Source: Gammaproteobacteria bacterium (GTDB lineage: Bacteria; Pseudomonadota; Gammaproteobacteria; Pseudomonadales; Azotimanducaceae). Taken from it: DNA of 64,000 nucleotides. Made by a program: the position numbers and the translations under genes. Below the pieces are notes generated by a model. The model was given only the letters and a program-made list of their open reading frames with translations, was not told the DNA's origin and made no database searches. The stretch is taken from assembly GCA_026708185.1 (NCBI GenBank), contig JAPOVK010000050.1, positions 62,001 through 126,000 on the forward strand, given 5' to 3'. Positions 1 through 64,000 of the stretch are shown in pieces; the stretch's first letter is position 1, and each line of letters opens with the position of its first letter.

Positions 1-787
1 ATTGGGCGAGTCCCGGCCCGCCCTCGCTTTGATACTTGATCTCGGACCTTACGCCCAGGGCCTGGCAGAAGTCCTCCTGGTGGATTCGACGAATGACACC
101 GCCTTCGTGTTCGCGGTCGAAACGCTCGACGAGGAGGTAATCGATACCTGAGCTCTGCTTGACAGTACAAGCCGCCGTGGCCAAGCCGGATGCAGCCGCC
201 AGCTCGAGGCAAAAGGCCTCGTTAAAGACCACGCCTTCATATTCCGGTATCGCGGGCTTCAGGATGTGTGTGCTCGGCGCAGCACCTAGGGGCAGGAAGT
301 AGTCGTCGCCGTCGACCGCCAAGGCGATCTTGTGCTGCGCCCCGGCGAGGGACATGCGGTAGCCGTCCGTGCCGGCCAGCAGCGGTCGTTGCGGCAGCTC
401 GGCTAGCAACTCACCGACTTCGGTAGAGCGCAACGGCCGCAGATGGCACCCCAACTCGTCGGGGTGGCAGCCCGATGGGAGTAGGCAGATCGCGCCAGCG
501 CATTCACCGCCAACAGCTTCCAGAAAGGCGAAATCGTTCTCAGGGCTGACTCCGAGCAGTCGGCCGAGGACGGCGCGGCTGTTGCCCTCCGGGAGGACAC
601 CGCCGAAGAACGGCGCGCAAAGGCGCTGCGGAAACGGTTCGCGGCGTAAGGGCAGCGAGTGCGAGAGTGCCACTGCCTGTGGATCGTCGAGCCACTCTTG
701 GGCGTACTGGAAGACCATCCTGCCACTGTCGCGCAGGATCAGATGACCAGCCAGGTCTGCTTGCAGGTAGGCGTCTAGAGTGCGCAC
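1..787 (-). CDS. hipA: HipA-like serine/threonine kinase toxin, N-terminal part (C-terminus beyond window start)
   Basis: Reverse-strand translation from GTG at 787 (alternative TTG at 796): VRTLDAYLQADLAGHLILRDSGRMVFQYAQEWLDDPQAVALSHSLPLRREPFPQ...FFGGVLPEGNSR...LAGAQHKIALAV...ILKPAIPEYEGVVFNEAFCLELAAASGL...YLLVERFDRE; typical HipA N-terminal and kinase motifs. Directly downstream of a HipB-like gene. Not in ORF track (no ATG, open at the edge). Confidence 0.88.
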   Translation of the reverse strand, partial: MRTLDAYLQADLAGHLILRDSGRMVFQYAQEWLDDPQAVALSHSLPLRREPFPQRLCAPFFGGVLPEGNSRAVLGRLLGVSPENDFAFLEAVGGECAGAICLLPSGCHPDELGCHLRPLRSTEVGELLAELPQRPLLAGTDGYRMSLAGAQHKIALAVDGDDYFLPLGAAPSTHILKPAIPEYEGVVFNEAFCLELAAASGLATAACTVKQSSGIDYLLVERFDREHEGGVIRRIHQEDFCQALGVRSEIKYQSEGGPGLAQ

Positions 788-792
788 GGCGG

Positions 793-1011
793 TCAAGCCT
801 GATCGACAGGCGCCTCGAGGACCACGCGCACACCAAGCGCATTCAGAACGTCCAGCGTCTTGCCGATTTCACAGGTGGCTTTGCCTCGCTCCAGGTCGAC
901 GACGAAGCGCAGGCCCGTGCCGGCTGCGAGGGCCAGTTGCCGCTGGGTTACGCCCAACGCGTTGCGGACGGTCTTGGTGGTATTGCCGATCTGACGGGGC
1001 GAGGCGAACAT
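793..1011 (-). CDS. hipB: HipB-like XRE-family antitoxin/regulator
   Basis: 72 aa with helix-turn-helix RNALGVTQRQLALAAGTGLRFVVDLERGKATCEIGKTLDVLNALGVRV; located immediately upstream of hipA. Confidence 0.88.
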   Translation of the reverse strand: MFASPRQIGNTTKTVRNALGVTQRQLALAAGTGLRFVVDLERGKATCEIGKTLDVLNALGVRVVLEAPVDQA

Positions 1012-1030
1012 ACGCTGTCCGACATCTGAT

Positions 1031-1146
1031 GTTCCTGTACGGGAATAGTATGGGTTGAATCGGTGCTAGGCAAGCGGCGTGTTCCTGTACGGGAACTTCG
1101 GCCCATCTCCGGACAGGCCGCGCAAGATCTGTTCCCGCACGGTAAT
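1031..1146. promoter_or_regulatory. Three HipB-operator-like palindromes upstream of hipBA
   Basis: GTTCCTGTACGGGAAT (1031-1046), GTTCCTGTACGGGAAC (1081-1096), GTTCCCGCACGGTAAT (1131-1146); inverted repeat GTTCC-N6-GGAAC, start-to-start spacing exactly 50 bp. Confidence 0.7.
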
Positions 1147-1155
1147 CTGGCAGCT

Positions 1156-1560
1156 CTACGACCAGATTCCGATGATGCCGCCCATCAGCGCCGAATACGT
1201 GACCCGGTAGCCCGCCTGGATGCCCCAGAGCTTCCAGCCCCAGCCGCAGAAGGCGTTATCCGATGCCATCGAGGTCGCGATGAAACCGACCCCGGTGATC
1301 AAGCCGAACACGATGCCAGTGATTAGCCCCGTCATCTGCAGCCCCTCCATCAAGGCCGCGACCACGACGCAGGTGACCAGCGCCGCGACAGCGCTCACGA
1401 TGAACGGTTCCGGCGACGGCTGGATCTCGTCCTCAGTCTTGCCGAGCGCGGCAACCCAGGCCTTGCCGAACATCGGGCCGTACCACAGCGCGCCCAGCGC
1501 GAAGGCCGCGGCCGTGGCCACGATGATGGCCCACCAGTTAAGTCCGCCGAAATCGAGCAT
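1156..1560 (-). CDS. DUF1761-like small membrane protein
   Basis: MLDFGGLNWWAIIVATAAAFALGALWYGPMFGKAW...; hydrophobic helices, GALWYGPMFGKAW motif. Start taken at 1560 rather than the longer ORF. Confidence 0.7.
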   Translation of the reverse strand: MLDFGGLNWWAIIVATAAAFALGALWYGPMFGKAWVAALGKTEDEIQPSPEPFIVSAVAALVTCVVVAALMEGLQMTGLITGIVFGLITGVGFIATSMASDNAFCGWGWKLWGIQAGYRVTYSALMGGIIGIWS

Positions 1561-1656
1561 TCCACTCTCCAATGAAGGTGCTTCATTCGCCGCCGAGTAT
1601 CGCAACGCGACGGGTGGGTTGATAGCCTCTGAAAGGAAGCCGTTGCCAGGGGCCCC

Positions 1657-2661
1657 ATGGTCAACAAGGTCATTCTCGACCCCAGCTTCCGCCGCATGGA
1701 GGAGATCTTCCACCCCGACGACCTCGTCCGCCTGCACGCCTGCTGCGACGTGGTGTGGGGGCGAGACGAACCGATGCCGGAGGCGATGTTCGAGGAGCAC
1801 CGCGCCGACGCCTTCGCGGTGGTCACCACGCGTTGGCGCTATGGCGACTTGAGCGAGTTTCCGAACCTGCGCGCGATCATGGAGGTCGGCGGCCGCCATC
1901 CGGGCCCGGCCGCCGTCGACTACGACACGTGCCGCGCAAACGGCATCCGGATCTTAAGCTGCGCACCGGCCTTCGGGCCCATGGTCGCCGAAATGGCGTT
2001 GGGCCTGGCCATTGACGCGGCCCGCGAGATCTCCGCAGGGCACGAAGCGTTCCGCGCCGGCGAAGAGAAGTACCTATGGCCCGGAAACGTGGGCACGTTC
2101 ACGCTGTACGGCGAAACGGTGGGATTCATCGGCTTCGGCGGTCTCGCGCAGTGCTTGAAGCCGCTCGTCGAACCATTCGGTTGTCGCCTGGTGGCCTACG
2201 ACCCCTGGCGCACGGAGGCGTACCTCAAGGACCGGGGCGTCGAGCCGATGCCGCTCTGCGAATTGCTGTCCCAGGCCCGTGCCATCTTCGTCCTCGCGAT
2301 CCCGTCCGTGGAAAACAAAGCCCAGATCGATCGCGCGATGCTGGAACTGATCCGCCCCGACGCGGTGTTCGTGCTGATGAGCCGAGCCCACGTGGTCGAC
2401 TTCGACGCCCTGACGGAACTGCTGCACGCGGGCCGGTTCCGGGCCGCGATCGACGTCTTCCCGGAGGAGCCGATGCCGGCCGACCACCCGATCCGCAGCG
2501 CGCCGAACGTGGTCTTGTCCGCCCACCGCGCCGGCAGCATCGTGGGCGACTCGAACCTGATCGGCCGAATGGTAGTGGACGATCTCGAAGCCATGGCGCG
2601 CGGTCTGCCGCCGTGGCACATGCAGCCGGCGGAACCGGAGATCGTGGCGAGGTTGCCGTAG
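1657..2661 (+). CDS. D-2-hydroxyacid dehydrogenase family protein
   Basis: 334 aa; NAD-binding segment ETVGFIGFGGLAQCLKPLVEPFGCRLVAYDPW and C-terminal AAIDVFPEEPMPADHPIRSAPNVVLSAHRAG. Confidence 0.85.
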   Translation: MVNKVILDPSFRRMEEIFHPDDLVRLHACCDVVWGRDEPMPEAMFEEHRADAFAVVTTRWRYGDLSEFPNLRAIMEVGGRHPGPAAVDYDTCRANGIRILSCAPAFGPMVAEMALGLAIDAAREISAGHEAFRAGEEKYLWPGNVGTFTLYGETVGFIGFGGLAQCLKPLVEPFGCRLVAYDPWRTEAYLKDRGVEPMPLCELLSQARAIFVLAIPSVENKAQIDRAMLELIRPDAVFVLMSRAHVVDFDALTELLHAGRFRAAIDVFPEEPMPADHPIRSAPNVVLSAHRAGSIVGDSNLIGRMVVDDLEAMARGLPPWHMQPAEPEIVARLP

Positions 2662-2684
2662 AGGGTGCGTGCTGCGGCGCCTTG

Positions 2685-3491
2685 CTAGGCGACGCTCGCC
2701 AACTCCCTTAGCAGCTTCATTGCGTCCTTGGAGCGCCGCCAGTACGTTCCATAGGCGTCCCAATAGACCCACGCTTCCGAAGGGCCGCCAACGACATAGC
2801 TGCCGGCGAAGCCGTCGTCGGGCTCCGGATGCCTCTTGGCGAGCAGTTCCCGGGCAACTAGAGGGGAACTGCGGATTGCACTCGCCAGCGCCTCGCGGCC
2901 TTCGGGAATCCGGTCGGCCATGGTTAGCGCTAGCGCGTTCGTATAGCGAATGAACGGGCTGGCGTCATTGCGGTGGGCGCGGCAGTGCTCGACGACTGCG
3001 TCGACGTCGCCGGTCTCGAACCAGCACTGAGGAAGTTCGTAGCGCACGCCTTGGTTGTCGTTCGGGTTGACGGCGAGGAGGCGGCCCAGGATCAGGATGG
3101 CGTCGTCCCACGCCCGCTGGTCCATCCGGTGGAGAGCCAGCGCCTGGTACGCACGCATGAAGGGGCGGTTCTCAAGGTACCCCCAGCGGAGTCGACTGCG
3201 CTTCCAGTTGAAGTCTGGCGGGATGGCCTGCAGGCCGATCGCCACCGCCGCCTGACAGTGGACGTATGCAGCGAGTGTATCGCCACGCTCGCCGAGCCAG
3301 AGTGCCAGGTGATGCAAAGCGTCGATGTGGTCCGGACACTTGCGCAGGACAAGACGGGCGAGGCGTTCGGCGACCCTGAGGTCACCTTGGTCGGCGGCCT
3401 CGAGCGCGGCATCGAATTCCTCGTCGACTTCATGGCTGATGGTCGAATCTTCGAAGACCCATTCGTTGCTCTCTTGCCGAATCAGCTCCAT
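2685..3491 (-). CDS. TPR-containing protein
   Basis: 268 aa helical repeats: DLRVAERLARLVLRKCPDHIDALHHLALWLGERGDTLAAYVHCQAAVAIGLQAIP. Confidence 0.7.
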   Translation of the reverse strand: MELIRQESNEWVFEDSTISHEVDEEFDAALEAADQGDLRVAERLARLVLRKCPDHIDALHHLALWLGERGDTLAAYVHCQAAVAIGLQAIPPDFNWKRSRLRWGYLENRPFMRAYQALALHRMDQRAWDDAILILGRLLAVNPNDNQGVRYELPQCWFETGDVDAVVEHCRAHRNDASPFIRYTNALALTMADRIPEGREALASAIRSSPLVARELLAKRHPEPDDGFAGSYVVGGPSEAWVYWDAYGTYWRRSKDAMKLLRELASVA

Positions 3492-3624
3492 GGTGAGACT
3501 TGAAAGGATGCGGAGGACGGAACTCTAGAGCAGTTGGCCTTTGCGGCCCAACTGATTCCCGGAGCCTGCTGGAGCTTGTGACGAACTCGCTTCGGCTGCA
3601 TGATCGGCGTTCGGGCTGGGAGGG

Positions 3625-4803
3625 TTGGCAATGGCATACGAAATCAAGCGGTTCCCCTATGACGGCACGATCGACGCCGACGGTCACGTCCTGGAGCCGC
3701 CCGATCTGTGGGAGAACTACCTCGAGGAGAAGTACCGCGATCGCGCGCTTCGAATCTGCGTCGACGACGACGGCCTCGAGTACCTCGAGATCAACGGCAA
3801 GCCGTCGCAGCGCACGCGCAACGGCTCGCTCGGCATCATGGGAGCGATGGGCGCGGAGGATCTGAAGCCGAGCCCGGAGCGGCGTTATGCCGACAGCATG
3901 CCTCTTGGGGCCTGCGATGCCGCGGATCGCCTCAAGCTCATGGACCAGGAGAACCTGGTCTGCTCGCTGCTCTATCCGACCATTGGCCTCTTGTGGGAGG
4001 TGGAGGAGACCGACCCGGAGATCAGTCTCGCCTACGCGCGCGCCTACAACCGCTGGATCGCGGACTTCTGCCGCGACAGCGGCGGCCGGCTGGTGCCCAT
4101 CGCCATGCTGACGCTACTCGACCCCGAGGGCTCGGCCGCCGAGCTCGAGCGCGCGGTGCGCGACGGCTGCAAGGGCGGCTGGGTCAACCCGTTCAACCAC
4201 AACCGGGTGATTCACGGCCATCCGGATCACGACGTGCTTTACAAGAAGTGCGTCGAACTCGACGTGCCGATCGCCATCCATCCGACGTTCCATCCTCACG
4301 GGCCTGCTGCCGGAATCTTCGACTGGCCACCCGAGGGTGGCGGCTTCGCCGGCATGATCTGGCTGCGCTCCATCGTCCAGCAGGCGCTGATCTCGTTCAT
4401 TGCGCTTGGCACGCTCGACCGTTTTCCGGACTTGCGCGTCGGCGTCCTCGAGTCCGGTTCGGGCTGGATCGGCGCGATGCTCGACCGCTTGGACGCTTTC
4501 ACTCGATCGATGAACCTGGGCGGCAAGCGTCCGGCCGCCACCGAGTACTTCCGACGCCAGTGCTTCATCTCTGGCGACCCGGACGAGACGGCGGCCCCGT
4601 TCATCATCGACCACGTCGGAGCCGACAACTTCATGTGGGCGACCGACTACCCGCATCCCGACCATCCGCATACTTGGGTTGACGACCTGAAGGCCTTTGC
4701 GGACCGGCTGCCGGAGTCGGCGCGCGCGAAGGTCCTCGGCGACAACGTGCGGCGGATCTACAAACTGGACCTGCCCGGCGCAATGCAGGCGGCGGCCGGC
4801 TAG
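3625..4803 (+). CDS. Amidohydrolase family (amidohydrolase 2 / ACMSD-like) protein
   Basis: 392 aa; IDADGHVLEPPDLWENYL N-terminus, IAIHPTFHP, and C-terminal FMWATDYPHPDHPHTW. Confidence 0.88.
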   Translation: MAMAYEIKRFPYDGTIDADGHVLEPPDLWENYLEEKYRDRALRICVDDDGLEYLEINGKPSQRTRNGSLGIMGAMGAEDLKPSPERRYADSMPLGACDAADRLKLMDQENLVCSLLYPTIGLLWEVEETDPEISLAYARAYNRWIADFCRDSGGRLVPIAMLTLLDPEGSAAELERAVRDGCKGGWVNPFNHNRVIHGHPDHDVLYKKCVELDVPIAIHPTFHPHGPAAGIFDWPPEGGGFAGMIWLRSIVQQALISFIALGTLDRFPDLRVGVLESGSGWIGAMLDRLDAFTRSMNLGGKRPAATEYFRRQCFISGDPDETAAPFIIDHVGADNFMWATDYPHPDHPHTWVDDLKAFADRLPESARAKVLGDNVRRIYKLDLPGAMQAAAG

Positions 4804-4805
4804 CC

Positions 4806-5783
4806 GTGAGCTCAGCTAAGGCCGTTGTCCTTCTTCCGGAGGCGGCCCAGACACGCGTCGAGGAGATGAACGCGTTGGCGCGCGACGTGGTCTTCGAGCG
4901 GGTCGATCCGCGCGCCGACTTGGCGGAAATCCATGCCGCTTGCGCGGGAGCCGTCGTGCTCGTTGCACCTAATCGACCAGCGACCAACGACATCGCTGCC
5001 GGGATCGCCGGGCTCAAGCTCGTGCAGACGTTCAGCGCTGGCACCGAGGGTCTCGACAAGGCGCGCCTCCTGAACCTCGGCATCCAGGTCGCCAACTGCG
5101 GCGGCGGCAACGCGGCCTGCGTGGCGGAGCACGCCATTGGTCTTCTGCTCATGGTCAACCACAAGCTCGACCGGCAGGCGGCGAGCGTGCGTGCGGGCCG
5201 CTGGTCGCGTGATGTCACCGGCCCGTTGACGGACTTCCAGACACTCACCGGCAAGCGCATCGGCATCGTCGGTCTCGGCAACATCGGCTCGGGCGTGGCG
5301 CGGCGCCTTAAGACCTGGGGTGCCGAGATCGTCTATCACGATGTCGTCGTCTACGACGCCGACTACGAGCGTGAAGCCGGCGCGCGGCGCATCGGGCGGG
5401 ACGAACTGTTGGCGACGTGCGACGTCGTGTCGCTGCACGTGCCGCTCGATGCTTCGACGCGGGCCATGGTGTCCACGACCGAGTTCCGGGCGATGAAGCC
5501 CACGGCCGTGCTCATCAACACCTGTCGGGGACCGGTGGTTGACGAAGCGGCGCTGATCCATGCCTTGCAGACCGGCGAAATCTTCGCCGCTGGCCTGGAT
5601 GTCATGGAGACCGAGCCGATCGCGGCGGACAACCCGCTCGTGACGATGCCCAACGTCGTGTTGACGCCCCACCTCGGCTCGCGGGCCGTGGAGTCGACTG
5701 TAAGCGTGACTCGAAACGCCGTGGAGAACGCGGAACGCATCGCCCGGGGGGAACCGCCGGAGTGGGTTGTTGATCCCGTCTAG
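4806..5783 (+). CDS. D-2-hydroxyacid dehydrogenase
   Basis: 325 aa; GKRIGIVGLGNIGSGVARRLKTWGAEIVYHD, LINTCRGPVVDEAALIHAL, GLDVMETEPIAADNPLVTMPNVVLTPHLGS. Confidence 0.9.
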   Translation: MSSAKAVVLLPEAAQTRVEEMNALARDVVFERVDPRADLAEIHAACAGAVVLVAPNRPATNDIAAGIAGLKLVQTFSAGTEGLDKARLLNLGIQVANCGGGNAACVAEHAIGLLLMVNHKLDRQAASVRAGRWSRDVTGPLTDFQTLTGKRIGIVGLGNIGSGVARRLKTWGAEIVYHDVVVYDADYEREAGARRIGRDELLATCDVVSLHVPLDASTRAMVSTTEFRAMKPTAVLINTCRGPVVDEAALIHALQTGEIFAAGLDVMETEPIAADNPLVTMPNVVLTPHLGSRAVESTVSVTRNAVENAERIARGEPPEWVVDPV

Positions 5784-7734
5784 ACGCGTCGCCCGGGGTG
5801 GCCTGGCTTGGGCGCTCGTCGTGGGATGCGTCTCTGCGTCGGCGGCGGAGGGCGGCTGGTCGCATTACGGCGGCTCGCTCGCAGGCGACCGGTATGCCGC
5901 GCCATCGGCGATCACACCCGAAAACGTGGAGCGTCTATCGCCGGCCTGGACCTACCGTACCGGGGACGCGACAACAGGCCGCGGTTTCGACGGGAACCCG
6001 TCGCGGATCCGGGCGACGCCGATCCTCGTCCAAGGCAAGTTGATCACCTCGACGGGCTTCAACCGCGTGTACGCGCTGCATCCGGGCACGGGCGAGGAGA
6101 TCTGGGAATACGATCCGAGGGTCGACTTCTCGAGGCCGTACAGCGAGATGTTCGTCTCGCGCGGCGTAGCGGCTTGGGAAGGACCCGCATCGGTCGCCGG
6201 CCCATGCCGGACGCGCGTATTCCTGGGCACGCTCGACGCCCGCCTGATCGCCATCGACGCCGACACCGGTGCGCCGTGCGCCGACTTCGGCGATGGGGGC
6301 GAAGTCGACCTGTCGGTCGGAATCCGCCGCTACTACAAGTGGGACTACTCCGTCACGTCGCCACCCCCGGTGGTGGGGGACGTCGTCGTGGTCGGCTCCG
6401 CCGTCGGCGACAACGGAGCGGCCGAGCTTCAGCCCGGCACCGTCCGCGGCTACGACGTGCGCGACGGCTCTCTCGTCTGGGCGTGGGATCCCCTGCCGCG
6501 CGGCGACGACCATCCCGCAGCCGGAAGCTGGTCGGACCCGGAGCACAACCTCACCGGTGGCGCAAACGTCTGGAGCGTGATGGCCGCCGACCCGGAGCGC
6601 GACCTCGTCTTCCTGCCCACGACGTCGCCTTCGCCCGACTTCTACGGCGGCCTGCGCCCGGGCGACAACGCCTTCGCCAACTCGGTGGTCGCGCTGCGCG
6701 CCTCCACCGGAGCGTTCGTCTGGGGCTACCAGACCGTCCGCCATGATCTGTGGGATTACGACCTCGCCGCCCAACCGCTTCTCTTCGAACACACGTCTGA
6801 GGACGGCGTACGGAGGCCCGCCGTCGCCCACGCCGGCAAGACCGGGTTCGTTTTCGTGCTGGACCGGGAGACCGGCGAGCCCCTGCATCCGGTGGAGGAA
6901 CGTCGCGTGCCGCAAAGCGATGTCCCCGGCGAGCAGGCGTCACGAACCCAGCCGTTTCCGAAGTTGCGGCTGCACGACACCGACGCCCGACCGCTCGGCG
7001 TATGGGACTTCAACGCGGAGCACCGCGCTGGCTGCGAGAGCCGTTTGGAAGGCATCCGCTACGACGGCATCTTCACGCCGCCGAGCCTCGCAGGCTCGTT
7101 GGTCTACCCCGGCAACATCGGTGGCACGAACTGGGGCTCGATGGCCTACGATCGCGGCTCGCGCATCGGCTACCTGACGGTCACCCGGATGCCGACGATC
7201 GTCAGGCTGATCCCGCGGAAGGAATACCGGGCGGCCGCGCGCCGCGGCACGCTGAACGGCGCGCGCGCCCAGCACACGGAGCAGGATGGCACCCCGTACG
7301 GGATGGCTCGATTCGACCTGCTCTACAACGGCCTGCCGTGCCTTGAAGGCCCTTGGGCGACGCTCGTGGCGGTGGACCTGGATCGCGGGGATGTCCTGTG
7401 GGAGCGGCCGCTTGGGATATTGCTCAGGGCCGGCGACCAGGGCAGGAACTGGGGATCCGTCTTCAACGCCGGTCCCATGGTCACGGCCGGTGGCGTCGTG
7501 TTCATCGCGACAACGTCCGACCACCTGCTGCGCGGCTACGACGCCGCCGACGGGCGCGAGGTGTGGACCCAGCTCCTGCCGGCCAGTGCCCACGCAACAC
7601 CCATGGGCTACCGGTACGACGGCATGGATTACGTCATCCTGGCGACGGGCGGCGGGCTGACCGAAGGCGGCGGGCGGGGTGACTACGTTGTCGCGTTTCG
7701 CTTGGCTGCGGAGTCGCCGTACATCGATCAGTAG
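5767..7734 (+). CDS. PQQ-dependent (quinoprotein) dehydrogenase, membrane/exported
   Basis: 655 aa; signal-like N-terminus, WSHYGGSLAGDRYAAPSAITPENVERLSPAWTYRTGD, LDARLIAIDADTGAPCADFG, VWDYDLAAQPLLF, GYDAADGREVWTQLLPA. Confidence 0.9.
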   Translation: MLIPSRRVARGGLAWALVVGCVSASAAEGGWSHYGGSLAGDRYAAPSAITPENVERLSPAWTYRTGDATTGRGFDGNPSRIRATPILVQGKLITSTGFNRVYALHPGTGEEIWEYDPRVDFSRPYSEMFVSRGVAAWEGPASVAGPCRTRVFLGTLDARLIAIDADTGAPCADFGDGGEVDLSVGIRRYYKWDYSVTSPPPVVGDVVVVGSAVGDNGAAELQPGTVRGYDVRDGSLVWAWDPLPRGDDHPAAGSWSDPEHNLTGGANVWSVMAADPERDLVFLPTTSPSPDFYGGLRPGDNAFANSVVALRASTGAFVWGYQTVRHDLWDYDLAAQPLLFEHTSEDGVRRPAVAHAGKTGFVFVLDRETGEPLHPVEERRVPQSDVPGEQASRTQPFPKLRLHDTDARPLGVWDFNAEHRAGCESRLEGIRYDGIFTPPSLAGSLVYPGNIGGTNWGSMAYDRGSRIGYLTVTRMPTIVRLIPRKEYRAAARRGTLNGARAQHTEQDGTPYGMARFDLLYNGLPCLEGPWATLVAVDLDRGDVLWERPLGILLRAGDQGRNWGSVFNAGPMVTAGGVVFIATTSDHLLRGYDAADGREVWTQLLPASAHATPMGYRYDGMDYVILATGGGLTEGGGRGDYVVAFRLAAESPYIDQ

Positions 7735-7742
7735 CCTGACTG

Positions 7743-7982
7743 TCACGCACCGGCCAGCGGCAACTCGCGCTCTTCGAGCCGCCACGCCGCGTACTGCAGA
7801 GCTGCGTCGATGTCCTCGCGCTCGAGGCAGGGATAAGCGTCGGTGATCTCCGAGGGTCTACGGCCCGCCGCGAGCAGCCCCAGCACCGTACCTGCGGTCA
7901 CTCGGAGCCCGCGGATGCACGCCTTCCCTCCCATGACGTTGGGGTCGAAGGTGATTCGCGCCATCATCGTCGCTGTGGACAT
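7743..7982 (-). CDS. DUF433-domain protein (putative antitoxin)
   Basis: 79 aa: ITFDPNVMGGKACIRGLRVTAGTVLGLLAAGRRPSEITDAYPCLEREDIDAALQYAAW, classic DUF433. Confidence 0.88.
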   Translation of the reverse strand: MSTATMMARITFDPNVMGGKACIRGLRVTAGTVLGLLAAGRRPSEITDAYPCLEREDIDAALQYAAWRLEERELPLAGA

Positions 7983-8128
7983 GGCCTGCTCCGAGCGCCC
8001 CGAGATTGTGGCGGAAACCTGATGAGGTGAAAGTGGGGCAGTGCGGAGGCGATGTCAAGCAGGTCCGGGCCGGGAGCCTGCATTGGCAAGGACGATCCGC
8101 ACCCGCGCCCGCATTGGCCGAACGGAGA

Positions 8129-8434
8129 TCAGGCGAGGACGGCTACGATGATCGTCGTGGCAATGGCAATACCGCCAAGTACGATGCCCGCAAGGCGCTG
8201 ATTCGACTTCCCTTGGGCGACCTCGATGCTAGCGATGCCCGTTGTGATCTGCTGAGTAACGTTGGCGAAGCCGGTCTCCATCTGCTGTTCCAGCATCCGA
8301 ATCTCGGACTTCGTGACGTGCTCAGCGTCCGCCTCCGCAAGAACGTTGACGATTTCGCGGGCTTGATCGGCAGGGAACCCGACGCGCTCAAGGCGTCTGA
8401 CGGCTGCGGCGGTGTCGATGTTGAAAGTTGGCAT
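8129..8434 (-). CDS. DUF1640-like coiled-coil protein with C-terminal TM
   Basis: MPTFNIDTAAAVRRLERVGFPADQAREIVNVLAEADAEHVTKSEIRMLEQQMETGFANV... then hydrophobic IVLGGIAIATTIIVAVLA. Confidence 0.7.
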   Translation of the reverse strand: MPTFNIDTAAAVRRLERVGFPADQAREIVNVLAEADAEHVTKSEIRMLEQQMETGFANVTQQITTGIASIEVAQGKSNQRLAGIVLGGIAIATTIIVAVLA

Positions 8435-8589
8435 TGGTGCGTTCCCTGCGCGTTGCTGCCCAGACTTCACGGCTGCTGGCCGGCGACCACACACGCAGCC
8501 GGAGACGAGTACGTATCGGCGTCAACGCCTAGAGAATAGCACCGGGAATGTGTGGTGCGCTGTCACCCGGTCGCTGAGCGACCGCTGGG

Positions 8590-8657
8590 CCCCATGGTCA
8601 CGGCGGGCGGGGCGACCACATTGTGGCGTTCCGGCTTGGTGCGGGATCCGCAGTGAC
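8590..8657 (+). pseudogene. Remnant of a PQQ dehydrogenase C-terminus
   Basis: Frame reads GRGDHIVAFRLGAGSAVT-stop, paralogous to GRGDYVVAFRLAAESPYIDQ-stop at 7672-7734; upstream CCCCATGGTCACGGC matches the segment near 7475 with the intervening sequence deleted. Confidence 0.6.
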
Positions 8658-8674
8658 GCGGGAAGGCTGGCACC

Positions 8675-9595
8675 TCACCTAGCCGCGGCCCGGAGCGCTC
8701 GCTCAACGTAACGCGGGTCGCCGAGCCGCCGTCGCAGTTCCCGCTCCAGCCCCGCGATCGGGTACAGATTCTGTGGCGCGCGAGGATCCTTGTGCGGGGC
8801 GGACGCGAACCGCGGCAGAGCCCGGCTTGAGAGTTCGGCGAGCGCGACGCACTGATCGACGCTCAGTTCGGCCGGCGCTTCGAGGCGCACGATGCCCGAC
8901 CACGAATGCACCATCGGCCCGGCAAGCCGCAGATACCATGAATGGCGGGTCCACGACGTTCTAAACCGGTACAAGGGTGTCCGCTCGCCCGGTGCTAGCG
9001 CGGCGACGGTCCTGGCTGCTTCCCCGCTCAGGTAATGCACGCGATGGGTCTTGATGTAGCCCACGGTGTGGGGGAGGTGCTGGCGCCCGTAGAGCGGCCC
9101 GTCGACGACGATAAGATCCGCCCCGTTCGCCAAGCGCCCGGCGACTTCGATCTCGAGCGCGCCGAGGCGCTCTTGAAGTGCGGCGGAAAGGAGTTCCGGA
9201 CCCGGACCGGCGACACCGAACGGCTGGTACGCCCCCGCTTTCGTCGTGAACGGCTCGGGACGGCCGGGCGCGAAGAGGCCGCGACGCACTTCAATCGCGT
9301 CCACGCGGGCATGGTCCGCAGCGTGCACGGCGCCCGCTGCGAACGACGCGAACATGCCCTGGCGGACGGGCGCCGTGCCATCATCCAGCCAGGCGTTGGC
9401 GTCGATGCGCCGGACGCCGTCGATAAAGGCCAGGCTTGCCGCCGAGGCGCCTTGTCCGGGCACTACGGGTGCCCACCGGGCTACGGGGATTTCCACATCG
9501 GCGTCGACCACGACGTCGGTTTCCTCGCCGGGGTGTTCGGTCGATGGAACGCCGTACTCGGGATCCCAGGTCTCGATGGCGACTCTCTGCGCCAC
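8675..9595 (-). CDS. nurA: NurA-domain-like nuclease
   Basis: 306 aa; ASLAFIDGVRRIDANAWLDDG (NurA N-terminal Asp motif), LIVVDGPLYGR, C-terminal RHSWYLRLAGPMVHSWSGIVRLE; last gene of a HerA-SbcD-SbcC operon. Confidence 0.75.
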   Translation of the reverse strand: MAQRVAIETWDPEYGVPSTEHPGEETDVVVDADVEIPVARWAPVVPGQGASAASLAFIDGVRRIDANAWLDDGTAPVRQGMFASFAAGAVHAADHARVDAIEVRRGLFAPGRPEPFTTKAGAYQPFGVAGPGPELLSAALQERLGALEIEVAGRLANGADLIVVDGPLYGRQHLPHTVGYIKTHRVHYLSGEAARTVAALAPGERTPLYRFRTSWTRHSWYLRLAGPMVHSWSGIVRLEAPAELSVDQCVALAELSSRALPRFASAPHKDPRAPQNLYPIAGLERELRRRLGDPRYVERALRAAAR

Positions 9596-9597
9596 GG

Positions 9598-11976
9598 CTA
9601 CGTGTCGACGCGCTGGACGCTGGCGCTGCCGGACGCCTTCGTGACCTTGAACTGGACGGGAATGCGCTCCGCAAGTGCGGCGACATGTGTGACCACGCCA
9701 ACCATGCGGCCGCGCGCGCCGAGTTCCTCGATGGCGGTGGCCACCACGTCGAGGGTGTCCGGGTCGAGGGTGCCGAAGCCTTCGTCGAGAAAAATGGACT
9801 CCAGGCGGGCCGTGCCCTCGGTCGCCAGATCGGCGACCTCGTCGGCGAGCGCCAAAGCGAGGGACAGGGAGGCCAGGAAGGTCTCGCCGCCCGACAGGGT
9901 GCGGGCGGACCGTGCCTCTCCGGCGTTGGCGTGGTCGATGACCTCGAATTCGAGCCGGTCGTTGTGGCGGAACGCGTATTGGCCGTTGGAGAGTTCCAGG
10001 AGCAGCTTGCTGGCGCTGCCGGAAAGGCGGCCGAAAGCCTCGTGCAGCAGCCAGCGCTCGAAGCCGTCAGCCCGGAGGTGACGGGCCAGCGCCTCGGCGA
10101 CGTCGACGTCTGCCTTGGCACGCCTGACCTCGGCCCGCAGTAGCTTCTTTTCCTTGCGCTTTTTCTGGATGTCCGCCAAGGCGACGCTGGCCTGCGCAAC
10201 TGCCGCAAGCAAGCTGGCGGGCGGATCGTCGCTGAACTCGACACCGTGCTCTTCGAAACGCGCACGGAGTTCGCTTCGGCGAGCACTGACCTCTCTCGCA
10301 AGCCGCTCGGCTTCGCCGCTCAACGCCTTGTCCTGCTCCGCGACCTCGGGGATCGTCTTCGTGGTCCATGCCTGCAGTTCCACCCAAGACGTGGTCAGGT
10401 TGTCGGGGCGGGGTGCCGGCGGCTTCAGCGCCGCCACGCTGTTTCGTGCTGCGTGGTAAGCGGTCCAAGCGGCCGCCTCGCGCTCCCCAACGGCTTGCCG
10501 AGCGCGCTGGGCCACGATCAGCGATTGCGAGGCGTCGTTTTGACGTTGGTTCGCCTCGCGTTGTACGCGGTCTGCGGATTCGATCTCGCCGAGCGCGCCT
10601 TCGATCTCAGCCGAGCTTGGCGCATCGGCGAGCTTGGTCGACAGCTCATCGAGACTCGTGCTAAGGCTTGCCTCGACGGCGGCTGCGGCAGCGAGCTTCT
10701 GCCCAGACTCCTGGCTCGCGTCGCGCACGGCGTTGCCGCGCGCGTTTGCCTCGCGTTCAGCGTCTTCCAGAGTCGCCAATGCCGGGGGCTTTTCGCTCGC
10801 CGGTGTTTCGATGATCGATTGGCCGCAGACCGGGCACGACTCGCCGGAGACCAAGTGGCCGCGGAGTTCATGCGCCGCATGCGTCCGGCGCGCGGCATCG
10901 AGTGCGTCCCGGGCAACGTTCGCCGCTTGCGCAGCCTCGGCGAGGGCCGCCTGACAACGGGCGTGCTCGTCCTTTGCCTGCGCGGTCCGTTCCCGCGCTT
11001 GGGCGAGGTCACCCTCGGCATCGGCACGCTCATGGTGGAGGCGGCGCAGACTGCCAAGCTCGTCCTTGTTGCCGAGGATCGCTCGAGTTGCCTCGGCAGC
11101 GTCGAGATCGGCAGTCGCCAGCGTGAGCGCTTGCTCGGCCGCGACCACCGCTTGGGTTGCCGAGAGCAGGTCCGATGCCAGCTCTCGAACATCGCCGGGC
11201 ATGCGGACCGCACCGAGCGCTTTCAGTCGTGCCGCGAGTTCCACTCGACGGGGCGCGACGGCTTCGGCTTGCCCTTCGAGGTCGGCGATTGTGGCCAGCC
11301 CCTGTGTCGCTTCTGCTTGAAGTGCATTGAGCGCCGCCAGACGCTCCGCGTGTGCCTTCTCGCCTCTCTTGTTGACGTTGGCGAGGTGTTCGAGGCGGTG
11401 CTGCGCCACGTCCATTCGATCCTGCGCGACCGCTGCCCGTTGATTCGCCCGTTGACGCATGGCCGCATAGACCGCGAATCCGAGCAGTTGCGTCAGCAGC
11501 TTCTGCCGGTCGGCCGGCGGCGCGTGGAGGAAACGGGCGAAGTCCCCCTGCGGTAAGACGGCGCAGGTGGTGAATTGCCGGAAGTCGAGGCCGATCAAAC
11601 GCTCGATCGCGGCGTCGAGTTCGCGCACCTTGTCCGCGACGACCTCATCGCCGTGTTCAAGTCGCGCTTCCCGGACGGATGCGTTGCCGTCCTTGCCCCG
11701 ACGCACGACGCGAACGGCGGTGTAGCGCTCCTCGCCTAGCGCGAAGTCGAGCCTGACGCGCGCGTCCTGCCGACCCTGGCTGATCACGGGGGCGACGGCT
11801 CGCTCGCCCAGACGAGGGACGCTGCCGTACAGGGCAAAGATCATTGCATCGATCAGGCTCGACTTGCCCGCGCCGGTCGGCCCGGTGAAGGCGAACAGGT
11901 CGGCGTCGGTGAACGTGACGCGGGTAGAGTCGCGGAACACGGTGAAGCCGTCGATCTCCAGGGCTTCAGGCCGCAT
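9598..11976 (-). CDS. sbcC: SbcC/Rad50-family SMC ATPase
   Basis: Start MRPEALEIDGFTVFRDSTRVTF at 11976 (ORF track start is too far upstream); Walker A FTGPTGAGKSSLIDAMIFALYG, zinc hook SGESCPVCGQS, signature RTLSGGETFLASLSLALALAD, Walker B ESIFLDEGFGTLDPDTLD. Confidence 0.95.
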   Translation of the reverse strand: MRPEALEIDGFTVFRDSTRVTFTDADLFAFTGPTGAGKSSLIDAMIFALYGSVPRLGERAVAPVISQGRQDARVRLDFALGEERYTAVRVVRRGKDGNASVREARLEHGDEVVADKVRELDAAIERLIGLDFRQFTTCAVLPQGDFARFLHAPPADRQKLLTQLLGFAVYAAMRQRANQRAAVAQDRMDVAQHRLEHLANVNKRGEKAHAERLAALNALQAEATQGLATIADLEGQAEAVAPRRVELAARLKALGAVRMPGDVRELASDLLSATQAVVAAEQALTLATADLDAAEATRAILGNKDELGSLRRLHHERADAEGDLAQARERTAQAKDEHARCQAALAEAAQAANVARDALDAARRTHAAHELRGHLVSGESCPVCGQSIIETPASEKPPALATLEDAEREANARGNAVRDASQESGQKLAAAAAVEASLSTSLDELSTKLADAPSSAEIEGALGEIESADRVQREANQRQNDASQSLIVAQRARQAVGEREAAAWTAYHAARNSVAALKPPAPRPDNLTTSWVELQAWTTKTIPEVAEQDKALSGEAERLAREVSARRSELRARFEEHGVEFSDDPPASLLAAVAQASVALADIQKKRKEKKLLRAEVRRAKADVDVAEALARHLRADGFERWLLHEAFGRLSGSASKLLLELSNGQYAFRHNDRLEFEVIDHANAGEARSARTLSGGETFLASLSLALALADEVADLATEGTARLESIFLDEGFGTLDPDTLDVVATAIEELGARGRMVGVVTHVAALAERIPVQFKVTKASGSASVQRVDT

Positions 11977-13105
11977 CCGCGTCCTCGAGCAACTCGTCAA
12001 ACAGGGCTTCGACGCTTTCATTGCTTGCGCCGAGGTCAGCCAAGTATTCGTGAAACAGCTCTTGGGGTGCGCGTCCACCGCGCGTCCGGGGTTTGTCCGG
12101 GCCGCCCTCGGCAGCGCGTACGTGGACCTCCACGGCGTTCGGCAACTGTTCGCGCACCTCGTCGGCGAGCCCCGGCCGCGGGGTCTCGTGGACCTCGACC
12201 AGGAGGAAGTCGTCGCCCGCCGAGTCGGCCAGCTCCGCAAGAGCGACCATGGATCCGCTAACTCTGCGCAGCCTCCGGCCAGACGACAGCGGAACCTGCT
12301 CGATCTTCGCGGGCTGACCCGGCTTGGCCTCGACGACGTTGACGCACTTCGCGTCGTCGGTTTCGCCGAAGTCCAGTTGCAGGGGCGATCCGCTATAGCA
12401 GATTGGCGGCTGGTCGCGGAGTTGCTGCGCCCGGTGCAGGTGGCCGAGCGCAACGTAATGGTAGTCGGCGAGAAACGCCGCTGTCGGGATGCTGTACTGG
12501 AACACCGTGTGCGCGGAGCGCTCGCCGCCACCCATCGTGCCGCCGTGGACCATCGCGTGGGCGAGGACCAGGTTCACTGCGTCGGGATCTGCGGTGGTGC
12601 AGAGGTCGGCGAGGACCTTCGCTAGGCGCTCGGCGTACGCGCCGGCGTGTTCGTCCGCATCCTGCGACATCAGCTCTTCGGCCCGGACGATGCCCCGTTG
12701 CGACACGAACGGCAGCAGCACGATGCGGGCTCGCTCGCCCGACGACGCGGAGACGTCCACAACGCCACCATCCTCGGGCCTTGTGACGCGGGGCAGCGCG
12801 ATCACGTTGCCGAGACCGAGCAGCGGCCGCACGGCATGGAAGCGGTTGGGGTTGTCGTGGTTGCCCGCGATGACCACGACTGTCCTGTCCCGCGCGAGCC
12901 GGAGCAGGACATCGTAGACGATCTCCTCGGACTCCGGCCCCGGAGCCGCCGTGTCGAAAAGGTCCCCGGCCACCAGCACGGCGTCCACGTTCCGGTCGTC
13001 GGCAATATCGGCGATCTCCGCCAGCACCGCGCGGTGTTCGTCCGCTCGGCTCCGACCCCGCAAGGTCTTGCCCACGTGCCAGTCGCCGGTGTGCAGGAAC
13101 CGCAT
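11966..13105 (-). CDS. sbcD: SbcD/Mre11-family exonuclease
   Basis: MRFLHTGDWHVGKTLRGRSRADEHRAVLAEI, VLVAGDLFDTAAPGPE, VVIAGNHDNPNRF, LAHAMVHGG, YVALGHLHRAQ; stop overlaps the sbcC start. Confidence 0.95.
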   Translation of the reverse strand: MRFLHTGDWHVGKTLRGRSRADEHRAVLAEIADIADDRNVDAVLVAGDLFDTAAPGPESEEIVYDVLLRLARDRTVVVIAGNHDNPNRFHAVRPLLGLGNVIALPRVTRPEDGGVVDVSASSGERARIVLLPFVSQRGIVRAEELMSQDADEHAGAYAERLAKVLADLCTTADPDAVNLVLAHAMVHGGTMGGGERSAHTVFQYSIPTAAFLADYHYVALGHLHRAQQLRDQPPICYSGSPLQLDFGETDDAKCVNVVEAKPGQPAKIEQVPLSSGRRLRRVSGSMVALAELADSAGDDFLLVEVHETPRPGLADEVREQLPNAVEVHVRAAEGGPDKPRTRGGRAPQELFHEYLADLGASNESVEALFDELLEDADAA

Positions 13106-13107
13106 CG

Positions 13108-14790
13108 TCAGCCCAAGCCCTCGAACGGGTCGTCTGGATCGCCCGTTGAGGGAATCGACGCTGCCTCGCTGGCCCGCGTCGCCCACGACGGGAACGGGAA
13201 CTGGGTGACCAGCGGTATCGGCAATTCGGGCTGCGAGAGGATCATGGTGCCCGGCTTCAGAATGGTCGCCCGCTGCCGGTGGACCGTCGGCAGGAAGCCG
13301 TACTCGTCGCGGCCGGCCTCCGCCGCGTCGAGACGGCCGACGACGCGCAGGGACGAGTTGGCGACGATGCGCCGTTCCACTTCGCTGGCGGTCTGCTGGG
13401 CGCCGATCAGGATGATGCCGAGTGACCGGCCGCGTTCGGACATGTCGACCAGGATCTCCTTGATGGGACTCGAGCCTTCTCGCGGCGCGTACTTGTTCAG
13501 CTCGTCGAGCACGACGAACAGCAGCGGCCGTTGCACGCCGGCGCGCTCCTTCTCGTCGAAGGCACGGCGCAGCGTGACGCCGACGACGAAGCGTTTGGCG
13601 CGGTCGTTCAGGTTGTGGATGTCCACCACGGTCACCTGCGCCTGGCGGTGGATGCGGTGACGCTCAGGGTTGGGCACGTCGCCGCGGACGAGGTGCTTCA
13701 AGTGCGCGACGGCCCCGAACAGTCGCCGGATGAATGCGTTGACCGTGCCCTGGCCGATCGCGCGTCCGGCCCACTCGGCGACGGTGGTCTCGTCCTGCAA
13801 GCGGTCGGCGATCAACCGTGCCAACGCGTCGAACTCGGTGATGGTCTGGCCGTCGATGGTGATCCCACCGTCGGTCAGCGGGGCGGCGACATCGCGGAGT
13901 TTGGCCACCACGTTGTGGATGACGATGGTGTACTGCTGCCGGTCGTCTTCCGCGTCCGCGAACACGAACGGCAAGAGGCCGTCGGCACAGAACTCGGCCA
14001 ACGTCCAGAAGTAGGACGTCACCCCCGTTTGCCGCGATGCCACGTCCGGTGCGGCGACGATGTCGTCGCGTCGCGGCGAGGCCCAGAAGTCGACGCTTTC
14101 GAATGCGCCGTGCGCCAGGCCCATGCGCTCGTAGCGTTCGCGGTTTGCGTCGTCGAGATCGCGGTTGTCCCGGTCGAGGAACAGGAGATCCTCGCCCTTG
14201 ACGTTGTAGATCAACGCCTTGGTATTGATCGCCTCGCCCCCGAGGACGCCGGAGCGGAACAAGCTGAAGAGCAGGAAGGTGGCGTAGGTGGTCTTGGTGG
14301 CGACCCCGGAGATGCCGCTGATGTTGACGTGTGCGCCGCGCGAGCCGTCGAGGAACTCCAGGTTGGCATAGAGCGGCTCGTCGTCCCGGGTAAGCCCGGC
14401 GGGCAGCCGCTTCGCCATGCCGTCGAAGTAGAGCGCCATGTCGCGGTCGTGGCCCTCGGCCTTGTGGACGCGTTGGCCGGGCAGAGGGGGTACGAACACC
14501 TCGGGCTCGAATCGGGTCGCGAGCACTTCGGCGGCCTGGCTGACCTCGGCCGGGAGGATGCCTTCCTCGATCAGGAACACGTCGGAGTCGAAACGAGCGC
14601 CCTCGTGGCGGGCCCGGACCTGGGTGACGAGACCGTAGATTCGCACGGTGTTGCCGTCGGGAAGCTGACGCTCGAGCGCGACCACGTCGTCGAGTTGCAG
14701 GTACTGCTCCGGCGCCAGCGCCACCCAGAACGACAAGGGCGTCGCGTCGTCGGTCCCGAGTACCCGCCCGACCGCGTGATCTTCGTCCAT
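13108..14790 (-). CDS. herA: HerA-like hexameric ATPase/translocase (HAS-barrel + DUF87-type ATPase)
   Basis: 560 aa; N-terminal HAS-like barrel, P-loop-like NISGISGVATKTTYATFLLFSLF, Walker B PLLFVVLDELNKYAPREGSSPIKEILVDMSERGRSLGIILIGAQQTASEVERRIVANSSLRVVGRLD, typical of HerA/DUF87. Confidence 0.88.
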   Translation of the reverse strand: MDEDHAVGRVLGTDDATPLSFWVALAPEQYLQLDDVVALERQLPDGNTVRIYGLVTQVRARHEGARFDSDVFLIEEGILPAEVSQAAEVLATRFEPEVFVPPLPGQRVHKAEGHDRDMALYFDGMAKRLPAGLTRDDEPLYANLEFLDGSRGAHVNISGISGVATKTTYATFLLFSLFRSGVLGGEAINTKALIYNVKGEDLLFLDRDNRDLDDANRERYERMGLAHGAFESVDFWASPRRDDIVAAPDVASRQTGVTSYFWTLAEFCADGLLPFVFADAEDDRQQYTIVIHNVVAKLRDVAAPLTDGGITIDGQTITEFDALARLIADRLQDETTVAEWAGRAIGQGTVNAFIRRLFGAVAHLKHLVRGDVPNPERHRIHRQAQVTVVDIHNLNDRAKRFVVGVTLRRAFDEKERAGVQRPLLFVVLDELNKYAPREGSSPIKEILVDMSERGRSLGIILIGAQQTASEVERRIVANSSLRVVGRLDAAEAGRDEYGFLPTVHRQRATILKPGTMILSQPELPIPLVTQFPFPSWATRASEAASIPSTGDPDDPFEGLG

Positions 14791-14847
14791 CGTGCAGCGC
14801 CCAAGCGAGTCTTGACAGTCCGGCGAAGAAGCCTAACCGTTCTCCAC

Positions 14848-17800
14848 ATGAAGCGCATGATCGCCTGGTTCGCCACGAACCACGTGGCCGCCAACCTCGT
14901 GATGGGGTTCTCCGTGCTCGCTGGCCTCGCGGCGATGACGCGGATTCCGATCCAGATCTACCCGGACGTCGACTTCCCATTCATCACCATAACGGTTCCC
15001 TATCTCGGCGCGGCGCCCGAGGAGGTCGCATCCGGGGTCTGCAACCGGATCGAGGAGCGGCTGCAGGGCATCTCCGGGATCAAGGAGGTGGTCGCCATAT
15101 CCGACGAGGGCATCTGCGTCGTGGAGTTGACGATGTTCCTGGAGGCGGACGTCTCGGCGGTGCGCAACGAGGTCGAGTCCGCGATCAACGCCATCGACAC
15201 CTTCCCCGCGGAAACCGAGAAGCCGATCATTTCGCTGCCGACCTACACGAGCGTCGTGCTGGAGGTTGCCGTGACCGGCCCGACGGACGAACGCACGCTG
15301 AAGGAGATCGGCCGGCGCGTGCGCGACGACATCAAGGCCCTGCCGGGGATCACGCAGGTAGCGCTCACGAACAGCCGGCCGTACGAGATTTCGGTGGAAA
15401 TCTCCGAGCCGTCGCTGCTGCGCAACAACCTGACTTTCGACCATGTGGCCGAGGCGCTGCGGCAAGGTTCCGCGGATCTGCCCGGCGGCACGGTCAAGAC
15501 CGACGCTGGCGACGTTTCGCTGCGCACCCGGGGCCAAGCCTACCGTGGCGAGGAACTCGAGAGGCTGGTGGTCACGGCCGACAGCGGCGGCACGCGCGTT
15601 CTTCTGAAGGACGTGGCGAAGGTCGTGGACGGGTTCGAGGACACCAGCCAAAGCCTCCGCTTCAACGGGAAGCCGGCGGCGTTGGTACAGGTGTCGAAGG
15701 TTGGCAACCAGAACATCCAGGAAATCAGCGAGACCGTCCGCCGCTACCTTGCCGAGTCAGCGGCGAACTACCCTGCGGGCGTCGAGTTGACGCTGTGGAA
15801 GGATGAGTCGGTCATGCTGACGGACCGTCTTGGAGCGTTGGTCGACAGCGGCATCCAGGGGCTGCTCCTTGTGCTTGTGGTGCTTGCGCTCTTCCTGCGG
15901 CCCCATCTCGCCCTGTGGGTGGCCATCGGCATTCCCATCGCCTTCCTGGGCGCCGTCTTCCTGCTTTTCTGGTTCGGCTACGCCATCGACGCGGTATCTG
16001 TCGTCGGCTTCATCATCGCCCTCGGCATGCTGGTGGACGATGCCGTCGTCGTGGGTGAGTCGGTCTACGTCTCCCAGCAGGGCGGTCGCGGGGAACTTGC
16101 CGGGGCGATCGAGGGCGCACAGCAGGTGCTGGTGCCGGTGACGTTCGGCGTGCTGACCACTGTGGCGGCGTTCGTGCCGCTGCTGCTGGCCGCTGGCGTC
16201 ATCGGGCAGCTCATGTCGGTGACCGCGGCGACCGTCATTTGCTGCCTCGTGTTCTCGCTGGTTGAGTGCCAAACGGTTCTCCCGGCCCATTTGGGGCACC
16301 GCAGCGCGCGGATGCCGCTCGGCGAGTTCGGAACGGCCTTGCTGCTGCTGGTGGTGATCGCCGCGTTCGCCATCGGGCCGGATTTTCGCACCGGCTGCGG
16401 CTTGGCGATCAGCGCCGCCACCGCAGTGTGGGTGGCGCACCGAATGGGGGGGCTCGGTCGCTTAGGCGTTGCCTTCGCGACTTTCCAGGCGCGCTTGGAA
16501 TCGGCGCTCGCCGCGTTCATAGACGGTCGTTTCCGGCGCATGGTGGAAGCCGCGATGAACGCTCGGCACCTGACGCTGTCGCTGGCGGCTGTCGCGCTGG
16601 TTTGTGCGGGCGCGATCATGTCCTCAGGTCACCTGCCGTTCACCTTCGCGATGGACGCGGAGACGGATCGGGTGGTCGCGAAACTGACGATGCCGCACGG
16701 CGTGAACGAAGAGGAGACGCTGCGGGCGATCGACCGTCTCACCGCGTCCGCGCGGCGGGTGCGTGACGAACTTGCCGAGGAGTTCGGCGTTGCGCCGATT
16801 CAGCACATCCTGGCGGCGACCGGCTCGCAGCCGTCGACCATGGAGAGCTTTAGCGGTGTCGCGCTCGCCACGGGATCGCATCTTGGCGAAGTGTCCTTGC
16901 AGCTCTCGCCGAGCGAGGCGCGCGCAATCTCGACCGGGGACATCGCGGAGCGCTGGCGTGCCGCCACCGGTGCCATCCCGGGTGCCGAGCTGCACTACAC
17001 GACCGCCCTGGGCGCTGGCGACACCAACGTCGGCATCCGTGTCTTCGGCGACGATGTCGAGAACCTGCGCGGCTTTGCAGCCGAGGTCGGCGAACAGTTG
17101 TGGACCTACCCCGGCGTGCGCGAGGTGTTCGATTCGTACAGGGAAGGCAAGGCGGAACTCCGGCTGTCGATCACACCGACGGGCGAGGGGCTTGGGCTCA
17201 AGTTGGTCGACCTCGGGCGTCAGGTGCGCCAGGCCTTCTACGGCGAGGAAGTGCAGCGCGTGCAGCGTGGGCCGGAAGACATTCGCATCATGCTCCGCTA
17301 TCCCGCCGAGCAGCGGCGCTCGCTGGCGGCCCTCGATGGCTTCCGTGTCCGCACGCCGAGCGGCGATGCGGTGCCGTTCGCCACCGTCGCGACCGTCGAG
17401 GCGGGACGCGGCTACTCGTCCATCGTGCGCGTCGACGGCAAGCGTTCGATCCTGGTGTCGGCCGAGGTCGATCCAGGCCTCACGAGTTCGGCGGCGGTGC
17501 AGACCGCGCTTACACAAAGCGGTGTTCTCGACGAGATCGCTGCCAAGTATCCAGGCACCAGCTACAAGGCCGAAGGGCTCGCGATGCAGCAGGAAGCCAT
17601 GGACAGCCTGGTGCCGCTCTTCATGCTGTCGATGTTCGCGATCTTCGCCCTGCTGGCGATCCCGTTGCGGTCCTATACCCAGCCCCTCGTCATCATGTCG
17701 GTGCTGCCTTTCGCGTTCGTGGGCGCAGTGTTCGGCCACGTGATCATGCTGCCGCTCCATGCCGTCGCGGGCATGTCGATGACTTCCGCGTTCGGCGTCG

Positions 17801-19413
17801 TCGCGGCTGCGGGCGTGGTCGTCAATGCCACGCTGGTGCTGCTGCACGCCGTCAACCGCTTCCGGGCGGACGGCGATTCGCTCCAGGATGCCATCGTCCG
17901 GGCCGCCTGCCAGCGCGTCCGTCCCATTCTGATCACCACCGCGACGACCTTCCTCGGCGTCCTGCCGCTGATTCTCAGCAAGAACGCCCAAGCGGTTGCC
18001 ATCATCCCCATGGCTGTGTCGCTGGCCTACGGCGTCCTGTTCTCCATGCCAGCCGCCCTTTTCGCCGTGCCTGCGCTGTGGCTGGTGCTGCACGACCTGC
18101 GTGGCGGTGCCAACCGCGTCACCGGCGCCATCGGCGACATGCTCGGATCGGCACCGCGCCTCACCCAGTGGATGACCCGCTATCCCTACATCCAGGAGAG
18201 CGTACAGTCGCGGGAGTTCACCGACCTGCAGATCGACGAGGATCTGGGGTTGGATGCTGAAACCGCGGAAATCGCGCGGCGCGGGCTCGTGCGGGTGTAC
18301 TACGAGCGCGAATTCGACCGCCAGGAGATGGGTGCCCAGCTCGACGTGATCGCGGCCAGGGCGCCGAGTGTGGACGACCTCGCGCAGGAGGCGCGCGTCT
18401 GGGCGGAGCAGCGCACCTTCCAAGTGGGCGTGCACATGCTCAATGGCACCATCGCGCCGCTGGACGCTGCCCGGCCAATCGCCGACATCCTGGACGCCAC
18501 GCTCGGTGTCCTGGCCCCGGCTGCCAAGAGCGAGTTCGCGGAGAAAAACGGCGCCTTGTCGGGCAGCAGGGTGGCGTTGCTGGCCCTAGGTCCGCTCGGT
18601 CGCCGCGAGTTCGCGACGGGCGCGCCGTTGCGCCTGCTCTTCCTATATGACCAAGAGCGCCTACCGGCCAGCTTGGGCGTCGATCCGCGGACTTGGCACG
18701 CGCAGTTGCTGCAACGCCTATTGCGAGCCGCACGCGCCTTGTCCCCGGAAGGCATCCTGTTCGAACGCGTCGAGCCCTACGCCGGGAGTGGCGGGAACGG
18801 CTCGACATGGGCGCTGACCGACTTGGCGGCACTTGCCGAGGCCCCCGTGGCCGCGGATCTGCGGATGCTGGCCGATGCTCGGGTCATCGTGGCCGAAGAC
18901 GGTCTGGCAGAGGACTTCGAGACACTGCGGCAGAGCGCTCTTGCCCACGCTGCGGATCGAGGCGTCATACCCGGCGTCGCACCAGCCGGGCGCGTGGCGG
19001 ACAGCGGTCCTTGGGATGTGCGGCATCGGCCGGGCGGGCTCGACGACGTCGAACTGGCCGCCGACGTGATCAAGCTGACGGTCGGTGGCCGCGTGCCGGC
19101 GGTGCTCGCGACGGCATTAGGCGCTACGTTCGACACCGCCGTCGACGAGGGATTGCTCGATGAAGAGGCGGCCACGCAACTGACCGGTGCGGCAAGGCTC
19201 TGGCAGAACATCGACGGCTTTTTGAGCATGGTCTGCGTCGGCACCTTCGATGCCACCGCCGCTTCAGCCGAGCAGCGTCAGACGCTGGCGGAGATCGGCG
19301 GCGTTGACGACTTCGACGCACTGCCGGATGTCATCTCGGCCGCAGCCGGGCTTGCCGCCGGGCATGTTGCGGAACTCCTCGCCGGGACCGAGGGGCGGCG
19401 ACGAGCGCGATAG
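14848..19413 (+). CDS. RND-family efflux transporter with C-terminal GlnE-adenylyltransferase-like extension
   Basis: Start MKRMIAWFATNHVAANLVMGFSVLAGLAAMTRIPIQIYPDVDFPFITITVPYLGAAPEEVASGV; RND motifs (VVGFIIALGMLVDDAVVVGESVYV) to about 18120; then GlnE-like RVALLALGPLGRREFATGAPLRLLFLYD and VRHRPGGLDDVELAADVIKL. The ORF track start (13531) is too far upstream. Confidence 0.9.
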   Translation: MKRMIAWFATNHVAANLVMGFSVLAGLAAMTRIPIQIYPDVDFPFITITVPYLGAAPEEVASGVCNRIEERLQGISGIKEVVAISDEGICVVELTMFLEADVSAVRNEVESAINAIDTFPAETEKPIISLPTYTSVVLEVAVTGPTDERTLKEIGRRVRDDIKALPGITQVALTNSRPYEISVEISEPSLLRNNLTFDHVAEALRQGSADLPGGTVKTDAGDVSLRTRGQAYRGEELERLVVTADSGGTRVLLKDVAKVVDGFEDTSQSLRFNGKPAALVQVSKVGNQNIQEISETVRRYLAESAANYPAGVELTLWKDESVMLTDRLGALVDSGIQGLLLVLVVLALFLRPHLALWVAIGIPIAFLGAVFLLFWFGYAIDAVSVVGFIIALGMLVDDAVVVGESVYVSQQGGRGELAGAIEGAQQVLVPVTFGVLTTVAAFVPLLLAAGVIGQLMSVTAATVICCLVFSLVECQTVLPAHLGHRSARMPLGEFGTALLLLVVIAAFAIGPDFRTGCGLAISAATAVWVAHRMGGLGRLGVAFATFQARLESALAAFIDGRFRRMVEAAMNARHLTLSLAAVALVCAGAIMSSGHLPFTFAMDAETDRVVAKLTMPHGVNEEETLRAIDRLTASARRVRDELAEEFGVAPIQHILAATGSQPSTMESFSGVALATGSHLGEVSLQLSPSEARAISTGDIAERWRAATGAIPGAELHYTTALGAGDTNVGIRVFGDDVENLRGFAAEVGEQLWTYPGVREVFDSYREGKAELRLSITPTGEGLGLKLVDLGRQVRQAFYGEEVQRVQRGPEDIRIMLRYPAEQRRSLAALDGFRVRTPSGDAVPFATVATVEAGRGYSSIVRVDGKRSILVSAEVDPGLTSSAAVQTALTQSGVLDEIAAKYPGTSYKAEGLAMQQEAMDSLVPLFMLSMFAIFALLAIPLRSYTQPLVIMSVLPFAFVGAVFGHVIMLPLHAVAGMSMTSAFGVVAAAGVVVNATLVLLHAVNRFRADGDSLQDAIVRAACQRVRPILITTATTFLGVLPLILSKNAQAVAIIPMAVSLAYGVLFSMPAALFAVPALWLVLHDLRGGANRVTGAIGDMLGSAPRLTQWMTRYPYIQESVQSREFTDLQIDEDLGLDAETAEIARRGLVRVYYEREFDRQEMGAQLDVIAARAPSVDDLAQEARVWAEQRTFQVGVHMLNGTIAPLDAARPIADILDATLGVLAPAAKSEFAEKNGALSGSRVALLALGPLGRREFATGAPLRLLFLYDQERLPASLGVDPRTWHAQLLQRLLRAARALSPEGILFERVEPYAGSGGNGSTWALTDLAALAEAPVAADLRMLADARVIVAEDGLAEDFETLRQSALAHAADRGVIPGVAPAGRVADSGPWDVRHRPGGLDDVELAADVIKLTVGGRVPAVLATALGATFDTAVDEGLLDEEAATQLTGAARLWQNIDGFLSMVCVGTFDATAASAEQRQTLAEIGGVDDFDALPDVISAAAGLAAGHVAELLAGTEGRRRAR

Positions 19414-19430
19414 GAGTCACGCTGCGCACA

Positions 19431-20609
19431 TCATGTGCCGACCTCCGCAGCGAGCGTGTCGGCGTGGACTTCGTCGACGGGTCGCACGAGTTGGCCTTCG
19501 ACCGCCGCCTCGAGGCGGCTGGTGCAGACCAGTTCGCCTTCGGCAACTCCGCCGTGGATGTAGACGGTTTCTCCCGTGGCACGAAGGATTGCGACATCGC
19601 GGAACTGAAGCCGGTTGTCCGCCCCGATCAAATAGACCTGGTTGTTCGCCTGCAAGGCGGTGCGTGGCAGCACGACCACGTCGGCCACCTCCCGGCCGAG
19701 AATCTCCGCTTCGACGAACATCCCCACGGTTAGCGGCGACCCGTCGGGCGGATCGTAGGGGGCTGCCACTTGGGCGATGACGTTGACCATGCGGGTTTGG
19801 CCGTCCAACTCGCCCTCGGTACGCACCACCTCGGCACCCCAGGTGTGCTCGCGACCTGCGAACTCCGCCTTGAGGACCACGGCCACGGGGGCTTGATCGC
19901 CATTGGCCGGGCGGGCCAATGTCAGCGGCAGATGCGCGAGGTCCCGGTCGAGCACGGGCAAGCGGACTTCGGCGTAGTCCGTGGAATACAGGGTGGCGAT
20001 GGCTTCACCGCGGTTGACGAACTGGCCCGCGTCCACGCGTTCCGTGCGCACGCGACCATCGTAGGGCGCGGTCAGTCGGGTACGGTCCAGATCGCGCTCG
20101 GCGCGGGTTTTCCGGGCGGTGGCCTCCTCGAACGCCGCTTGGGCGACAAGTAGACGGTTCAACGCATCGTCCTTCTCCGCTTGGGAGCCGGACCTGGCAT
20201 CGGCGAGACTGTCGTAGCGGGCGTACGCCCTTCGCGCGCCGATCACCTCACTCCGGGCGGCTGCCAACTGGGCCTTGGCCTGGGCATCGGCGACCTCGTA
20301 GTCGATGCGTTCTATTTCCACGAGCACGTCGCCTTTGGCGAAGAACCCGCCGGAGACGAGGGCGTCGGAGACGTGCACGACGCGTCCGGACACCTCGGCC
20401 ACGAGGTCGCTTTCGCTCTTCGGCACGACGGTGCCGTGGGCGGCCACCGAGAGCCGCACCGTCTGCGGGGTCGCGGCGACGGTCTTCACCACCGGTACTT
20501 GCGGCGGCACCGACTGCGGCTCGAGTTGCGGGCCGGTGGCGATGATGAGGACACCCGCCAAGACCCCGGCGAGGAGAACCAGCAACGGAATCAGGCGTCG
20601 TTTGAGCAA
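19431..20609 (-). CDS. HlyD/RND periplasmic adaptor subunit
   Basis: 392 aa; N-terminal TM, AHGTVVPKSESDLVAEVSGRVVHVS, coiled-coil, DLDRTRLTAPYDGRVRTERVDAGQFVNRGEAIATLY. Confidence 0.9.
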   Translation of the reverse strand: MLKRRLIPLLVLLAGVLAGVLIIATGPQLEPQSVPPQVPVVKTVAATPQTVRLSVAAHGTVVPKSESDLVAEVSGRVVHVSDALVSGGFFAKGDVLVEIERIDYEVADAQAKAQLAAARSEVIGARRAYARYDSLADARSGSQAEKDDALNRLLVAQAAFEEATARKTRAERDLDRTRLTAPYDGRVRTERVDAGQFVNRGEAIATLYSTDYAEVRLPVLDRDLAHLPLTLARPANGDQAPVAVVLKAEFAGREHTWGAEVVRTEGELDGQTRMVNVIAQVAAPYDPPDGSPLTVGMFVEAEILGREVADVVVLPRTALQANNQVYLIGADNRLQFRDVAILRATGETVYIHGGVAEGELVCTSRLEAAVEGQLVRPVDEVHADTLAAEVGT

Positions 20610-20779
20610 GCCGAGTCAGCACGCGCGAGGGGTCTGACCGCGACAATACCATGCTCGCCTTGGCGACTTTGGCAGCCCGAATGCGCGATGGCACCGGGAT
20701 AGTTCACATGGTGTTCATACTTGTTGACCCGTGGACGATCATCCATGATGGTTAGGACTTGGCCGCATAGGGGGCGCAA

Positions 20780-21871
20780 ATGGCCGAATCGACTCCGGGT
20801 TCAAGCCGCGTGGGCTACGTCCAGTTGGCGGTCGTCGTCGTGGTTCTGGGGGTTGGTATCTACTTCGGCCAGGCACCTGATCGGATCGTGGTGGACCCGG
20901 CGACGCCTCTCGGCATGTCCGCGGAGCCGCCCGAGGTCACGGTCGTCGTGCCCGAGGCCGGGGACCATGCGGCCAGCGTCGTTCTGACCGGTACGGTGGG
21001 GCCGCACGGCATCGTCGCCATGATGCCGTCGGTCGATGGCGGTAGGGTGGTGTGGATCTCGCCGGCCATGCGCATTGGCGGCACCTTCGCGCGCGACGAG
21101 ACGCTGCTCAGAATCGAGGCCAAGGACTACGAACTCGACGTCGCGGAAGCCGAGGCGGACCTCCGTGCGGCGCAGGCCAAGCTCGAACAGCGCCGACGCG
21201 AGGGAGACAGCGCGCGGATCGCGCGGGCGCAGGCCTTGGCCGACAAAGCGGCGACCGTCTTGGAACGTAGACAACTGGCGCTCTCGCGGACGAGCTACTC
21301 GCTGCCGTTCGACGGACGTGTCGGTCAAGCGCAGGTGAGCGTCGGCCAGGTGCTCGTCGCCGGCTTGTCGTTCGGCAATGCCTACGCCAAGAACGCGCTT
21401 GAGGTCGGTGCCGGGATCGGCAATGAGGACCTGGCCTATCTCGAACCCGTGACGGGCCGGGCAGCGACGATATTCGCCGAAAACGGCGCGTTTTCGGGCG
21501 AGGTGGTTCGGGTGTCGGCGTTGGTGGCACCGACGAGCCGCTTGGCGCAGGTGTTCCTGAAGTTCGCCGACGATACGCCGCTCGACTCGCTGCCTTTGCC
21601 GGGCAGTTTCGCCACGGTGCAGATCGACGGGCCTCCTTTCGACAATGCCTTCGTACTCCCGCGTGCGGCCGAACAATCCGGCGGCCATGTGTGGGTCGTG
21701 AGGGCCGGCGAGCTTGAGGCCGTCACGCCGGAACCGCTGCGCCGCTCCACGTCGGGCGTGTTCGGCAGTCCGGGTTGGCTGGTACGAGCCTTCGACGCTG
21801 GCGACGGCGTGGTGGTCGGCTCCGTCTTCGGCGCCCACGATGGCATGCGCGTGCGGACCTCGGGCGGCTAA
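20780..21871 (+). CDS. HlyD/RND periplasmic adaptor subunit
   Basis: 363 aa; N-terminal TM, DYELDVAEAEADLRAAQAKLEQ, LALSRTSYSLPFDGRVGQAQVSVGQVLVAG; directly upstream of an RND gene. Confidence 0.88.
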   Translation: MAESTPGSSRVGYVQLAVVVVVLGVGIYFGQAPDRIVVDPATPLGMSAEPPEVTVVVPEAGDHAASVVLTGTVGPHGIVAMMPSVDGGRVVWISPAMRIGGTFARDETLLRIEAKDYELDVAEAEADLRAAQAKLEQRRREGDSARIARAQALADKAATVLERRQLALSRTSYSLPFDGRVGQAQVSVGQVLVAGLSFGNAYAKNALEVGAGIGNEDLAYLEPVTGRAATIFAENGAFSGEVVRVSALVAPTSRLAQVFLKFADDTPLDSLPLPGSFATVQIDGPPFDNAFVLPRAAEQSGGHVWVVRAGELEAVTPEPLRRSTSGVFGSPGWLVRAFDAGDGVVVGSVFGAHDGMRVRTSGG

Positions 21872-21882
21872 TAGCGGTGGCC

Positions 21883-24800
21883 ATGGGAGATTCGACGTCG
21901 CCGGCGGTCCGGCCTGGCCCCATCGCCTTCTTCGCCCGTTCGCCCGTTGCGGCGAACATGCTGATGCTGTTGTTCCTCGGCACCGGCACGATCGCGGCCT
22001 TCCTGCTCCCCGTGCAGAGCGTTCCCGACTTCGATCCGCGGGTTGTGCAGATCACCGTCCCCTACCCGGGCGCGACGCCGGAGGAAGTGGAGGAAGGGGT
22101 CACCCGGCGCGTGGAGGAGCGCGTGCGGGACATCGTCGGCGTGCGCCAGGTGCGTTCCGTCGCGCAGGAAGGTGTGGGTACGGTGATCGCCGATCTCGCG
22201 ACCTTCGCCGATGCAGAGGTCGTGCTGGCCGATATCCAGAGCGCAGTGGAGAGCCTGGAGGAGTTCCCGCCGCGGTTTGCCGAGCGCCCGCGGGTCGAGC
22301 GCCCGCCCGTGCTGCGCAACGTCGCGACCGTTGCCGTCGCGTCCGAGACCGCATCGGAGACCGATTTGCGCCGTGCGGCGGAAATGGTGCGCGAGCGCTT
22401 GCTGGCTCGGCCGACCGTCTCCCGGGTGGACATCTTCGGCGCGCGAGACTACGAGGTCTCCATCGAGGTCAGCGAACAGGCCCTGCTGCGCAACGACCTG
22501 ACGGTCGAGGAAGTGGCGGCGGCGCTGCGTAGCGCGTCGGTGAACCGTACATCCGGCGAGTTGCGCACCGACGCCGGAGGCGTATTGATCCGTACTAGCG
22601 CGAAGGCGCAGGAAGCGGCGAGATTCGCCGACATCGCGGTACTGACCCGCCCCGACGGCAGCATGCTGCGGCTGGGCGACGTGGCCAGGATCGACGACGG
22701 CTTCGCCGAAGACGCGCTGATCAGCCGGATCGATGGTCGGCCTGCCGTGTTCCTCCGCGTGCGGGAATCGGATGCCGGCGATCCCCAGGTGACTTCGGCG
22801 GCGCAGGCCGTCATGGAGGCGGCGGCCGAAATCGAGCTGCCAGACGGCATCGAGGTCGTTTCGTGGGAGGACGGCAGCGAGCGGATCCGCATCCGGGTCG
22901 ATCGCATGGTCGCCAATGCGGTGCTCGGCATCACGCTGGTGTTCGCGTTCCTGATCCTGGTGTTCGATCTGCGCTTTGCGGTGTGGATCGCGGCGGGGAT
23001 CCCGATCGCCTTCATGGGCGGCGTGCTGCTGTTCGAACCGCTCGGTCTGACGATCAACACGATGACTCTCCTGGCGCTCGTGCTGGCGACAGGGATCGTG
23101 GTCGACGATGCCATCGTCGTCGGCGAGAGCATCGCCGTCCAGCACGAGTCCGGCAACACCGGCGTTGCCGGCGCGATCGCGGGAGCGCGCGCGGTCGCCG
23201 GCCCGGTGGTGACAGGCGTGGCAACAACCATGGTCGCGTTCGCGATCCTGGCATTCATGCCCGGATCCATTGGGCAGATGGTCGGTGCCGTTCCCTACGT
23301 GGTCGTTGCGGTTTTGGCGGTTTCGCTGCTCGAGGCGTTCGTGATCCTGCCGGCTCACCTGGCGCATGGTCGTCAATGGAGCCGCCCGCCGCTGGCCGAT
23401 GTGCAAGCGGGCGTCCGCCGTTGGCTGGACCAGTTGCGCGACTACTTCGTGGTGAAGGCGATCGGCGCGGCGCTCTTGCGACCGTGGCTGACCATTGCCG
23501 CATCGCTCGCGTTCCTGGCCGTGGCAGCGCTGCTACTGATCACCGCGTTGGTGCGCTTCGTGCTGTACGACCCGCCTGTGGACGTGGACCGGCTGAGCGT
23601 GCAGCTCACATTCCCGGTCGGCACGCCGTTCGATGTGACGCAACGTGCCGTCGATCAGGTCGTTCGCGCCGCCTACGCCACGGACGAGGCAACCGAAGGC
23701 GACTCGTTCGGCGCCGTGGCGGTGATCGTGGGCGGCGAATTCGCCCCCGAGATCGACGCCTTCGATCAGGGCCACCAGGACGGCGACTACGCAAGCCATC
23801 TCGCCACCGTCGTGGCCGTGCTCAAGGACGAACCAGCGCGTACGCTGCCCTCGACCGAACTCGTGCACAGGTGGCGCACCAATGTCGGCGAGCTGCAGGG
23901 CGCTGACAGCGTGACCTACAACACGAGCTCCATGGTGGTTCCTCCCGAGGTCGGCTTCGTGCTGACGCACGCGGACCCCGACACCCTTGCGCGCGCTGCC
24001 GACGACGCCAAGCAGTGGCTTGAGGAACAGGAGGGCGTCTACGGGATCGACACCTCGCTCGCCCCCGGCAAGCGCCAATTCGACATCGAGATCGGGAGTC
24101 TCGGCGTCGCGATCGGGCTTACCGCGGAGGAGGTGGCGGAGCAACTGCGGGATCGGTTCCATGGCGTGGAAGTCCAGCGCAACCATCGCGGTCGCGACGA
24201 GACGAAGGTGATCGTGCGCTACCCGGGCGAGGAGCGCCTCACCCTGGCGGACATTCTGAACGAACGTATCCCGCTGCCCGCCAATCCTGGCGGCCAAGCC
24301 GGCCAACCCGGCGGTCAGGGCGGCGCCAACCCGATGCCGGGCGCCGTTCTAGGTGGCGGTGCCGGCCTTTTCGGCGGCATCGTCGCCCAGGGCGCAAACG
24401 CCGGGCTGCCGACTCCCGGCGTGCCCCTCGCGCTCGTGGCCGAGGTCACCGAGACCCGCGGCCTTTCCGCCATCGAGCGCCGCGACGGCGTCCGGTCGGC
24501 CCTCGTGGAGGCGCGGGTCGACACGGCGGTCAGGACACCGAATTCGGTCAACGCGGCGTTGGAAGGCGATGAACTGCCCAGCTTGGTGGCTCGGTATCCC
24601 GGTCTCGGCTTCGCGTACGCGGGGCAGACCGAGATCCAGGCGCGGATGTTCGACGTGCTCGCGTTGCTCGTGGCCGTCGCGGTATTGGTGATCTACGGGC
24701 TGATCGCCATTCAGCTCCGCAGCTACCTGCTGCCACTGGTCGTGATCGCGGCGGTGCCGTTCGCTGCTGCCGGGGCGGTGGTCGGGCACCTGCTGCTCGG

Positions 24801-25194
24801 CTACGACCTCTCAGCGTATTCGGTGTTCGGGATGGTGGCGATCGGCGGGGTCGTGGTCAACGACGTGCTCGTCTTGCTGGACCGCTACCGAACCATCCGC
24901 GCCGATGCGGGGATGCGTGTGGACGTGGCCATGGTCGCATCGGCCACCCGCCACCGGTTTCGCGCCATCCTGCTGACGACGGTGACGACCCTGACCGCGC
25001 TCCTGCCGACGATCTACACGGACAGCCCCTTCTCGGCGCCGTTGATCCCGTTGGTGATCAGCATGGTGGCGGGGTTGGCCTTCGCCAACATGGTGCTGCT
25101 GTTCTTCGTGCCCGCGCTCTTGACCGTGGTGGAAGGCCTGCAGGAACGCTACGGCCGCTTGACAGGCGGAGCGACCGCTGGCGTGCCCGCTTAA
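21883..25194 (+). CDS. RND-family efflux transporter permease
   Basis: MGDSTSPAVRPGPIAFFARSPVAANMLMLLFLGTGTIAAFLLPVQSVPDFDPRVVQITVPYPGATPEEVEEGVTRRVEE; TLLALVLATGIVVDDAIVVGESIAV; C-terminal VFGMVAIGGVVVNDVLVLLDRYR. Confidence 0.93.
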   Translation: MGDSTSPAVRPGPIAFFARSPVAANMLMLLFLGTGTIAAFLLPVQSVPDFDPRVVQITVPYPGATPEEVEEGVTRRVEERVRDIVGVRQVRSVAQEGVGTVIADLATFADAEVVLADIQSAVESLEEFPPRFAERPRVERPPVLRNVATVAVASETASETDLRRAAEMVRERLLARPTVSRVDIFGARDYEVSIEVSEQALLRNDLTVEEVAAALRSASVNRTSGELRTDAGGVLIRTSAKAQEAARFADIAVLTRPDGSMLRLGDVARIDDGFAEDALISRIDGRPAVFLRVRESDAGDPQVTSAAQAVMEAAAEIELPDGIEVVSWEDGSERIRIRVDRMVANAVLGITLVFAFLILVFDLRFAVWIAAGIPIAFMGGVLLFEPLGLTINTMTLLALVLATGIVVDDAIVVGESIAVQHESGNTGVAGAIAGARAVAGPVVTGVATTMVAFAILAFMPGSIGQMVGAVPYVVVAVLAVSLLEAFVILPAHLAHGRQWSRPPLADVQAGVRRWLDQLRDYFVVKAIGAALLRPWLTIAASLAFLAVAALLLITALVRFVLYDPPVDVDRLSVQLTFPVGTPFDVTQRAVDQVVRAAYATDEATEGDSFGAVAVIVGGEFAPEIDAFDQGHQDGDYASHLATVVAVLKDEPARTLPSTELVHRWRTNVGELQGADSVTYNTSSMVVPPEVGFVLTHADPDTLARAADDAKQWLEEQEGVYGIDTSLAPGKRQFDIEIGSLGVAIGLTAEEVAEQLRDRFHGVEVQRNHRGRDETKVIVRYPGEERLTLADILNERIPLPANPGGQAGQPGGQGGANPMPGAVLGGGAGLFGGIVAQGANAGLPTPGVPLALVAEVTETRGLSAIERRDGVRSALVEARVDTAVRTPNSVNAALEGDELPSLVARYPGLGFAYAGQTEIQARMFDVLALLVAVAVLVIYGLIAIQLRSYLLPLVVIAAVPFAAAGAVVGHLLLGYDLSAYSVFGMVAIGGVVVNDVLVLLDRYRTIRADAGMRVDVAMVASATRHRFRAILLTTVTTLTALLPTIYTDSPFSAPLIPLVISMVAGLAFANMVLLFFVPALLTVVEGLQERYGRLTGGATAGVPA

Positions 25195-25403
25195 GGGACG
25201 GATACGGTCTGCGTGCCGACGAACTCGGCTGACATCGCGGGCTCGTGGTCGTCTTCCAGGATCATCGCCACGACTTCCGTGAGGTTGGCGTTGAGTTCGT
25301 CCAGCGTCTCGGCCTGACTATGCGCGCCGGGAAAACCGGAGATATACCCTACGTAAAGACCGGTATCAGGACACTTTTCGACGACGGCGGTGTAGCTGCG
25401 CAC
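25191..25403 (-). CDS. HicB-family antitoxin-like protein
   Basis: 70 aa MRSYTAVVEKCPDTGLYVGYISGFPGAHSQAETLDELNANLTEVVAMILED, HicB fold signature; stop overlaps the RND stop. Confidence 0.8.
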   Translation of the reverse strand: MRSYTAVVEKCPDTGLYVGYISGFPGAHSQAETLDELNANLTEVVAMILEDDHEPAMSAEFVGTQTVSVP

Positions 25404-25474
25404 CGCACGACCTAACGATGATCGACTATCGGATCATACACCCGGCCAAATCCAACTACCCGGGCGTCGTTGCC

Positions 25475-26842
25475 TTACGGCTCTTTCTCGAAGTACTCGC
25501 GCGTCACCTGGAACACCATCGGCGCAAGCAGTAGCAGCCCCACGAGGTTGGGGATCGCCATCAACCCGTTCAGCGTATCCGACAGGTTCCAGACGAAGTC
25601 CACCTTCACGTTGGCGAAGGCCAGTGCCGCGACCACCCACAGCCCGCGGTAGATCCACAAGCTCTTCTCATGAAACAGGTACTGCCAGCAGCGCTCGCCG
25701 TAATACGACCAGCCTAGGATGGTGGTGAATGCGAAGACCACCAGCGCCACCGTCACGATGTACTGGCCGCCGAGGAGGGTGCTCTCGAAACCCGTCGACG
25801 TCAGTACGGCGCCGGTCAGGCCACCGCCGTCCGCGCCGGTCATCGTCCAGGCGCCGGACGTGAGGATCACAAGCGCGGTCATCGTGCACACCACGAGGGT
25901 GTCGATGAACGTCCCCAGCATGGCGATGATCCCTTGCCGGACGGGACTGTTGGTCTGCGCGGCAGCGTGCGCGATGGCCGCCGAACCCAGTCCTGACTCG
26001 TTCGAGAAGACGCCGCGCGCGACGCCGAAGCGGATGGCCGCGGCGACGGCTGCACCGGCGAAACCGCCTGTTGCCGCGGCCGGCGTGAATGCGTGCGTGA
26101 AGATGAGCCCGAAGGCGGCGGGGACGTCGACGATGTTGATCAGGATGATGACGAGAGCCGCCCCGAAGTAGAGCACCACCATCGCCGGCACCAGCTTGCC
26201 AGCAACCTCGCCGATCCGCCGGATGCCGCCGATGACGACGACGCCCACCAGGATCGCGACCACGAGTCCGGTGACCCAGGTCGGCACGGAGAAACTGGCG
26301 CCGAGGGCGGCGGCCATGGAATTCACCTGCACGGCGTTGCCGATCCCGAACGCCGCGACCGCGCCGAAGACGGCGAAAGCGAGGCCGAGCCACTTGCCGA
26401 GTTCCGGCGCGAAAGCGCCGACGCCGTTGCGCAGGTAGTACATCGGCCCCCCGACGTACTTGCCCGACTTGTCGACTTCGCGATACTGCACGGCGCACAC
26501 CGCTTCGGCGTACTTGGTCGCCATGCCGAACAGGGCGATCAGCCACATGTAGAAGATGGCGCCGGGCCCACCGAGGGCGATCGCCGTCGCGACACCCGCG
26601 ATGTTCCCGGTGCCGACGGTTGCCGACAGGGCGGTCATCAGCGCGTTGAACGGCCGGACCTCGCCGTCGCCGCCCGGGGCCGAGCGGTCGAACAGGAGCC
26701 GGAACCCGTAGACGAGCTTGCGCCAGGGCATGAACACGAGCCCGAGCGTCAAAAGAACGCCGGTGAATCCCAGCATGCCGAGCATGGGCGGACCCCACGC
26801 GAAGGCGTTGACGCTGTCGATGAACGAGTTCAGTTGGTCCAT
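25475..26842 (-). CDS. AGCS-family sodium:amino-acid (alanine/glycine) symporter
   Basis: 455 aa; NALMTALSATVGTGNIAGVATAIALGGPGAIFYMWLIALFGMATKYAEAVCAVQYRE; GVFSNESGLGSAAIAHAAAQTNSPVRQGIIAMLGTFIDTLVVCTMTALVI. Confidence 0.95.
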   Translation of the reverse strand: MDQLNSFIDSVNAFAWGPPMLGMLGFTGVLLTLGLVFMPWRKLVYGFRLLFDRSAPGGDGEVRPFNALMTALSATVGTGNIAGVATAIALGGPGAIFYMWLIALFGMATKYAEAVCAVQYREVDKSGKYVGGPMYYLRNGVGAFAPELGKWLGLAFAVFGAVAAFGIGNAVQVNSMAAALGASFSVPTWVTGLVVAILVGVVVIGGIRRIGEVAGKLVPAMVVLYFGAALVIILINIVDVPAAFGLIFTHAFTPAAATGGFAGAAVAAAIRFGVARGVFSNESGLGSAAIAHAAAQTNSPVRQGIIAMLGTFIDTLVVCTMTALVILTSGAWTMTGADGGGLTGAVLTSTGFESTLLGGQYIVTVALVVFAFTTILGWSYYGERCWQYLFHEKSLWIYRGLWVVAALAFANVKVDFVWNLSDTLNGLMAIPNLVGLLLLAPMVFQVTREYFEKEP

Positions 26843-26858
26843 GGGGCCCGTCGCCCAC

Positions 26859-27218
26859 TCACCCGCGGGTGAGTACTTCCATCAGGTGGCCGTCGATGTC
26901 GCGCCAGTAGAAGCCCCGGCCGCCTTGTCGCGTGTTGATCTCGCCGTTGTCCGGCGAGAACGGGCCGGACCCGTAGGTGACGCCGTTCGCCTTGATGCGC
27001 GTGAAGATGCCGTCGAACTCGTCGTCGGTCACCTTGAACGCGTAGTGGTGGCTCTTGAAGTCGGCGGCGTTGTCGAAGTCCATGGTCAAGGCGTCGTTGA
27101 CAGCCACGGGTGCGAAGTGACCCATTGGACCGTCGTAGGTCAAGCCCATGATTTCGGCGAAGAAGCGCGCCGCCGCTTCCTTGTCGCGGCTCGGGACGAT
27201 GGTGTGGTTGAGTTCCAT
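26859..27218 (-). CDS. VOC (glyoxalase/bleomycin resistance) family protein
   Basis: MELNHTIVPSRDKEAAARFFAEIMGLTYDGPMGHFAPVAVND...GGRGFYWRDIDGHLMEVLTRG. Confidence 0.88.
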   Translation of the reverse strand: MELNHTIVPSRDKEAAARFFAEIMGLTYDGPMGHFAPVAVNDALTMDFDNAADFKSHHYAFKVTDDEFDGIFTRIKANGVTYGSGPFSPDNGEINTRQGGRGFYWRDIDGHLMEVLTRG

Positions 27219-27279
27219 GTTCGCCTCCGGTGTGTGTTGACCACACCATACGTCCCGGCGGTCGCGTGTGCCAGTTCGC

Positions 27280-29499
27280 CTAGCCGGTGAGCGCCTTGAC
27301 CCGTTCCATCTGTTCCGCAAGTGCGTTCAGCACGGCCGCCAGGACCGTCACGCCGGGCGCGACCTGGTCGTAGTTGCGCTGTTCGATGGCCTCCCGAACC
27401 CACGGCAGCGTCTTGGCGCCGTAGCCCGTATACCGTCCGGGGGAGTAGATCTGGTGCCGGAACCATGGTCGCCCCGGCAGGCCGTCCTCGCGCAGCAGGA
27501 GGCGCTCCGCCGTGTAGAGCAGCGTGTTGATCTCATCGAGCGTGGCCGGGTCCAGGTCCGGCGACAGCGTGGTTCCGTTCAACGCGGTGTCGAGCCTTGC
27601 CAACGCGTTGTGGATGGGTGCGAGGTTGAAGTGCGGCACCTCCTCACGTAGCGGCGGTGGCCGGAGCGCCTTGGTGGGGTCCAAGGCCGCAGCGAACTCG
27701 CCCGATTCGATGAGACCGTTGACGCGTGCCGTCTCCGCGCGCTGCTTGTCGGCAAGCTCCTCGACTTCCTTGACGTAGCCCTTGATGGTCGATGCGAGAT
27801 CCTTGAAGTCGAAGGGAAGGAGTGGCGCGTTCGCCATGCGAAGCGTGGCACGGCCGGTCGTCTTCGCCAGCACGACGCCGTAGACGTGGCCGGGGTCGAC
27901 GAAGCGTTCGTAGTGTTCGACGGTGTCGTAGAGGGTGTGATAGCTGCCGCTCTCGGCTTCGCCGCCCGCCGAGATGTTTGCCGACGAGATGCCGAGGTGC
28001 TGGAAGAAGGCGCTGTAGTCGGAGCCGGAACCGAGCGCGCCCAAGGCCAGGTCCCGCTCGGCCAGATCCTTGCGGGACTTCTCGTCGCCGGTGGCGCGGA
28101 TCCTCGCTCGATTGCGGTCGGCGAGGCTCAAGCCGGTCTGCGGGTCGACCACGTCGCGCTGCACTTCGGCCCAGAACTTCGTCAGGGCTTGGCTGCCGCC
28201 AAGACGAACGAAACCGCGTCCGTTGCCGTCGGTGTTGGTGTACAGGACGGCCTTCTCCGTGAGTTCGTCCCGGTGCTCCTCCGCCCATTCGGTGGATCCC
28301 ATCAACCCTTGCTCCTCGGCACCCCAGGCGGCAAACACCAAAGTGCGGCCGGGACGTCCCGGGAGTTGGGCGATCGCCTTGGCTTCGGCGAGAACGGTGA
28401 CGAGCCCGGCGATCGGGTCGCGGGCACCGTGATTCCAGGCGTCATGGTGGTTGCCGCGCAGCACCCACTGGTCAGGCCAGCGTGCACCATCGAGACGCGC
28501 GACGACGTTCATGGCGGTCACCATGCGCCAGTCGAACTTCACGGTGAGACGTACGGCGGCCGGCCCCGGACCTATGCGGTAGGTGATGGGCAGCGCACCA
28601 CGCCATTCGGCCGGTGCGACCGGGCCCTCGATGGCATCGAGAAGCGGCCGAGCGTCGCCGTAGCTGATCGGCAACGTCGGGATCGTGGGCATCGCCGGCG
28701 CTTCGCCCGGCGCGAGCCGCTCGGCACCCTCGACTGCAGCCCATCCCGGGGTGAGGAGGTCGCCGGCGTGCAGCGGCAGATCCATGATGGAACCGCGCTG
28801 CACGCCGCTGTCGTTCTTGTACGGGCCCTCCGGGTAGACCTCGCCCGGGTAGTAGCCGTCGTCGGCGGGGTCCGAGAAGATCAGGCACCCGATTGCGCCG
28901 TGCTCGGCGGCGAGTTTCGGCTTGACGCCCCTGAACACGCGGCCGTAGCGAACGATGACGACTTTGCCCTCGACGTCAACGCCGTAACGTGCCAGCAGTT
29001 CGTAGTCCTCGCGCGTGCCGTAGTTGACGTAGACCAGTTCGCCCGTGACATCGCCGTCCGGCGAGAAAGCGTTGTACGGGGGCAGCACGTCGGGGGACGC
29101 GCTGCTGGCATCCCCGTCGACCGCGCGCTCGGTCAGCGAGGCCGTGAAGGCGTGGGGAGCCGTCATCGTCAGCCTCCGGGTCACCGGAGTAGGCAGCAGA
29201 ACGTCGTAACGGGCCACTTCCACGTCGTAGCCCCACGCCGTGAACCAGCGCCGGAGGGTCTCGACGTTGCGGGCATCGTGGCTGGAGCCGAGGTGGTGGG
29301 GCTCCCGGGCCAGCTCGTGCATCCACGCGGCCAGGTCGTCGGGGTCGAGATGACTGTCGTAGGCAGCTTCCAGGCGATGCTGCGCGGCGGCGCCGGCTTC
29401 GGTGAAACCGAGTATCGGCTGGCTCGCCTGCTGTGCAGTGGCCTGTTGGCCAGCGACCGCTGCGATGGTGAGGGCCAGGGCGACTTTCCTGTTGAGCAT
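27280..29499 (-). CDS. M28-family metallopeptidase (PA domain-containing, glutamate carboxypeptidase II-like)
   Basis: Start MLNRKVALALTIAAVAGQQATAQ (signal); PA-like KVVIVRYGRVFRGVKPKLAAEHGAIGCLIFSDPADDGY; metal-site region VLRGNHHDAWNHGARDPIAGL and FAAWGAEEQGLMGSTEW; C-terminal TFR-dimer-like helices. Confidence 0.9.
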   Translation of the reverse strand: MLNRKVALALTIAAVAGQQATAQQASQPILGFTEAGAAAQHRLEAAYDSHLDPDDLAAWMHELAREPHHLGSSHDARNVETLRRWFTAWGYDVEVARYDVLLPTPVTRRLTMTAPHAFTASLTERAVDGDASSASPDVLPPYNAFSPDGDVTGELVYVNYGTREDYELLARYGVDVEGKVVIVRYGRVFRGVKPKLAAEHGAIGCLIFSDPADDGYYPGEVYPEGPYKNDSGVQRGSIMDLPLHAGDLLTPGWAAVEGAERLAPGEAPAMPTIPTLPISYGDARPLLDAIEGPVAPAEWRGALPITYRIGPGPAAVRLTVKFDWRMVTAMNVVARLDGARWPDQWVLRGNHHDAWNHGARDPIAGLVTVLAEAKAIAQLPGRPGRTLVFAAWGAEEQGLMGSTEWAEEHRDELTEKAVLYTNTDGNGRGFVRLGGSQALTKFWAEVQRDVVDPQTGLSLADRNRARIRATGDEKSRKDLAERDLALGALGSGSDYSAFFQHLGISSANISAGGEAESGSYHTLYDTVEHYERFVDPGHVYGVVLAKTTGRATLRMANAPLLPFDFKDLASTIKGYVKEVEELADKQRAETARVNGLIESGEFAAALDPTKALRPPPLREEVPHFNLAPIHNALARLDTALNGTTLSPDLDPATLDEINTLLYTAERLLLREDGLPGRPWFRHQIYSPGRYTGYGAKTLPWVREAIEQRNYDQVAPGVTVLAAVLNALAEQMERVKALTG

Positions 29500-29689
29500 A
29501 TTGGAGCCCGAGGGGACAGTACCGCGATTGTAAAGGCGACTGGCTTCTCGCCCCGAGCGTAAGCCCTCGACCGCATGGAACGTCCGCATTTGGCGCATCG
29601 GCCGCCTGCGGGAACGAAGCAGGTACGGCCTAGTCTCGCGCAAGGAGCGCGAAGCCGTACGTTTATCTACCAAAAAGTCATGACAGGAC

Positions 29690-29713
29690 GGACTTTTGTG
29701 CGCATAAAAGTCC
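29690..29713. other. Perfect inverted repeat (candidate operator or hairpin)
   Basis: GGACTTTT-gtgcgcat-AAAAGTCC, 8-bp arms, in the M28-upstream intergenic region. Confidence 0.45.
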
Positions 29714-29830
29714 GATAGCCCAGGCGCGGCTACCAGGATCGCCGGCGCGATCGAGAACGGCGGTCCGCGCAGCGCCGCCGTCGCGTCGTAACCCTTTGTA
29801 CGAGCACGACAAATATGTCGGCATTTGCGT

Positions 29831-29859
29831 TTGACACGCCGCGAGTCGGCCCCTATAGT
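29831..29859 (+). promoter_or_regulatory. Sigma70-type promoter
   Basis: TTGACA (29831-29836) - 17 bp - TATAGT (29854-29859), followed by GC-rich GCGCGCCC. Confidence 0.7.
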
Positions 29860-29865
29860 CGCGCG

Positions 29866-30121
29866 CCCTTGCTGAAACCGACGGCAGTCGACGGACGAGA
29901 TAGGTGCATCCAGGAACATCCAGACCAGCAGGCTTCATGAGCGGCGTGCGGGCGGCGTCACTGTTGCCACTCGCGCTCTTGGCGCAATGCGGCCACGGGC
30001 CTGCCATAGACGGCGAGGCAAGCATGCGTTGACCCTCTTGGGATCTGACTGGAGGCGATGCGCGAGGCATCCTTCCAGGAACCGGAGAAGCCCTGGTCGG
30101 TTGCCGAACAGGGCTTTTTTT
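29866..30121 (+). ncRNA. Candidate structured small RNA (family unassigned)
   Basis: Bounded by a near-consensus promoter and an intrinsic terminator; no good ORF; internal hairpin CTGGAGG..GATGC/GCATCCTTCCAG near 30051-30078; 5' GCCCT and CCGAC can pair with 3' AGGGC and GTCGG. Confidence 0.45.
30089..30121 (+). terminator. Rho-independent terminator
   Basis: AGCCCTG (30089-30095) / CAGGGCT (30109-30115) followed by a T7 run. Confidence 0.75.
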
Positions 30122-30306
30122 GTGGACGGAGGAAAGTGAATCGAGAGGCGGTGACTTGGTCATCGCCTCGACGGCGGGACCACTCGCCAAACAGAGGTTG
30201 GGCGGCGTGCGGCGTTCCATGGTTCGGGTTCATCAAGCCCGTCTGGCGCACTCACGCTACCCATCGCACGGTGTGTACCGAGCGTTTTGTGCGCACCCAA
30301 CCTGGT

Positions 30307-30379
30307 AGGGAATTAGCTCAGAGGTAAGAGCACCAGCCTTGTAAGCTGGGAGTCGCCGGTTCAACTCCGGCATTCCAAC
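30307..30379 (+). tRNA. tRNA-Thr(TGT)-like; acceptor stem degenerate (possible pseudo-tRNA)
   Basis: Cloverleaf: TA at positions 8-9, D-arm GCTC-AGAGGTAA-GAGC, anticodon arm CCAGC-CTTGTAA-GCTGG (TGT), T-arm GCCGG-TTCAACT-CCGGC; acceptor AGGGAAT vs ATTCCAA pairs at only 5 of 7 positions. Confidence 0.65.
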
Positions 30380-30757
30380 GGTCGGCTTGACTGGAAATCA
30401 GGCCAACGCGGCCCATAACCGCGCTAGCGGCGGTGACGACCGCTAATCGTCACATAGGGCGTCCGTTCCCGGCGCGGCCAACCCGGCGGCGAGGGATTCC
30501 GCAAAGCGGGATTCTCGAGTCCCGGCGAGTTCGCGCAGCAACGGCTCAGCCGGTCGATGGCGACGGCGCGACTTTTCGTGCCGAGGCGCCTGGCGATCCG
30601 GCGCATCGTCCGCTCGGTCGGCGGCGAGACCGGCTCCGAACGGAGTCGCATCGCCGCCGAAAGGGCGCGCGCTGCGTCCGATCGTCCGGCACCGTCGATC
30701 CGCTGACGACGTTGTGGGAACGGACGCGTTCATTCGGAAAGCAGAAGAGGAGAACGT

Positions 30758-31927
30758 GTGATGTTGTATTTCCGGAAGTTCATCGTGCGCAAGCACGAGC
30801 GCGGACTCCTGTTCAAGGACGCCGACTTTGTCCGCTTCCTGGAACCGGGGACCTACCGCTTCAACACGTTGCGCAAGCGCTACGACGTGCAGTGCTTCGA
30901 CGTGACGGAACCGGCGTTCACGCACCCGCTGGCCGACTACCTTGTCGACGCACAGCGCGAGGATGTCGAGCGCCTGTTCACGGTCGTCGTCACTGGCGAC
31001 AGCGAGGTCGCGGTCGTGTACTGGAACGAGCGGATCGCCGAGGTCGTCCGGCCGGCGGAGCGCAAGCTCTACTGGAATGGACCGGTGGCGATCCGCGTGG
31101 AACGGTTCGATCTCGAACAAGGGCTCGCCATCGACGCCAAGCTCGCCAAGCGATTGCTGGCCGAACCGGGACTGGCGGCGGGTCCGGAGGGCCTCGCCGG
31201 GCTCCGCGCGGTCGGGCGCCGCGCCGTCTACGCCGAGGAGATTCCCCACGGCCACGTGGGCCTGCTCTACGTCGACGGCGAACTGACCGAATCGCTTGCC
31301 GCCGGACTGCATGCCTTTTGGACCTACGGTCCGAGCGTGCGCGTGGACGTGGTCGACCTGCGCGTGAAGACGCTGGAGGTCCAGGGCCAGGAGATCCTGA
31401 CCCGCGACAAGGTGAGCCTGCGCATCAACCTGGCCGCGACTTACCGGTTCACCGACGCGCAACGGGCGATGAGCGCCGCGAAGGATCCGCTGGACCACCT
31501 CTACAAAGAGATGCAGTTCGGCCTGCGGGCGGCTGTCGGAACGCGCACGCTCGATGCGTTGCTCGAGGACAAGTCGGCCATCGACCGCGTCGTCGCCGAA
31601 CGCGTCGGGCCGCCGTTCGCCGAGATCGGCATCGCCGTGGACAGCGTCGGCGTCAAGGACATCATCCTGCCGGGCGACATGAAGGACCTGCTCGGCAAGG
31701 TGGTGGAGGCGGAAAAGGTGGCGCAAGCGAACGTGATCCGGCGTCGCGAGGAAACCAACGCCACGCGTTCGCTCCTCAACACGGCCAAGGTCATGGAGAG
31801 CAACGCAGTCGCACTGCGTCTCAAGGAGTTGGAGACGTTGGAGAAGGTCACGGAGAAGGTCGGCAACCTGTCGGTCTACGGTGGCCTCGACGGCGTGCTC
31901 AACGAACTGGTTCGCCTGAAGCAATGA
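30758..31927 (+). CDS. SPFH/slipin-like (prohibitin-domain) protein
   Basis: 389 aa; VRVDVVDLRVKTLEVQGQEILTRDKVSLRINLAATYRFTDAQRAM, IAVDSVGVKDIILPGDMKDLLGKVVEAEKVAQANVIRRREETNATRSLLNTAKVMESN. Confidence 0.85.
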   Translation: MMLYFRKFIVRKHERGLLFKDADFVRFLEPGTYRFNTLRKRYDVQCFDVTEPAFTHPLADYLVDAQREDVERLFTVVVTGDSEVAVVYWNERIAEVVRPAERKLYWNGPVAIRVERFDLEQGLAIDAKLAKRLLAEPGLAAGPEGLAGLRAVGRRAVYAEEIPHGHVGLLYVDGELTESLAAGLHAFWTYGPSVRVDVVDLRVKTLEVQGQEILTRDKVSLRINLAATYRFTDAQRAMSAAKDPLDHLYKEMQFGLRAAVGTRTLDALLEDKSAIDRVVAERVGPPFAEIGIAVDSVGVKDIILPGDMKDLLGKVVEAEKVAQANVIRRREETNATRSLLNTAKVMESNAVALRLKELETLEKVTEKVGNLSVYGGLDGVLNELVRLKQ

Positions 31928-32059
31928 CGGCCGCGGCCGACGGCGGGCGGTAATCCGCCCGCCGCTCCGGCTGGCTTGGCCGGACGTCCATGCTGTTCGA
32001 AGCGATGTCGGCTCGTGCGGCGTACAATCGCGCGCTCCATGCACGGCAGGGCGACGCTG

Positions 32060-32428
32060 ATGAAGGTGGTGCGGGTCTACACGGGCGACGACGGCGAGTC
32101 GCATTTCGAAGACGTGGACATCCCCGTCGAAGGGCAGGGGGGCATCGGCAAGCTCTCGAAGCTGATCCGCGGCCCCGGGGTGCTGTTCCGCGAGGTGGAC
32201 GGCGACTACGACCTCGACTTCCACACCGCGCCCAGGCGGCAGTTCGTCGTGAATCTACGGGGCTCGGTCGAAATCACCATCGGCAGCGGCGAGACGCGGC
32301 GGCTGGACTCTGGCGACATCCTGCTCGCCGAGGACACCACCGGCCATGGCCACAAGAGCCGCGCCGTGGATGGCCAGCCCCGTACCTGCTTGTTCGTGCC
32401 CATCGACGCGGACGTGACGTTGCCGTGA
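32060..32428 (+). CDS. Cupin-domain protein
   Basis: MKVVRVYTGDDGESHFEDVDIP...LDFHTAPRRQFVVNLRGSVEITIGSGETRRLDSGDILLAEDTTGHGHKSRAVDG. Confidence 0.8.
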   Translation: MKVVRVYTGDDGESHFEDVDIPVEGQGGIGKLSKLIRGPGVLFREVDGDYDLDFHTAPRRQFVVNLRGSVEITIGSGETRRLDSGDILLAEDTTGHGHKSRAVDGQPRTCLFVPIDADVTLP

Positions 32429-32619
32429 CGCTGCGCGGACAGTCCGCTCATCGAGGCAACATCATCTCTGCGTGTGAGAAAAATGGGGTAACTCCAAATC
32501 GCCCTGACACCTACTGCCCGTTGAGTTCGTTGACGCTCTGAACGCCATTTGCTAAGACCGATGCTTGAGAACCTGCGGCAGGTCCGTTGCTGCGGGAGTA
32601 CGGTCTTCAGGAGGAGAAG

Positions 32620-35556
32620 ATGAAGGGATTCGCACGAGTTGCGTCAATCGGAACGGTGCTCGCGCTGTTCGGATCGCCCGTCTACGCCGCCGAGGAAGGG
32701 CAGGCCGGGGCCGAGGACGAAGGCCCCGACTACATCGAAGTGGTCATCGTCCGCGGCGAGCGCGGTGACCTGAATACGCTGGATCGCGCGATGACTGTCA
32801 CCGGCTTCAATGCCAGCATGATCCAGGAACTCGGTATTCAGAATACCAACGACCTCGAGGTCCTGACCCCCGGTTTCCAGATCGGTCACCGCAGTCAGGG
32901 CGGCGGCAAGAACGAAGACGGCCACATCGTCATGCGCGGCGTGGCCTGCGACCGCTGTGTCAACTTCTTTCAGGACGTCGGCACGGCCGTCTATATCGAT
33001 GGCGTCTATTCGGACCAGTCCTACGGGCTCGATCAGGGCGCGATGTTCGACGTCGAGCGCGTTGAGATAGCCCGCGGCCCGCAAGGCACGACAGGGGGCA
33101 AGGCCGCGATCGCCGGAGCCATCAATTTCGTCACCACGAAGCCGACCGACGAGTGGGACCTGAAGATGTCCGCAGAGCTTACCGATCAGGCATCTCAACA
33201 GGGCCTACTCGCCTTTGGTGGTCCCATCGCAGACAGCAACTTCTCCTATCGCTTGAGCGTGAGCAGCCTGACCGGCGACGGGCTGATCGAGAACGTCGGT
33301 AGCGGCCCTGACGCTGCCGAGCCCGATCAGTTGATCTATTCGCCGCAGTTGCGGTTCAAGAACGACCGTTTGGACATCACGGCCCGATACTCGAAGCTCC
33401 GGGACAAGGGAACGCCGCGCGTCTCCCTCATCCTGGGTCCCCGCAACACGGTGGACGAGTTCAGAATGGACGGGAATGGCAACCGGATCGCGACCCTGGA
33501 CCCCCTAGGCAACCCGATCAGGGATTCCGCCGGCAACATCATCTACGAGAGGAACCCCTTCTTCGGCATCGGCCAAAACCCGGCAGTGGTCGATTGTCCC
33601 GGTTTCAACAACGACGGGACCCGAACGCCGGGCACGCCGATCGTTTGCGACGGCGAGAACATCGACCTGAAGGTCGACCTCAACGGCCCGATCCTTCAGG
33701 ACAACTCCCAGGAATCAAGCACGCTTGAAGCGCATTTCCAGCTCACCGACACCCATGAGCTGGTCTACAAGTACGGGCAACGCGACACGCGCCAACGAAG
33801 TCGGAACGACCTCGACGGGACGAATCGACAAGGCGGAGGCGTCTGTTCGGCCATTCATCCGCGGGTGATCTCCGGCGAGCTCACGGAAGGCCAGGTGCAT
33901 CCTCGTTGTGCGCTGGACGGAGGCGGCAACGGCTCGTACGCGGACCGTATGAACGACTACCTGTTCACGTCGGATCAGGTGAGCCACGAACTGACGATGA
34001 TCTCCAACCTGGACGGGCCGTTCAATTACACCATCGGCTACACCTACATCGACGGGGAGGAGCCGTACGTTTACGCCGAGCGGTTCAACGGGCTGGAAAC
34101 CGGTGACAACAACCTGAACAACCCGTTGTTCTATACGGACACCTCGGAGGCCTGTGAGGAAGCACTTGAAGGTTTTTTCGGGGGATCCGGGCTGATTCGC
34201 AACATCCGCGACCCGAACCACGTGGACAATACCAAGGCTGCCGGATTGGTGTGGGGCTGCCACGGGGCTGACTATGCGGCCAACTGGTCCGACGTCACCA
34301 ACGGATTGGCCCAGGTGGCCGGTGGCTCCGCATTCCAGCATTTCTACGGCAACGTGAGCTACACCTCGCAAGCGGTCTACGGCAACGCCGAGTACGTTCT
34401 CAGCGACAAGTGGAAGGTGTTCGGCGGCATCCGCTTCAACGACGACCACAAGGAGCATGAGCAGAACGACTTCACGGGCGCCACGCAGATCGCGGGCATG
34501 AACTTCATTTTCGGCATCCATCGCTCCAAGCAGTACAACACGCAGTGTTGTGGCTATGTCGGACTTGAACTAGATGCCAGCGGCCGGCCCATTCCGGACG
34601 ACCGGACGCTGATGGACTCGAAGGTCGCAGATTGGAGAGAGACGACCTGGAACGTCGGTGGCGAATACTCGCCGAACGACCTCTCGATGATCTACGGGCG
34701 CATTTCCAAGGGCTATCGCCCCGGCGGCTTCGCGGGTTTCGGGGCGCAGCTCGGCGAAGCCATGGACGCCGAGGAGATGGTCAATTACGAGACCGGCTAC
34801 AAGGGCTTGTTTTTCGACAATCGGCTGCAATTGGAAGCGAGCGTCTACATCCAGGACTACAGCAAGTACTGGGTCCAATCCGGGCGTTTGAGGACGCCTG
34901 CGGAGGTCCGAGAAGGGGAGTCCCTCATCATCGGCGAGACGGTCGTCGTCAACGGCACCGAGATCTACGGTGTCGAGCTGCAATACCGGTGGACCATCAG
35001 CGAACGCCTGCAGCTCGGTGGTTTCTACGAATACTCCGGCTCGAGCTTCGGCGACTACACGACGCTCTACTGCTGTACGCCGGACGGAAGACGCCCGCCA
35101 CCGTCCACGCGACAAGTCGTCGATGCGGACGGCAACACGGTCACCGTCAACCTCTCGAACTTTTCCGGGAATCTCTACGAGCTCAACTTCGGTGGCAACT
35201 CCCTGAGGCTGACGCCCGCTCACAAGCTGTCGGCCGCGCTGACATACGCCATGCCGCTCGCTGCCGACCGGGGCGCGCTTGATCTGATCACCATCTTCAA
35301 CTGGCGAGACAAGATGTACGTCGACGAATCCAACCTCGACATCTACAGTGTCCCGGAATACACCCGTTGGGATCTCCGCGCCAATTGGGTTTCGCCGTCA
35401 GGGAAGCTGACCCTGACCGGCTGGGTCACCAACATGCTCGACCAGGTCGCCGTGCAGGCCTATTCGCCCCGAGAAGGCAATGGCGTCAACGCGCCGATCG
35501 CAGGCACGGTGACCGATGCGCGACGGATGGGTATCACGTTGAGCTACCAGATGTAG
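32620..35556 (+). CDS. TonB-dependent receptor
   Basis: Start MKGFARVASIGTVLALFGSPVYA after GGAGGAG RBS; plug region VTGFNASMIQELGIQNTNDLEVLTPGFQIGHRSQ, VERVEIARGPQGTTGGKAAIAGAINFVTTKP; beta-barrel GRISKGYRPGGF and C-terminal RRMGITLSYQM. Confidence 0.93.
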   Translation: MKGFARVASIGTVLALFGSPVYAAEEGQAGAEDEGPDYIEVVIVRGERGDLNTLDRAMTVTGFNASMIQELGIQNTNDLEVLTPGFQIGHRSQGGGKNEDGHIVMRGVACDRCVNFFQDVGTAVYIDGVYSDQSYGLDQGAMFDVERVEIARGPQGTTGGKAAIAGAINFVTTKPTDEWDLKMSAELTDQASQQGLLAFGGPIADSNFSYRLSVSSLTGDGLIENVGSGPDAAEPDQLIYSPQLRFKNDRLDITARYSKLRDKGTPRVSLILGPRNTVDEFRMDGNGNRIATLDPLGNPIRDSAGNIIYERNPFFGIGQNPAVVDCPGFNNDGTRTPGTPIVCDGENIDLKVDLNGPILQDNSQESSTLEAHFQLTDTHELVYKYGQRDTRQRSRNDLDGTNRQGGGVCSAIHPRVISGELTEGQVHPRCALDGGGNGSYADRMNDYLFTSDQVSHELTMISNLDGPFNYTIGYTYIDGEEPYVYAERFNGLETGDNNLNNPLFYTDTSEACEEALEGFFGGSGLIRNIRDPNHVDNTKAAGLVWGCHGADYAANWSDVTNGLAQVAGGSAFQHFYGNVSYTSQAVYGNAEYVLSDKWKVFGGIRFNDDHKEHEQNDFTGATQIAGMNFIFGIHRSKQYNTQCCGYVGLELDASGRPIPDDRTLMDSKVADWRETTWNVGGEYSPNDLSMIYGRISKGYRPGGFAGFGAQLGEAMDAEEMVNYETGYKGLFFDNRLQLEASVYIQDYSKYWVQSGRLRTPAEVREGESLIIGETVVVNGTEIYGVELQYRWTISERLQLGGFYEYSGSSFGDYTTLYCCTPDGRRPPPSTRQVVDADGNTVTVNLSNFSGNLYELNFGGNSLRLTPAHKLSAALTYAMPLAADRGALDLITIFNWRDKMYVDESNLDIYSVPEYTRWDLRANWVSPSGKLTLTGWVTNMLDQVAVQAYSPREGNGVNAPIAGTVTDARRMGITLSYQM

Positions 35557-35633
35557 GTGGCGACGGACTCGCCTTAAGGTCACGGCGGTCTGATCGGGGA
35601 GCGCACCCGGAACGGGCGCGCTCCTTGCCTGCG

Positions 35634-37307
35634 TCACGGCAGCGGCGCCGACCCTTCGCCTTGCCTCAGTTCGTGGGTCTCGCCGGCCGCAAAGTCGCCG
35701 AACGCTTCCCGTGCGCCACCCGGCCACCGGACTACCACGTTGTGCAGTCGCGACTCGCGCCCCACGCCGAAATGCACCCGCGGATCGTTCGACGCGAGGT
35801 AGCTGGCGGCCGGCTGCACGTCCCGGCTCAGGCGTCGCCCGCCGACCGATGCGGAGACGGTCGCACCGTGGGCATCCCGGCCTGACGTCGTTCGCACGCG
35901 GAACCGTGCCCAGTTGCCGCGATCGGCGCGGTTCATCAACAGGTACGCGGCCGCGTCGCGATTGATCACCACCAGGTCGACCCCACCGTCGTCGTCGATG
36001 TCCCCGGCCGCCACGGCCCGGCTGGTGTGGACGAGTTCGGGCGATACGCCGCCGGTGGGGCCGAGTTCGTCGAAACGAATGCCGTCGTCGTCGATCGAGC
36101 CGCGGTAGAGCGTATTGGGTTCGGCATAGCCGTCGCCTTCGGCGGGCCCCGACAGCGAGATCTTGCCGTTCGCCTCGTAGAGATCCAGACGTCCGTCGTT
36201 GTCGAAATCGGCGAGCGCAACGCCGAATCGGGTGTGGCGCATGCTCACCGTGCTCAAGCCCACCAGACGCGTGGCGTCGAAGAAGTAGGTTCCTTCGTTG
36301 CGGAAGAACGAGTCCGTCTCCCGTTCGAGATTGACCACGAGAAGATCGCTGTCGCCGTCGTCGTCCACGTCGGCCGACGCCACGCCCATGCCGGCCTTTT
36401 CGATGCCGTCCGAGTCCATGGCACAACTCCACAGGACGCACTCCTCCGTGAAGCGCAGGTTGCCGGCATTCATCCAGAGTTGATTGGTCGTCCCGTCGTT
36501 GGCCACGAACAGATCGACCAGGCCGTCCGCATTGAAGTCGGCCGCTACGTTGCCGAGGCCGTTTCCAAAGGCGAGGTCGATGCCAGCCGCCTTCGTGACG
36601 TCGGTGAAGGTCCCGTCGCCGTTGTTCCGATAGAGTCGGTCCATGGCGGGGACGCCGTACGCGGTCGGCCCGCAGTAGGTGACGTAGAACGTCTTCACGA
36701 AACACTCTCGTTCGATCTCGGGCGTCCAGTTGATGTAGTTCACGACGAACAGATCCAAGTCGCCATCGAGATCGAGGTCGATGAAGTTCGCGGCCGTACT
36801 CCATCGCGGATCGCCAACGCCGCTTTCGGCGGTGACATCAAGGAACGTGCCGGTGCCGTCGTTCTGGAGGAGGACGTTGGGACCGAGGTTGGTGACGTAC
36901 AGATCGATGTCGCCGTCGTTGTCGTAGTCCCCCGCGGTGACGCCCATGCCGTAGCCGCGATCACCTGCGCCGCCGGCCTCCGGAACTTCGTCGAAGTGGC
37001 CGTCGCCCCGGTTCCTATACAGTCGATTCGCCGAGAGTTCCGGCGTCAGCATCCTGTCGACCCGGCCGCTCTGGACCAGGTAGGCGTCGAGGTCGCCATC
37101 GCCGTCCAGGTCGGCCAGCGCCACGCCGCCACCCATCATCTCGGGCATCATCGGGCGCCCGTCGAAGCCGGAATGGTGTTCGAAGTCGATGCCTCGCTCG
37201 TGGGCTTCCTCGCTGAACCACGCTGGCTCCGACGGCGAACACGCCCCGAGCAGCACGAGCGCGCCTCCGCATCGGGCAAGAACCCAGTAGGAAGCAGGCG
37301 ACTTCAC
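35634..37307 (-). CDS. FG-GAP/VCBS repeat protein with C-terminal ASPIC/UnbV domain (CRTAC1-like), lipoprotein
   Basis: 557 aa; lipobox-like GALVLLGACS; repeated YDNDGDIDLYVTNLG, DLDLDGDLDLFVVNY, DFNADGLVDLFVANDG; C-terminal GATVSASVGGRRLSRDVQPAASYLASNDPRVHFGVG. Confidence 0.92.
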   Translation of the reverse strand: MKSPASYWVLARCGGALVLLGACSPSEPAWFSEEAHERGIDFEHHSGFDGRPMMPEMMGGGVALADLDGDGDLDAYLVQSGRVDRMLTPELSANRLYRNRGDGHFDEVPEAGGAGDRGYGMGVTAGDYDNDGDIDLYVTNLGPNVLLQNDGTGTFLDVTAESGVGDPRWSTAANFIDLDLDGDLDLFVVNYINWTPEIERECFVKTFYVTYCGPTAYGVPAMDRLYRNNGDGTFTDVTKAAGIDLAFGNGLGNVAADFNADGLVDLFVANDGTTNQLWMNAGNLRFTEECVLWSCAMDSDGIEKAGMGVASADVDDDGDSDLLVVNLERETDSFFRNEGTYFFDATRLVGLSTVSMRHTRFGVALADFDNDGRLDLYEANGKISLSGPAEGDGYAEPNTLYRGSIDDDGIRFDELGPTGGVSPELVHTSRAVAAGDIDDDGGVDLVVINRDAAAYLLMNRADRGNWARFRVRTTSGRDAHGATVSASVGGRRLSRDVQPAASYLASNDPRVHFGVGRESRLHNVVVRWPGGAREAFGDFAAGETHELRQGEGSAPLP

Positions 37308-38734
37308 CCGGTTGAGTCGCCGGAGTGGATCGAGTTCAGTTCACGCAACCGAACCTCGTTTCGGCGGAGTTCCGTCGGATCCGCCCCATAGTCTCGCGCC
37401 CGATCCTGGGCTCGACGCGCTTCCTCCATGCGACCGACCTCGAGCAAGCTGCGGGCGAGGAAGACCTGGCCGAGGGCGAAGCGCGGCTCGACCTTGGCGA
37501 CGCGCTGAAACCACTCGATCGCACTCGCGTAGTTCCCAAGCTCGAATTCGGCCAAGCCTAGGTAGAAGAACGTCGTGCGCTTGCCGGGTTCCAGCTGCAA
37601 CGCCGTCTCGAAGGCCGCCTTGGCAGTGTCGAATCGATCGAGGCCAAAGAGCAACCGGCCACGTTGTTCGTGGGCATAGCCGCTGTTCGGACTGAGCTCG
37701 ATCGCCCGCTCCACGTGTTGGAGTGCGGTTTCAAGATCGCGCTCGGCGCGCAAGAGGTTGGCGATCGTGAGGTGGAACGGTGCGAAATCGGGGTTGAGAA
37801 CCAGGCCCCGTTCCAGCGTCGCGAGGGACTCCTCCGGCCGGCCGGATCGGTCGTACGCGATACTCATGGAGTTCATCAGATTGCAGGCTAGGAAGAACCT
37901 CTCGTCGCGCCCGCAGTGTTCCTCCGGGTGATGGTTCTGGAGTCGCCGCAGGATCGCCAAGGCCTCCGCCAGCCGGCCCGCTGCCGACAACTCCTTTGCC
38001 AGCATGTAGCTGCCATGGCCCCGGATGTGCTCGTACCGCTCGTCCCGACGCTCGTCCGGCCACGTTAGGGGCTCGGCCCCCCGGCCGCGCGCCATGGCCG
38101 TTCGCGCCTCGTCCAGCCGGCCAACGGCCCGCAAGGCTTCGCCATGGGTCCGATGGACGTACGGGTGGTCGAGCGTCTCCACCAGGGGGTTGAGGATTTC
38201 CAGTGCTCGGGCAACTTCGCCGGTGGCCATCAGTGACTGGGCACGGCCGAACAGCGCGTAGGGGTCCGCCCGAAGTTCGATACGCTGGTAGGCTGCCATC
38301 GCCTCACGGGGCTGGTTGGATTCCTGCAGCCACGCACCCTGCCATAGCCATGCCGGGGCGTAGTCGGCGTCGACGGCGAGCGCTTGATCTAGGAGTTCCA
38401 GGGCGTGCTCGTAGTCGCCGTCCTCGGCGATGAGGTGGGCGGCGAAATACGGCCAACGGAAGTCCTTCGGATCGAGAGACTGCGCCTGGCGGTAGGTCGT
38501 GATCGCCTCTTGTCGAAAACCGTTGACGTCGTAGGCCATGCCCAGACGACCGCGCATAGGGCCGGATGTCGGGACGGTTCGGACGGATTGCAGTAGCCCC
38601 TCGAGGTGTTCCCCGACATCCGTATCGCCCGAGCCCACGCCAGCGACAATGGGCTCAGCGGCAAAGTCCGGTTCGGATTGCGAGCACCCGGAGAAAAGCA
38701 CTGCGCCAGCCGCGATGACGGCAACGTGTCGCAT
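37304..38734 (-). CDS. TPR-repeat lipoprotein
   Basis: 476 aa; N-terminal MRHVAVIAAGAVLFSGCSQSEPDF; repeats such as RAIELSPNSGYAHEQRGRLLFGLDRFDTAKAAFETALQLEPGKRTTFFYLGLAEFELGNYASAIEWFQRVAKVEP. Confidence 0.9.
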   Translation of the reverse strand: MRHVAVIAAGAVLFSGCSQSEPDFAAEPIVAGVGSGDTDVGEHLEGLLQSVRTVPTSGPMRGRLGMAYDVNGFRQEAITTYRQAQSLDPKDFRWPYFAAHLIAEDGDYEHALELLDQALAVDADYAPAWLWQGAWLQESNQPREAMAAYQRIELRADPYALFGRAQSLMATGEVARALEILNPLVETLDHPYVHRTHGEALRAVGRLDEARTAMARGRGAEPLTWPDERRDERYEHIRGHGSYMLAKELSAAGRLAEALAILRRLQNHHPEEHCGRDERFFLACNLMNSMSIAYDRSGRPEESLATLERGLVLNPDFAPFHLTIANLLRAERDLETALQHVERAIELSPNSGYAHEQRGRLLFGLDRFDTAKAAFETALQLEPGKRTTFFYLGLAEFELGNYASAIEWFQRVAKVEPRFALGQVFLARSLLEVGRMEEARRAQDRARDYGADPTELRRNEVRLRELNSIHSGDSTG

Positions 38735-38823
38735 GGCGTAAGAGAGTAAACGAAAAGCAATGATGGTTTGATGATCAGGATCGTGATGCTATGATGCTAC
38801 CCGAGACGTGCATTGCGTATTCG

Positions 38824-39093
38824 ATGAGAACGACCCTGACGATCGACGATGACATTGCCCGTGGCATCCGGCGGGTTGTCGCACGATCCGGTAGATCCTT
38901 CAAGGCAGTCGTGAACGACGCCTTGCGTGCTGGAATCTCCGGTGACCGCGTCGCAACCAAGGCGAAGCCGTACCGTCTGGAGCCGGCTGCAATGGGCGAC
39001 GTCGTTGGGCCATACCACCTCAACAAGGCCCTGCAACTGGCCGACGACCTCGAAGATCTGGAGATCGCACGCGAACTCGAAACCCGCAAGTGA
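38824..39093 (+). CDS. vapB: VapB-like ribbon-helix-helix antitoxin
   Basis: MRTTLTIDDDIARGIRRVVARSGRSFKAVVNDALRAGI; overlaps the PIN toxin gene by 4 bp. Confidence 0.82.
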   Translation: MRTTLTIDDDIARGIRRVVARSGRSFKAVVNDALRAGISGDRVATKAKPYRLEPAAMGDVVGPYHLNKALQLADDLEDLEIARELETRK

Positions 39094-39566
39094 GAGCGGT
39101 GCTCCTGGTCGACGCCAACCTATTGATCTATGCCGTCAACTCGGACGCGCCGCTACACGCGGACGCACGACGCTGGTGGGAGGATACGCTTTCCGGCAGC
39201 AATTCAGTTGGCCTGCCTTGGGTGTGTCTATTGGCATTCCTCCGGGTCACGACGCGGACCGGAATACTCGGCAAGCCGCTCCGGGTCGAGGAAGCCGTTG
39301 GCTACATCGAGGCATGGCTTGACCAGCCGTTCGTCGAAGCGGTCTCACCCGGGGACAATCATTGGCCGATCCTGCGCAACCTGCTGCGCCTGAGTGGGAC
39401 CGGCGGGAACTTGACCTCTGATGCCCACATCGCGGCGATGGCATTGGAGCGTGGAGCGGTCATCTACTCGGCGGACCACGACTTCAGCCGGTTTCCAGGG
39501 ATCGAACACGTGAACCCGCTTGCCGCGCCGCTAGGCGACGATGGCGGAGGTCGCGAGCCGGCTTAG
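39090..39566 (+). CDS. vapC: VapC-like PIN-domain toxin
   Basis: LLVDANLLIYAVNSDAPLHADARRWWEDTL, AHIAAMALERGAVIYSADHDFSRFPGIEHVNPL; PIN acidic residues present. Confidence 0.9.
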   Translation: MRAVLLVDANLLIYAVNSDAPLHADARRWWEDTLSGSNSVGLPWVCLLAFLRVTTRTGILGKPLRVEEAVGYIEAWLDQPFVEAVSPGDNHWPILRNLLRLSGTGGNLTSDAHIAAMALERGAVIYSADHDFSRFPGIEHVNPLAAPLGDDGGGREPA

Positions 39567-39626
39567 GCTGCACGGACAGCATCCCTTGCGCTGAGGGAGC
39601 GATGCCACGCTCGCCCCTCGAGCGTC

Positions 39627-39655
39627 TTGAGGCACGCCAAGGCCGCCCCTATACT
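39627..39655 (+). promoter_or_regulatory. Sigma70-type promoter upstream of the ABC operon
   Basis: TTGAGG (39627-39632) - 17 bp - TATACT (39650-39655). Confidence 0.5.
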
Positions 39656-39703
39656 GCGCGCCCCGCGGCCGCCCGTGGCGGTCAGTCCGACGGCGAGTCT
39701 TCC

Positions 39704-40714
39704 ATGTCCCAGATCGAGGTTCGCAACCTCGCCAAGGTGTTTCGCGTGGCCGAACGCCGTGCCGGGCTCCTTGGCGCTTTCCGGGGTCTTGTAAGTCGCC
39801 GCATGCGCGACGTGCATGCCCTCGCCGGTGTCGATTTCGACATCGAACGCGGCGAGCTTGTGGGGTACATCGGCCCGAACGGCGCGGGCAAATCCACCAC
39901 CATCAAGATCCTGGCCGGCATCCTGACGCCGACTGGCGGTACCTGCACGATCGACGGCCTCACGCCTTGGCGCGACCGCCGCCGGCATGCAGCGCGGATC
40001 GGCGTCGTTTTCGGGCAGCGCACGCAGCTCTGGTGGGACCTGCCAGTCATCGAGAGTTTCGAGTTGCTGCAGCGCGTCTACCGCGTGCCCGAGGGACTGT
40101 TCGCAAGCAACCGCGATCGCATGGTGGAACTGCTGCGCCTTGGGCCGCTTCTCGACACGCCGGTGCGCCAGCTATCCCTCGGCCAACGCATGCGTGCCGA
40201 TCTTGCGGCCGCGCTCCTGCATGGGCCGAAGCTGCTGTTCCTCGATGAGCCGACGATCGGACTCGACGCTGCGGCAAAGCTCGCGATGCGGGACTTCGTG
40301 CGCACGTTGAACCGCGAGGAGGGCGTCACTGTCGTGCTGACGACGCACGACATGGACGACATCGAAGCGCTTTGCGAGCGGATCATGGTCATCGGCCAAG
40401 GGCGCATCCTGATTGACGGCGGCATCGACGAGCTTCGTCGCCGGGTCGGCAACGAGCGGGTGCTCATCGTGGACTTCGAGGAGGTGCTGCGCCTCGCGGC
40501 CTTGGCGCGCGAGCTCGACGGGGACGGCGTGCGGGACGTGCGCGTGACCGGCAAGCGGGCACGGATCGCCTTCGACGCGGGCGTGGTCGCGCCGGCGGCG
40601 CTGATCGCGCGGGTAACTGCGCGGTTCGAGGTGCATGACCTCTTCGTCGAGCACCCGCCCATCGAGCACACGGTCGCCGATCTCTATGCCGAGCACGGGC
40701 AGGGCGAGGCGTGA
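39704..40714 (+). CDS. ABC transporter ATP-binding protein (ABC-2 exporter type)
   Basis: Walker A GYIGPNGAGKSTTIKILAGIL, signature LSLGQRMRADLAAALLHGPKLLFLDEPTIGLD, HDMDDIEALCERIMVIGQGRI. Confidence 0.95.
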   Translation: MSQIEVRNLAKVFRVAERRAGLLGAFRGLVSRRMRDVHALAGVDFDIERGELVGYIGPNGAGKSTTIKILAGILTPTGGTCTIDGLTPWRDRRRHAARIGVVFGQRTQLWWDLPVIESFELLQRVYRVPEGLFASNRDRMVELLRLGPLLDTPVRQLSLGQRMRADLAAALLHGPKLLFLDEPTIGLDAAAKLAMRDFVRTLNREEGVTVVLTTHDMDDIEALCERIMVIGQGRILIDGGIDELRRRVGNERVLIVDFEEVLRLAALARELDGDGVRDVRVTGKRARIAFDAGVVAPAALIARVTARFEVHDLFVEHPPIEHTVADLYAEHGQGEA

Positions 40715-41532
40715 GTCGTCTCGCACCCTACACGGCGGTTGTCAGCGCCCGCTACCGGAACCTGTTGCAGTACCGCGCGGCGGCGTTCGCCGGATTCGTC
40801 ACCCAGCTCTTCTGGGGCTCGATACGACTGATGATCCTCGCGGCGTTCTATGCGGCGGCCGAGGGACCCCAGCCGATGAACATGGTCGAAGTCGTGGCCT
40901 ATGTCTGGCTCGGCCAAGCCCTCCTCGGGATGCTGCCTTGGAACACGGACGCCGACTTCAAGGAACAGGTGACCTCCGGCGCCGTCGCCTACGACCTGCT
41001 GCGACCCTTGGACCTCTACGGTTACTGGTACGCGCGCACATTGGCGTTCCGGACCGCCACGACGACGCTGCGCGCAGTGCCCATGGTGGTCTTCGCCATG
41101 CTGCTGCTGCCGGCGTTCGGCCTTGCCGAGTGGGCGTTGCCGGTCCCGTCGGTAACTGGGCTGATCGGGTTTCTGGCCGCGATCACGGCGGCCGCTCTCT
41201 TGTCCACGGCGATCACGGTGCTTGCCCACATCTCCATGCTGTGGACCCTCTCCGGTGAAGGCGTCGACCGCATCCTGCCCTCGTTCGTGACCATCCTCTC
41301 GGGGATGATCGTGCCGCTGCCCCTGTTTCCCGACTGGATGCAGCCGTTTCTCTCCTGGCAGCCGTTCCGCGGCCTCTGCGATGTCCCGTACCGCATCTAC
41401 AGCGGCAACATTCCCATCACCGAGGCCGCGAACGAGATCGCCTTCACGCTGGCGTGGACGGTGGTGATCGTGTGGTTCGGGCGGTTCCTGCTGTCGCGAG
41501 GTGTGCGCCGCCTCGTCGTCCAGGGAGGCTGA
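40711..41532 (+). CDS. ABC-2 type permease (DUF990-like)
   Basis: 273 aa, six-TM-like hydrophobic profile; 4-bp overlap with the ATPase gene. Confidence 0.88.
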   Translation: MSRLAPYTAVVSARYRNLLQYRAAAFAGFVTQLFWGSIRLMILAAFYAAAEGPQPMNMVEVVAYVWLGQALLGMLPWNTDADFKEQVTSGAVAYDLLRPLDLYGYWYARTLAFRTATTTLRAVPMVVFAMLLLPAFGLAEWALPVPSVTGLIGFLAAITAAALLSTAITVLAHISMLWTLSGEGVDRILPSFVTILSGMIVPLPLFPDWMQPFLSWQPFRGLCDVPYRIYSGNIPITEAANEIAFTLAWTVVIVWFGRFLLSRGVRRLVVQGG

Positions 41533-41536
41533 AGGC

Positions 41537-42343
41537 ATGGTCGACACGATGGCCTTGCTCGGGCGCTACTTCGGCGTCTCGATCCGTGCCCAACTGCAGT
41601 ACCGGGCGTCGTTCCTGCTGAACGCGACGGGGCAGTTCGTCAACTCGGGCATCGAGTTCGTCGGCCTTTGGGCGCTGTTCGATCGCTTCGGCCACCTCGC
41701 GGGCTGGACGTTCGCCGAAGTGGCGTTCTTCTACGGCGTGGTCAACTGCACCTTCGCCATCGCCGATGCGCTGACCACCGGATTCGACCGCTTCGGCTCG
41801 CACTACGTCAAGACCGGCGACTTCGACCGCTTGCTGCTGCGTCCCCGTCCCGCGGCGCTGCAGCTTGCGGGCCACGAGTTCGCCCTGCGGCGGGTCGGCC
41901 GCCTGCTGCAAGGAATGATCGTGCTCGCTTGGGCGACCTCGGCCCTCGACATCCCATGGGACGCGGCGCGCGTGGCGTTGCTAACGCTGACGGTTACGGG
42001 CGGCATCGCCTTTTTCGTCGGTCTGATGGTCCTGCAGGCGACGCTCTGCTTCTGGACCACCGAGTCGCTGGAGATCATGAACGTGTTGACGTACGGCGGA
42101 GTGGAGACCGCGCAGTACCCGCTGTCGATCTACCACGTCGCGTTCCGGCGCGTGTTCACGTTCGTGGTGCCACTGGCCTGCATCGGCTATTTCCCCGTGG
42201 TGGCAGTGCTCGGGGTGGACGACCCGCTCGGCACGGGACGGGTGTTCCAGGCGCTTGCGCCGCTCGCGGGCGTGGCGTTCCTAGGGCTGTCGCTCGTGGT
42301 CTGGAGCGTCGGCGTGCGGCGCTACACCTCGACTGGGAGTTGA
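41537..42343 (+). CDS. ABC-2 type permease (DUF990-like)
   Basis: MVDTMALLGRYFGVSIRAQLQYRASFLLNATGQFVNSGIEFVGLWALFDRFG...; follows the first permease. Confidence 0.88.
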   Translation: MVDTMALLGRYFGVSIRAQLQYRASFLLNATGQFVNSGIEFVGLWALFDRFGHLAGWTFAEVAFFYGVVNCTFAIADALTTGFDRFGSHYVKTGDFDRLLLRPRPAALQLAGHEFALRRVGRLLQGMIVLAWATSALDIPWDAARVALLTLTVTGGIAFFVGLMVLQATLCFWTTESLEIMNVLTYGGVETAQYPLSIYHVAFRRVFTFVVPLACIGYFPVVAVLGVDDPLGTGRVFQALAPLAGVAFLGLSLVVWSVGVRRYTSTGS

Positions 42344-42394
42344 GCCCGACGCCGCCATCGGCGACCATCAGACGCTCTTTGGAGGGAGAGGAAG

Positions 42395-43141
42395 ATGGCC
42401 GCGGACACCTCTGGCTGGTGGGATGCCAGCGACCCGACCGGTCGATCGGTTCGCGAGTTCAGGATTGCCCGGGCCGGCGTGGAGCGACCTGTCACCGGTG
42501 CCCTCTGGTCACCCGCGGATGCTGGCGACGAGGCGCCGCTGGTGCTTTTCGGCCACGGCGCATCGGGGGACCGCTACCAGGCGCCAATCTGCCACCTCGC
42601 ACACCTGTTCGTGGACGAAGCCGGCTGCAACGCGCTCTCTATCGACGGGCCGGTCCACGGCATGCGGCAAGTGGGGCCGGGAGGCCGGGCCGCGTTCGGC
42701 GACGAGATCAAGCGACCGGGGTTCATGGACGACATGGTCGCCGACTGGCATGCCGCGCTCGATGCGACCCGCGCCCAGGCGAGCCCAGGCGACATCGCCT
42801 ACTTCGGCCTGTCCATGGGCTCCATCTTCGGTATACCACTGATCGCCTCGCTGCCGGAAACCAAGGCCGCGGTGCTGGGCCTGCTTGGCACGACCAAGGC
42901 CGGCGGCCTGTTCGCGGAACGCATCTTGAGCGACGCCGCGCGGATACGCTGTCCGGTGCTTTTCCTGATGCAGTTGGAGGACGAGTTGTTCCCGCGCGAC
43001 GGGTATCTGGCGGTGTTCGATGCGCTGGCGAGCGACGACAAGCGCATTCACGCCAACCCGGGCTTGCACCCGGCAGTTCCGGCGGAGGAAATCGCGACGA
43101 GCTTCGCGTTTATCGAACGACTCGTCGGCCGTTCTCGCTAA
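42395..43141 (+). CDS. Alpha/beta (dienelactone) hydrolase family protein
   Basis: 248 aa; APLVLFGHGASGDRYQAPI, DIAYFGLSMGSIFGIPLIASLPETKAAVLGLLG, CPVLFLMQLEDELFPRDGYLAVFDAL. Confidence 0.87.
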   Translation: MAADTSGWWDASDPTGRSVREFRIARAGVERPVTGALWSPADAGDEAPLVLFGHGASGDRYQAPICHLAHLFVDEAGCNALSIDGPVHGMRQVGPGGRAAFGDEIKRPGFMDDMVADWHAALDATRAQASPGDIAYFGLSMGSIFGIPLIASLPETKAAVLGLLGTTKAGGLFAERILSDAARIRCPVLFLMQLEDELFPRDGYLAVFDALASDDKRIHANPGLHPAVPAEEIATSFAFIERLVGRSR

Positions 43142-43246
43142 GGTCGCGGTCAGGTTCCCGTCGGATTGTCCGAGCGGGTGATCCACTCGCTCCAGGAGCC
43201 AGCATAGAGGGCGGGTTCCGGCAAGCCGGCGTGGACCATTGCCAGT
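42930..43246. repeat. Direct repeat copy A (3' end of hydrolase + 3' end of rhodanese gene)
   Basis: Near-identical to 46369-46685 (constant offset 3439 bp; one mismatch seen at 42961 before the right-hand end diverges around 43234). Confidence 0.92.
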
Positions 43247-43250
43247 ATGT

Positions 43251-43373
43251 CCCGACTGGATGCAGCCGTTCCCTTCCTGGCAGCCGTCCGCGGTCTCTGC
43301 GATGTCCCCTACCGCATCGACAGCGGCAACATTCCGTTCGCCGAGGCCGCGAACGAGGTCGCCTTCACGCTGC
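43251..43373 (+). pseudogene. Fragment of ABC-2 permease gene
   Basis: CCCGACTGGATGCAGCCGTTCCCTTCCTGGCAGCCG... closely matches 41329-41451 with substitutions and a 1-nt deletion. Confidence 0.85.
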
Positions 43374-43426
43374 CCTTGGTACTGCCATCCAAGCGGACAA
43401 TAGGAAAGCGCGCCGGGGAGGCAACG

Positions 43427-43786
43427 CTAGGCAAGTTCGGGCGGGTTCGCGCTCGTGCACACGTCGGCAGTGGCTTTCCTCACCCGTGCGACAGCCGAGT
43501 CCATCGCTTCGCGGCGCACGGTCGCTGCGAGCATCGCTCCCCTGTGGGATCCGTTGCTGGCCAGCTTCGCCGTCCGTCCCGCCTCGATCAGTTCCTCTCG
43601 GAGGCGCAACACCGGCTGCCGACCTCTTATGTTCACCGGGATCCCCTCGAACCAACGAGCAATCGCCCGCTCGCTAGTCCCGGCAAGCTCCATCCCCACG
43701 ACTTCGCGGCATCGGTTGACTGCCGACACGATCGCTCGTTCAGCCCGAATCCGTTCGACGAAAGGGTGGTCAGCTTTGCGGGTCAT
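43427..43786 (-). CDS. Hypothetical helical protein
   Basis: MTRKADHPFVERIRAERAIVSAVNRCREVVGMELAGTSERAIARWFEGIPVNIRGRQPVLRLREEL...; 4-bp overlap with the upstream nucleotidyltransferase gene. Confidence 0.6.
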   Translation of the reverse strand: MTRKADHPFVERIRAERAIVSAVNRCREVVGMELAGTSERAIARWFEGIPVNIRGRQPVLRLREELIEAGRTAKLASNGSHRGAMLAATVRREAMDSAVARVRKATADVCTSANPPELA

Positions 43787-44469
43787 CGGCCCCGTGCCTC
43801 CGCGCACTCCAGGCAACCATACAGCCACGCGCGCAAGCCAACAAGCATGGCTGCGACGTCATCAGGCTGCGGTAGCGTGCCCTCGAGCGGCGCTCCACGT
43901 TCGGAGGCTCGACGGCAGGCGCTCAGGCCTTCGTAAGCCAGCCGGCTGAGGGGCAACGTGGGGACGTCGGAGAGTTGCGGCAAGCGTAGAGGGGCCGAGG
44001 GCGAGAAGTCACGACATCCACAGAGGTCACTCATGATGATCCCGGCATTTCGGACCGCCGTCGCGACGACGCCCAGATCGAAGTACGTGGCGCGCCGACA
44101 GGCAAGCGACTCCGCGGCCTCGTCAAACACCGTACACAGCACTTCCAAGTCTTCTGTATGGCGACTGTATGGCGCCATCGCCCGCAACATACCCTGAAGT
44201 CGATTCACAGGCCGACAGACCGGAATCCCCTCGCATCGCAGATGCCACGCGAACAGCGAGCCTTGTTGGACGAGCCTGCCCAACCCCCGGTAACTGTAGT
44301 GAGCGACGTCGACATGCTCGCCGAACCGCGTTGCCAACCATGTCCTCGCCGCTCGCGGGACCGTACGATCCTCGCAAACGACCAACACATCGGTGTCGCT
44401 GCCCTCGTAGGCCTCTCCCCGAGCACGGGAGCCGAACAGCCAGACTTCATTGATCGCATCCGCCGCCAT
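43783..44469 (-). CDS. Nucleotidyltransferase-domain protein (minimal NTase fold + helical C-terminus)
   Basis: MAADAINEVWLFGSRARGEAYEGSDTDVLVVCEDRTV (GSxARG...DxD) and GEHVDVAHY as candidate third carboxylate. Confidence 0.8.
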   Translation of the reverse strand: MAADAINEVWLFGSRARGEAYEGSDTDVLVVCEDRTVPRAARTWLATRFGEHVDVAHYSYRGLGRLVQQGSLFAWHLRCEGIPVCRPVNRLQGMLRAMAPYSRHTEDLEVLCTVFDEAAESLACRRATYFDLGVVATAVRNAGIIMSDLCGCRDFSPSAPLRLPQLSDVPTLPLSRLAYEGLSACRRASERGAPLEGTLPQPDDVAAMLVGLRAWLYGCLECAEARGR

Positions 44470-44477
44470 GTGACCAG

Positions 44478-45344
44478 TCAATCCCTCCGCGTAGAGACCC
44501 GTCGGTGCAAGGACGCGGCCAAGAATGCGATGTAGACAACGCCGATCAGCGACTGTATGGGGGCCCAAACACTCGGTGCCTCGCCCGCGCCTGCCGCCGG
44601 AGCGCTTACGAAGGCAGCGACGCTGAGTCTGAACGCTTCCCAAATGTCGATGGGCTCGTCGCCCAACGCACGCAACAACCCGAGGACCAGAGTCGCCAGC
44701 AGACCATTGACGGTCAAGCGCAACGGTTGCTCGCCATAGCCCCAGAGCAGCTTGTTGAGCAGGCTCTTGAGGTAACGAAACGGAGCGGCCACGCGGGCCA
44801 GGGACACGGAGTACTTGCCCCGATAGTAGTCGTCGCGGCACTTCATGACCGCCACAAAGTGCTCCCGTGATCTCTTCTCTGCTTCGTACAGGAACTGTCG
44901 GGCGTCCTCGTATTCTCCGACGGAGGTCGCGTTGAGGCGGAGCTGAATCAAGATCTCCTGCGCCAGATTGGGCTGCGCCGGCAGGTTGCCCAGCACCGTA
45001 CTCCTTGGAATGTCTGTTCTATCCCACTTCGTATAGCGCAGATCGCAGTCCTGGATGGCACTGGATCGGAAGTTGCAGCCGATGAACCTGCAACCCGTGA
45101 AGTTGCACCCCCTAAAGCGAGCTCCCCGGAAGTAGCAGTTCACGAAGGTCGAGTACGAAAAGTCACACTTCGCCACGTTCGCCTGCAGTAGCGAGACATC
45201 TGTCCAGACCGACCGCTGGACTACCCGCCCGGACATTTCCATGCCCTTGGGGGTCTCGTTTGCGATGAGTGCATCGCTCTCAGCGATACCATCGATGTCT
45301 GCTAGGGAACCGTGCGACTTCCCGATGGACAGATAGTCACTCAT
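44478..45344 (-). CDS. Pentapeptide-repeat protein with C-terminal two-TM (ion-channel-like) region
   Basis: CDFSYSTFVNCYFRGARFRGCNFTGCRFIGCNFRSSAIQDCDLRYTKW pentapeptides; LWGYGEQPLRLTVNGLLATLVLGLLRAL ... APIQSLIGVVYIAFLAASLHRR. Confidence 0.8.
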   Translation of the reverse strand: MSDYLSIGKSHGSLADIDGIAESDALIANETPKGMEMSGRVVQRSVWTDVSLLQANVAKCDFSYSTFVNCYFRGARFRGCNFTGCRFIGCNFRSSAIQDCDLRYTKWDRTDIPRSTVLGNLPAQPNLAQEILIQLRLNATSVGEYEDARQFLYEAEKRSREHFVAVMKCRDDYYRGKYSVSLARVAAPFRYLKSLLNKLLWGYGEQPLRLTVNGLLATLVLGLLRALGDEPIDIWEAFRLSVAAFVSAPAAGAGEAPSVWAPIQSLIGVVYIAFLAASLHRRVSTRRD

Positions 45345-45599
45345 ACATCTCCCCCGCGCTGGTCACGGGCTTGCTGGCCAAGCCGTCTCGGCGGCCTGTG
45401 TGGCCTGAACTAGCGTACTCATGCCGATATCTTCGAATGGCCCTGTCCCGCCTCGCCGCCGCGCCTCCGATGGGAACGCCGAGGCTTACATCTGGCCGAT
45501 CCGGTGCATTGGAGCATTGTAAGCTCTGCGTTGCCCGGCATGTCTGTACGAGCGTGGGCATGAGGTTGGTCTCGTCGATCGACGCCAAATGCCGCCTGC

Positions 45600-46300
45600 C
45601 GTGCGCTGGGCCGGAACGGTCTCGCGGTCTTTTCTCGTCTACGTGGGTGCGACGCCGGGTCTCCTCGTTGGGGCATTCGAGCATGTTGGTGCCCTTGAGG
45701 TGCCTGGGGTGCCGCCGGGGTAGGCGGCAGAACGTCCAGGTCGGCGCGCGCCTCGTCGACGTCGCGGCGGTCGCAGAGCCAGCGCAGCTCCCGCAGGCAG
45801 TCGTCGTCGGCCTCTCGGCGTGTGGTCGAGGGCGTTCCTGAGGAAGTGGACGTAGCAGCGCTTCAGGCTGCTTCGCTGAGCACCTCGCGTCTCGCCCTGG
45901 TCAGCCCCGTCGTCGTCGCTGACGAACACCTCGACGCCGTGTAAAGCCGCTCGCGGAGCCCAGAGAGGAACGCCTTCCCGCTGCTGCGGCTCTCGCGGCC
46001 GGCGAGTTGGACGCCGAGGATGTGTCGGCGGCCGTCCCAGGCGACGCCGATGGCAATCACCACCGCCTGCGAGCGGATGGCGCCATTGTGTCGCGCACCT
46101 TCTCGTAGCCAGCGTCGAGGATGAGATACGGCATCGGCTCGTCGAGCTAGCGCTCGGCGAAGGCCGTGAGCATCTTTGTCGAGGCGCTTGTTGATCCGCA
46201 AGATGGTCGACGCCGAGGCGCTGTGGCCGCACAGTTCGTCGGTAATAGCCTTGACCTTTCTTGTAGTCTCCGACGCCGTCCCCGAAGCGCTGGAGGCCAC
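45600..46300 (-). pseudogene. Degenerate IS256/Mutator-family transposase
   Basis: Frameshifted pieces: TRKVKAITDELCGHSASASTILRINKRLDK, PYLILDAGYEKVRDN, GAIRSQAVVIAIGVAWDGRRHILGVQLAGRESRSSGKAFLSGLRERLYT, KRCYVHFLRNALDHTPR, GTNMLECPNEETRRRTHV, in different frames with stops. Confidence 0.88.
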
Positions 46301-46580
46301 GCGCTCGCCATCGACGGGCCGGTCCACGGCATGCGGCAAGTGGGGGCCGGGTGGCCGGGCCGCGTTCGGCGACGCCGCGCGGATACGCTGTCCGGTGCTC
46401 TTCCTGATGCAGTTGGAGGACGAGTTGTTCCCGCGCGACGGGTATCTGGCGGTGTTCGATGCGCTGGCGAGCGACGACAAGCGCATTCACGCCAACCCGG
46501 GCTTGCACCCGGCAGTTCCGGCGGAGGAAATCGCGACGAGCTTCGCGTTTATCGAACGACTCGTCGGCCGTTCTCGCTAA
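46295..46580 (+). pseudogene. Internally deleted duplicate of the alpha/beta hydrolase gene
   Basis: IDGPVHGMRQVG segment (as 42640-42700) joined directly to DAARIRCPVLFLMQLEDELFPRDGYLAVFDAL... (as 42935-43141). Confidence 0.85.
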
Positions 46581-46685
46581 GGTCGCGGTCAGGTTCCCGT
46601 CGGATTGTCCGAGCGGGTGATCCACTCGCTCCAGGAGCCAGCATAGAGGGCGGGTTCCGGCAAGCCGGCGTGCACCATGGCCAGC
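46369..46685. repeat. Direct repeat copy B
   Basis: Near-identical to 42930-43246 at offset 3439. Confidence 0.92.
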
Positions 46686-47410
46686 ACGTTGTGGGCCGCG
46701 CTGACGCCGGAGCCGCAGTAGCACGCGACGGGCTTGACCGTCCCATCGAACAACGTCACGAACCGGCGACGCAGTGTTGCGGCGGGGAGGAAGTAGCCAT
46801 CCGGGCCGAGATTGCCCTGGAACGGCGCGTTGATGGCCCCCGCGATATGCCCCGCCTTGGGATCGATGGTCTCGTTGCGGCCGTGGAAGCGGTCGTCCGC
46901 ACGCGCGTCGATCAGGTGCCAGCTCCCCTCGTCGACGCGCTCGCGGACCTCGCCCATGGACAAGGCGCGGACGCCGTCGACCGAGAGCTCACGCGCCGCG
47001 TGCTGCTCGTCGGTACCGTCCGTCCACGCGGCGTAACCGCCGTCGAGCACTGCCGTGGCTGCATGACCAGCCCAACGGGCCATCCACCAGAAGCGCGCGG
47101 CGAACATCCCGCCGGCGTCGTCGTAGGCGATCACCTGGCGGCGTGGCGTGACGCCGTTGGCGCGCAGGAAACGCCGGAACGCAGCGCGGTCGGGTAGGGG
47201 GTGACGACCGGTTAGACCCGGCACCACGGGGCCCGACATGTCGTCGTCGAGGTGGACGTAGACCGCAAACGGGATGTGGTCGGCCTCGTAGCGCTTGCGG
47301 CCGGCGTCGGGGTCGGCGAGATCGAAGCGGCAATCGAACAGTCGGACGTCCTTCGGCTTCATGTGGTGCAGATCACCGATGCCGATCAACGTGGTGTGCA
47401 CGGTCTTCAT
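46589..47410 (-). CDS. Rhodanese-type sulfurtransferase (SseA-like)
   Basis: 273 aa; VRLFDCRFDLADPDAGRKRYEADHIPFAVYVHLDDDMSGP, ATAVLDGGYAAW, KAGHIAGAINAPFQGNL, PVACYCGSGVSAAHNVLAM. Confidence 0.93.
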   Translation of the reverse strand: MKTVHTTLIGIGDLHHMKPKDVRLFDCRFDLADPDAGRKRYEADHIPFAVYVHLDDDMSGPVVPGLTGRHPLPDRAAFRRFLRANGVTPRRQVIAYDDAGGMFAARFWWMARWAGHAATAVLDGGYAAWTDGTDEQHAARELSVDGVRALSMGEVRERVDEGSWHLIDARADDRFHGRNETIDPKAGHIAGAINAPFQGNLGPDGYFLPAATLRRRFVTLFDGTVKPVACYCGSGVSAAHNVLAMVHAGLPEPALYAGSWSEWITRSDNPTGT

Positions 47411-47415
47411 GCCGA

Positions 47416-48261
47416 TCAGATCGCCGGGTGTTCCGTGTCGTCGATTTCGATCCCGTCGAAGCCGGCGAGTACGCGTTCCATGCGCTCGCGGATGCCGTTG
47501 GCCAGTGCCGCGTGCGTGAAGATGAACGCCTTGTTCTTGCGGATGCCGTCAAGCACCTGCTCGCCGACCACGTCGGGGTTCAGGCCTTGCTCGGCGAACC
47601 GCCGCTCGACTTCCGCGCGCTCCGCCACGAAGCCGGATGATCCGGCCGGCAGCGACGCCGGGCGGTTGCGCTCCGAGCGCAGGATGCGCGTGTTGATCAT
47701 GCCGGGACACAAGGCAGAGACGCCGATGTTGTAGGGTGCGAGATCCTCGCGGGCGGATTCCGAGATCGCCACCACGGCGTACTTGGACGCGCAGTAGATC
47801 GACATCCGTGCACCCGCCCAGTGGCCCAGGATGGAGGCCGTGTTGACGAAATGGCCGCCTTCGCCGCCGTCCTTCATGATCGGCGCGTAGGCGCGCATGC
47901 CGTTGATCACGCCGTGCAGGTTGACGCCGAGCACCCAGTCCCAGTCGTCCTCGGTGGTCTCCTCGATGGAACCGCCGGCGGCGACGCCGGCGTTGTTGCA
48001 GACGATGTCGACGCGCCCGTAGTGGTCGCGGACGGCCTGGGCGACATCCTTGACCTGGCCCCGGTCGCTCACGTCACAACCGAAGGGTTGCACGTCCACG
48101 TTGGCGGTCTCGAACTCCGCTCGGGCGGCGGCGAGCGCGTCCTGCTCGACATCGAGCATCGCTACGTGGACACCCGCGCCGGTGAGCGCGCGGACCATGC
48201 CGAGACCGATTCCGGATGCCGCGCCGGTGACGACGGCGACCTTGTTCTGGACCGATTCCAT
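47416..48261 (-). CDS. Short-chain dehydrogenase/reductase
   Basis: KVAVVTGAASGIGLGMVRALTGAGVHVAMLDVEQ, VDIVCNNAGVAAGGSIEETT, ARMSIYCASKYAVVAISESARED. Confidence 0.93.
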   Translation of the reverse strand: MESVQNKVAVVTGAASGIGLGMVRALTGAGVHVAMLDVEQDALAAARAEFETANVDVQPFGCDVSDRGQVKDVAQAVRDHYGRVDIVCNNAGVAAGGSIEETTEDDWDWVLGVNLHGVINGMRAYAPIMKDGGEGGHFVNTASILGHWAGARMSIYCASKYAVVAISESAREDLAPYNIGVSALCPGMINTRILRSERNRPASLPAGSSGFVAERAEVERRFAEQGLNPDVVGEQVLDGIRKNKAFIFTHAALANGIRERMERVLAGFDGIEIDDTEHPAI

Positions 48262-48383
48262 GTGGCTCCCATATCTGGTCGAATGACCGCGCGAGCTTAC
48301 CGTGAATCGCGGCGCGCGATTGCCCGCGACGGATTGTGGCCGTTAGGTCGTAAACCACGGCTAGTGCTGCGGAATGGGATGAG

Positions 48384-49079
48384 ATGAACGTCAGCTTGAA
48401 GAGTGCGTGGCTCGGCGGGTTAGTGGCCGGGCTCGTAGGTTGTGGGGACACGCGCCCACCCGACCTCCGCATGGTGGACACCCCGGGCGCCGTCGCCGTC
48501 AGGGCGGAGGTCTGGGCCGACAATTGGTTTGCCTTCTATCTAGGCGAGGACCTGATCATCGAAGACTCGACGCCGCTGACGACCGAGCGTTCCTTCAACG
48601 CGGAAGCCTTCGTCTTCAACGCGGACTACCCAATGCAGTTGAACTTCCTGGTTCGCGATTTCAAGGAAAACGACACCGGGCTCGAGTACATCGGCGCACG
48701 CAATCAGCAGATGGGGGACGGCGGCTTCATAGCCCAGTTCACCGACATCGACAACGGTGAGGCCATTGCCGTGTCAAACCGGAACTGGCGCTGCCTCGTC
48801 GTGCACGAGGCGCCTCTGGATCGGTCCTGCGAGGATGCTGAGAACCCCGTCGCCGGGGTGGCACCTTGCGCGTTCGAGGCGATGCCTGAGCCGACCGGCT
48901 GGCGAACGTTAGGCTTCGACGACAGCGCATGGCCGGGCGCAACGGAGTTTTCCGCCGCAGCAGTGCGGCCGAAGGGCGGTTACGATGGCATCGACTGGCG
49001 AGGGGATGCACGGCTGATCTGGTCGGCCGACCTCGAGACACACAACACAGTGTTGTGCCGCCTGACTGTCGGCCGGTAG
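48384..49079 (+). CDS. Hypothetical lipoprotein
   Basis: 231 aa; lipobox-like GLVAGLVGCGD; GWRTLGFDDSAWPGATEF resembles galactose-binding-like domains. Confidence 0.65.
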   Translation: MNVSLKSAWLGGLVAGLVGCGDTRPPDLRMVDTPGAVAVRAEVWADNWFAFYLGEDLIIEDSTPLTTERSFNAEAFVFNADYPMQLNFLVRDFKENDTGLEYIGARNQQMGDGGFIAQFTDIDNGEAIAVSNRNWRCLVVHEAPLDRSCEDAENPVAGVAPCAFEAMPEPTGWRTLGFDDSAWPGATEFSAAAVRPKGGYDGIDWRGDARLIWSADLETHNTVLCRLTVGR

Positions 49080-49100
49080 TCGCGACTGAACGGAGATCGC

Positions 49101-49841
49101 ATGGACATCGCCGTGGAAGGCGGAACCCTTTACGTGGAGGTCGACGGCCCGGAGTCGAATCCGGCGCTGCTGCTCTGGCCCCCGGGCCGCTGCACGCTCC
49201 GCGTTTGGGACCACTTGGTACCGAGGCTGACGGGGCGGTTCCAGACTGTTCGGATCGACATTCGCGGCCTCGGTCGCAGTTCTCCGGCGGCGAATCCGGA
49301 GACGCAGTACACGCTCGAACAGTACGCCCGAGACGCCTGCGGCGTGCTCGACCATTTGGGGCGGCAACGTTGCCACGTGTGGTCGCAGTCGTGGGGCTCA
49401 CGTGCGGCCATCGCGTTCTGCGCCACCTATCCGGAGCGGGTTGTCTCGGCGGCGCTCTATGCCGCCAATGTCGATCCGGCGGACGTGCCGGCGCAACGCG
49501 AAGGCACCAAGCGTGCTGCGGAACTCCGCAGTAGAGCCGGGATTGCGTCGCAACCTGCACCGGCCGGAATCGTCGACCACCGGAACCCGGATGAGGTGGC
49601 CAAGGCCACGGCCGCGGCCGGGAAGTACGAGCTCAAGAGCGTCATCGACCGCCTGACCATGCCGGTGCTGATAGGCACCGGCAGCCACGATCCGAACCTC
49701 GCCTCGAGTCGGGTCATTGCGGAGACCGCGCCCAACGCCCAGTTGGTCGTGCTGGATGCCGTGGGGCACAACGGCATCTTGGAGCACCCGGAACTGGCCT
49801 TGGAGACGTTTCTCGATTTCCACGATGCTTTGGCGGCGTGA
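49101..49841 (+). CDS. Alpha/beta hydrolase
   Basis: RFQTVRIDIRGLGRSSPAA, CHVWSQSWGSRAAIAFCATYPERV, PVLIGTGSHDPNLASSRVIAETAPNAQLVVLDAVGHNGILEHPE. Confidence 0.9.
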   Translation: MDIAVEGGTLYVEVDGPESNPALLLWPPGRCTLRVWDHLVPRLTGRFQTVRIDIRGLGRSSPAANPETQYTLEQYARDACGVLDHLGRQRCHVWSQSWGSRAAIAFCATYPERVVSAALYAANVDPADVPAQREGTKRAAELRSRAGIASQPAPAGIVDHRNPDEVAKATAAAGKYELKSVIDRLTMPVLIGTGSHDPNLASSRVIAETAPNAQLVVLDAVGHNGILEHPELALETFLDFHDALAA

Positions 49842-49856
49842 CCTGACCCCGTCTGG

Positions 49857-51125
49857 TCAGAAGCCGCGTTCGGCGCACTGGCGATTGATCTCGTCGATGA
49901 TCTCGCAGACGCGGATCGACTCCGCCGTCGTCCACTGCGGCATTTCCCTTAACCCCGCCGCCATGCAGCGGTGGATCGCCTGCGCCTGGTAGGTGAACCC
50001 GTGCTGATTGCCGCCGTGCCACGTCCATCCCTTGTACGTGATCAGGCGCTCGCCGGTCCAACGTGAACCGGGCGGCTGGCCGCGGGTGATCGGCGCCGGT
50101 GTCGGGCAGGGGTACTCGAACCGCTCAACGTGATTGAACGGGCCGCTGCTGGGGTTGCGGTCCTGGTTCCAGTGGGTCTCGATCCAGTCGCCCGTCCAGC
50201 CCTCGCGCGGGTCGAGTTCGATCGACGGCTTGCCTTCCTGGCGGCGCGTACCCCGTTTGGGTGGGCGGCCGGTGCGGATCGTCACCGCGGTGGGATGGTG
50301 CGAGGGCGTCTCGATGGTGATCCGGCCCTGGGTGCCGATGTACTGCGACTCTTCGATGAAGCGGCCGTTGGGGAACGTGATGACGGCGATCCCTTCCTGG
50401 CCCGAGTACTGCAGAACGGCCGCACTCGGCGACGAGCCGTGGGCCGACAGGACACCGTCGGCATGCGCTTGCGGGCGCGCCTTGCAGCCCGCGGCGGCGA
50501 TCACCGGCATCTCGTCGGCGCCGAAGCCGGTGATGGCGGGGTTCAGGGCGTACACCCGGTCGGGGTAGTCGGCCTGCACGACGCGTAGGTCGCCGATGTC
50601 GCCGCGCTCCATCGCGGCACGGGCATGTTCGACGGCCGGGAAGAACCGCAGCCACATGCCCTCCCAGCACACGACGCCTGCCTTGTCCGCCGCGTCATAT
50701 GCCTCCTTGGCCTGGTCGGCGGTATCGGTGAACGGCTTCTCGCACAGGATGTGCTTGCGGGCGTTGACAGCCATCATCAGGTCGCGGTGGTGATCCCACG
50801 TCTTCGACGCGATGTAGACGATGTCGACGTCGGGATCCTCGCAGAGCGCCTGGTAGGAGTCGTACGCGGTGGGGATCTCGTGGGCCTCGGCAAACATCCG
50901 GGCACGGTCCAGATCTCGGGCGGCGATGGCCGCGACACTCGCCCCCGGCACGTCCTGCAGCGACTTCACCCAGTCGGACGAGATCGACGACGCGCTGATG
51001 ATCCCCCAGCGCAACGGGTGGTGAATTCCGTTTTCGTGCGTAAGGCCGAGGCGAATGTCCATCGGCGTGTTCATGGGCCAGCCGTTGTAGATGTAGGGGT
51101 CGTCGTTGACGTGGTCGTGAGCCAT
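49857..51125 (-). CDS. Gfo/Idh/MocA-family oxidoreductase
   Basis: GASVAAIAARDLDRARMFAEAHEIPTAYDSYQALCEDPDVDIVYIASKTWDHHRDLMMAVNARKHILCEKPFTDTADQAKE. Confidence 0.92.
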   Translation of the reverse strand: MAHDHVNDDPYIYNGWPMNTPMDIRLGLTHENGIHHPLRWGIISASSISSDWVKSLQDVPGASVAAIAARDLDRARMFAEAHEIPTAYDSYQALCEDPDVDIVYIASKTWDHHRDLMMAVNARKHILCEKPFTDTADQAKEAYDAADKAGVVCWEGMWLRFFPAVEHARAAMERGDIGDLRVVQADYPDRVYALNPAITGFGADEMPVIAAAGCKARPQAHADGVLSAHGSSPSAAVLQYSGQEGIAVITFPNGRFIEESQYIGTQGRITIETPSHHPTAVTIRTGRPPKRGTRRQEGKPSIELDPREGWTGDWIETHWNQDRNPSSGPFNHVERFEYPCPTPAPITRGQPPGSRWTGERLITYKGWTWHGGNQHGFTYQAQAIHRCMAAGLREMPQWTTAESIRVCEIIDEINRQCAERGF

Positions 51126-51201
51126 GGGTGCCTTCAGCCGCAGGAAACGGATCACCCTATACTGCGCTGCGGGTTCGGACAACTTTCAAGGGGAAGGCGC
51201 G

Positions 51202-52389
51202 TTGAGAATCGCCGAGATCAAGCCCTACGTCGTCGGCACGCCGCGGCCGCACCGCGGCGGACGCACCTGGGTTTTCGTGAAGCTCGTGACAGACGACGGC
51301 ATCGAAGGGGTCGGCGAAGTCTACAAGGCGCCGTTTCACCCGCTGACGGTGGCGAAGCTGCTCGAAGACATGGGCGAGACCTATGTGGTCGGCAGCGATC
51401 CGTTCCAGATCGAACGGTTGTGGCGCGCCGTGTACTACGGTGAGGGGTACGAGTCACACGACCATCACCAGCATCCCGACCACACCGTGATGGGGTGCTT
51501 GAGCGCCATCGAGATGGCCTGCTGGGACATCATGGGCAAGGCGCTCGACCAGCCGGTCTACAACCTGCTCGGTGGCCGCTACCACGACCGGCTGCGCTCC
51601 TACACCTACCTGTGGCCGGCACCCGGCAGTGCCCGTGGCGTTTCGCCGCATACGGATCCCGTTGCCGCGGCGGAAAGCGCCATCGCCCACGTCGAGGAGG
51701 GCTTCACGGCCCTCAAGTTCGACCCGCTGATCGACGTCATGGGGACCGCCGACCCGCGCGAGCCGCCGCTCGATCGGCTCGACAACGCGGAGGCGGTGGT
51801 GAAGAGCGTCCGCGAGGCGGTGGGCAACAAGGCGGACATCCTGATCGGCACCCATGGCCAGTCGACGACGTCCGGCACGATCCGCTTCGCCAAGCGCATC
51901 GAGCAGTTCGATCCGCTGTGGTTCGAGGAGCCCGTGCCGCCGGAGAACCGCGACGAGATGGCGCGGGTCGCGCGGGCAACGAGCATCCCGGTGGCGACTG
52001 GCGAGCGCCTCGCGACCAAGTTCGAGTTCCGCGAGCTCCTCGAGAAGCAGGCGGCAGCGATCCTGCAGATGGCGCTCGGGCGCGTCGGTGGCATTCTCGA
52101 GGCGCGCAAGATCGCCGGCATGGCGGAGGCCTACTATGCGCAAATCGCGCCGCACCTGTACTGCGGGCCGATCGAGGCGGCGGCCAACATCCAGGTCGAC
52201 ACCTGCAGCCCGAACTTCCTGATCCAGGAGAGCATCGGGCGGTTCGATGGGTTCCACGCCGAGATTCTGAAAGAGCCCATCGAATGGCGCGACGGCTACA
52301 TCATCCCGCCGACGAAGCCTGGGCTCGGCGTGGAGCTGAACGAGGAGGTGGTGGCGAAGCACCCTTACCAGGCGCCGTCTCGACGCTAG
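51202..52389 (+). CDS. Mandelate racemase/muconate lactonizing enzyme (enolase superfamily), galactonate dehydratase-like
   Basis: TTG start with upstream AAGGGGAAGG; IAEIKPYVVGTPRPHRGGRTWVFVKLVTDDGIEGVGEVY, EMACWDIMGKALDQPVYNLLGGRYHDRLRSYTY, QFDPLWFEEPVPPENRDEMARVA, GERLATKFEFREL. Confidence 0.9.
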   Translation: MRIAEIKPYVVGTPRPHRGGRTWVFVKLVTDDGIEGVGEVYKAPFHPLTVAKLLEDMGETYVVGSDPFQIERLWRAVYYGEGYESHDHHQHPDHTVMGCLSAIEMACWDIMGKALDQPVYNLLGGRYHDRLRSYTYLWPAPGSARGVSPHTDPVAAAESAIAHVEEGFTALKFDPLIDVMGTADPREPPLDRLDNAEAVVKSVREAVGNKADILIGTHGQSTTSGTIRFAKRIEQFDPLWFEEPVPPENRDEMARVARATSIPVATGERLATKFEFRELLEKQAAAILQMALGRVGGILEARKIAGMAEAYYAQIAPHLYCGPIEAAANIQVDTCSPNFLIQESIGRFDGFHAEILKEPIEWRDGYIIPPTKPGLGVELNEEVVAKHPYQAPSRR

Positions 52390-52495
52390 AGGAGCCGTGG
52401 GGCTCGCGGACCGGGTGATTTTTCGGGTATCAAGAGAGGCCGCAAGGTTCTCTTAGGCCGAACCGGTCGCTGAAGAACCGCCGACGATTGCGCCT

Positions 52496-55400
52496 TCAGT
52501 CGATCCCGACCTCGTCCGACTCCGCGCTCCAGGCGCCGCACTCGCCGTCCTCGTTCACCGAGCACGCGCGGACCGTGTACGTCCCCGCCGCGAGGCTCGA
52601 CCAGCTGAACGAGGTGCGCGTCGCGCGCGTAAGCGAACGGTCGTCGTCGCGTTGCCCGTCGCGCAGCAGGTCCACCGCGTAGCGGGCGCCTTCCACCGCG
52701 CTCCAGCTTGCGCGCAGGCGGCGCTCGCCGGCGGTCTCGAGCGCCACCGTGTCCGGCGGCGCCAGGAGCGCCGCCGGGGTGCGCTCGAACCCGCGCGCGG
52801 CGTCGGCGCGGGACAGGTTCGTCAGGTGTCCGGTCGGGCTCGACAGCAGGCTCATCACGGCGATCCTGTCCTGGAACCGATCCGCCTCGACGCGCAGGCG
52901 CCACTTGCCGGTGCCGCCGCCCAAGGCGCCGGAACGGATCGCGTCGTGCTCGCCGGACTCCAGTGCCGCCGCCGTCACCTCCACCGCGTCGCCGGCGGGG
53001 ACGATGATCCGCACGGTAGTACCCGGACGCGCGCCTCGGTCGTCGGTGCCGGTGATCGATACGCCGACGCTGCGCGTCCCGGGGTTCACGAGCCGTAGCG
53101 CGCTCACCTGGTTGGCGTTGCTGCCGGGATTGAAGATCGCCACGCGGTGCACCCGGTCCTCGACCGGCGCGACGCCCTGCATGGCGGTCAGGAACCCCTC
53201 GTCGGTGCGGACGTAGGCCAGCGCCTCGAAGGCGATCTCCTCGCTCTCGAACGCGAGCCGCCAGCTCCCGACGCCGGCCCCGGTCGAGCCGGTCAGGCCC
53301 TTGGACCGGTTGCCGCCCTCCAGATCGTCGGAGTTGAAGTGCGCCGTCTCGCCGGCGCCCAGCGCGAGGGTGAGCGGCTCGTACTCGACGTCGGAGTCGT
53401 CGAACGCGCGGACCGTCACGCTGCCGCGCGTGTCGGACCGGTTGATCACCCGTACGAAGCCCTGCCGGCCGTGCGGGTCGGACGCCGCCGGGAAACGGTT
53501 GGCGCGCCAGACGCCGTCCGCGTCCGCTGGCGCCTTCGCCGACAGGTTCGTCAGGTACCCGCCCGGGCTCGACAGCAGGCTCATCGCGACCAGCGGCACG
53601 TCCGCGGCCACCGTCAGGCGCCACTTGCCGGCGCCGTCGCCGAGGCCGGCCTGCGGCCGTCCGCAGGCGAGGCCGGCCCCGGACTCGAGCTGTGCCCCGT
53701 CCACCGTGCACGCCGTCCCCGCCGCCAGCGCCAGGCGCACCGGCTCGCCGGGGGAGCGGCCGGCGTCGTCCACGCCCGTCACCGTCGCCTGGGCCTCCTC
53801 CGTTCCCGCGTTCACCAGCCGCAGCAGGCTCACCTGGTCGACGTTGCTGCCGGGATTGAAGATGACCGCCTCGCGCACGCCTTCGGCATCGATCGGCGCC
53901 GTCGCCTGCATGGCGGTGAGGAACCCGTCGGCGGTGCGCATGTAGGCGAGCGCCTCGAGGTCGAGCGTCTCGCTCTCGATCGCGAGCCGCCAGCCGCCGG
54001 TGCCGGGCCCGGTCGCGCCGCTCAGGCCCTTGGCTGGGTTGCCGAGTTCCAGGTCGTCCGAGTTGAAGTGCGACACGCAGCGCGCGCACAGCGCGAGCGT
54101 CAGCGCCTCGTAGTCCACGCCGGCGTCGTCCGTCGCGTCGATGCGCGCCTCGCCGTCCGCGTCGGTGTGGTTCACCACCCGCACGAAGCCCTGCCGCGCC
54201 GGGTCCGACGCCGGCGGCAGGTACCACACCGCCTCCGGGCCGGTAACCGCCACCATGAACGTCTGCGAGATGGTCTCGCCGTCGGCGTCGGTCGCCGTCG
54301 CGGTGATCTCGACCGCGCCGCGCCCGGCGGCGCGCACGGTGAGCGTGTCGCCGTCCACCTCGACCGTCGCCACCGCCGCGTCCGCGGTCGTCGCCGTGTA
54401 CTCCAGGCCGTCGCCGTCGGCGTCCTCGAAGGCGTCCGAGAGGTCGATCTGGAGCGCCGCGTTCACCTTGAGGGTCCGGTCGCCGATCGGCTGCGCGGTC
54501 TCCGGCGCGCGGTTCGGCGTTCCGCCGCCACCACCGCCGCCCCCGCCGCCCCCCGGGCTGCCGCCGCCGGGGCTGCCGTCGCCGTCCCCGTCGGCGTCAT
54601 CGTCGTCGTCCGGCGGTGTCCGGCCGCGCTGGTAGCCGAACTCCTCCCACGTCGCGGTGCCGTCGCCGTCGTAGTCGGCCTTCAGCGCCGGGTACTCCTC
54701 GGCCGTGCCGAAGTCCCAGACCGCCCCGCTCCAGTCCGCGTAGATGCCCGTCGCCGCCGTCGGCGACTGCAGGGCGTCCGTGGTCCGGCCCGCGCCGGCG
54801 GGCACCTCGCCCTGCGCCGCGCCCTCCGCCTGGCCCGTGGCTTCCGTGTCCCAGTACGACGCGGTGATCGAGCCCGCGCCGGCGGACTGCCAGCCGACCA
54901 GCCCGCCGGCAGGGATGCCCGCCGCGGACGACACCGGGCCGGCGGCGTAGCTGCGGGCGATGCGGGCAGCGGTGCCGTCGTTCCATCCCGCCAGGCCGGC
55001 GGCATGTCCGTGGCTGGACACGGCGCCGGCGGCGTAGGCGTCGCGGACGGCGCCTTGGTTCTGGCCCACCAGCCCGGCGGTTCGCACCGAGTGGGCGCCG
55101 CCCGCGGAGACGCCCGTCGCGGCGGCGATGGAGTAGCTGGTCTCGATCGTGCCGGGGTTGCCGCCGACCAGGCCGCCGACGTGGGCGTTGCCCGCGACCT
55201 TGCCCGACGCCCACACCCTGCGCACCGCGCCGTCGTTGCGCCCCACCAGTGCGCCCACCTGGCCCGAGCCCCGCACGTCGACCCCCTGCAGACCGACGTC
55301 GCGGATCTCCGAGCCGCTGCGGGTGGCCCCGAACAGGCCGACGAGGTTGCTGTTTGGCAGCTCGACGCGCAGGCCCCGGATCGTTCCGCCGTTGCCGTCG

Positions 55401-58400
55401 AAGGTGGCGGCGAACACGTTGTCCCCGGGGTCGCTCGGTTCCTCCGAGTCGTCGGGCACGTTGCCGCCGATGGGCGTCCAGGCGCCCGACAGCGCGATGT
55501 CGTTGGCCAGTTCGTAGCCCGTGCAGGTCGTGCCCGAGGGGCACGCCGAGCCGCCCGCCGGCGCCAGCGGCGCGAACGCGGCCGCGTCCGCCGCGTCGTC
55601 CACCGTGCCGTCGCCATCCAGGTCGTGGCGCATGGCGTCGAGCTGCGCCGCGGTCCGGATCTCGATCAGCCCGTCGCCGTCCGCGTCGCGGGTGACGGCC
55701 ACCGAGACCGGCGCGCCGCGGCGCACCTCCGCGCCGAAGACCAGGACCGCGGCCTCGTAGCTGTAGGTCTGTCCGGCGACGACCGTGTCGTCGGCGTAGG
55801 CGGCGTCGGCGAGCGTCCCGGCCTCGGCCGGGGCGATCCGCGTTCCGTCCCGGCGCAGCGCGTAGCTCACCACTGGCGCGGAACCGCGCGCCGTCCAGGG
55901 ATCGGTGGCGGCCACCCATTCCAGGTCCACCGCGCCGAGGTCCGGCGCCGCGACGGCGCGCACGAACACCGGCGCCTCGCGGATCTGGAAGCCGAACTCC
56001 TCCCACGTGGCCGCGCTGTCGCCGTCCAAGTCCGCCTTCAGCGCCGGGTACTGGCTCGCCGTGCCGAAGTCCCAGTCCGCGCCCCAGGCGGCGTAGATGC
56101 CCGTGGCCGCGGTGGGCGCCTTGAGTTCCGCGGCGCTCCTGCCCGACACGTTGGTCACGCCGCTGCCCGCGTTGCGGACGGCCACGGTGTCGACGGCGGC
56201 GGTCGAGGCGTCCGTGTCCGGCGTCGTGTCGGTGTCGTAGTAGCTGTTCTCGACGCTGCCGCCGCCCCGCCAGCCGACCAGGCCCGCCGTGGACCCCGGG
56301 TTGACGGGGTTCCGCACATCGACGCTGGCATAGCTGGCGCGCAGGCTGGCGCTGCCGTCCATGCGCCCGACCAGGCCGCCGACGTTGGTGCCGTTGCCGC
56401 TGACGGAAACGCCGCTGTCGGTGAGCACCCGCCCGACGGCGTAGCTGTCGCGGATCTCCCCGTCGCTCTGACCGACCAGCCCGCCCGCCTCCCGGCCGCC
56501 GGTCACCGTCGCGGCCGCGTAGCTGGCTGCGACGGAGCCGCCGGCCCCGTTCTCGCCGACGAGGCCGCCGACGTTGTCGGCGCCGACGACCGCGCCGATG
56601 GCGTAGCTGCGGACCACCGAGCCGGTCGAGTGGCCCGCCAGCGCGCCGACCCGGCCCCTGCCGGTGACCTTCGCGTTCACGAGGCCGACGTTGCGGATCG
56701 CGCCGCCGTCGCCGAGACGGCCGAACAGCCCCTGCCGGTCCGCGCCACCCCGATTGACGAACAGGTTCGCCACGGTGCGGCCGTTGCCGTCGAACGTCGC
56801 CCCGTAGCCGACCGAGCCGCCGATGGGCGCCCAGCCCTCGCCGCCGTTCCAGTGGGCGGCGTCGGCGCTCGTGATCGCGCCGTCGCCGTTCTCGTCGAAG
56901 TCGAGATCGGCGGCGAGCTCGTAGCCCGCGCACGTCGCGCCGGCGGGACAGACCGCGTCGTTCGCCGGGTTGACGAAGGCGGCGGCGTAGTCGGCCTCGT
57001 TGCCGGCGGACGCCGTGCCGTCGCCGTCCAGGTCCCAGCGCACCGCGTTCAACTGCGCCAGGGTGTGGATCTCGATCAGCCCGTCGCCGTCGCCGTCGTA
57101 GTTGGTGGTCTCGTCGTCGGACACGTTCACCGTCACCGTCGCGTCCGCCACGCCGTCGTACTCGTCGGCGCTCGCGGCGGCGTCGACCGCGTGCGTGACG
57201 GCAACCGTCTCGCCGATGGAGTCGCCGTCCTGCCGCCCGGTCGCCGCGACAGTCCGCGGGGCGGCCCAGTTGGCCGCCGTGAACGTCAGGGAGGACGGCG
57301 CGACCGTCACCGAGGTCGTATCGTCGCTCTTCACCGCGATGCGCACGCTGCCCCTGGCGGGGGCCGCGTCGAGAACCAGGGTCCAGGTGGCCGACCCGCC
57401 CTCGTCGACCACCACCGCGCCCGACTGCACGCCGGCGGTGTCGGGATCGGTGTCGATGGTGAACCCTGCCGTGTCGTCGTCGTCCACGGTCACGTCGAGC
57501 GTCCGGTCCGCCACCGGCCGGTACTCGGCGGCGCTGGCGCCGTCCACGATGCCGTGGGTTAGCGTCGCCGCGTCGTCCGCCGCGTCGTCGTCCTCGGCCG
57601 CGGCGACCGTCACCGTCCGTGCGGTGTCCCAGTTGCCCGGCGTGAAGGTGAGGGTGTGGTCCCTGCCAGCCGTCGCCGCGTCCGCGCCCACCGTGACGTC
57701 GGCGTTGTCGCTGCGCACCCGCACGGCCACGTCCGCGCTCGGCTGCACGTTCAGCACCACCGTGTAGGCGGCGGTCCCGCCTTCGTTCAGCGTTCCCGAG
57801 AGCGCCCCCAGCGCGAACCCCGGCACGTCGGCATCCTCGATGGTGAGCGTCACCGCGGCCGGCGCCGTGATGCCATGGTCGTTCTGCGCCGTCGCCGAGA
57901 CCGTGACCCGCTCGTCCAGCGAGTCGGCGTCGTCGTTCGCCGTCACCGTCACCGTGCCCGTGCTGGCGGCGTCGCCCGCCGCGACGGTCAGGGCCGTCGT
58001 GCCGCTCAGCGTGAAGTCGCCGGTCTCGGCCGGGTTGGCGCCCGCCGCCGGGTCCGCCGACACCGTGAGCGTCGTCGCCTCGCTCGACGGCCGGTCCAGG
58101 GTCGCCGTCACCGTGGCGACGCCGCCGTTCTCCGAGATCGTTATCCGGTCCAGCGCCAGCGTCGCCCGCGGCGTCGGGTCGTTGTCGGTGACCGTCAACT
58201 GGACGGGATCCGGCGTTTGCACCGCGTCGCCCGCGCCCGAGGCGACCGTCGCCGCCACCTCGACCGTCCGGTCCGGTGCGTCGGTCCGGTCGTTCGCCGC
58301 CCTCAGGGTGAACGTGGCCGTCGTCCCCCCGACCGCGATGGTCCGGCTCGCGGGCTGCGCTGTGAACTCGCCGCCGGTCGGCGGCGTGACGGTCACGGTC

Positions 58401-61400
58401 GTCTCGCCGGTGGTCGTGCGCCCGGCAAGCGTCACCCTCAGGGTCGTCGTCCCGCCCTCGGCGACGGAGTCGGACGACAGGTTGAGCGTGGTCGTGGTCG
58501 GCGGGATGTCGTCGTCCGCGATGGTCAGGGTGGCGGCGTCGACCGTGAAGCCCGACGCCGTGCCGCTGACCGTGATCGTCTCGTTGCCCTCGGAGTCGCT
58601 GTCGTTGGTGGGCGTCAGGGTGAAAGTCGCGGTCCCGCTCCTCGCATTGGCGGAGATGGTCACGGTGAGGTCGTTGACAGTGGCGTAGTCCGTGCCCTCG
58701 GTGGCGCCGTCGGTTGCGGCGCCCACCGCCACCGACACGGCGGCGTCCGTCGGCAGCGTGTCCCCGTCAGCGGGGAAGGCCGCGGTCACCGTCACCGTGG
58801 TGGCGCCGTCGGCCTCGCCAACGCTCGCCGGGTCCAAGGTCAGATCGATGGTCGTCGGCGCTGTGTCATCGTTCTCGATGGTGCCGGTGGCCTCCGCCGC
58901 GTCGCTAGCGATCTTGACGGCGCCGCTCGCGAACGCTGCATTGGTCAGCGGCCCGAAACGCGCCACGACGGTCTCGTCCGGCTCGGCCGTGTCGTCCCCA
59001 TTCACCGTCACGACGAAATCCTTGCTGGTCTCGCCCGCCGTGAAGGTCAGCAGCTCCTCAAGCGGCGCCCGGGCGTAGTCGACGCCTTCCTCCGCCGTTC
59101 CCGGGATGACCCCTGTGTCCACCGTCACCGTGCGCCCGCTCGCCGGGCTGAGCGTAAAGGTGAAGGTCATCGGCGTCGTCGTGCCGCTGTCGCCCTCGGT
59201 GACCCGTGGCGCGCTTGCCGACACCTCTGGCAGCGGGTCGTCGTCCAGGATGGTGACGGTGCTCGTGATCTCAGATAACAAGCTCGCGAAGAGCAACTTG
59301 CCGATCAGGGGCGCGGGAGTCGTGCTCACCTTGAAGTTGACGACGACGGAAAACGTCTCGGCGTTCTCGTCGAGCTGGTCCTCCACGGTCGGCACCGTGA
59401 TGGTCACGCTGGTGTCGCCGGCATTGACCGCCTGGGAGGTGTTTTCGTTGGTGTGCGCCGCGAAGTCGTCGCCCGCGGTCGCAGTCCCGCTGGCCACCCG
59501 CCAATCGACCTCGACCGCGAGCGGTACGGGCTCCGACAGAGACAGTGTGATGGCGGCGGCGTCGCCCTCGGTGACGCTCAACGCCCTCGACGCCGGAGCC
59601 ACCGTCAGCACGGTGTTCACGAAATGCCCCACCGTCACCGCGTTCGAGGTCAGGGAGGACGCAGTCGTGGCCGCCGCACCGACCACCACCGCAAGGTTCG
59701 AATCGGACGTCATGGCCGCGTCGGTCCAGGCGTAGGCCAGGGTCAGCACCGCGGTGTCGTCGTCCACCCGGTTGACCGAAGCCACGGACAGTCCGGTCAC
59801 GAGTGGCGTGAACTGGAAGTGACCGGCCTGCAGGCTTTGCGCGTAGGTCGCCCCGACCAGGTCCACGGTCAGCGTGGCGCCGTGCAGGCTGCCTTCCTTG
59901 AGGGTCGTCGGGCTGGTGCTCGAGATGTTCGCCCCGATGTCGACCGTGGTCGCCATCGCCTCGGCGCTGTAGAAGCTCGACCGGTCGGGGTTGTCGGCGC
60001 GGACGCGGAAGTCGTACGCGGTGTTGACCTGCAGGCCGTCGCGCCCGTAGACGGTGACGCTCGACGCGTTGCCGGGGGCCGTCGTGTGGCCTTGGGCCGG
60101 ATTGGCCGTCCAGTCGCCGGTCGCGTCCTGCCGCCACTCCACGCGGTAATCGCTCAACGCCTTGCCGCCGTCCGACGGCGGGGTCCAGGCGAGCGTCACG
60201 GCCACGGCCGAGGCCGATGGCGTGGCCGCGACGTTGGGGGTGCCCGGCCGCCCGGCGACGGTGACGAGGGGTGTGTAATGGCTGGTGCCATTGGGATTGT
60301 CCGATCGCACCCGGTATTCGTACGCGGATCCCGAGTTCCCCGGCGCCTTGGCGTAGTCGTGCGACGTGTCGGTGACGGAGACCTCGGTTTCCCAAAGCGA
60401 CTCCCCTTGGGGCCTCCTTATGACAGAGTATCCCGTGACGCCGGTGTTGGCCGGTGGGTCCCAGGTGAGCCGGTCGGTGCCGTTGTTGTCGTCGTTGAGC
60501 GCTGAGGCGGCGAAGTTCTGCGGTGGGTTCGGCGGGTGGTATAGGGTCGTGGCGCTGGCGGTGTCCGACCACTCGCCGCAGTCCGTCTCGGCGCTGGTCT
60601 TGCACGCCCGGATCCGGTACTCGTAGGTCGTCCCGGGATGTCTATTCCTGTTCACCTGGGATCGAGGTTGCGTGTGAGCTTGCCCCCCCAAGTTTGCCCA
60701 GTTTGTTGTGCCCGCAACCTTTGTATGGAACCTGTACCACCCGAACGTTCCGCCCGTTGTCGGTTCGTCCCAGGTGAACGTGATCTGGGTCGCGGAATCC
60801 GCGGTCGCCTGGACGTTCGGCACCTTGCCCGGTGGCGCGTTGGGGTCCGCCGCCGAGGTGGCCGCCGCCACCGAGCCGTCGCCCGGGGTCCAGAAGCTGC
60901 GCCGGTTCGCGTTGGTCGCGGAGATCCGGAAGCTGTACGTCGTGCTTGGATCGAGGCCGTGGCCGGAGCCGAGATTGATGCTGGTAGCCGAGGGGCCGAC
61001 GTTGCTGGTCCCAGTTGACGGCGCGTCCAACCAGTTGCTGCTCGCGTTGGCGGTCGTATGGGGCCGCCAGTTGATCGTGTAGCCGGTGATCGGCTTGCCG
61101 CCGGTGTTGGTCGGCGTGTTCCAGGACAGGTCGACCGATCCGTGCGTCGGCGAGGTCGCCGCCGCGAAGCTGCCCGGCGAGCCCGGCTTGCCGGCCACGG
61201 TTGCGACGTCCGACCAAGCGGTGTCGCCCCAAGAACTGGTGCCGCGCGCGCGGAAGTCGTAGCTGGCGCCCACCTCCAAGCCGGATATGGTGGTCACTTG
61301 CGTCGGATGCGTTGACGCCTTGGCGGCCGCGCCGGTCCAGCTTGCGGTCTCGGTTTTCTTGTACTCGATCCGGATCGGATCCCCGTCCTGCAAAACGTCA

Positions 61401-61927
61401 CTACCACTTGATGGGAAGGTGATACGAAGTTGCGCGGACCCGTCTCCCGCATCCCGCGCTAGTAGGCTGGGCCCGTCAGCCGGGGTGCCTGTGGTCGTGG
61501 CGGTGGCGGCACCCCATGCGCCGCAGTGGATCGCGCTGGTGCAGGCGCGCACCTCGAAGTCGTAGGACGTGCCGGCTCCGAGGCCTTGGAAGGTGGTCTC
61601 CCGGTCCGAGTCGTCATAGCCGCTGACGAAAAACCACGAGCCCGTGTACGCGGTCGGTCGGTGTCGACGCTGGTACTCGCTCACCGCGGCGCCGTTCAGG
61701 GTTTGAGTCGGAGGGTCCCAGGTGACTTTGACGGACGTGTCGGACTGCACGGCCGCCGTGACGTCTTCAGGGGCCGTCGTCTGACCCTGCGCCTTTGGAG
61801 CGAAAGCGAGCGCGAGCGCCGCGAAGAGGAAGACGCCCGCCGGCCGGCGGTAGAGACCGGTTAGGGAGCGGCGTCCGCAGTTCGGGTGCGGGGCATGCGC
61901 CCGCGAGCGATCGAGGTCCCGGCCCAC
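52496..61927 (-). CDS. Giant secreted/surface multidomain protein (FN3, Calx-beta-like, GLUG repeats, duplicated C-terminal modules)
   Basis: 3143-aa uninterrupted ORF; signal segment RPAGVFLFAALALAFAPKAQGQ; multiple FN3 units (e.g. AVAVTLAWTPPSDGGKALSDYRVEWR), Calx-beta-like units (VTEGDSGTTTPMTFTFTLSPASGRTVTVD), GLUG-like (VGGLVGENGAGGSVAASYAAATVTGG), poly-Gly linker, tandem FVRVVNHTD.../FVRVINRSD... modules. Confidence 0.9.
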   Translation of the reverse strand: MGRDLDRSRAHAPHPNCGRRSLTGLYRRPAGVFLFAALALAFAPKAQGQTTAPEDVTAAVQSDTSVKVTWDPPTQTLNGAAVSEYQRRHRPTAYTGSWFFVSGYDDSDRETTFQGLGAGTSYDFEVRACTSAIHCGAWGAATATTTGTPADGPSLLARDAGDGSAQLRITFPSSGSDVLQDGDPIRIEYKKTETASWTGAAAKASTHPTQVTTISGLEVGASYDFRARGTSSWGDTAWSDVATVAGKPGSPGSFAAATSPTHGSVDLSWNTPTNTGGKPITGYTINWRPHTTANASSNWLDAPSTGTSNVGPSATSINLGSGHGLDPSTTYSFRISATNANRRSFWTPGDGSVAAATSAADPNAPPGKVPNVQATADSATQITFTWDEPTTGGTFGWYRFHTKVAGTTNWANLGGQAHTQPRSQVNRNRHPGTTYEYRIRACKTSAETDCGEWSDTASATTLYHPPNPPQNFAASALNDDNNGTDRLTWDPPANTGVTGYSVIRRPQGESLWETEVSVTDTSHDYAKAPGNSGSAYEYRVRSDNPNGTSHYTPLVTVAGRPGTPNVAATPSASAVAVTLAWTPPSDGGKALSDYRVEWRQDATGDWTANPAQGHTTAPGNASSVTVYGRDGLQVNTAYDFRVRADNPDRSSFYSAEAMATTVDIGANISSTSPTTLKEGSLHGATLTVDLVGATYAQSLQAGHFQFTPLVTGLSVASVNRVDDDTAVLTLAYAWTDAAMTSDSNLAVVVGAAATTASSLTSNAVTVGHFVNTVLTVAPASRALSVTEGDAAAITLSLSEPVPLAVEVDWRVASGTATAGDDFAAHTNENTSQAVNAGDTSVTITVPTVEDQLDENAETFSVVVNFKVSTTPAPLIGKLLFASLLSEITSTVTILDDDPLPEVSASAPRVTEGDSGTTTPMTFTFTLSPASGRTVTVDTGVIPGTAEEGVDYARAPLEELLTFTAGETSKDFVVTVNGDDTAEPDETVVARFGPLTNAAFASGAVKIASDAAEATGTIENDDTAPTTIDLTLDPASVGEADGATTVTVTAAFPADGDTLPTDAAVSVAVGAATDGATEGTDYATVNDLTVTISANARSGTATFTLTPTNDSDSEGNETITVSGTASGFTVDAATLTIADDDIPPTTTTLNLSSDSVAEGGTTTLRVTLAGRTTTGETTVTVTPPTGGEFTAQPASRTIAVGGTTATFTLRAANDRTDAPDRTVEVAATVASGAGDAVQTPDPVQLTVTDNDPTPRATLALDRITISENGGVATVTATLDRPSSEATTLTVSADPAAGANPAETGDFTLSGTTALTVAAGDAASTGTVTVTANDDADSLDERVTVSATAQNDHGITAPAAVTLTIEDADVPGFALGALSGTLNEGGTAAYTVVLNVQPSADVAVRVRSDNADVTVGADAATAGRDHTLTFTPGNWDTARTVTVAAAEDDDAADDAATLTHGIVDGASAAEYRPVADRTLDVTVDDDDTAGFTIDTDPDTAGVQSGAVVVDEGGSATWTLVLDAAPARGSVRIAVKSDDTTSVTVAPSSLTFTAANWAAPRTVAATGRQDGDSIGETVAVTHAVDAAASADEYDGVADATVTVNVSDDETTNYDGDGDGLIEIHTLAQLNAVRWDLDGDGTASAGNEADYAAAFVNPANDAVCPAGATCAGYELAADLDFDENGDGAITSADAAHWNGGEGWAPIGGSVGYGATFDGNGRTVANLFVNRGGADRQGLFGRLGDGGAIRNVGLVNAKVTGRGRVGALAGHSTGSVVRSYAIGAVVGADNVGGLVGENGAGGSVAASYAAATVTGGREAGGLVGQSDGEIRDSYAVGRVLTDSGVSVSGNGTNVGGLVGRMDGSASLRASYASVDVRNPVNPGSTAGLVGWRGGGSVENSYYDTDTTPDTDASTAAVDTVAVRNAGSGVTNVSGRSAAELKAPTAATGIYAAWGADWDFGTASQYPALKADLDGDSAATWEEFGFQIREAPVFVRAVAAPDLGAVDLEWVAATDPWTARGSAPVVSYALRRDGTRIAPAEAGTLADAAYADDTVVAGQTYSYEAAVLVFGAEVRRGAPVSVAVTRDADGDGLIEIRTAAQLDAMRHDLDGDGTVDDAADAAAFAPLAPAGGSACPSGTTCTGYELANDIALSGAWTPIGGNVPDDSEEPSDPGDNVFAATFDGNGGTIRGLRVELPNSNLVGLFGATRSGSEIRDVGLQGVDVRGSGQVGALVGRNDGAVRRVWASGKVAGNAHVGGLVGGNPGTIETSYSIAAATGVSAGGAHSVRTAGLVGQNQGAVRDAYAAGAVSSHGHAAGLAGWNDGTAARIARSYAAGPVSSAAGIPAGGLVGWQSAGAGSITASYWDTEATGQAEGAAQGEVPAGAGRTTDALQSPTAATGIYADWSGAVWDFGTAEEYPALKADYDGDGTATWEEFGYQRGRTPPDDDDDADGDGDGSPGGGSPGGGGGGGGGGGTPNRAPETAQPIGDRTLKVNAALQIDLSDAFEDADGDGLEYTATTADAAVATVEVDGDTLTVRAAGRGAVEITATATDADGETISQTFMVAVTGPEAVWYLPPASDPARQGFVRVVNHTDADGEARIDATDDAGVDYEALTLALCARCVSHFNSDDLELGNPAKGLSGATGPGTGGWRLAIESETLDLEALAYMRTADGFLTAMQATAPIDAEGVREAVIFNPGSNVDQVSLLRLVNAGTEEAQATVTGVDDAGRSPGEPVRLALAAGTACTVDGAQLESGAGLACGRPQAGLGDGAGKWRLTVAADVPLVAMSLLSSPGGYLTNLSAKAPADADGVWRANRFPAASDPHGRQGFVRVINRSDTRGSVTVRAFDDSDVEYEPLTLALGAGETAHFNSDDLEGGNRSKGLTGSTGAGVGSWRLAFESEEIAFEALAYVRTDEGFLTAMQGVAPVEDRVHRVAIFNPGSNANQVSALRLVNPGTRSVGVSITGTDDRGARPGTTVRIIVPAGDAVEVTAAALESGEHDAIRSGALGGGTGKWRLRVEADRFQDRIAVMSLLSSPTGHLTNLSRADAARGFERTPAALLAPPDTVALETAGERRLRASWSAVEGARYAVDLLRDGQRDDDRSLTRATRTSFSWSSLAAGTYTVRACSVNEDGECGAWSAESDEVGID

Positions 61928-62119
61928 GGCGTCACCGCGGCTCGGCTCGGACAGGATGGTGACCTTCCGTTAGACCACCCGCAAAGCTCTGACCGCGCGG
62001 CAACGCGCCCGCAGCGTCAGTCGACGATGTCGAACATTGGTAAAGCCCCCGGTTCCCCGCCGGATGCACACGGCGGCACCGAAGCAGATGACTCCGCAAC
62101 ATATGTACCCCTCAAGCGG

Positions 62120-62147
62120 TTGACACGATAGCGGAGTGCTGTATTAA
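62120..62147 (+). promoter_or_regulatory. Possible sigma70-type promoter for the histidine kinase gene
   Basis: TTGACA (62120-62125) - 16 bp - TATTAA (62142-62147) in an AT-rich divergent intergenic region. Confidence 0.4.
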
Positions 62148-62290
62148 TTGGCCGTATAGATAGGGTTTTTTCAATGTGGTTTCGATTAGATTTGGCCGTT
62201 CGGCCCTGACGCGCGATTCGCGCGGCGCGGGCCGCGCAATCCGGCGTCCGGGCGAGCCGCCCGGCGCGATGCCGCGAAGGGGGCCAGACG

Positions 62291-64000
62291 TTGACTAGGT
62301 CCGACGGGAAAAAGCCGGACAATGCGGCGCCGCCGGAGCGCTTCGCCACCCTCATGGCGGCCATCCGGCGCATCAACGCGAGCCTCGACCTCGACACCGT
62401 GCTCCAAGAGGTGGTGGCGAGCGCGCGCGCGCTGACCGGCGCCCGCAAGGGGGTGATCGTGACCCTCGACGAGGAGGGTGCGCCCAACGCCCCGCTGTTC
62501 TCGGGCCTCACCCCGGACGAGGAGCGCCAGCAGCTCGCCTGGCCCGGCAACGCTGCGCTCCTCGAGCATTTGCGCGCGCTGGCGCGACCGCTGCGCTCGG
62601 CCGACTTCCCGGCCTACGTCCGCGACCTGGGCATCGAGTCCCCGTGGACGATCTCGCGCACCTTCCAGGCCATGCCCATGCGTTATCGGGGCATGGAGGC
62701 CGGCAGCTTCTCCCTCTCCGACAAGGCGGACGGCGAAGCCTTCACCGAAGAGGACGAGGAGGTGCTGTCGCTGTTCGCCGCCCAGGCCGCCTCGGCGATC
62801 GCCAACGCGCGCACGCACGACAGCGAACGGCGCGCCCACGCGAGCGAGCGCCGCGCCCGCGCCGATCTCGAAGCCCTTATCGACACCTCGCCGGTCGGGG
62901 TGGTGGTGTTCGACGCGAAGAGCGGCGCGGCGGTGTCGTTCAACCGCGAACTACGGCGCATCGCCGAGAGCCTGCGGACGCCGGGCAAGCCGCCTGAGCA
63001 GCTCCTGGACGTGCTGTCCTTCCGGCGCGCCGACGGCAGCGAGGTGTCGCTGCGCGAGTTTCCCGTGGCCGAGTACCTCAAGAGGGGCGAACGGCTGCGC
63101 GCCGAGGAGATGGTGCTCTCCGTGCCGGACGGGCGCAGTGTCAGGGCGCTGATCGACGCCGCGCCGGTCCCCGCCGAGGGGGACGACATCGGCTCGGTCG
63201 TGGTGACCGTGCAGGACCTCGCGCCGCTCGACGAGATCGAGCGGCTGCGCACCGAGTTCCTGGGCCTGGTGAGCCACGAACTGCGCGGGCCGCTGGCCGC
63301 CATCAAGGGCTCGGCGACGACGTTGCTGGAGGACGGCGCGGCGCTGGACCGGGCCGAGATGCGCGAATTCCACCGCCTGATCGCCGAGCAGGCCGACCAC
63401 ATGCGCGGGCTCGTGGGCGACCTGCTGGACGCGGGACACATCGAGGCGGGCACCCTGTCGGTCTCGCCAGAGCCCTCGGCGGTGGCCGACCTGGTGGAAC
63501 GCGCCCGCGGCACATTCCTAAGCGGCGGCGCGCGGCACGCCGTGGTCGTCGACCTGCCGGCGGATCTGCCGCAGGTGATGGCCGACCGGCGGCGCATCGT
63601 GCAGGTGTTGAACAACCTGCTCGCCAACGCCGCCTGGCACGCCCCGGACTCCTCCGCCATCGTGGTCTCGGCGGCGCGCGAGGACGCCCACGTCGCCGTC
63701 TCGGTCGCCGACGAGGGCGCGGGGCTCGAGCCGGAGCGGCTCGCACGCCTGTTCCGCAAGCACGCCGTCCCCGTCGGCACAACGGAGCGCGGGACGCCGC
63801 GGCACGGACTGGGCCTCGCGATCTGCAAGGGACTCGTGGAGGCGCACGGCGGCCGCATCCGCGCCGATAGCGCCGGCGCGGGCCGGGGCACCACGGTGGT
63901 GTTCACCGTGCCGGTGGCCGACGACGCCGCCAGGGAGGCGGCAGGCGTCTCCGCCGCAGCGACCCGGGCCACCGACGCCGCCGAGCCCGCCCGCATCCTC
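62291..64000 (+). CDS. Sensor histidine kinase (GAF-like + PAS-like + HisKA + HATPase), open at right edge
   Basis: Non-ATG (TTG) frame open to window end, absent from ORF track: RFATLMAAIRRINASLDLDTVLQEVVASARALTGARKGVIVTLDEEG, RTEFLGLVSHELRGPLAAIKGSATTLLEDG (H-box), VLNNLLANAAWHAP (N-box), GLGLAICKGLVEAHGGRI (G-box). Confidence 0.9.
   Translation, partial: MTRSDGKKPDNAAPPERFATLMAAIRRINASLDLDTVLQEVVASARALTGARKGVIVTLDEEGAPNAPLFSGLTPDEERQQLAWPGNAALLEHLRALARPLRSADFPAYVRDLGIESPWTISRTFQAMPMRYRGMEAGSFSLSDKADGEAFTEEDEEVLSLFAAQAASAIANARTHDSERRAHASERRARADLEALIDTSPVGVVVFDAKSGAAVSFNRELRRIAESLRTPGKPPEQLLDVLSFRRADGSEVSLREFPVAEYLKRGERLRAEEMVLSVPDGRSVRALIDAAPVPAEGDDIGSVVVTVQDLAPLDEIERLRTEFLGLVSHELRGPLAAIKGSATTLLEDGAALDRAEMREFHRLIAEQADHMRGLVGDLLDAGHIEAGTLSVSPEPSAVADLVERARGTFLSGGARHAVVVDLPADLPQVMADRRRIVQVLNNLLANAAWHAPDSSAIVVSAAREDAHVAVSVADEGAGLEPERLARLFRKHAVPVGTTERGTPRHGLGLAICKGLVEAHGGRIRADSAGAGRGTTVVFTVPVADDAAREAAGVSAAATRATDAAEPARIL

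Follow-up and report, generated by a model that had tools for sequence, protein, structure and literature searches.

The analysed stretch of DNA (64,000 nucleotides, hereafter the window) carries three genes, here named A, B, and C, inside a short inserted segment (Table 1). An earlier note on this DNA had described three near-contiguous genes on one strand with a 4-bp overlap between the last two, and the coordinates and intact reading frames confirmed this arrangement: A and B are separated by 8 bp, and B and C share the overlap ATGA. The start of each gene is preceded by a purine-rich stretch resembling a ribosome-binding site. A promoter scan found none, and the single terminator-like match was within chance.

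Table 1. Coordinates of the A-B-C unit and the surrounding features in the window.
Feature	Position	Strand	Description
Gene A	44478-45344	minus	HalA-like effector, 288 aa, intact ORF
Gene B	43783-44469	minus	HalB-like nucleotidyltransferase, 228 aa, intact ORF
Gene C	43427-43786	minus	third component, 119 aa, six helices, intact ORF
Direct repeat, left copy	42930-43229	+	300 bp; 3' ends of hydrolase and rhodanese genes; single copy in G151
Direct repeat, right copy	46369-46668	+	300 bp, 100% identical to left copy
Inserted segment carrying A-B-C	43230-46368		absent from congener G151, flanks match at 89%
ABC permease-like fragment	43240-43372	+	85-92% similar to ABC permease gene at 41318-41451; within inserted segment
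Decayed Mutator-family (IS256-type) transposase	45863-46486	minus	upstream of A; PF00872, E = 4e-18

The identical repeat copies at both ends agreed with the repeat-bounded island proposed earlier. In the congener G151 the site is empty, with the hydrolase and rhodanese genes contiguous and the repeat stretch present once, which makes the insertion in the window genome clear. Since the other window genes that were checked (a TonB receptor, a TPR protein, the rhodanese, and the hydrolase) were ordinary, the three genes appear to move as a small insert of their own and not in a large island. Diverged copies of neighbouring host genes were seen within the inserted segment (43240-43372 and 46289-46374), and the segment looks as if DNA of a related strain had been integrated and rearranged. 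The transposase debris at 45747-46258 matched at least 17 near-identical places in a second congener, G171 (C1 and C2); judged by sequence, this genome has undergone an IS expansion.

The product of gene A was read in the earlier note as pentapeptide repeats followed by a two-transmembrane (TM) segment, and both parts were recovered, the former as a Pfam match (PF13576, E = 1e-15) and the latter as hydrophobic segments at residues 210-228 and 259-277. The AlphaFold (AF2) model of A (pLDDT 84) showed a pentapeptide beta-helix (25-108), a helical domain (114-201), TM1 (207-226), a pore-helix-like element (234-245), and TM2 (260-286). Among 350,542 PDB chains, its best fold match was oligodeoxyadenylate-bound HalA (9nyi; E = 5e-10, the next match being at 3e-5), with 301 alignment columns and a modest TM-score of 0.45. 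Against the NCBIfam HalA model, which matched all 11 relatives scanned, A scored 32 bits, far below the curated cut-off of 250. A search of A for HEPN families gave one sub-threshold match (PF18733, E = 0.03). As modelled, A combines the pentapeptide/crown region and the two-TM channel domain of a HalA-type effector, at a score under the curated cut-off. The TxGYG selectivity filter, the criterion for a selective K+ channel, was absent from A; the string SVAAFVSAPAAGAGEAP stands in its place, as had been noted before. This filter is also missing from the canonical HalA loci L053 and L086, so its absence is no oddity of the window locus. A GYG or GFG filter is kept in the relatives L050, L009, and L054.

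Gene B encodes a nucleotidyltransferase (NTase) in which the motifs reported earlier, GSRARG...SDTDVLVV and VDVAHY, were found. The signature reads G13S14...D25xD27 with D54 as third carboxylate, and D25, D27, and D54 are all intact; the solved HalB has a glutamate at the aligned third position, and the third carboxylate varies among relatives. B scored 45.9 bits against the NCBIfam HalB model, far below the curated cut-off of 190, and the same model matched the NTases of all 16 three-gene loci described below. A profile of 16 relatives matched the HalB crystal structures in the PDB over residues 4-162 (E = 4e-17), and alignment of the three-gene NTase set with nine canonical HalB-type sequences in hhalign gave 99.3% (E = 7e-21). 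The C-terminal ~60 residues of B did not align with HalB. By these comparisons, B has the core of a HalB-type nucleotidyltransferase, its score not reaching the curated cut-off. In a phylogenetic tree, the 16 three-gene NTases fell into a clade of their own (support 86/83), apart from the canonical HalB clade (100/99).

In the Hailong study, the C-terminal tyrosine of HalB is said to prime DNA synthesis. Protein priming by tyrosine has been documented for DRT9 (PMC12483538). A tyrosine within the last two residues was present in 9/9 canonical HalB-type proteins (encoded beside HalA in L053 and L086, and beside WYL or other partners elsewhere) vs. 0/16 three-gene NTases, a contrast that does not amount to 25 independent observations, since each trait may go back to one event in evolution. 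The B protein of the window has no C-terminal tyrosine, its last tyrosine lying 12 residues from the end; in the closest relative (L095) a tyrosine is third from the end and in L050 fifth. Both a tail tyrosine and a C gene are missing from the two-gene relatives L009 and L054, so the tyrosine and C do not form a strict either/or.

The third component had been described as a small helical protein of no known family, and this description held: C was modelled by AF2 as all-helical, with a mean pLDDT of 86, and had no Pfam or PHROG match. It had no significant PDB sequence match and no significant PDB fold match, the fold search giving insignificant helical-bundle matches. Proteins of this family are helical, ~100-140 aa long, and present in every member of the three-gene clade. 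An HMM built without the window protein retrieved the window C at E = 3e-8; among 300 shuffles and about 2,700 background ORFs the best value was 0.13. There are two C subfamilies, the second comprising L007, L008, L043, and L044, which are joined weakly by sequence (E of about 0.06-0.1) and mainly by position and a shared R/S pattern; the C of L050 was assigned by position only. The only residues invariant in 16/16 C proteins are R17 and S80, the placement of S80 being unsure in the divergent C of Priestia. In the AF2 model, S80 lies in a predicted loop between helices 57-77 and 88-113. The C gene was absent from the canonical HalB loci. The possibility that C is fused to the long NTases in L009 and L054 was considered on account of a short likeness (GLETIWRWV) and rejected, as neither HMM nor hhalign supported it.

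The earlier note had proposed looking for conserved linkage of the three genes elsewhere, and this was found. The order A-B-C occurred in the window and in 15 other loci (16/16) from four phyla, with all three genes complete in 13 of the 16, and the trio is therefore more than a chance neighbourhood. The other loci belong to the congener G156 (L007/L041), to G039 (L008/L042), G411 (L013), G1245 (L094), G1039 (L095), and G1134 (L096, where A is cut by the contig end), to a Nitrospira MAG (L043) and a Nocardioides (L044), and to plasmids of Rhizobium (two), Pseudomonas (pGLE121P1), Priestia, Janthinobacterium, Salinivibrio, and Piscirickettsia. The genes were adjacent in every locus, mostly with start-stop overlaps, and the distances of A, B, and C co-varied (Mantel r 0.80-0.90, p = 1e-4). 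The C profile, run over 399 genomes of the phylum, gave full-length matches only in the two carrying A and B. When A alone served as protein query, six plasmids were returned, each of them matched by B as well. Several C genes lacked an annotation in the gene tables shown; those on the two Rhizobium plasmids (L045:4162-4500 and L046:4162-4539) and the NTase gene on the Janthinobacterium plasmid (L087:2995-3618) were missing, the plasmid table being stated as incomplete.

Defence genes were present in three of the wider neighbourhoods: HsdM with a GmrSD/Schlafen protein and an integrase (L041), the Lamassu protein LmuA (L045), and AbiEii (G411). None, or none that was clear, was found around L042, L043, G1245, and L044, the scan with the defence library covering the first three of these. 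No phage relatives were retrieved by tblastn, and none came from viral contigs in four scans. In the Salinivibrio locus (L048:1361-3055) an IS4-family element splits A in two, and in the Piscirickettsia locus (L047:2243-3495) A is truncated beside an IS30-family element; B and C are intact in both. Disruption of A by insertion sequences with B and C left intact is what a toxic role of A would predict.

As A is of the HalA type and B of the HalB type, the unit is Hailong-like and not an MNT/HEPN system, the family to which the earlier note had turned. MNT/HEPN was rejected as the nearest family since neither B nor C had a HEPN family match, the HalB matches were stronger and longer, and A resembles HalA. 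For the broader reading, an NTase-controlled membrane effector module, there is good support. The label 'uncharacterised' held only in part, the HalA/HalB portion being already named in NCBIfam. With Hailong the unit shares a pentapeptide and two-TM effector directly followed by a HalB-type NTase, the retained catalytic residues, and the occurrence in defence contexts and on plasmids. It differs from the two-gene Hailong operon in its third gene, in the NTase (no C-terminal tyrosine, an unalignable C-terminal end, and a separate clade), and in the shorter effector (288 aa vs. 328-410 aa in the canonical L086 and L053). With its separate clade, missing terminal tyrosine, and third gene, the unit is, as far as its sequences tell, a distinct sister branch of Hailong and not canonical Hailong. 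In the titles and abstracts of the openly accessible papers searched, no three-gene Hailong or pentapeptide-NTase defence unit was recognised.

The L009 and L054 pairs (L009:901-2699, L054:1093-2860) form a third Hailong-like branch. Like the window unit they couple a pentapeptide/two-TM effector to a HalB-like NTase lacking the terminal tyrosine, but they have no third gene, their NTase is ~300 aa (about 70 aa longer), and the GYG/GFG filter is kept. The MntA/HepT type VII toxin-antitoxin system shares the GSxxRG...SDxD nucleotidyltransferase core, whereas the unit has no HEPN partner by family search and its effector is membrane-bound and HalA-like. If the inhibitory logic proposed below holds, the unit would also resemble Panoptes (mCpol/2TM-beta), in which a membrane effector is held inactive by a nucleotide product (PMC12657230). 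Panoptes was set apart by description, its Cas10-like cyclase and the effector families named in that paper being different.

According to papers citing the Hailong work, the single-stranded (oligo)deoxyadenylate synthesised by HalB represses HalA, and phage exonucleases release HalA (PMC12657230, PMC12265719, PMC13275509). By homology, A-B-C is probably an anti-phage unit that is mobile and belongs to a sister branch of Hailong, its product, inhibitory logic, trigger, and pore being modelled on that system. B would polymerise nucleotide into a short oligonucleotide. A would bind this product through its cytoplasmic part, made up of the pentapeptide domain and the helical domain, so that a tetrameric two-TM pore is kept shut. 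Once a phage nuclease or some other activity removed the product, A would be released and would then depolarise the membrane and stop growth of the infected cell. C would act as a required partner of B in the three-gene branch. We regard this explanation as a whole, a Hailong-like guard in which an oligonucleotide keeps the channel shut and C partners B, as probable.

The part of C within such a guard is a matter of conjecture. Because the branch without a terminal tyrosine gains C with its invariant loop serine, we propose that C serves as a primer or acceptor in trans, a tentative suggestion that is more likely wrong than right. In its preferred form, the hydroxyl of S80 would be the start point for synthesis by B, replacing the C-terminal tyrosine of canonical HalB. 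Synthesis would thus have moved from the terminal tyrosine of HalB to a serine of C, a miniature terminal protein, and the guard signal would be a protein-linked oligonucleotide made in trans; this more specific scheme we consider rather doubtful. Alternatively, C may be a helix-turn-helix (HTH)-like regulator, a protein antitoxin, or a scaffold.

An unlikely alternative places C outside the nucleotide chemistry altogether, as a DNA-binding autoregulator or as a protein antitoxin of A. C contains an HTH-like motif (L-x-G-L-S-x-x-A-I-x-x-W) and has weak sequence matches to phage repressors (E of 0.4-0.9) and to a terminase small subunit. However, these matches are all insignificant, the fold matches listed are helical bundles and not HTH proteins, the isoelectric points of C proteins range from 4.9 to 10.9, and the most conserved positions include the loop serine outside the HTH-like motif. 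The single invariant serine in that loop would also suit a type VII toxin-antitoxin logic, in which B adenylylates a protein (A, or S80 of C) in the way that MntA modifies a HEPN toxin, and the modification, with no free or tethered oligonucleotide, silences A or C. Consistent with this, the MntA model matched 9/16 three-gene NTases and the window NTase at E = 9e-7. The stronger and longer HalB matches, the HalA-like effector, and the lack of a HEPN family match for C argue against it, and it seems quite improbable.

The direction of control could also be reversed. CBASS membrane effectors are opened by NTase products, and B might accordingly stay silent until infection and its product then open A. 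No result favours activation over inhibition. HalA/HalB, the closest pair with solved structures, is inhibitory in its logic (PMC12657230, PMC12265719, PMC13275509), and A was lost to insertion sequences with B intact, with no intact A beside a broken B seen in a search run mostly by B. Activation of this kind is very unlikely. The direct-repeat boundaries and the adjoining transposase debris would fit an inactive passenger of a decaying mobile segment, but all three ORFs are intact with their conserved motifs in register, and we give this explanation hardly any credence. The guard in which an oligonucleotide keeps the channel shut remains the preferred reading.

On this preferred reading, Hailong would no longer be a two-gene system alone but a family that includes a second branch of wide phylogenetic range, which the curated models miss at their cut-offs. 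The branch raises the question of how a HalB enzyme starts synthesis without the priming tyrosine, which is testable in vitro because B and C are both small and soluble. A primer acting in trans, if real, would connect an immune guard with terminal-protein chemistry as known from phage and viral replication.

HalB-type NTases ending in a C-terminal tyrosine were also observed with other partners. On Agrobacterium, Bradyrhizobium, and Rhizobium plasmids they immediately follow a WYL-domain gene, and HalA is absent (L081:2068-3702, L083:2025-3690, L084:2056-3687, L051, and L052), and in L051 and L052 a patatin-like ORF, identified by eye, is nearby. On small Klebsiella and Yersinia ruckeri plasmids they follow a gene of ~100 aa (L085:1855-2799, with a DUF1883 annotation, and L082:2650-3669), a different partner for the same enzyme.
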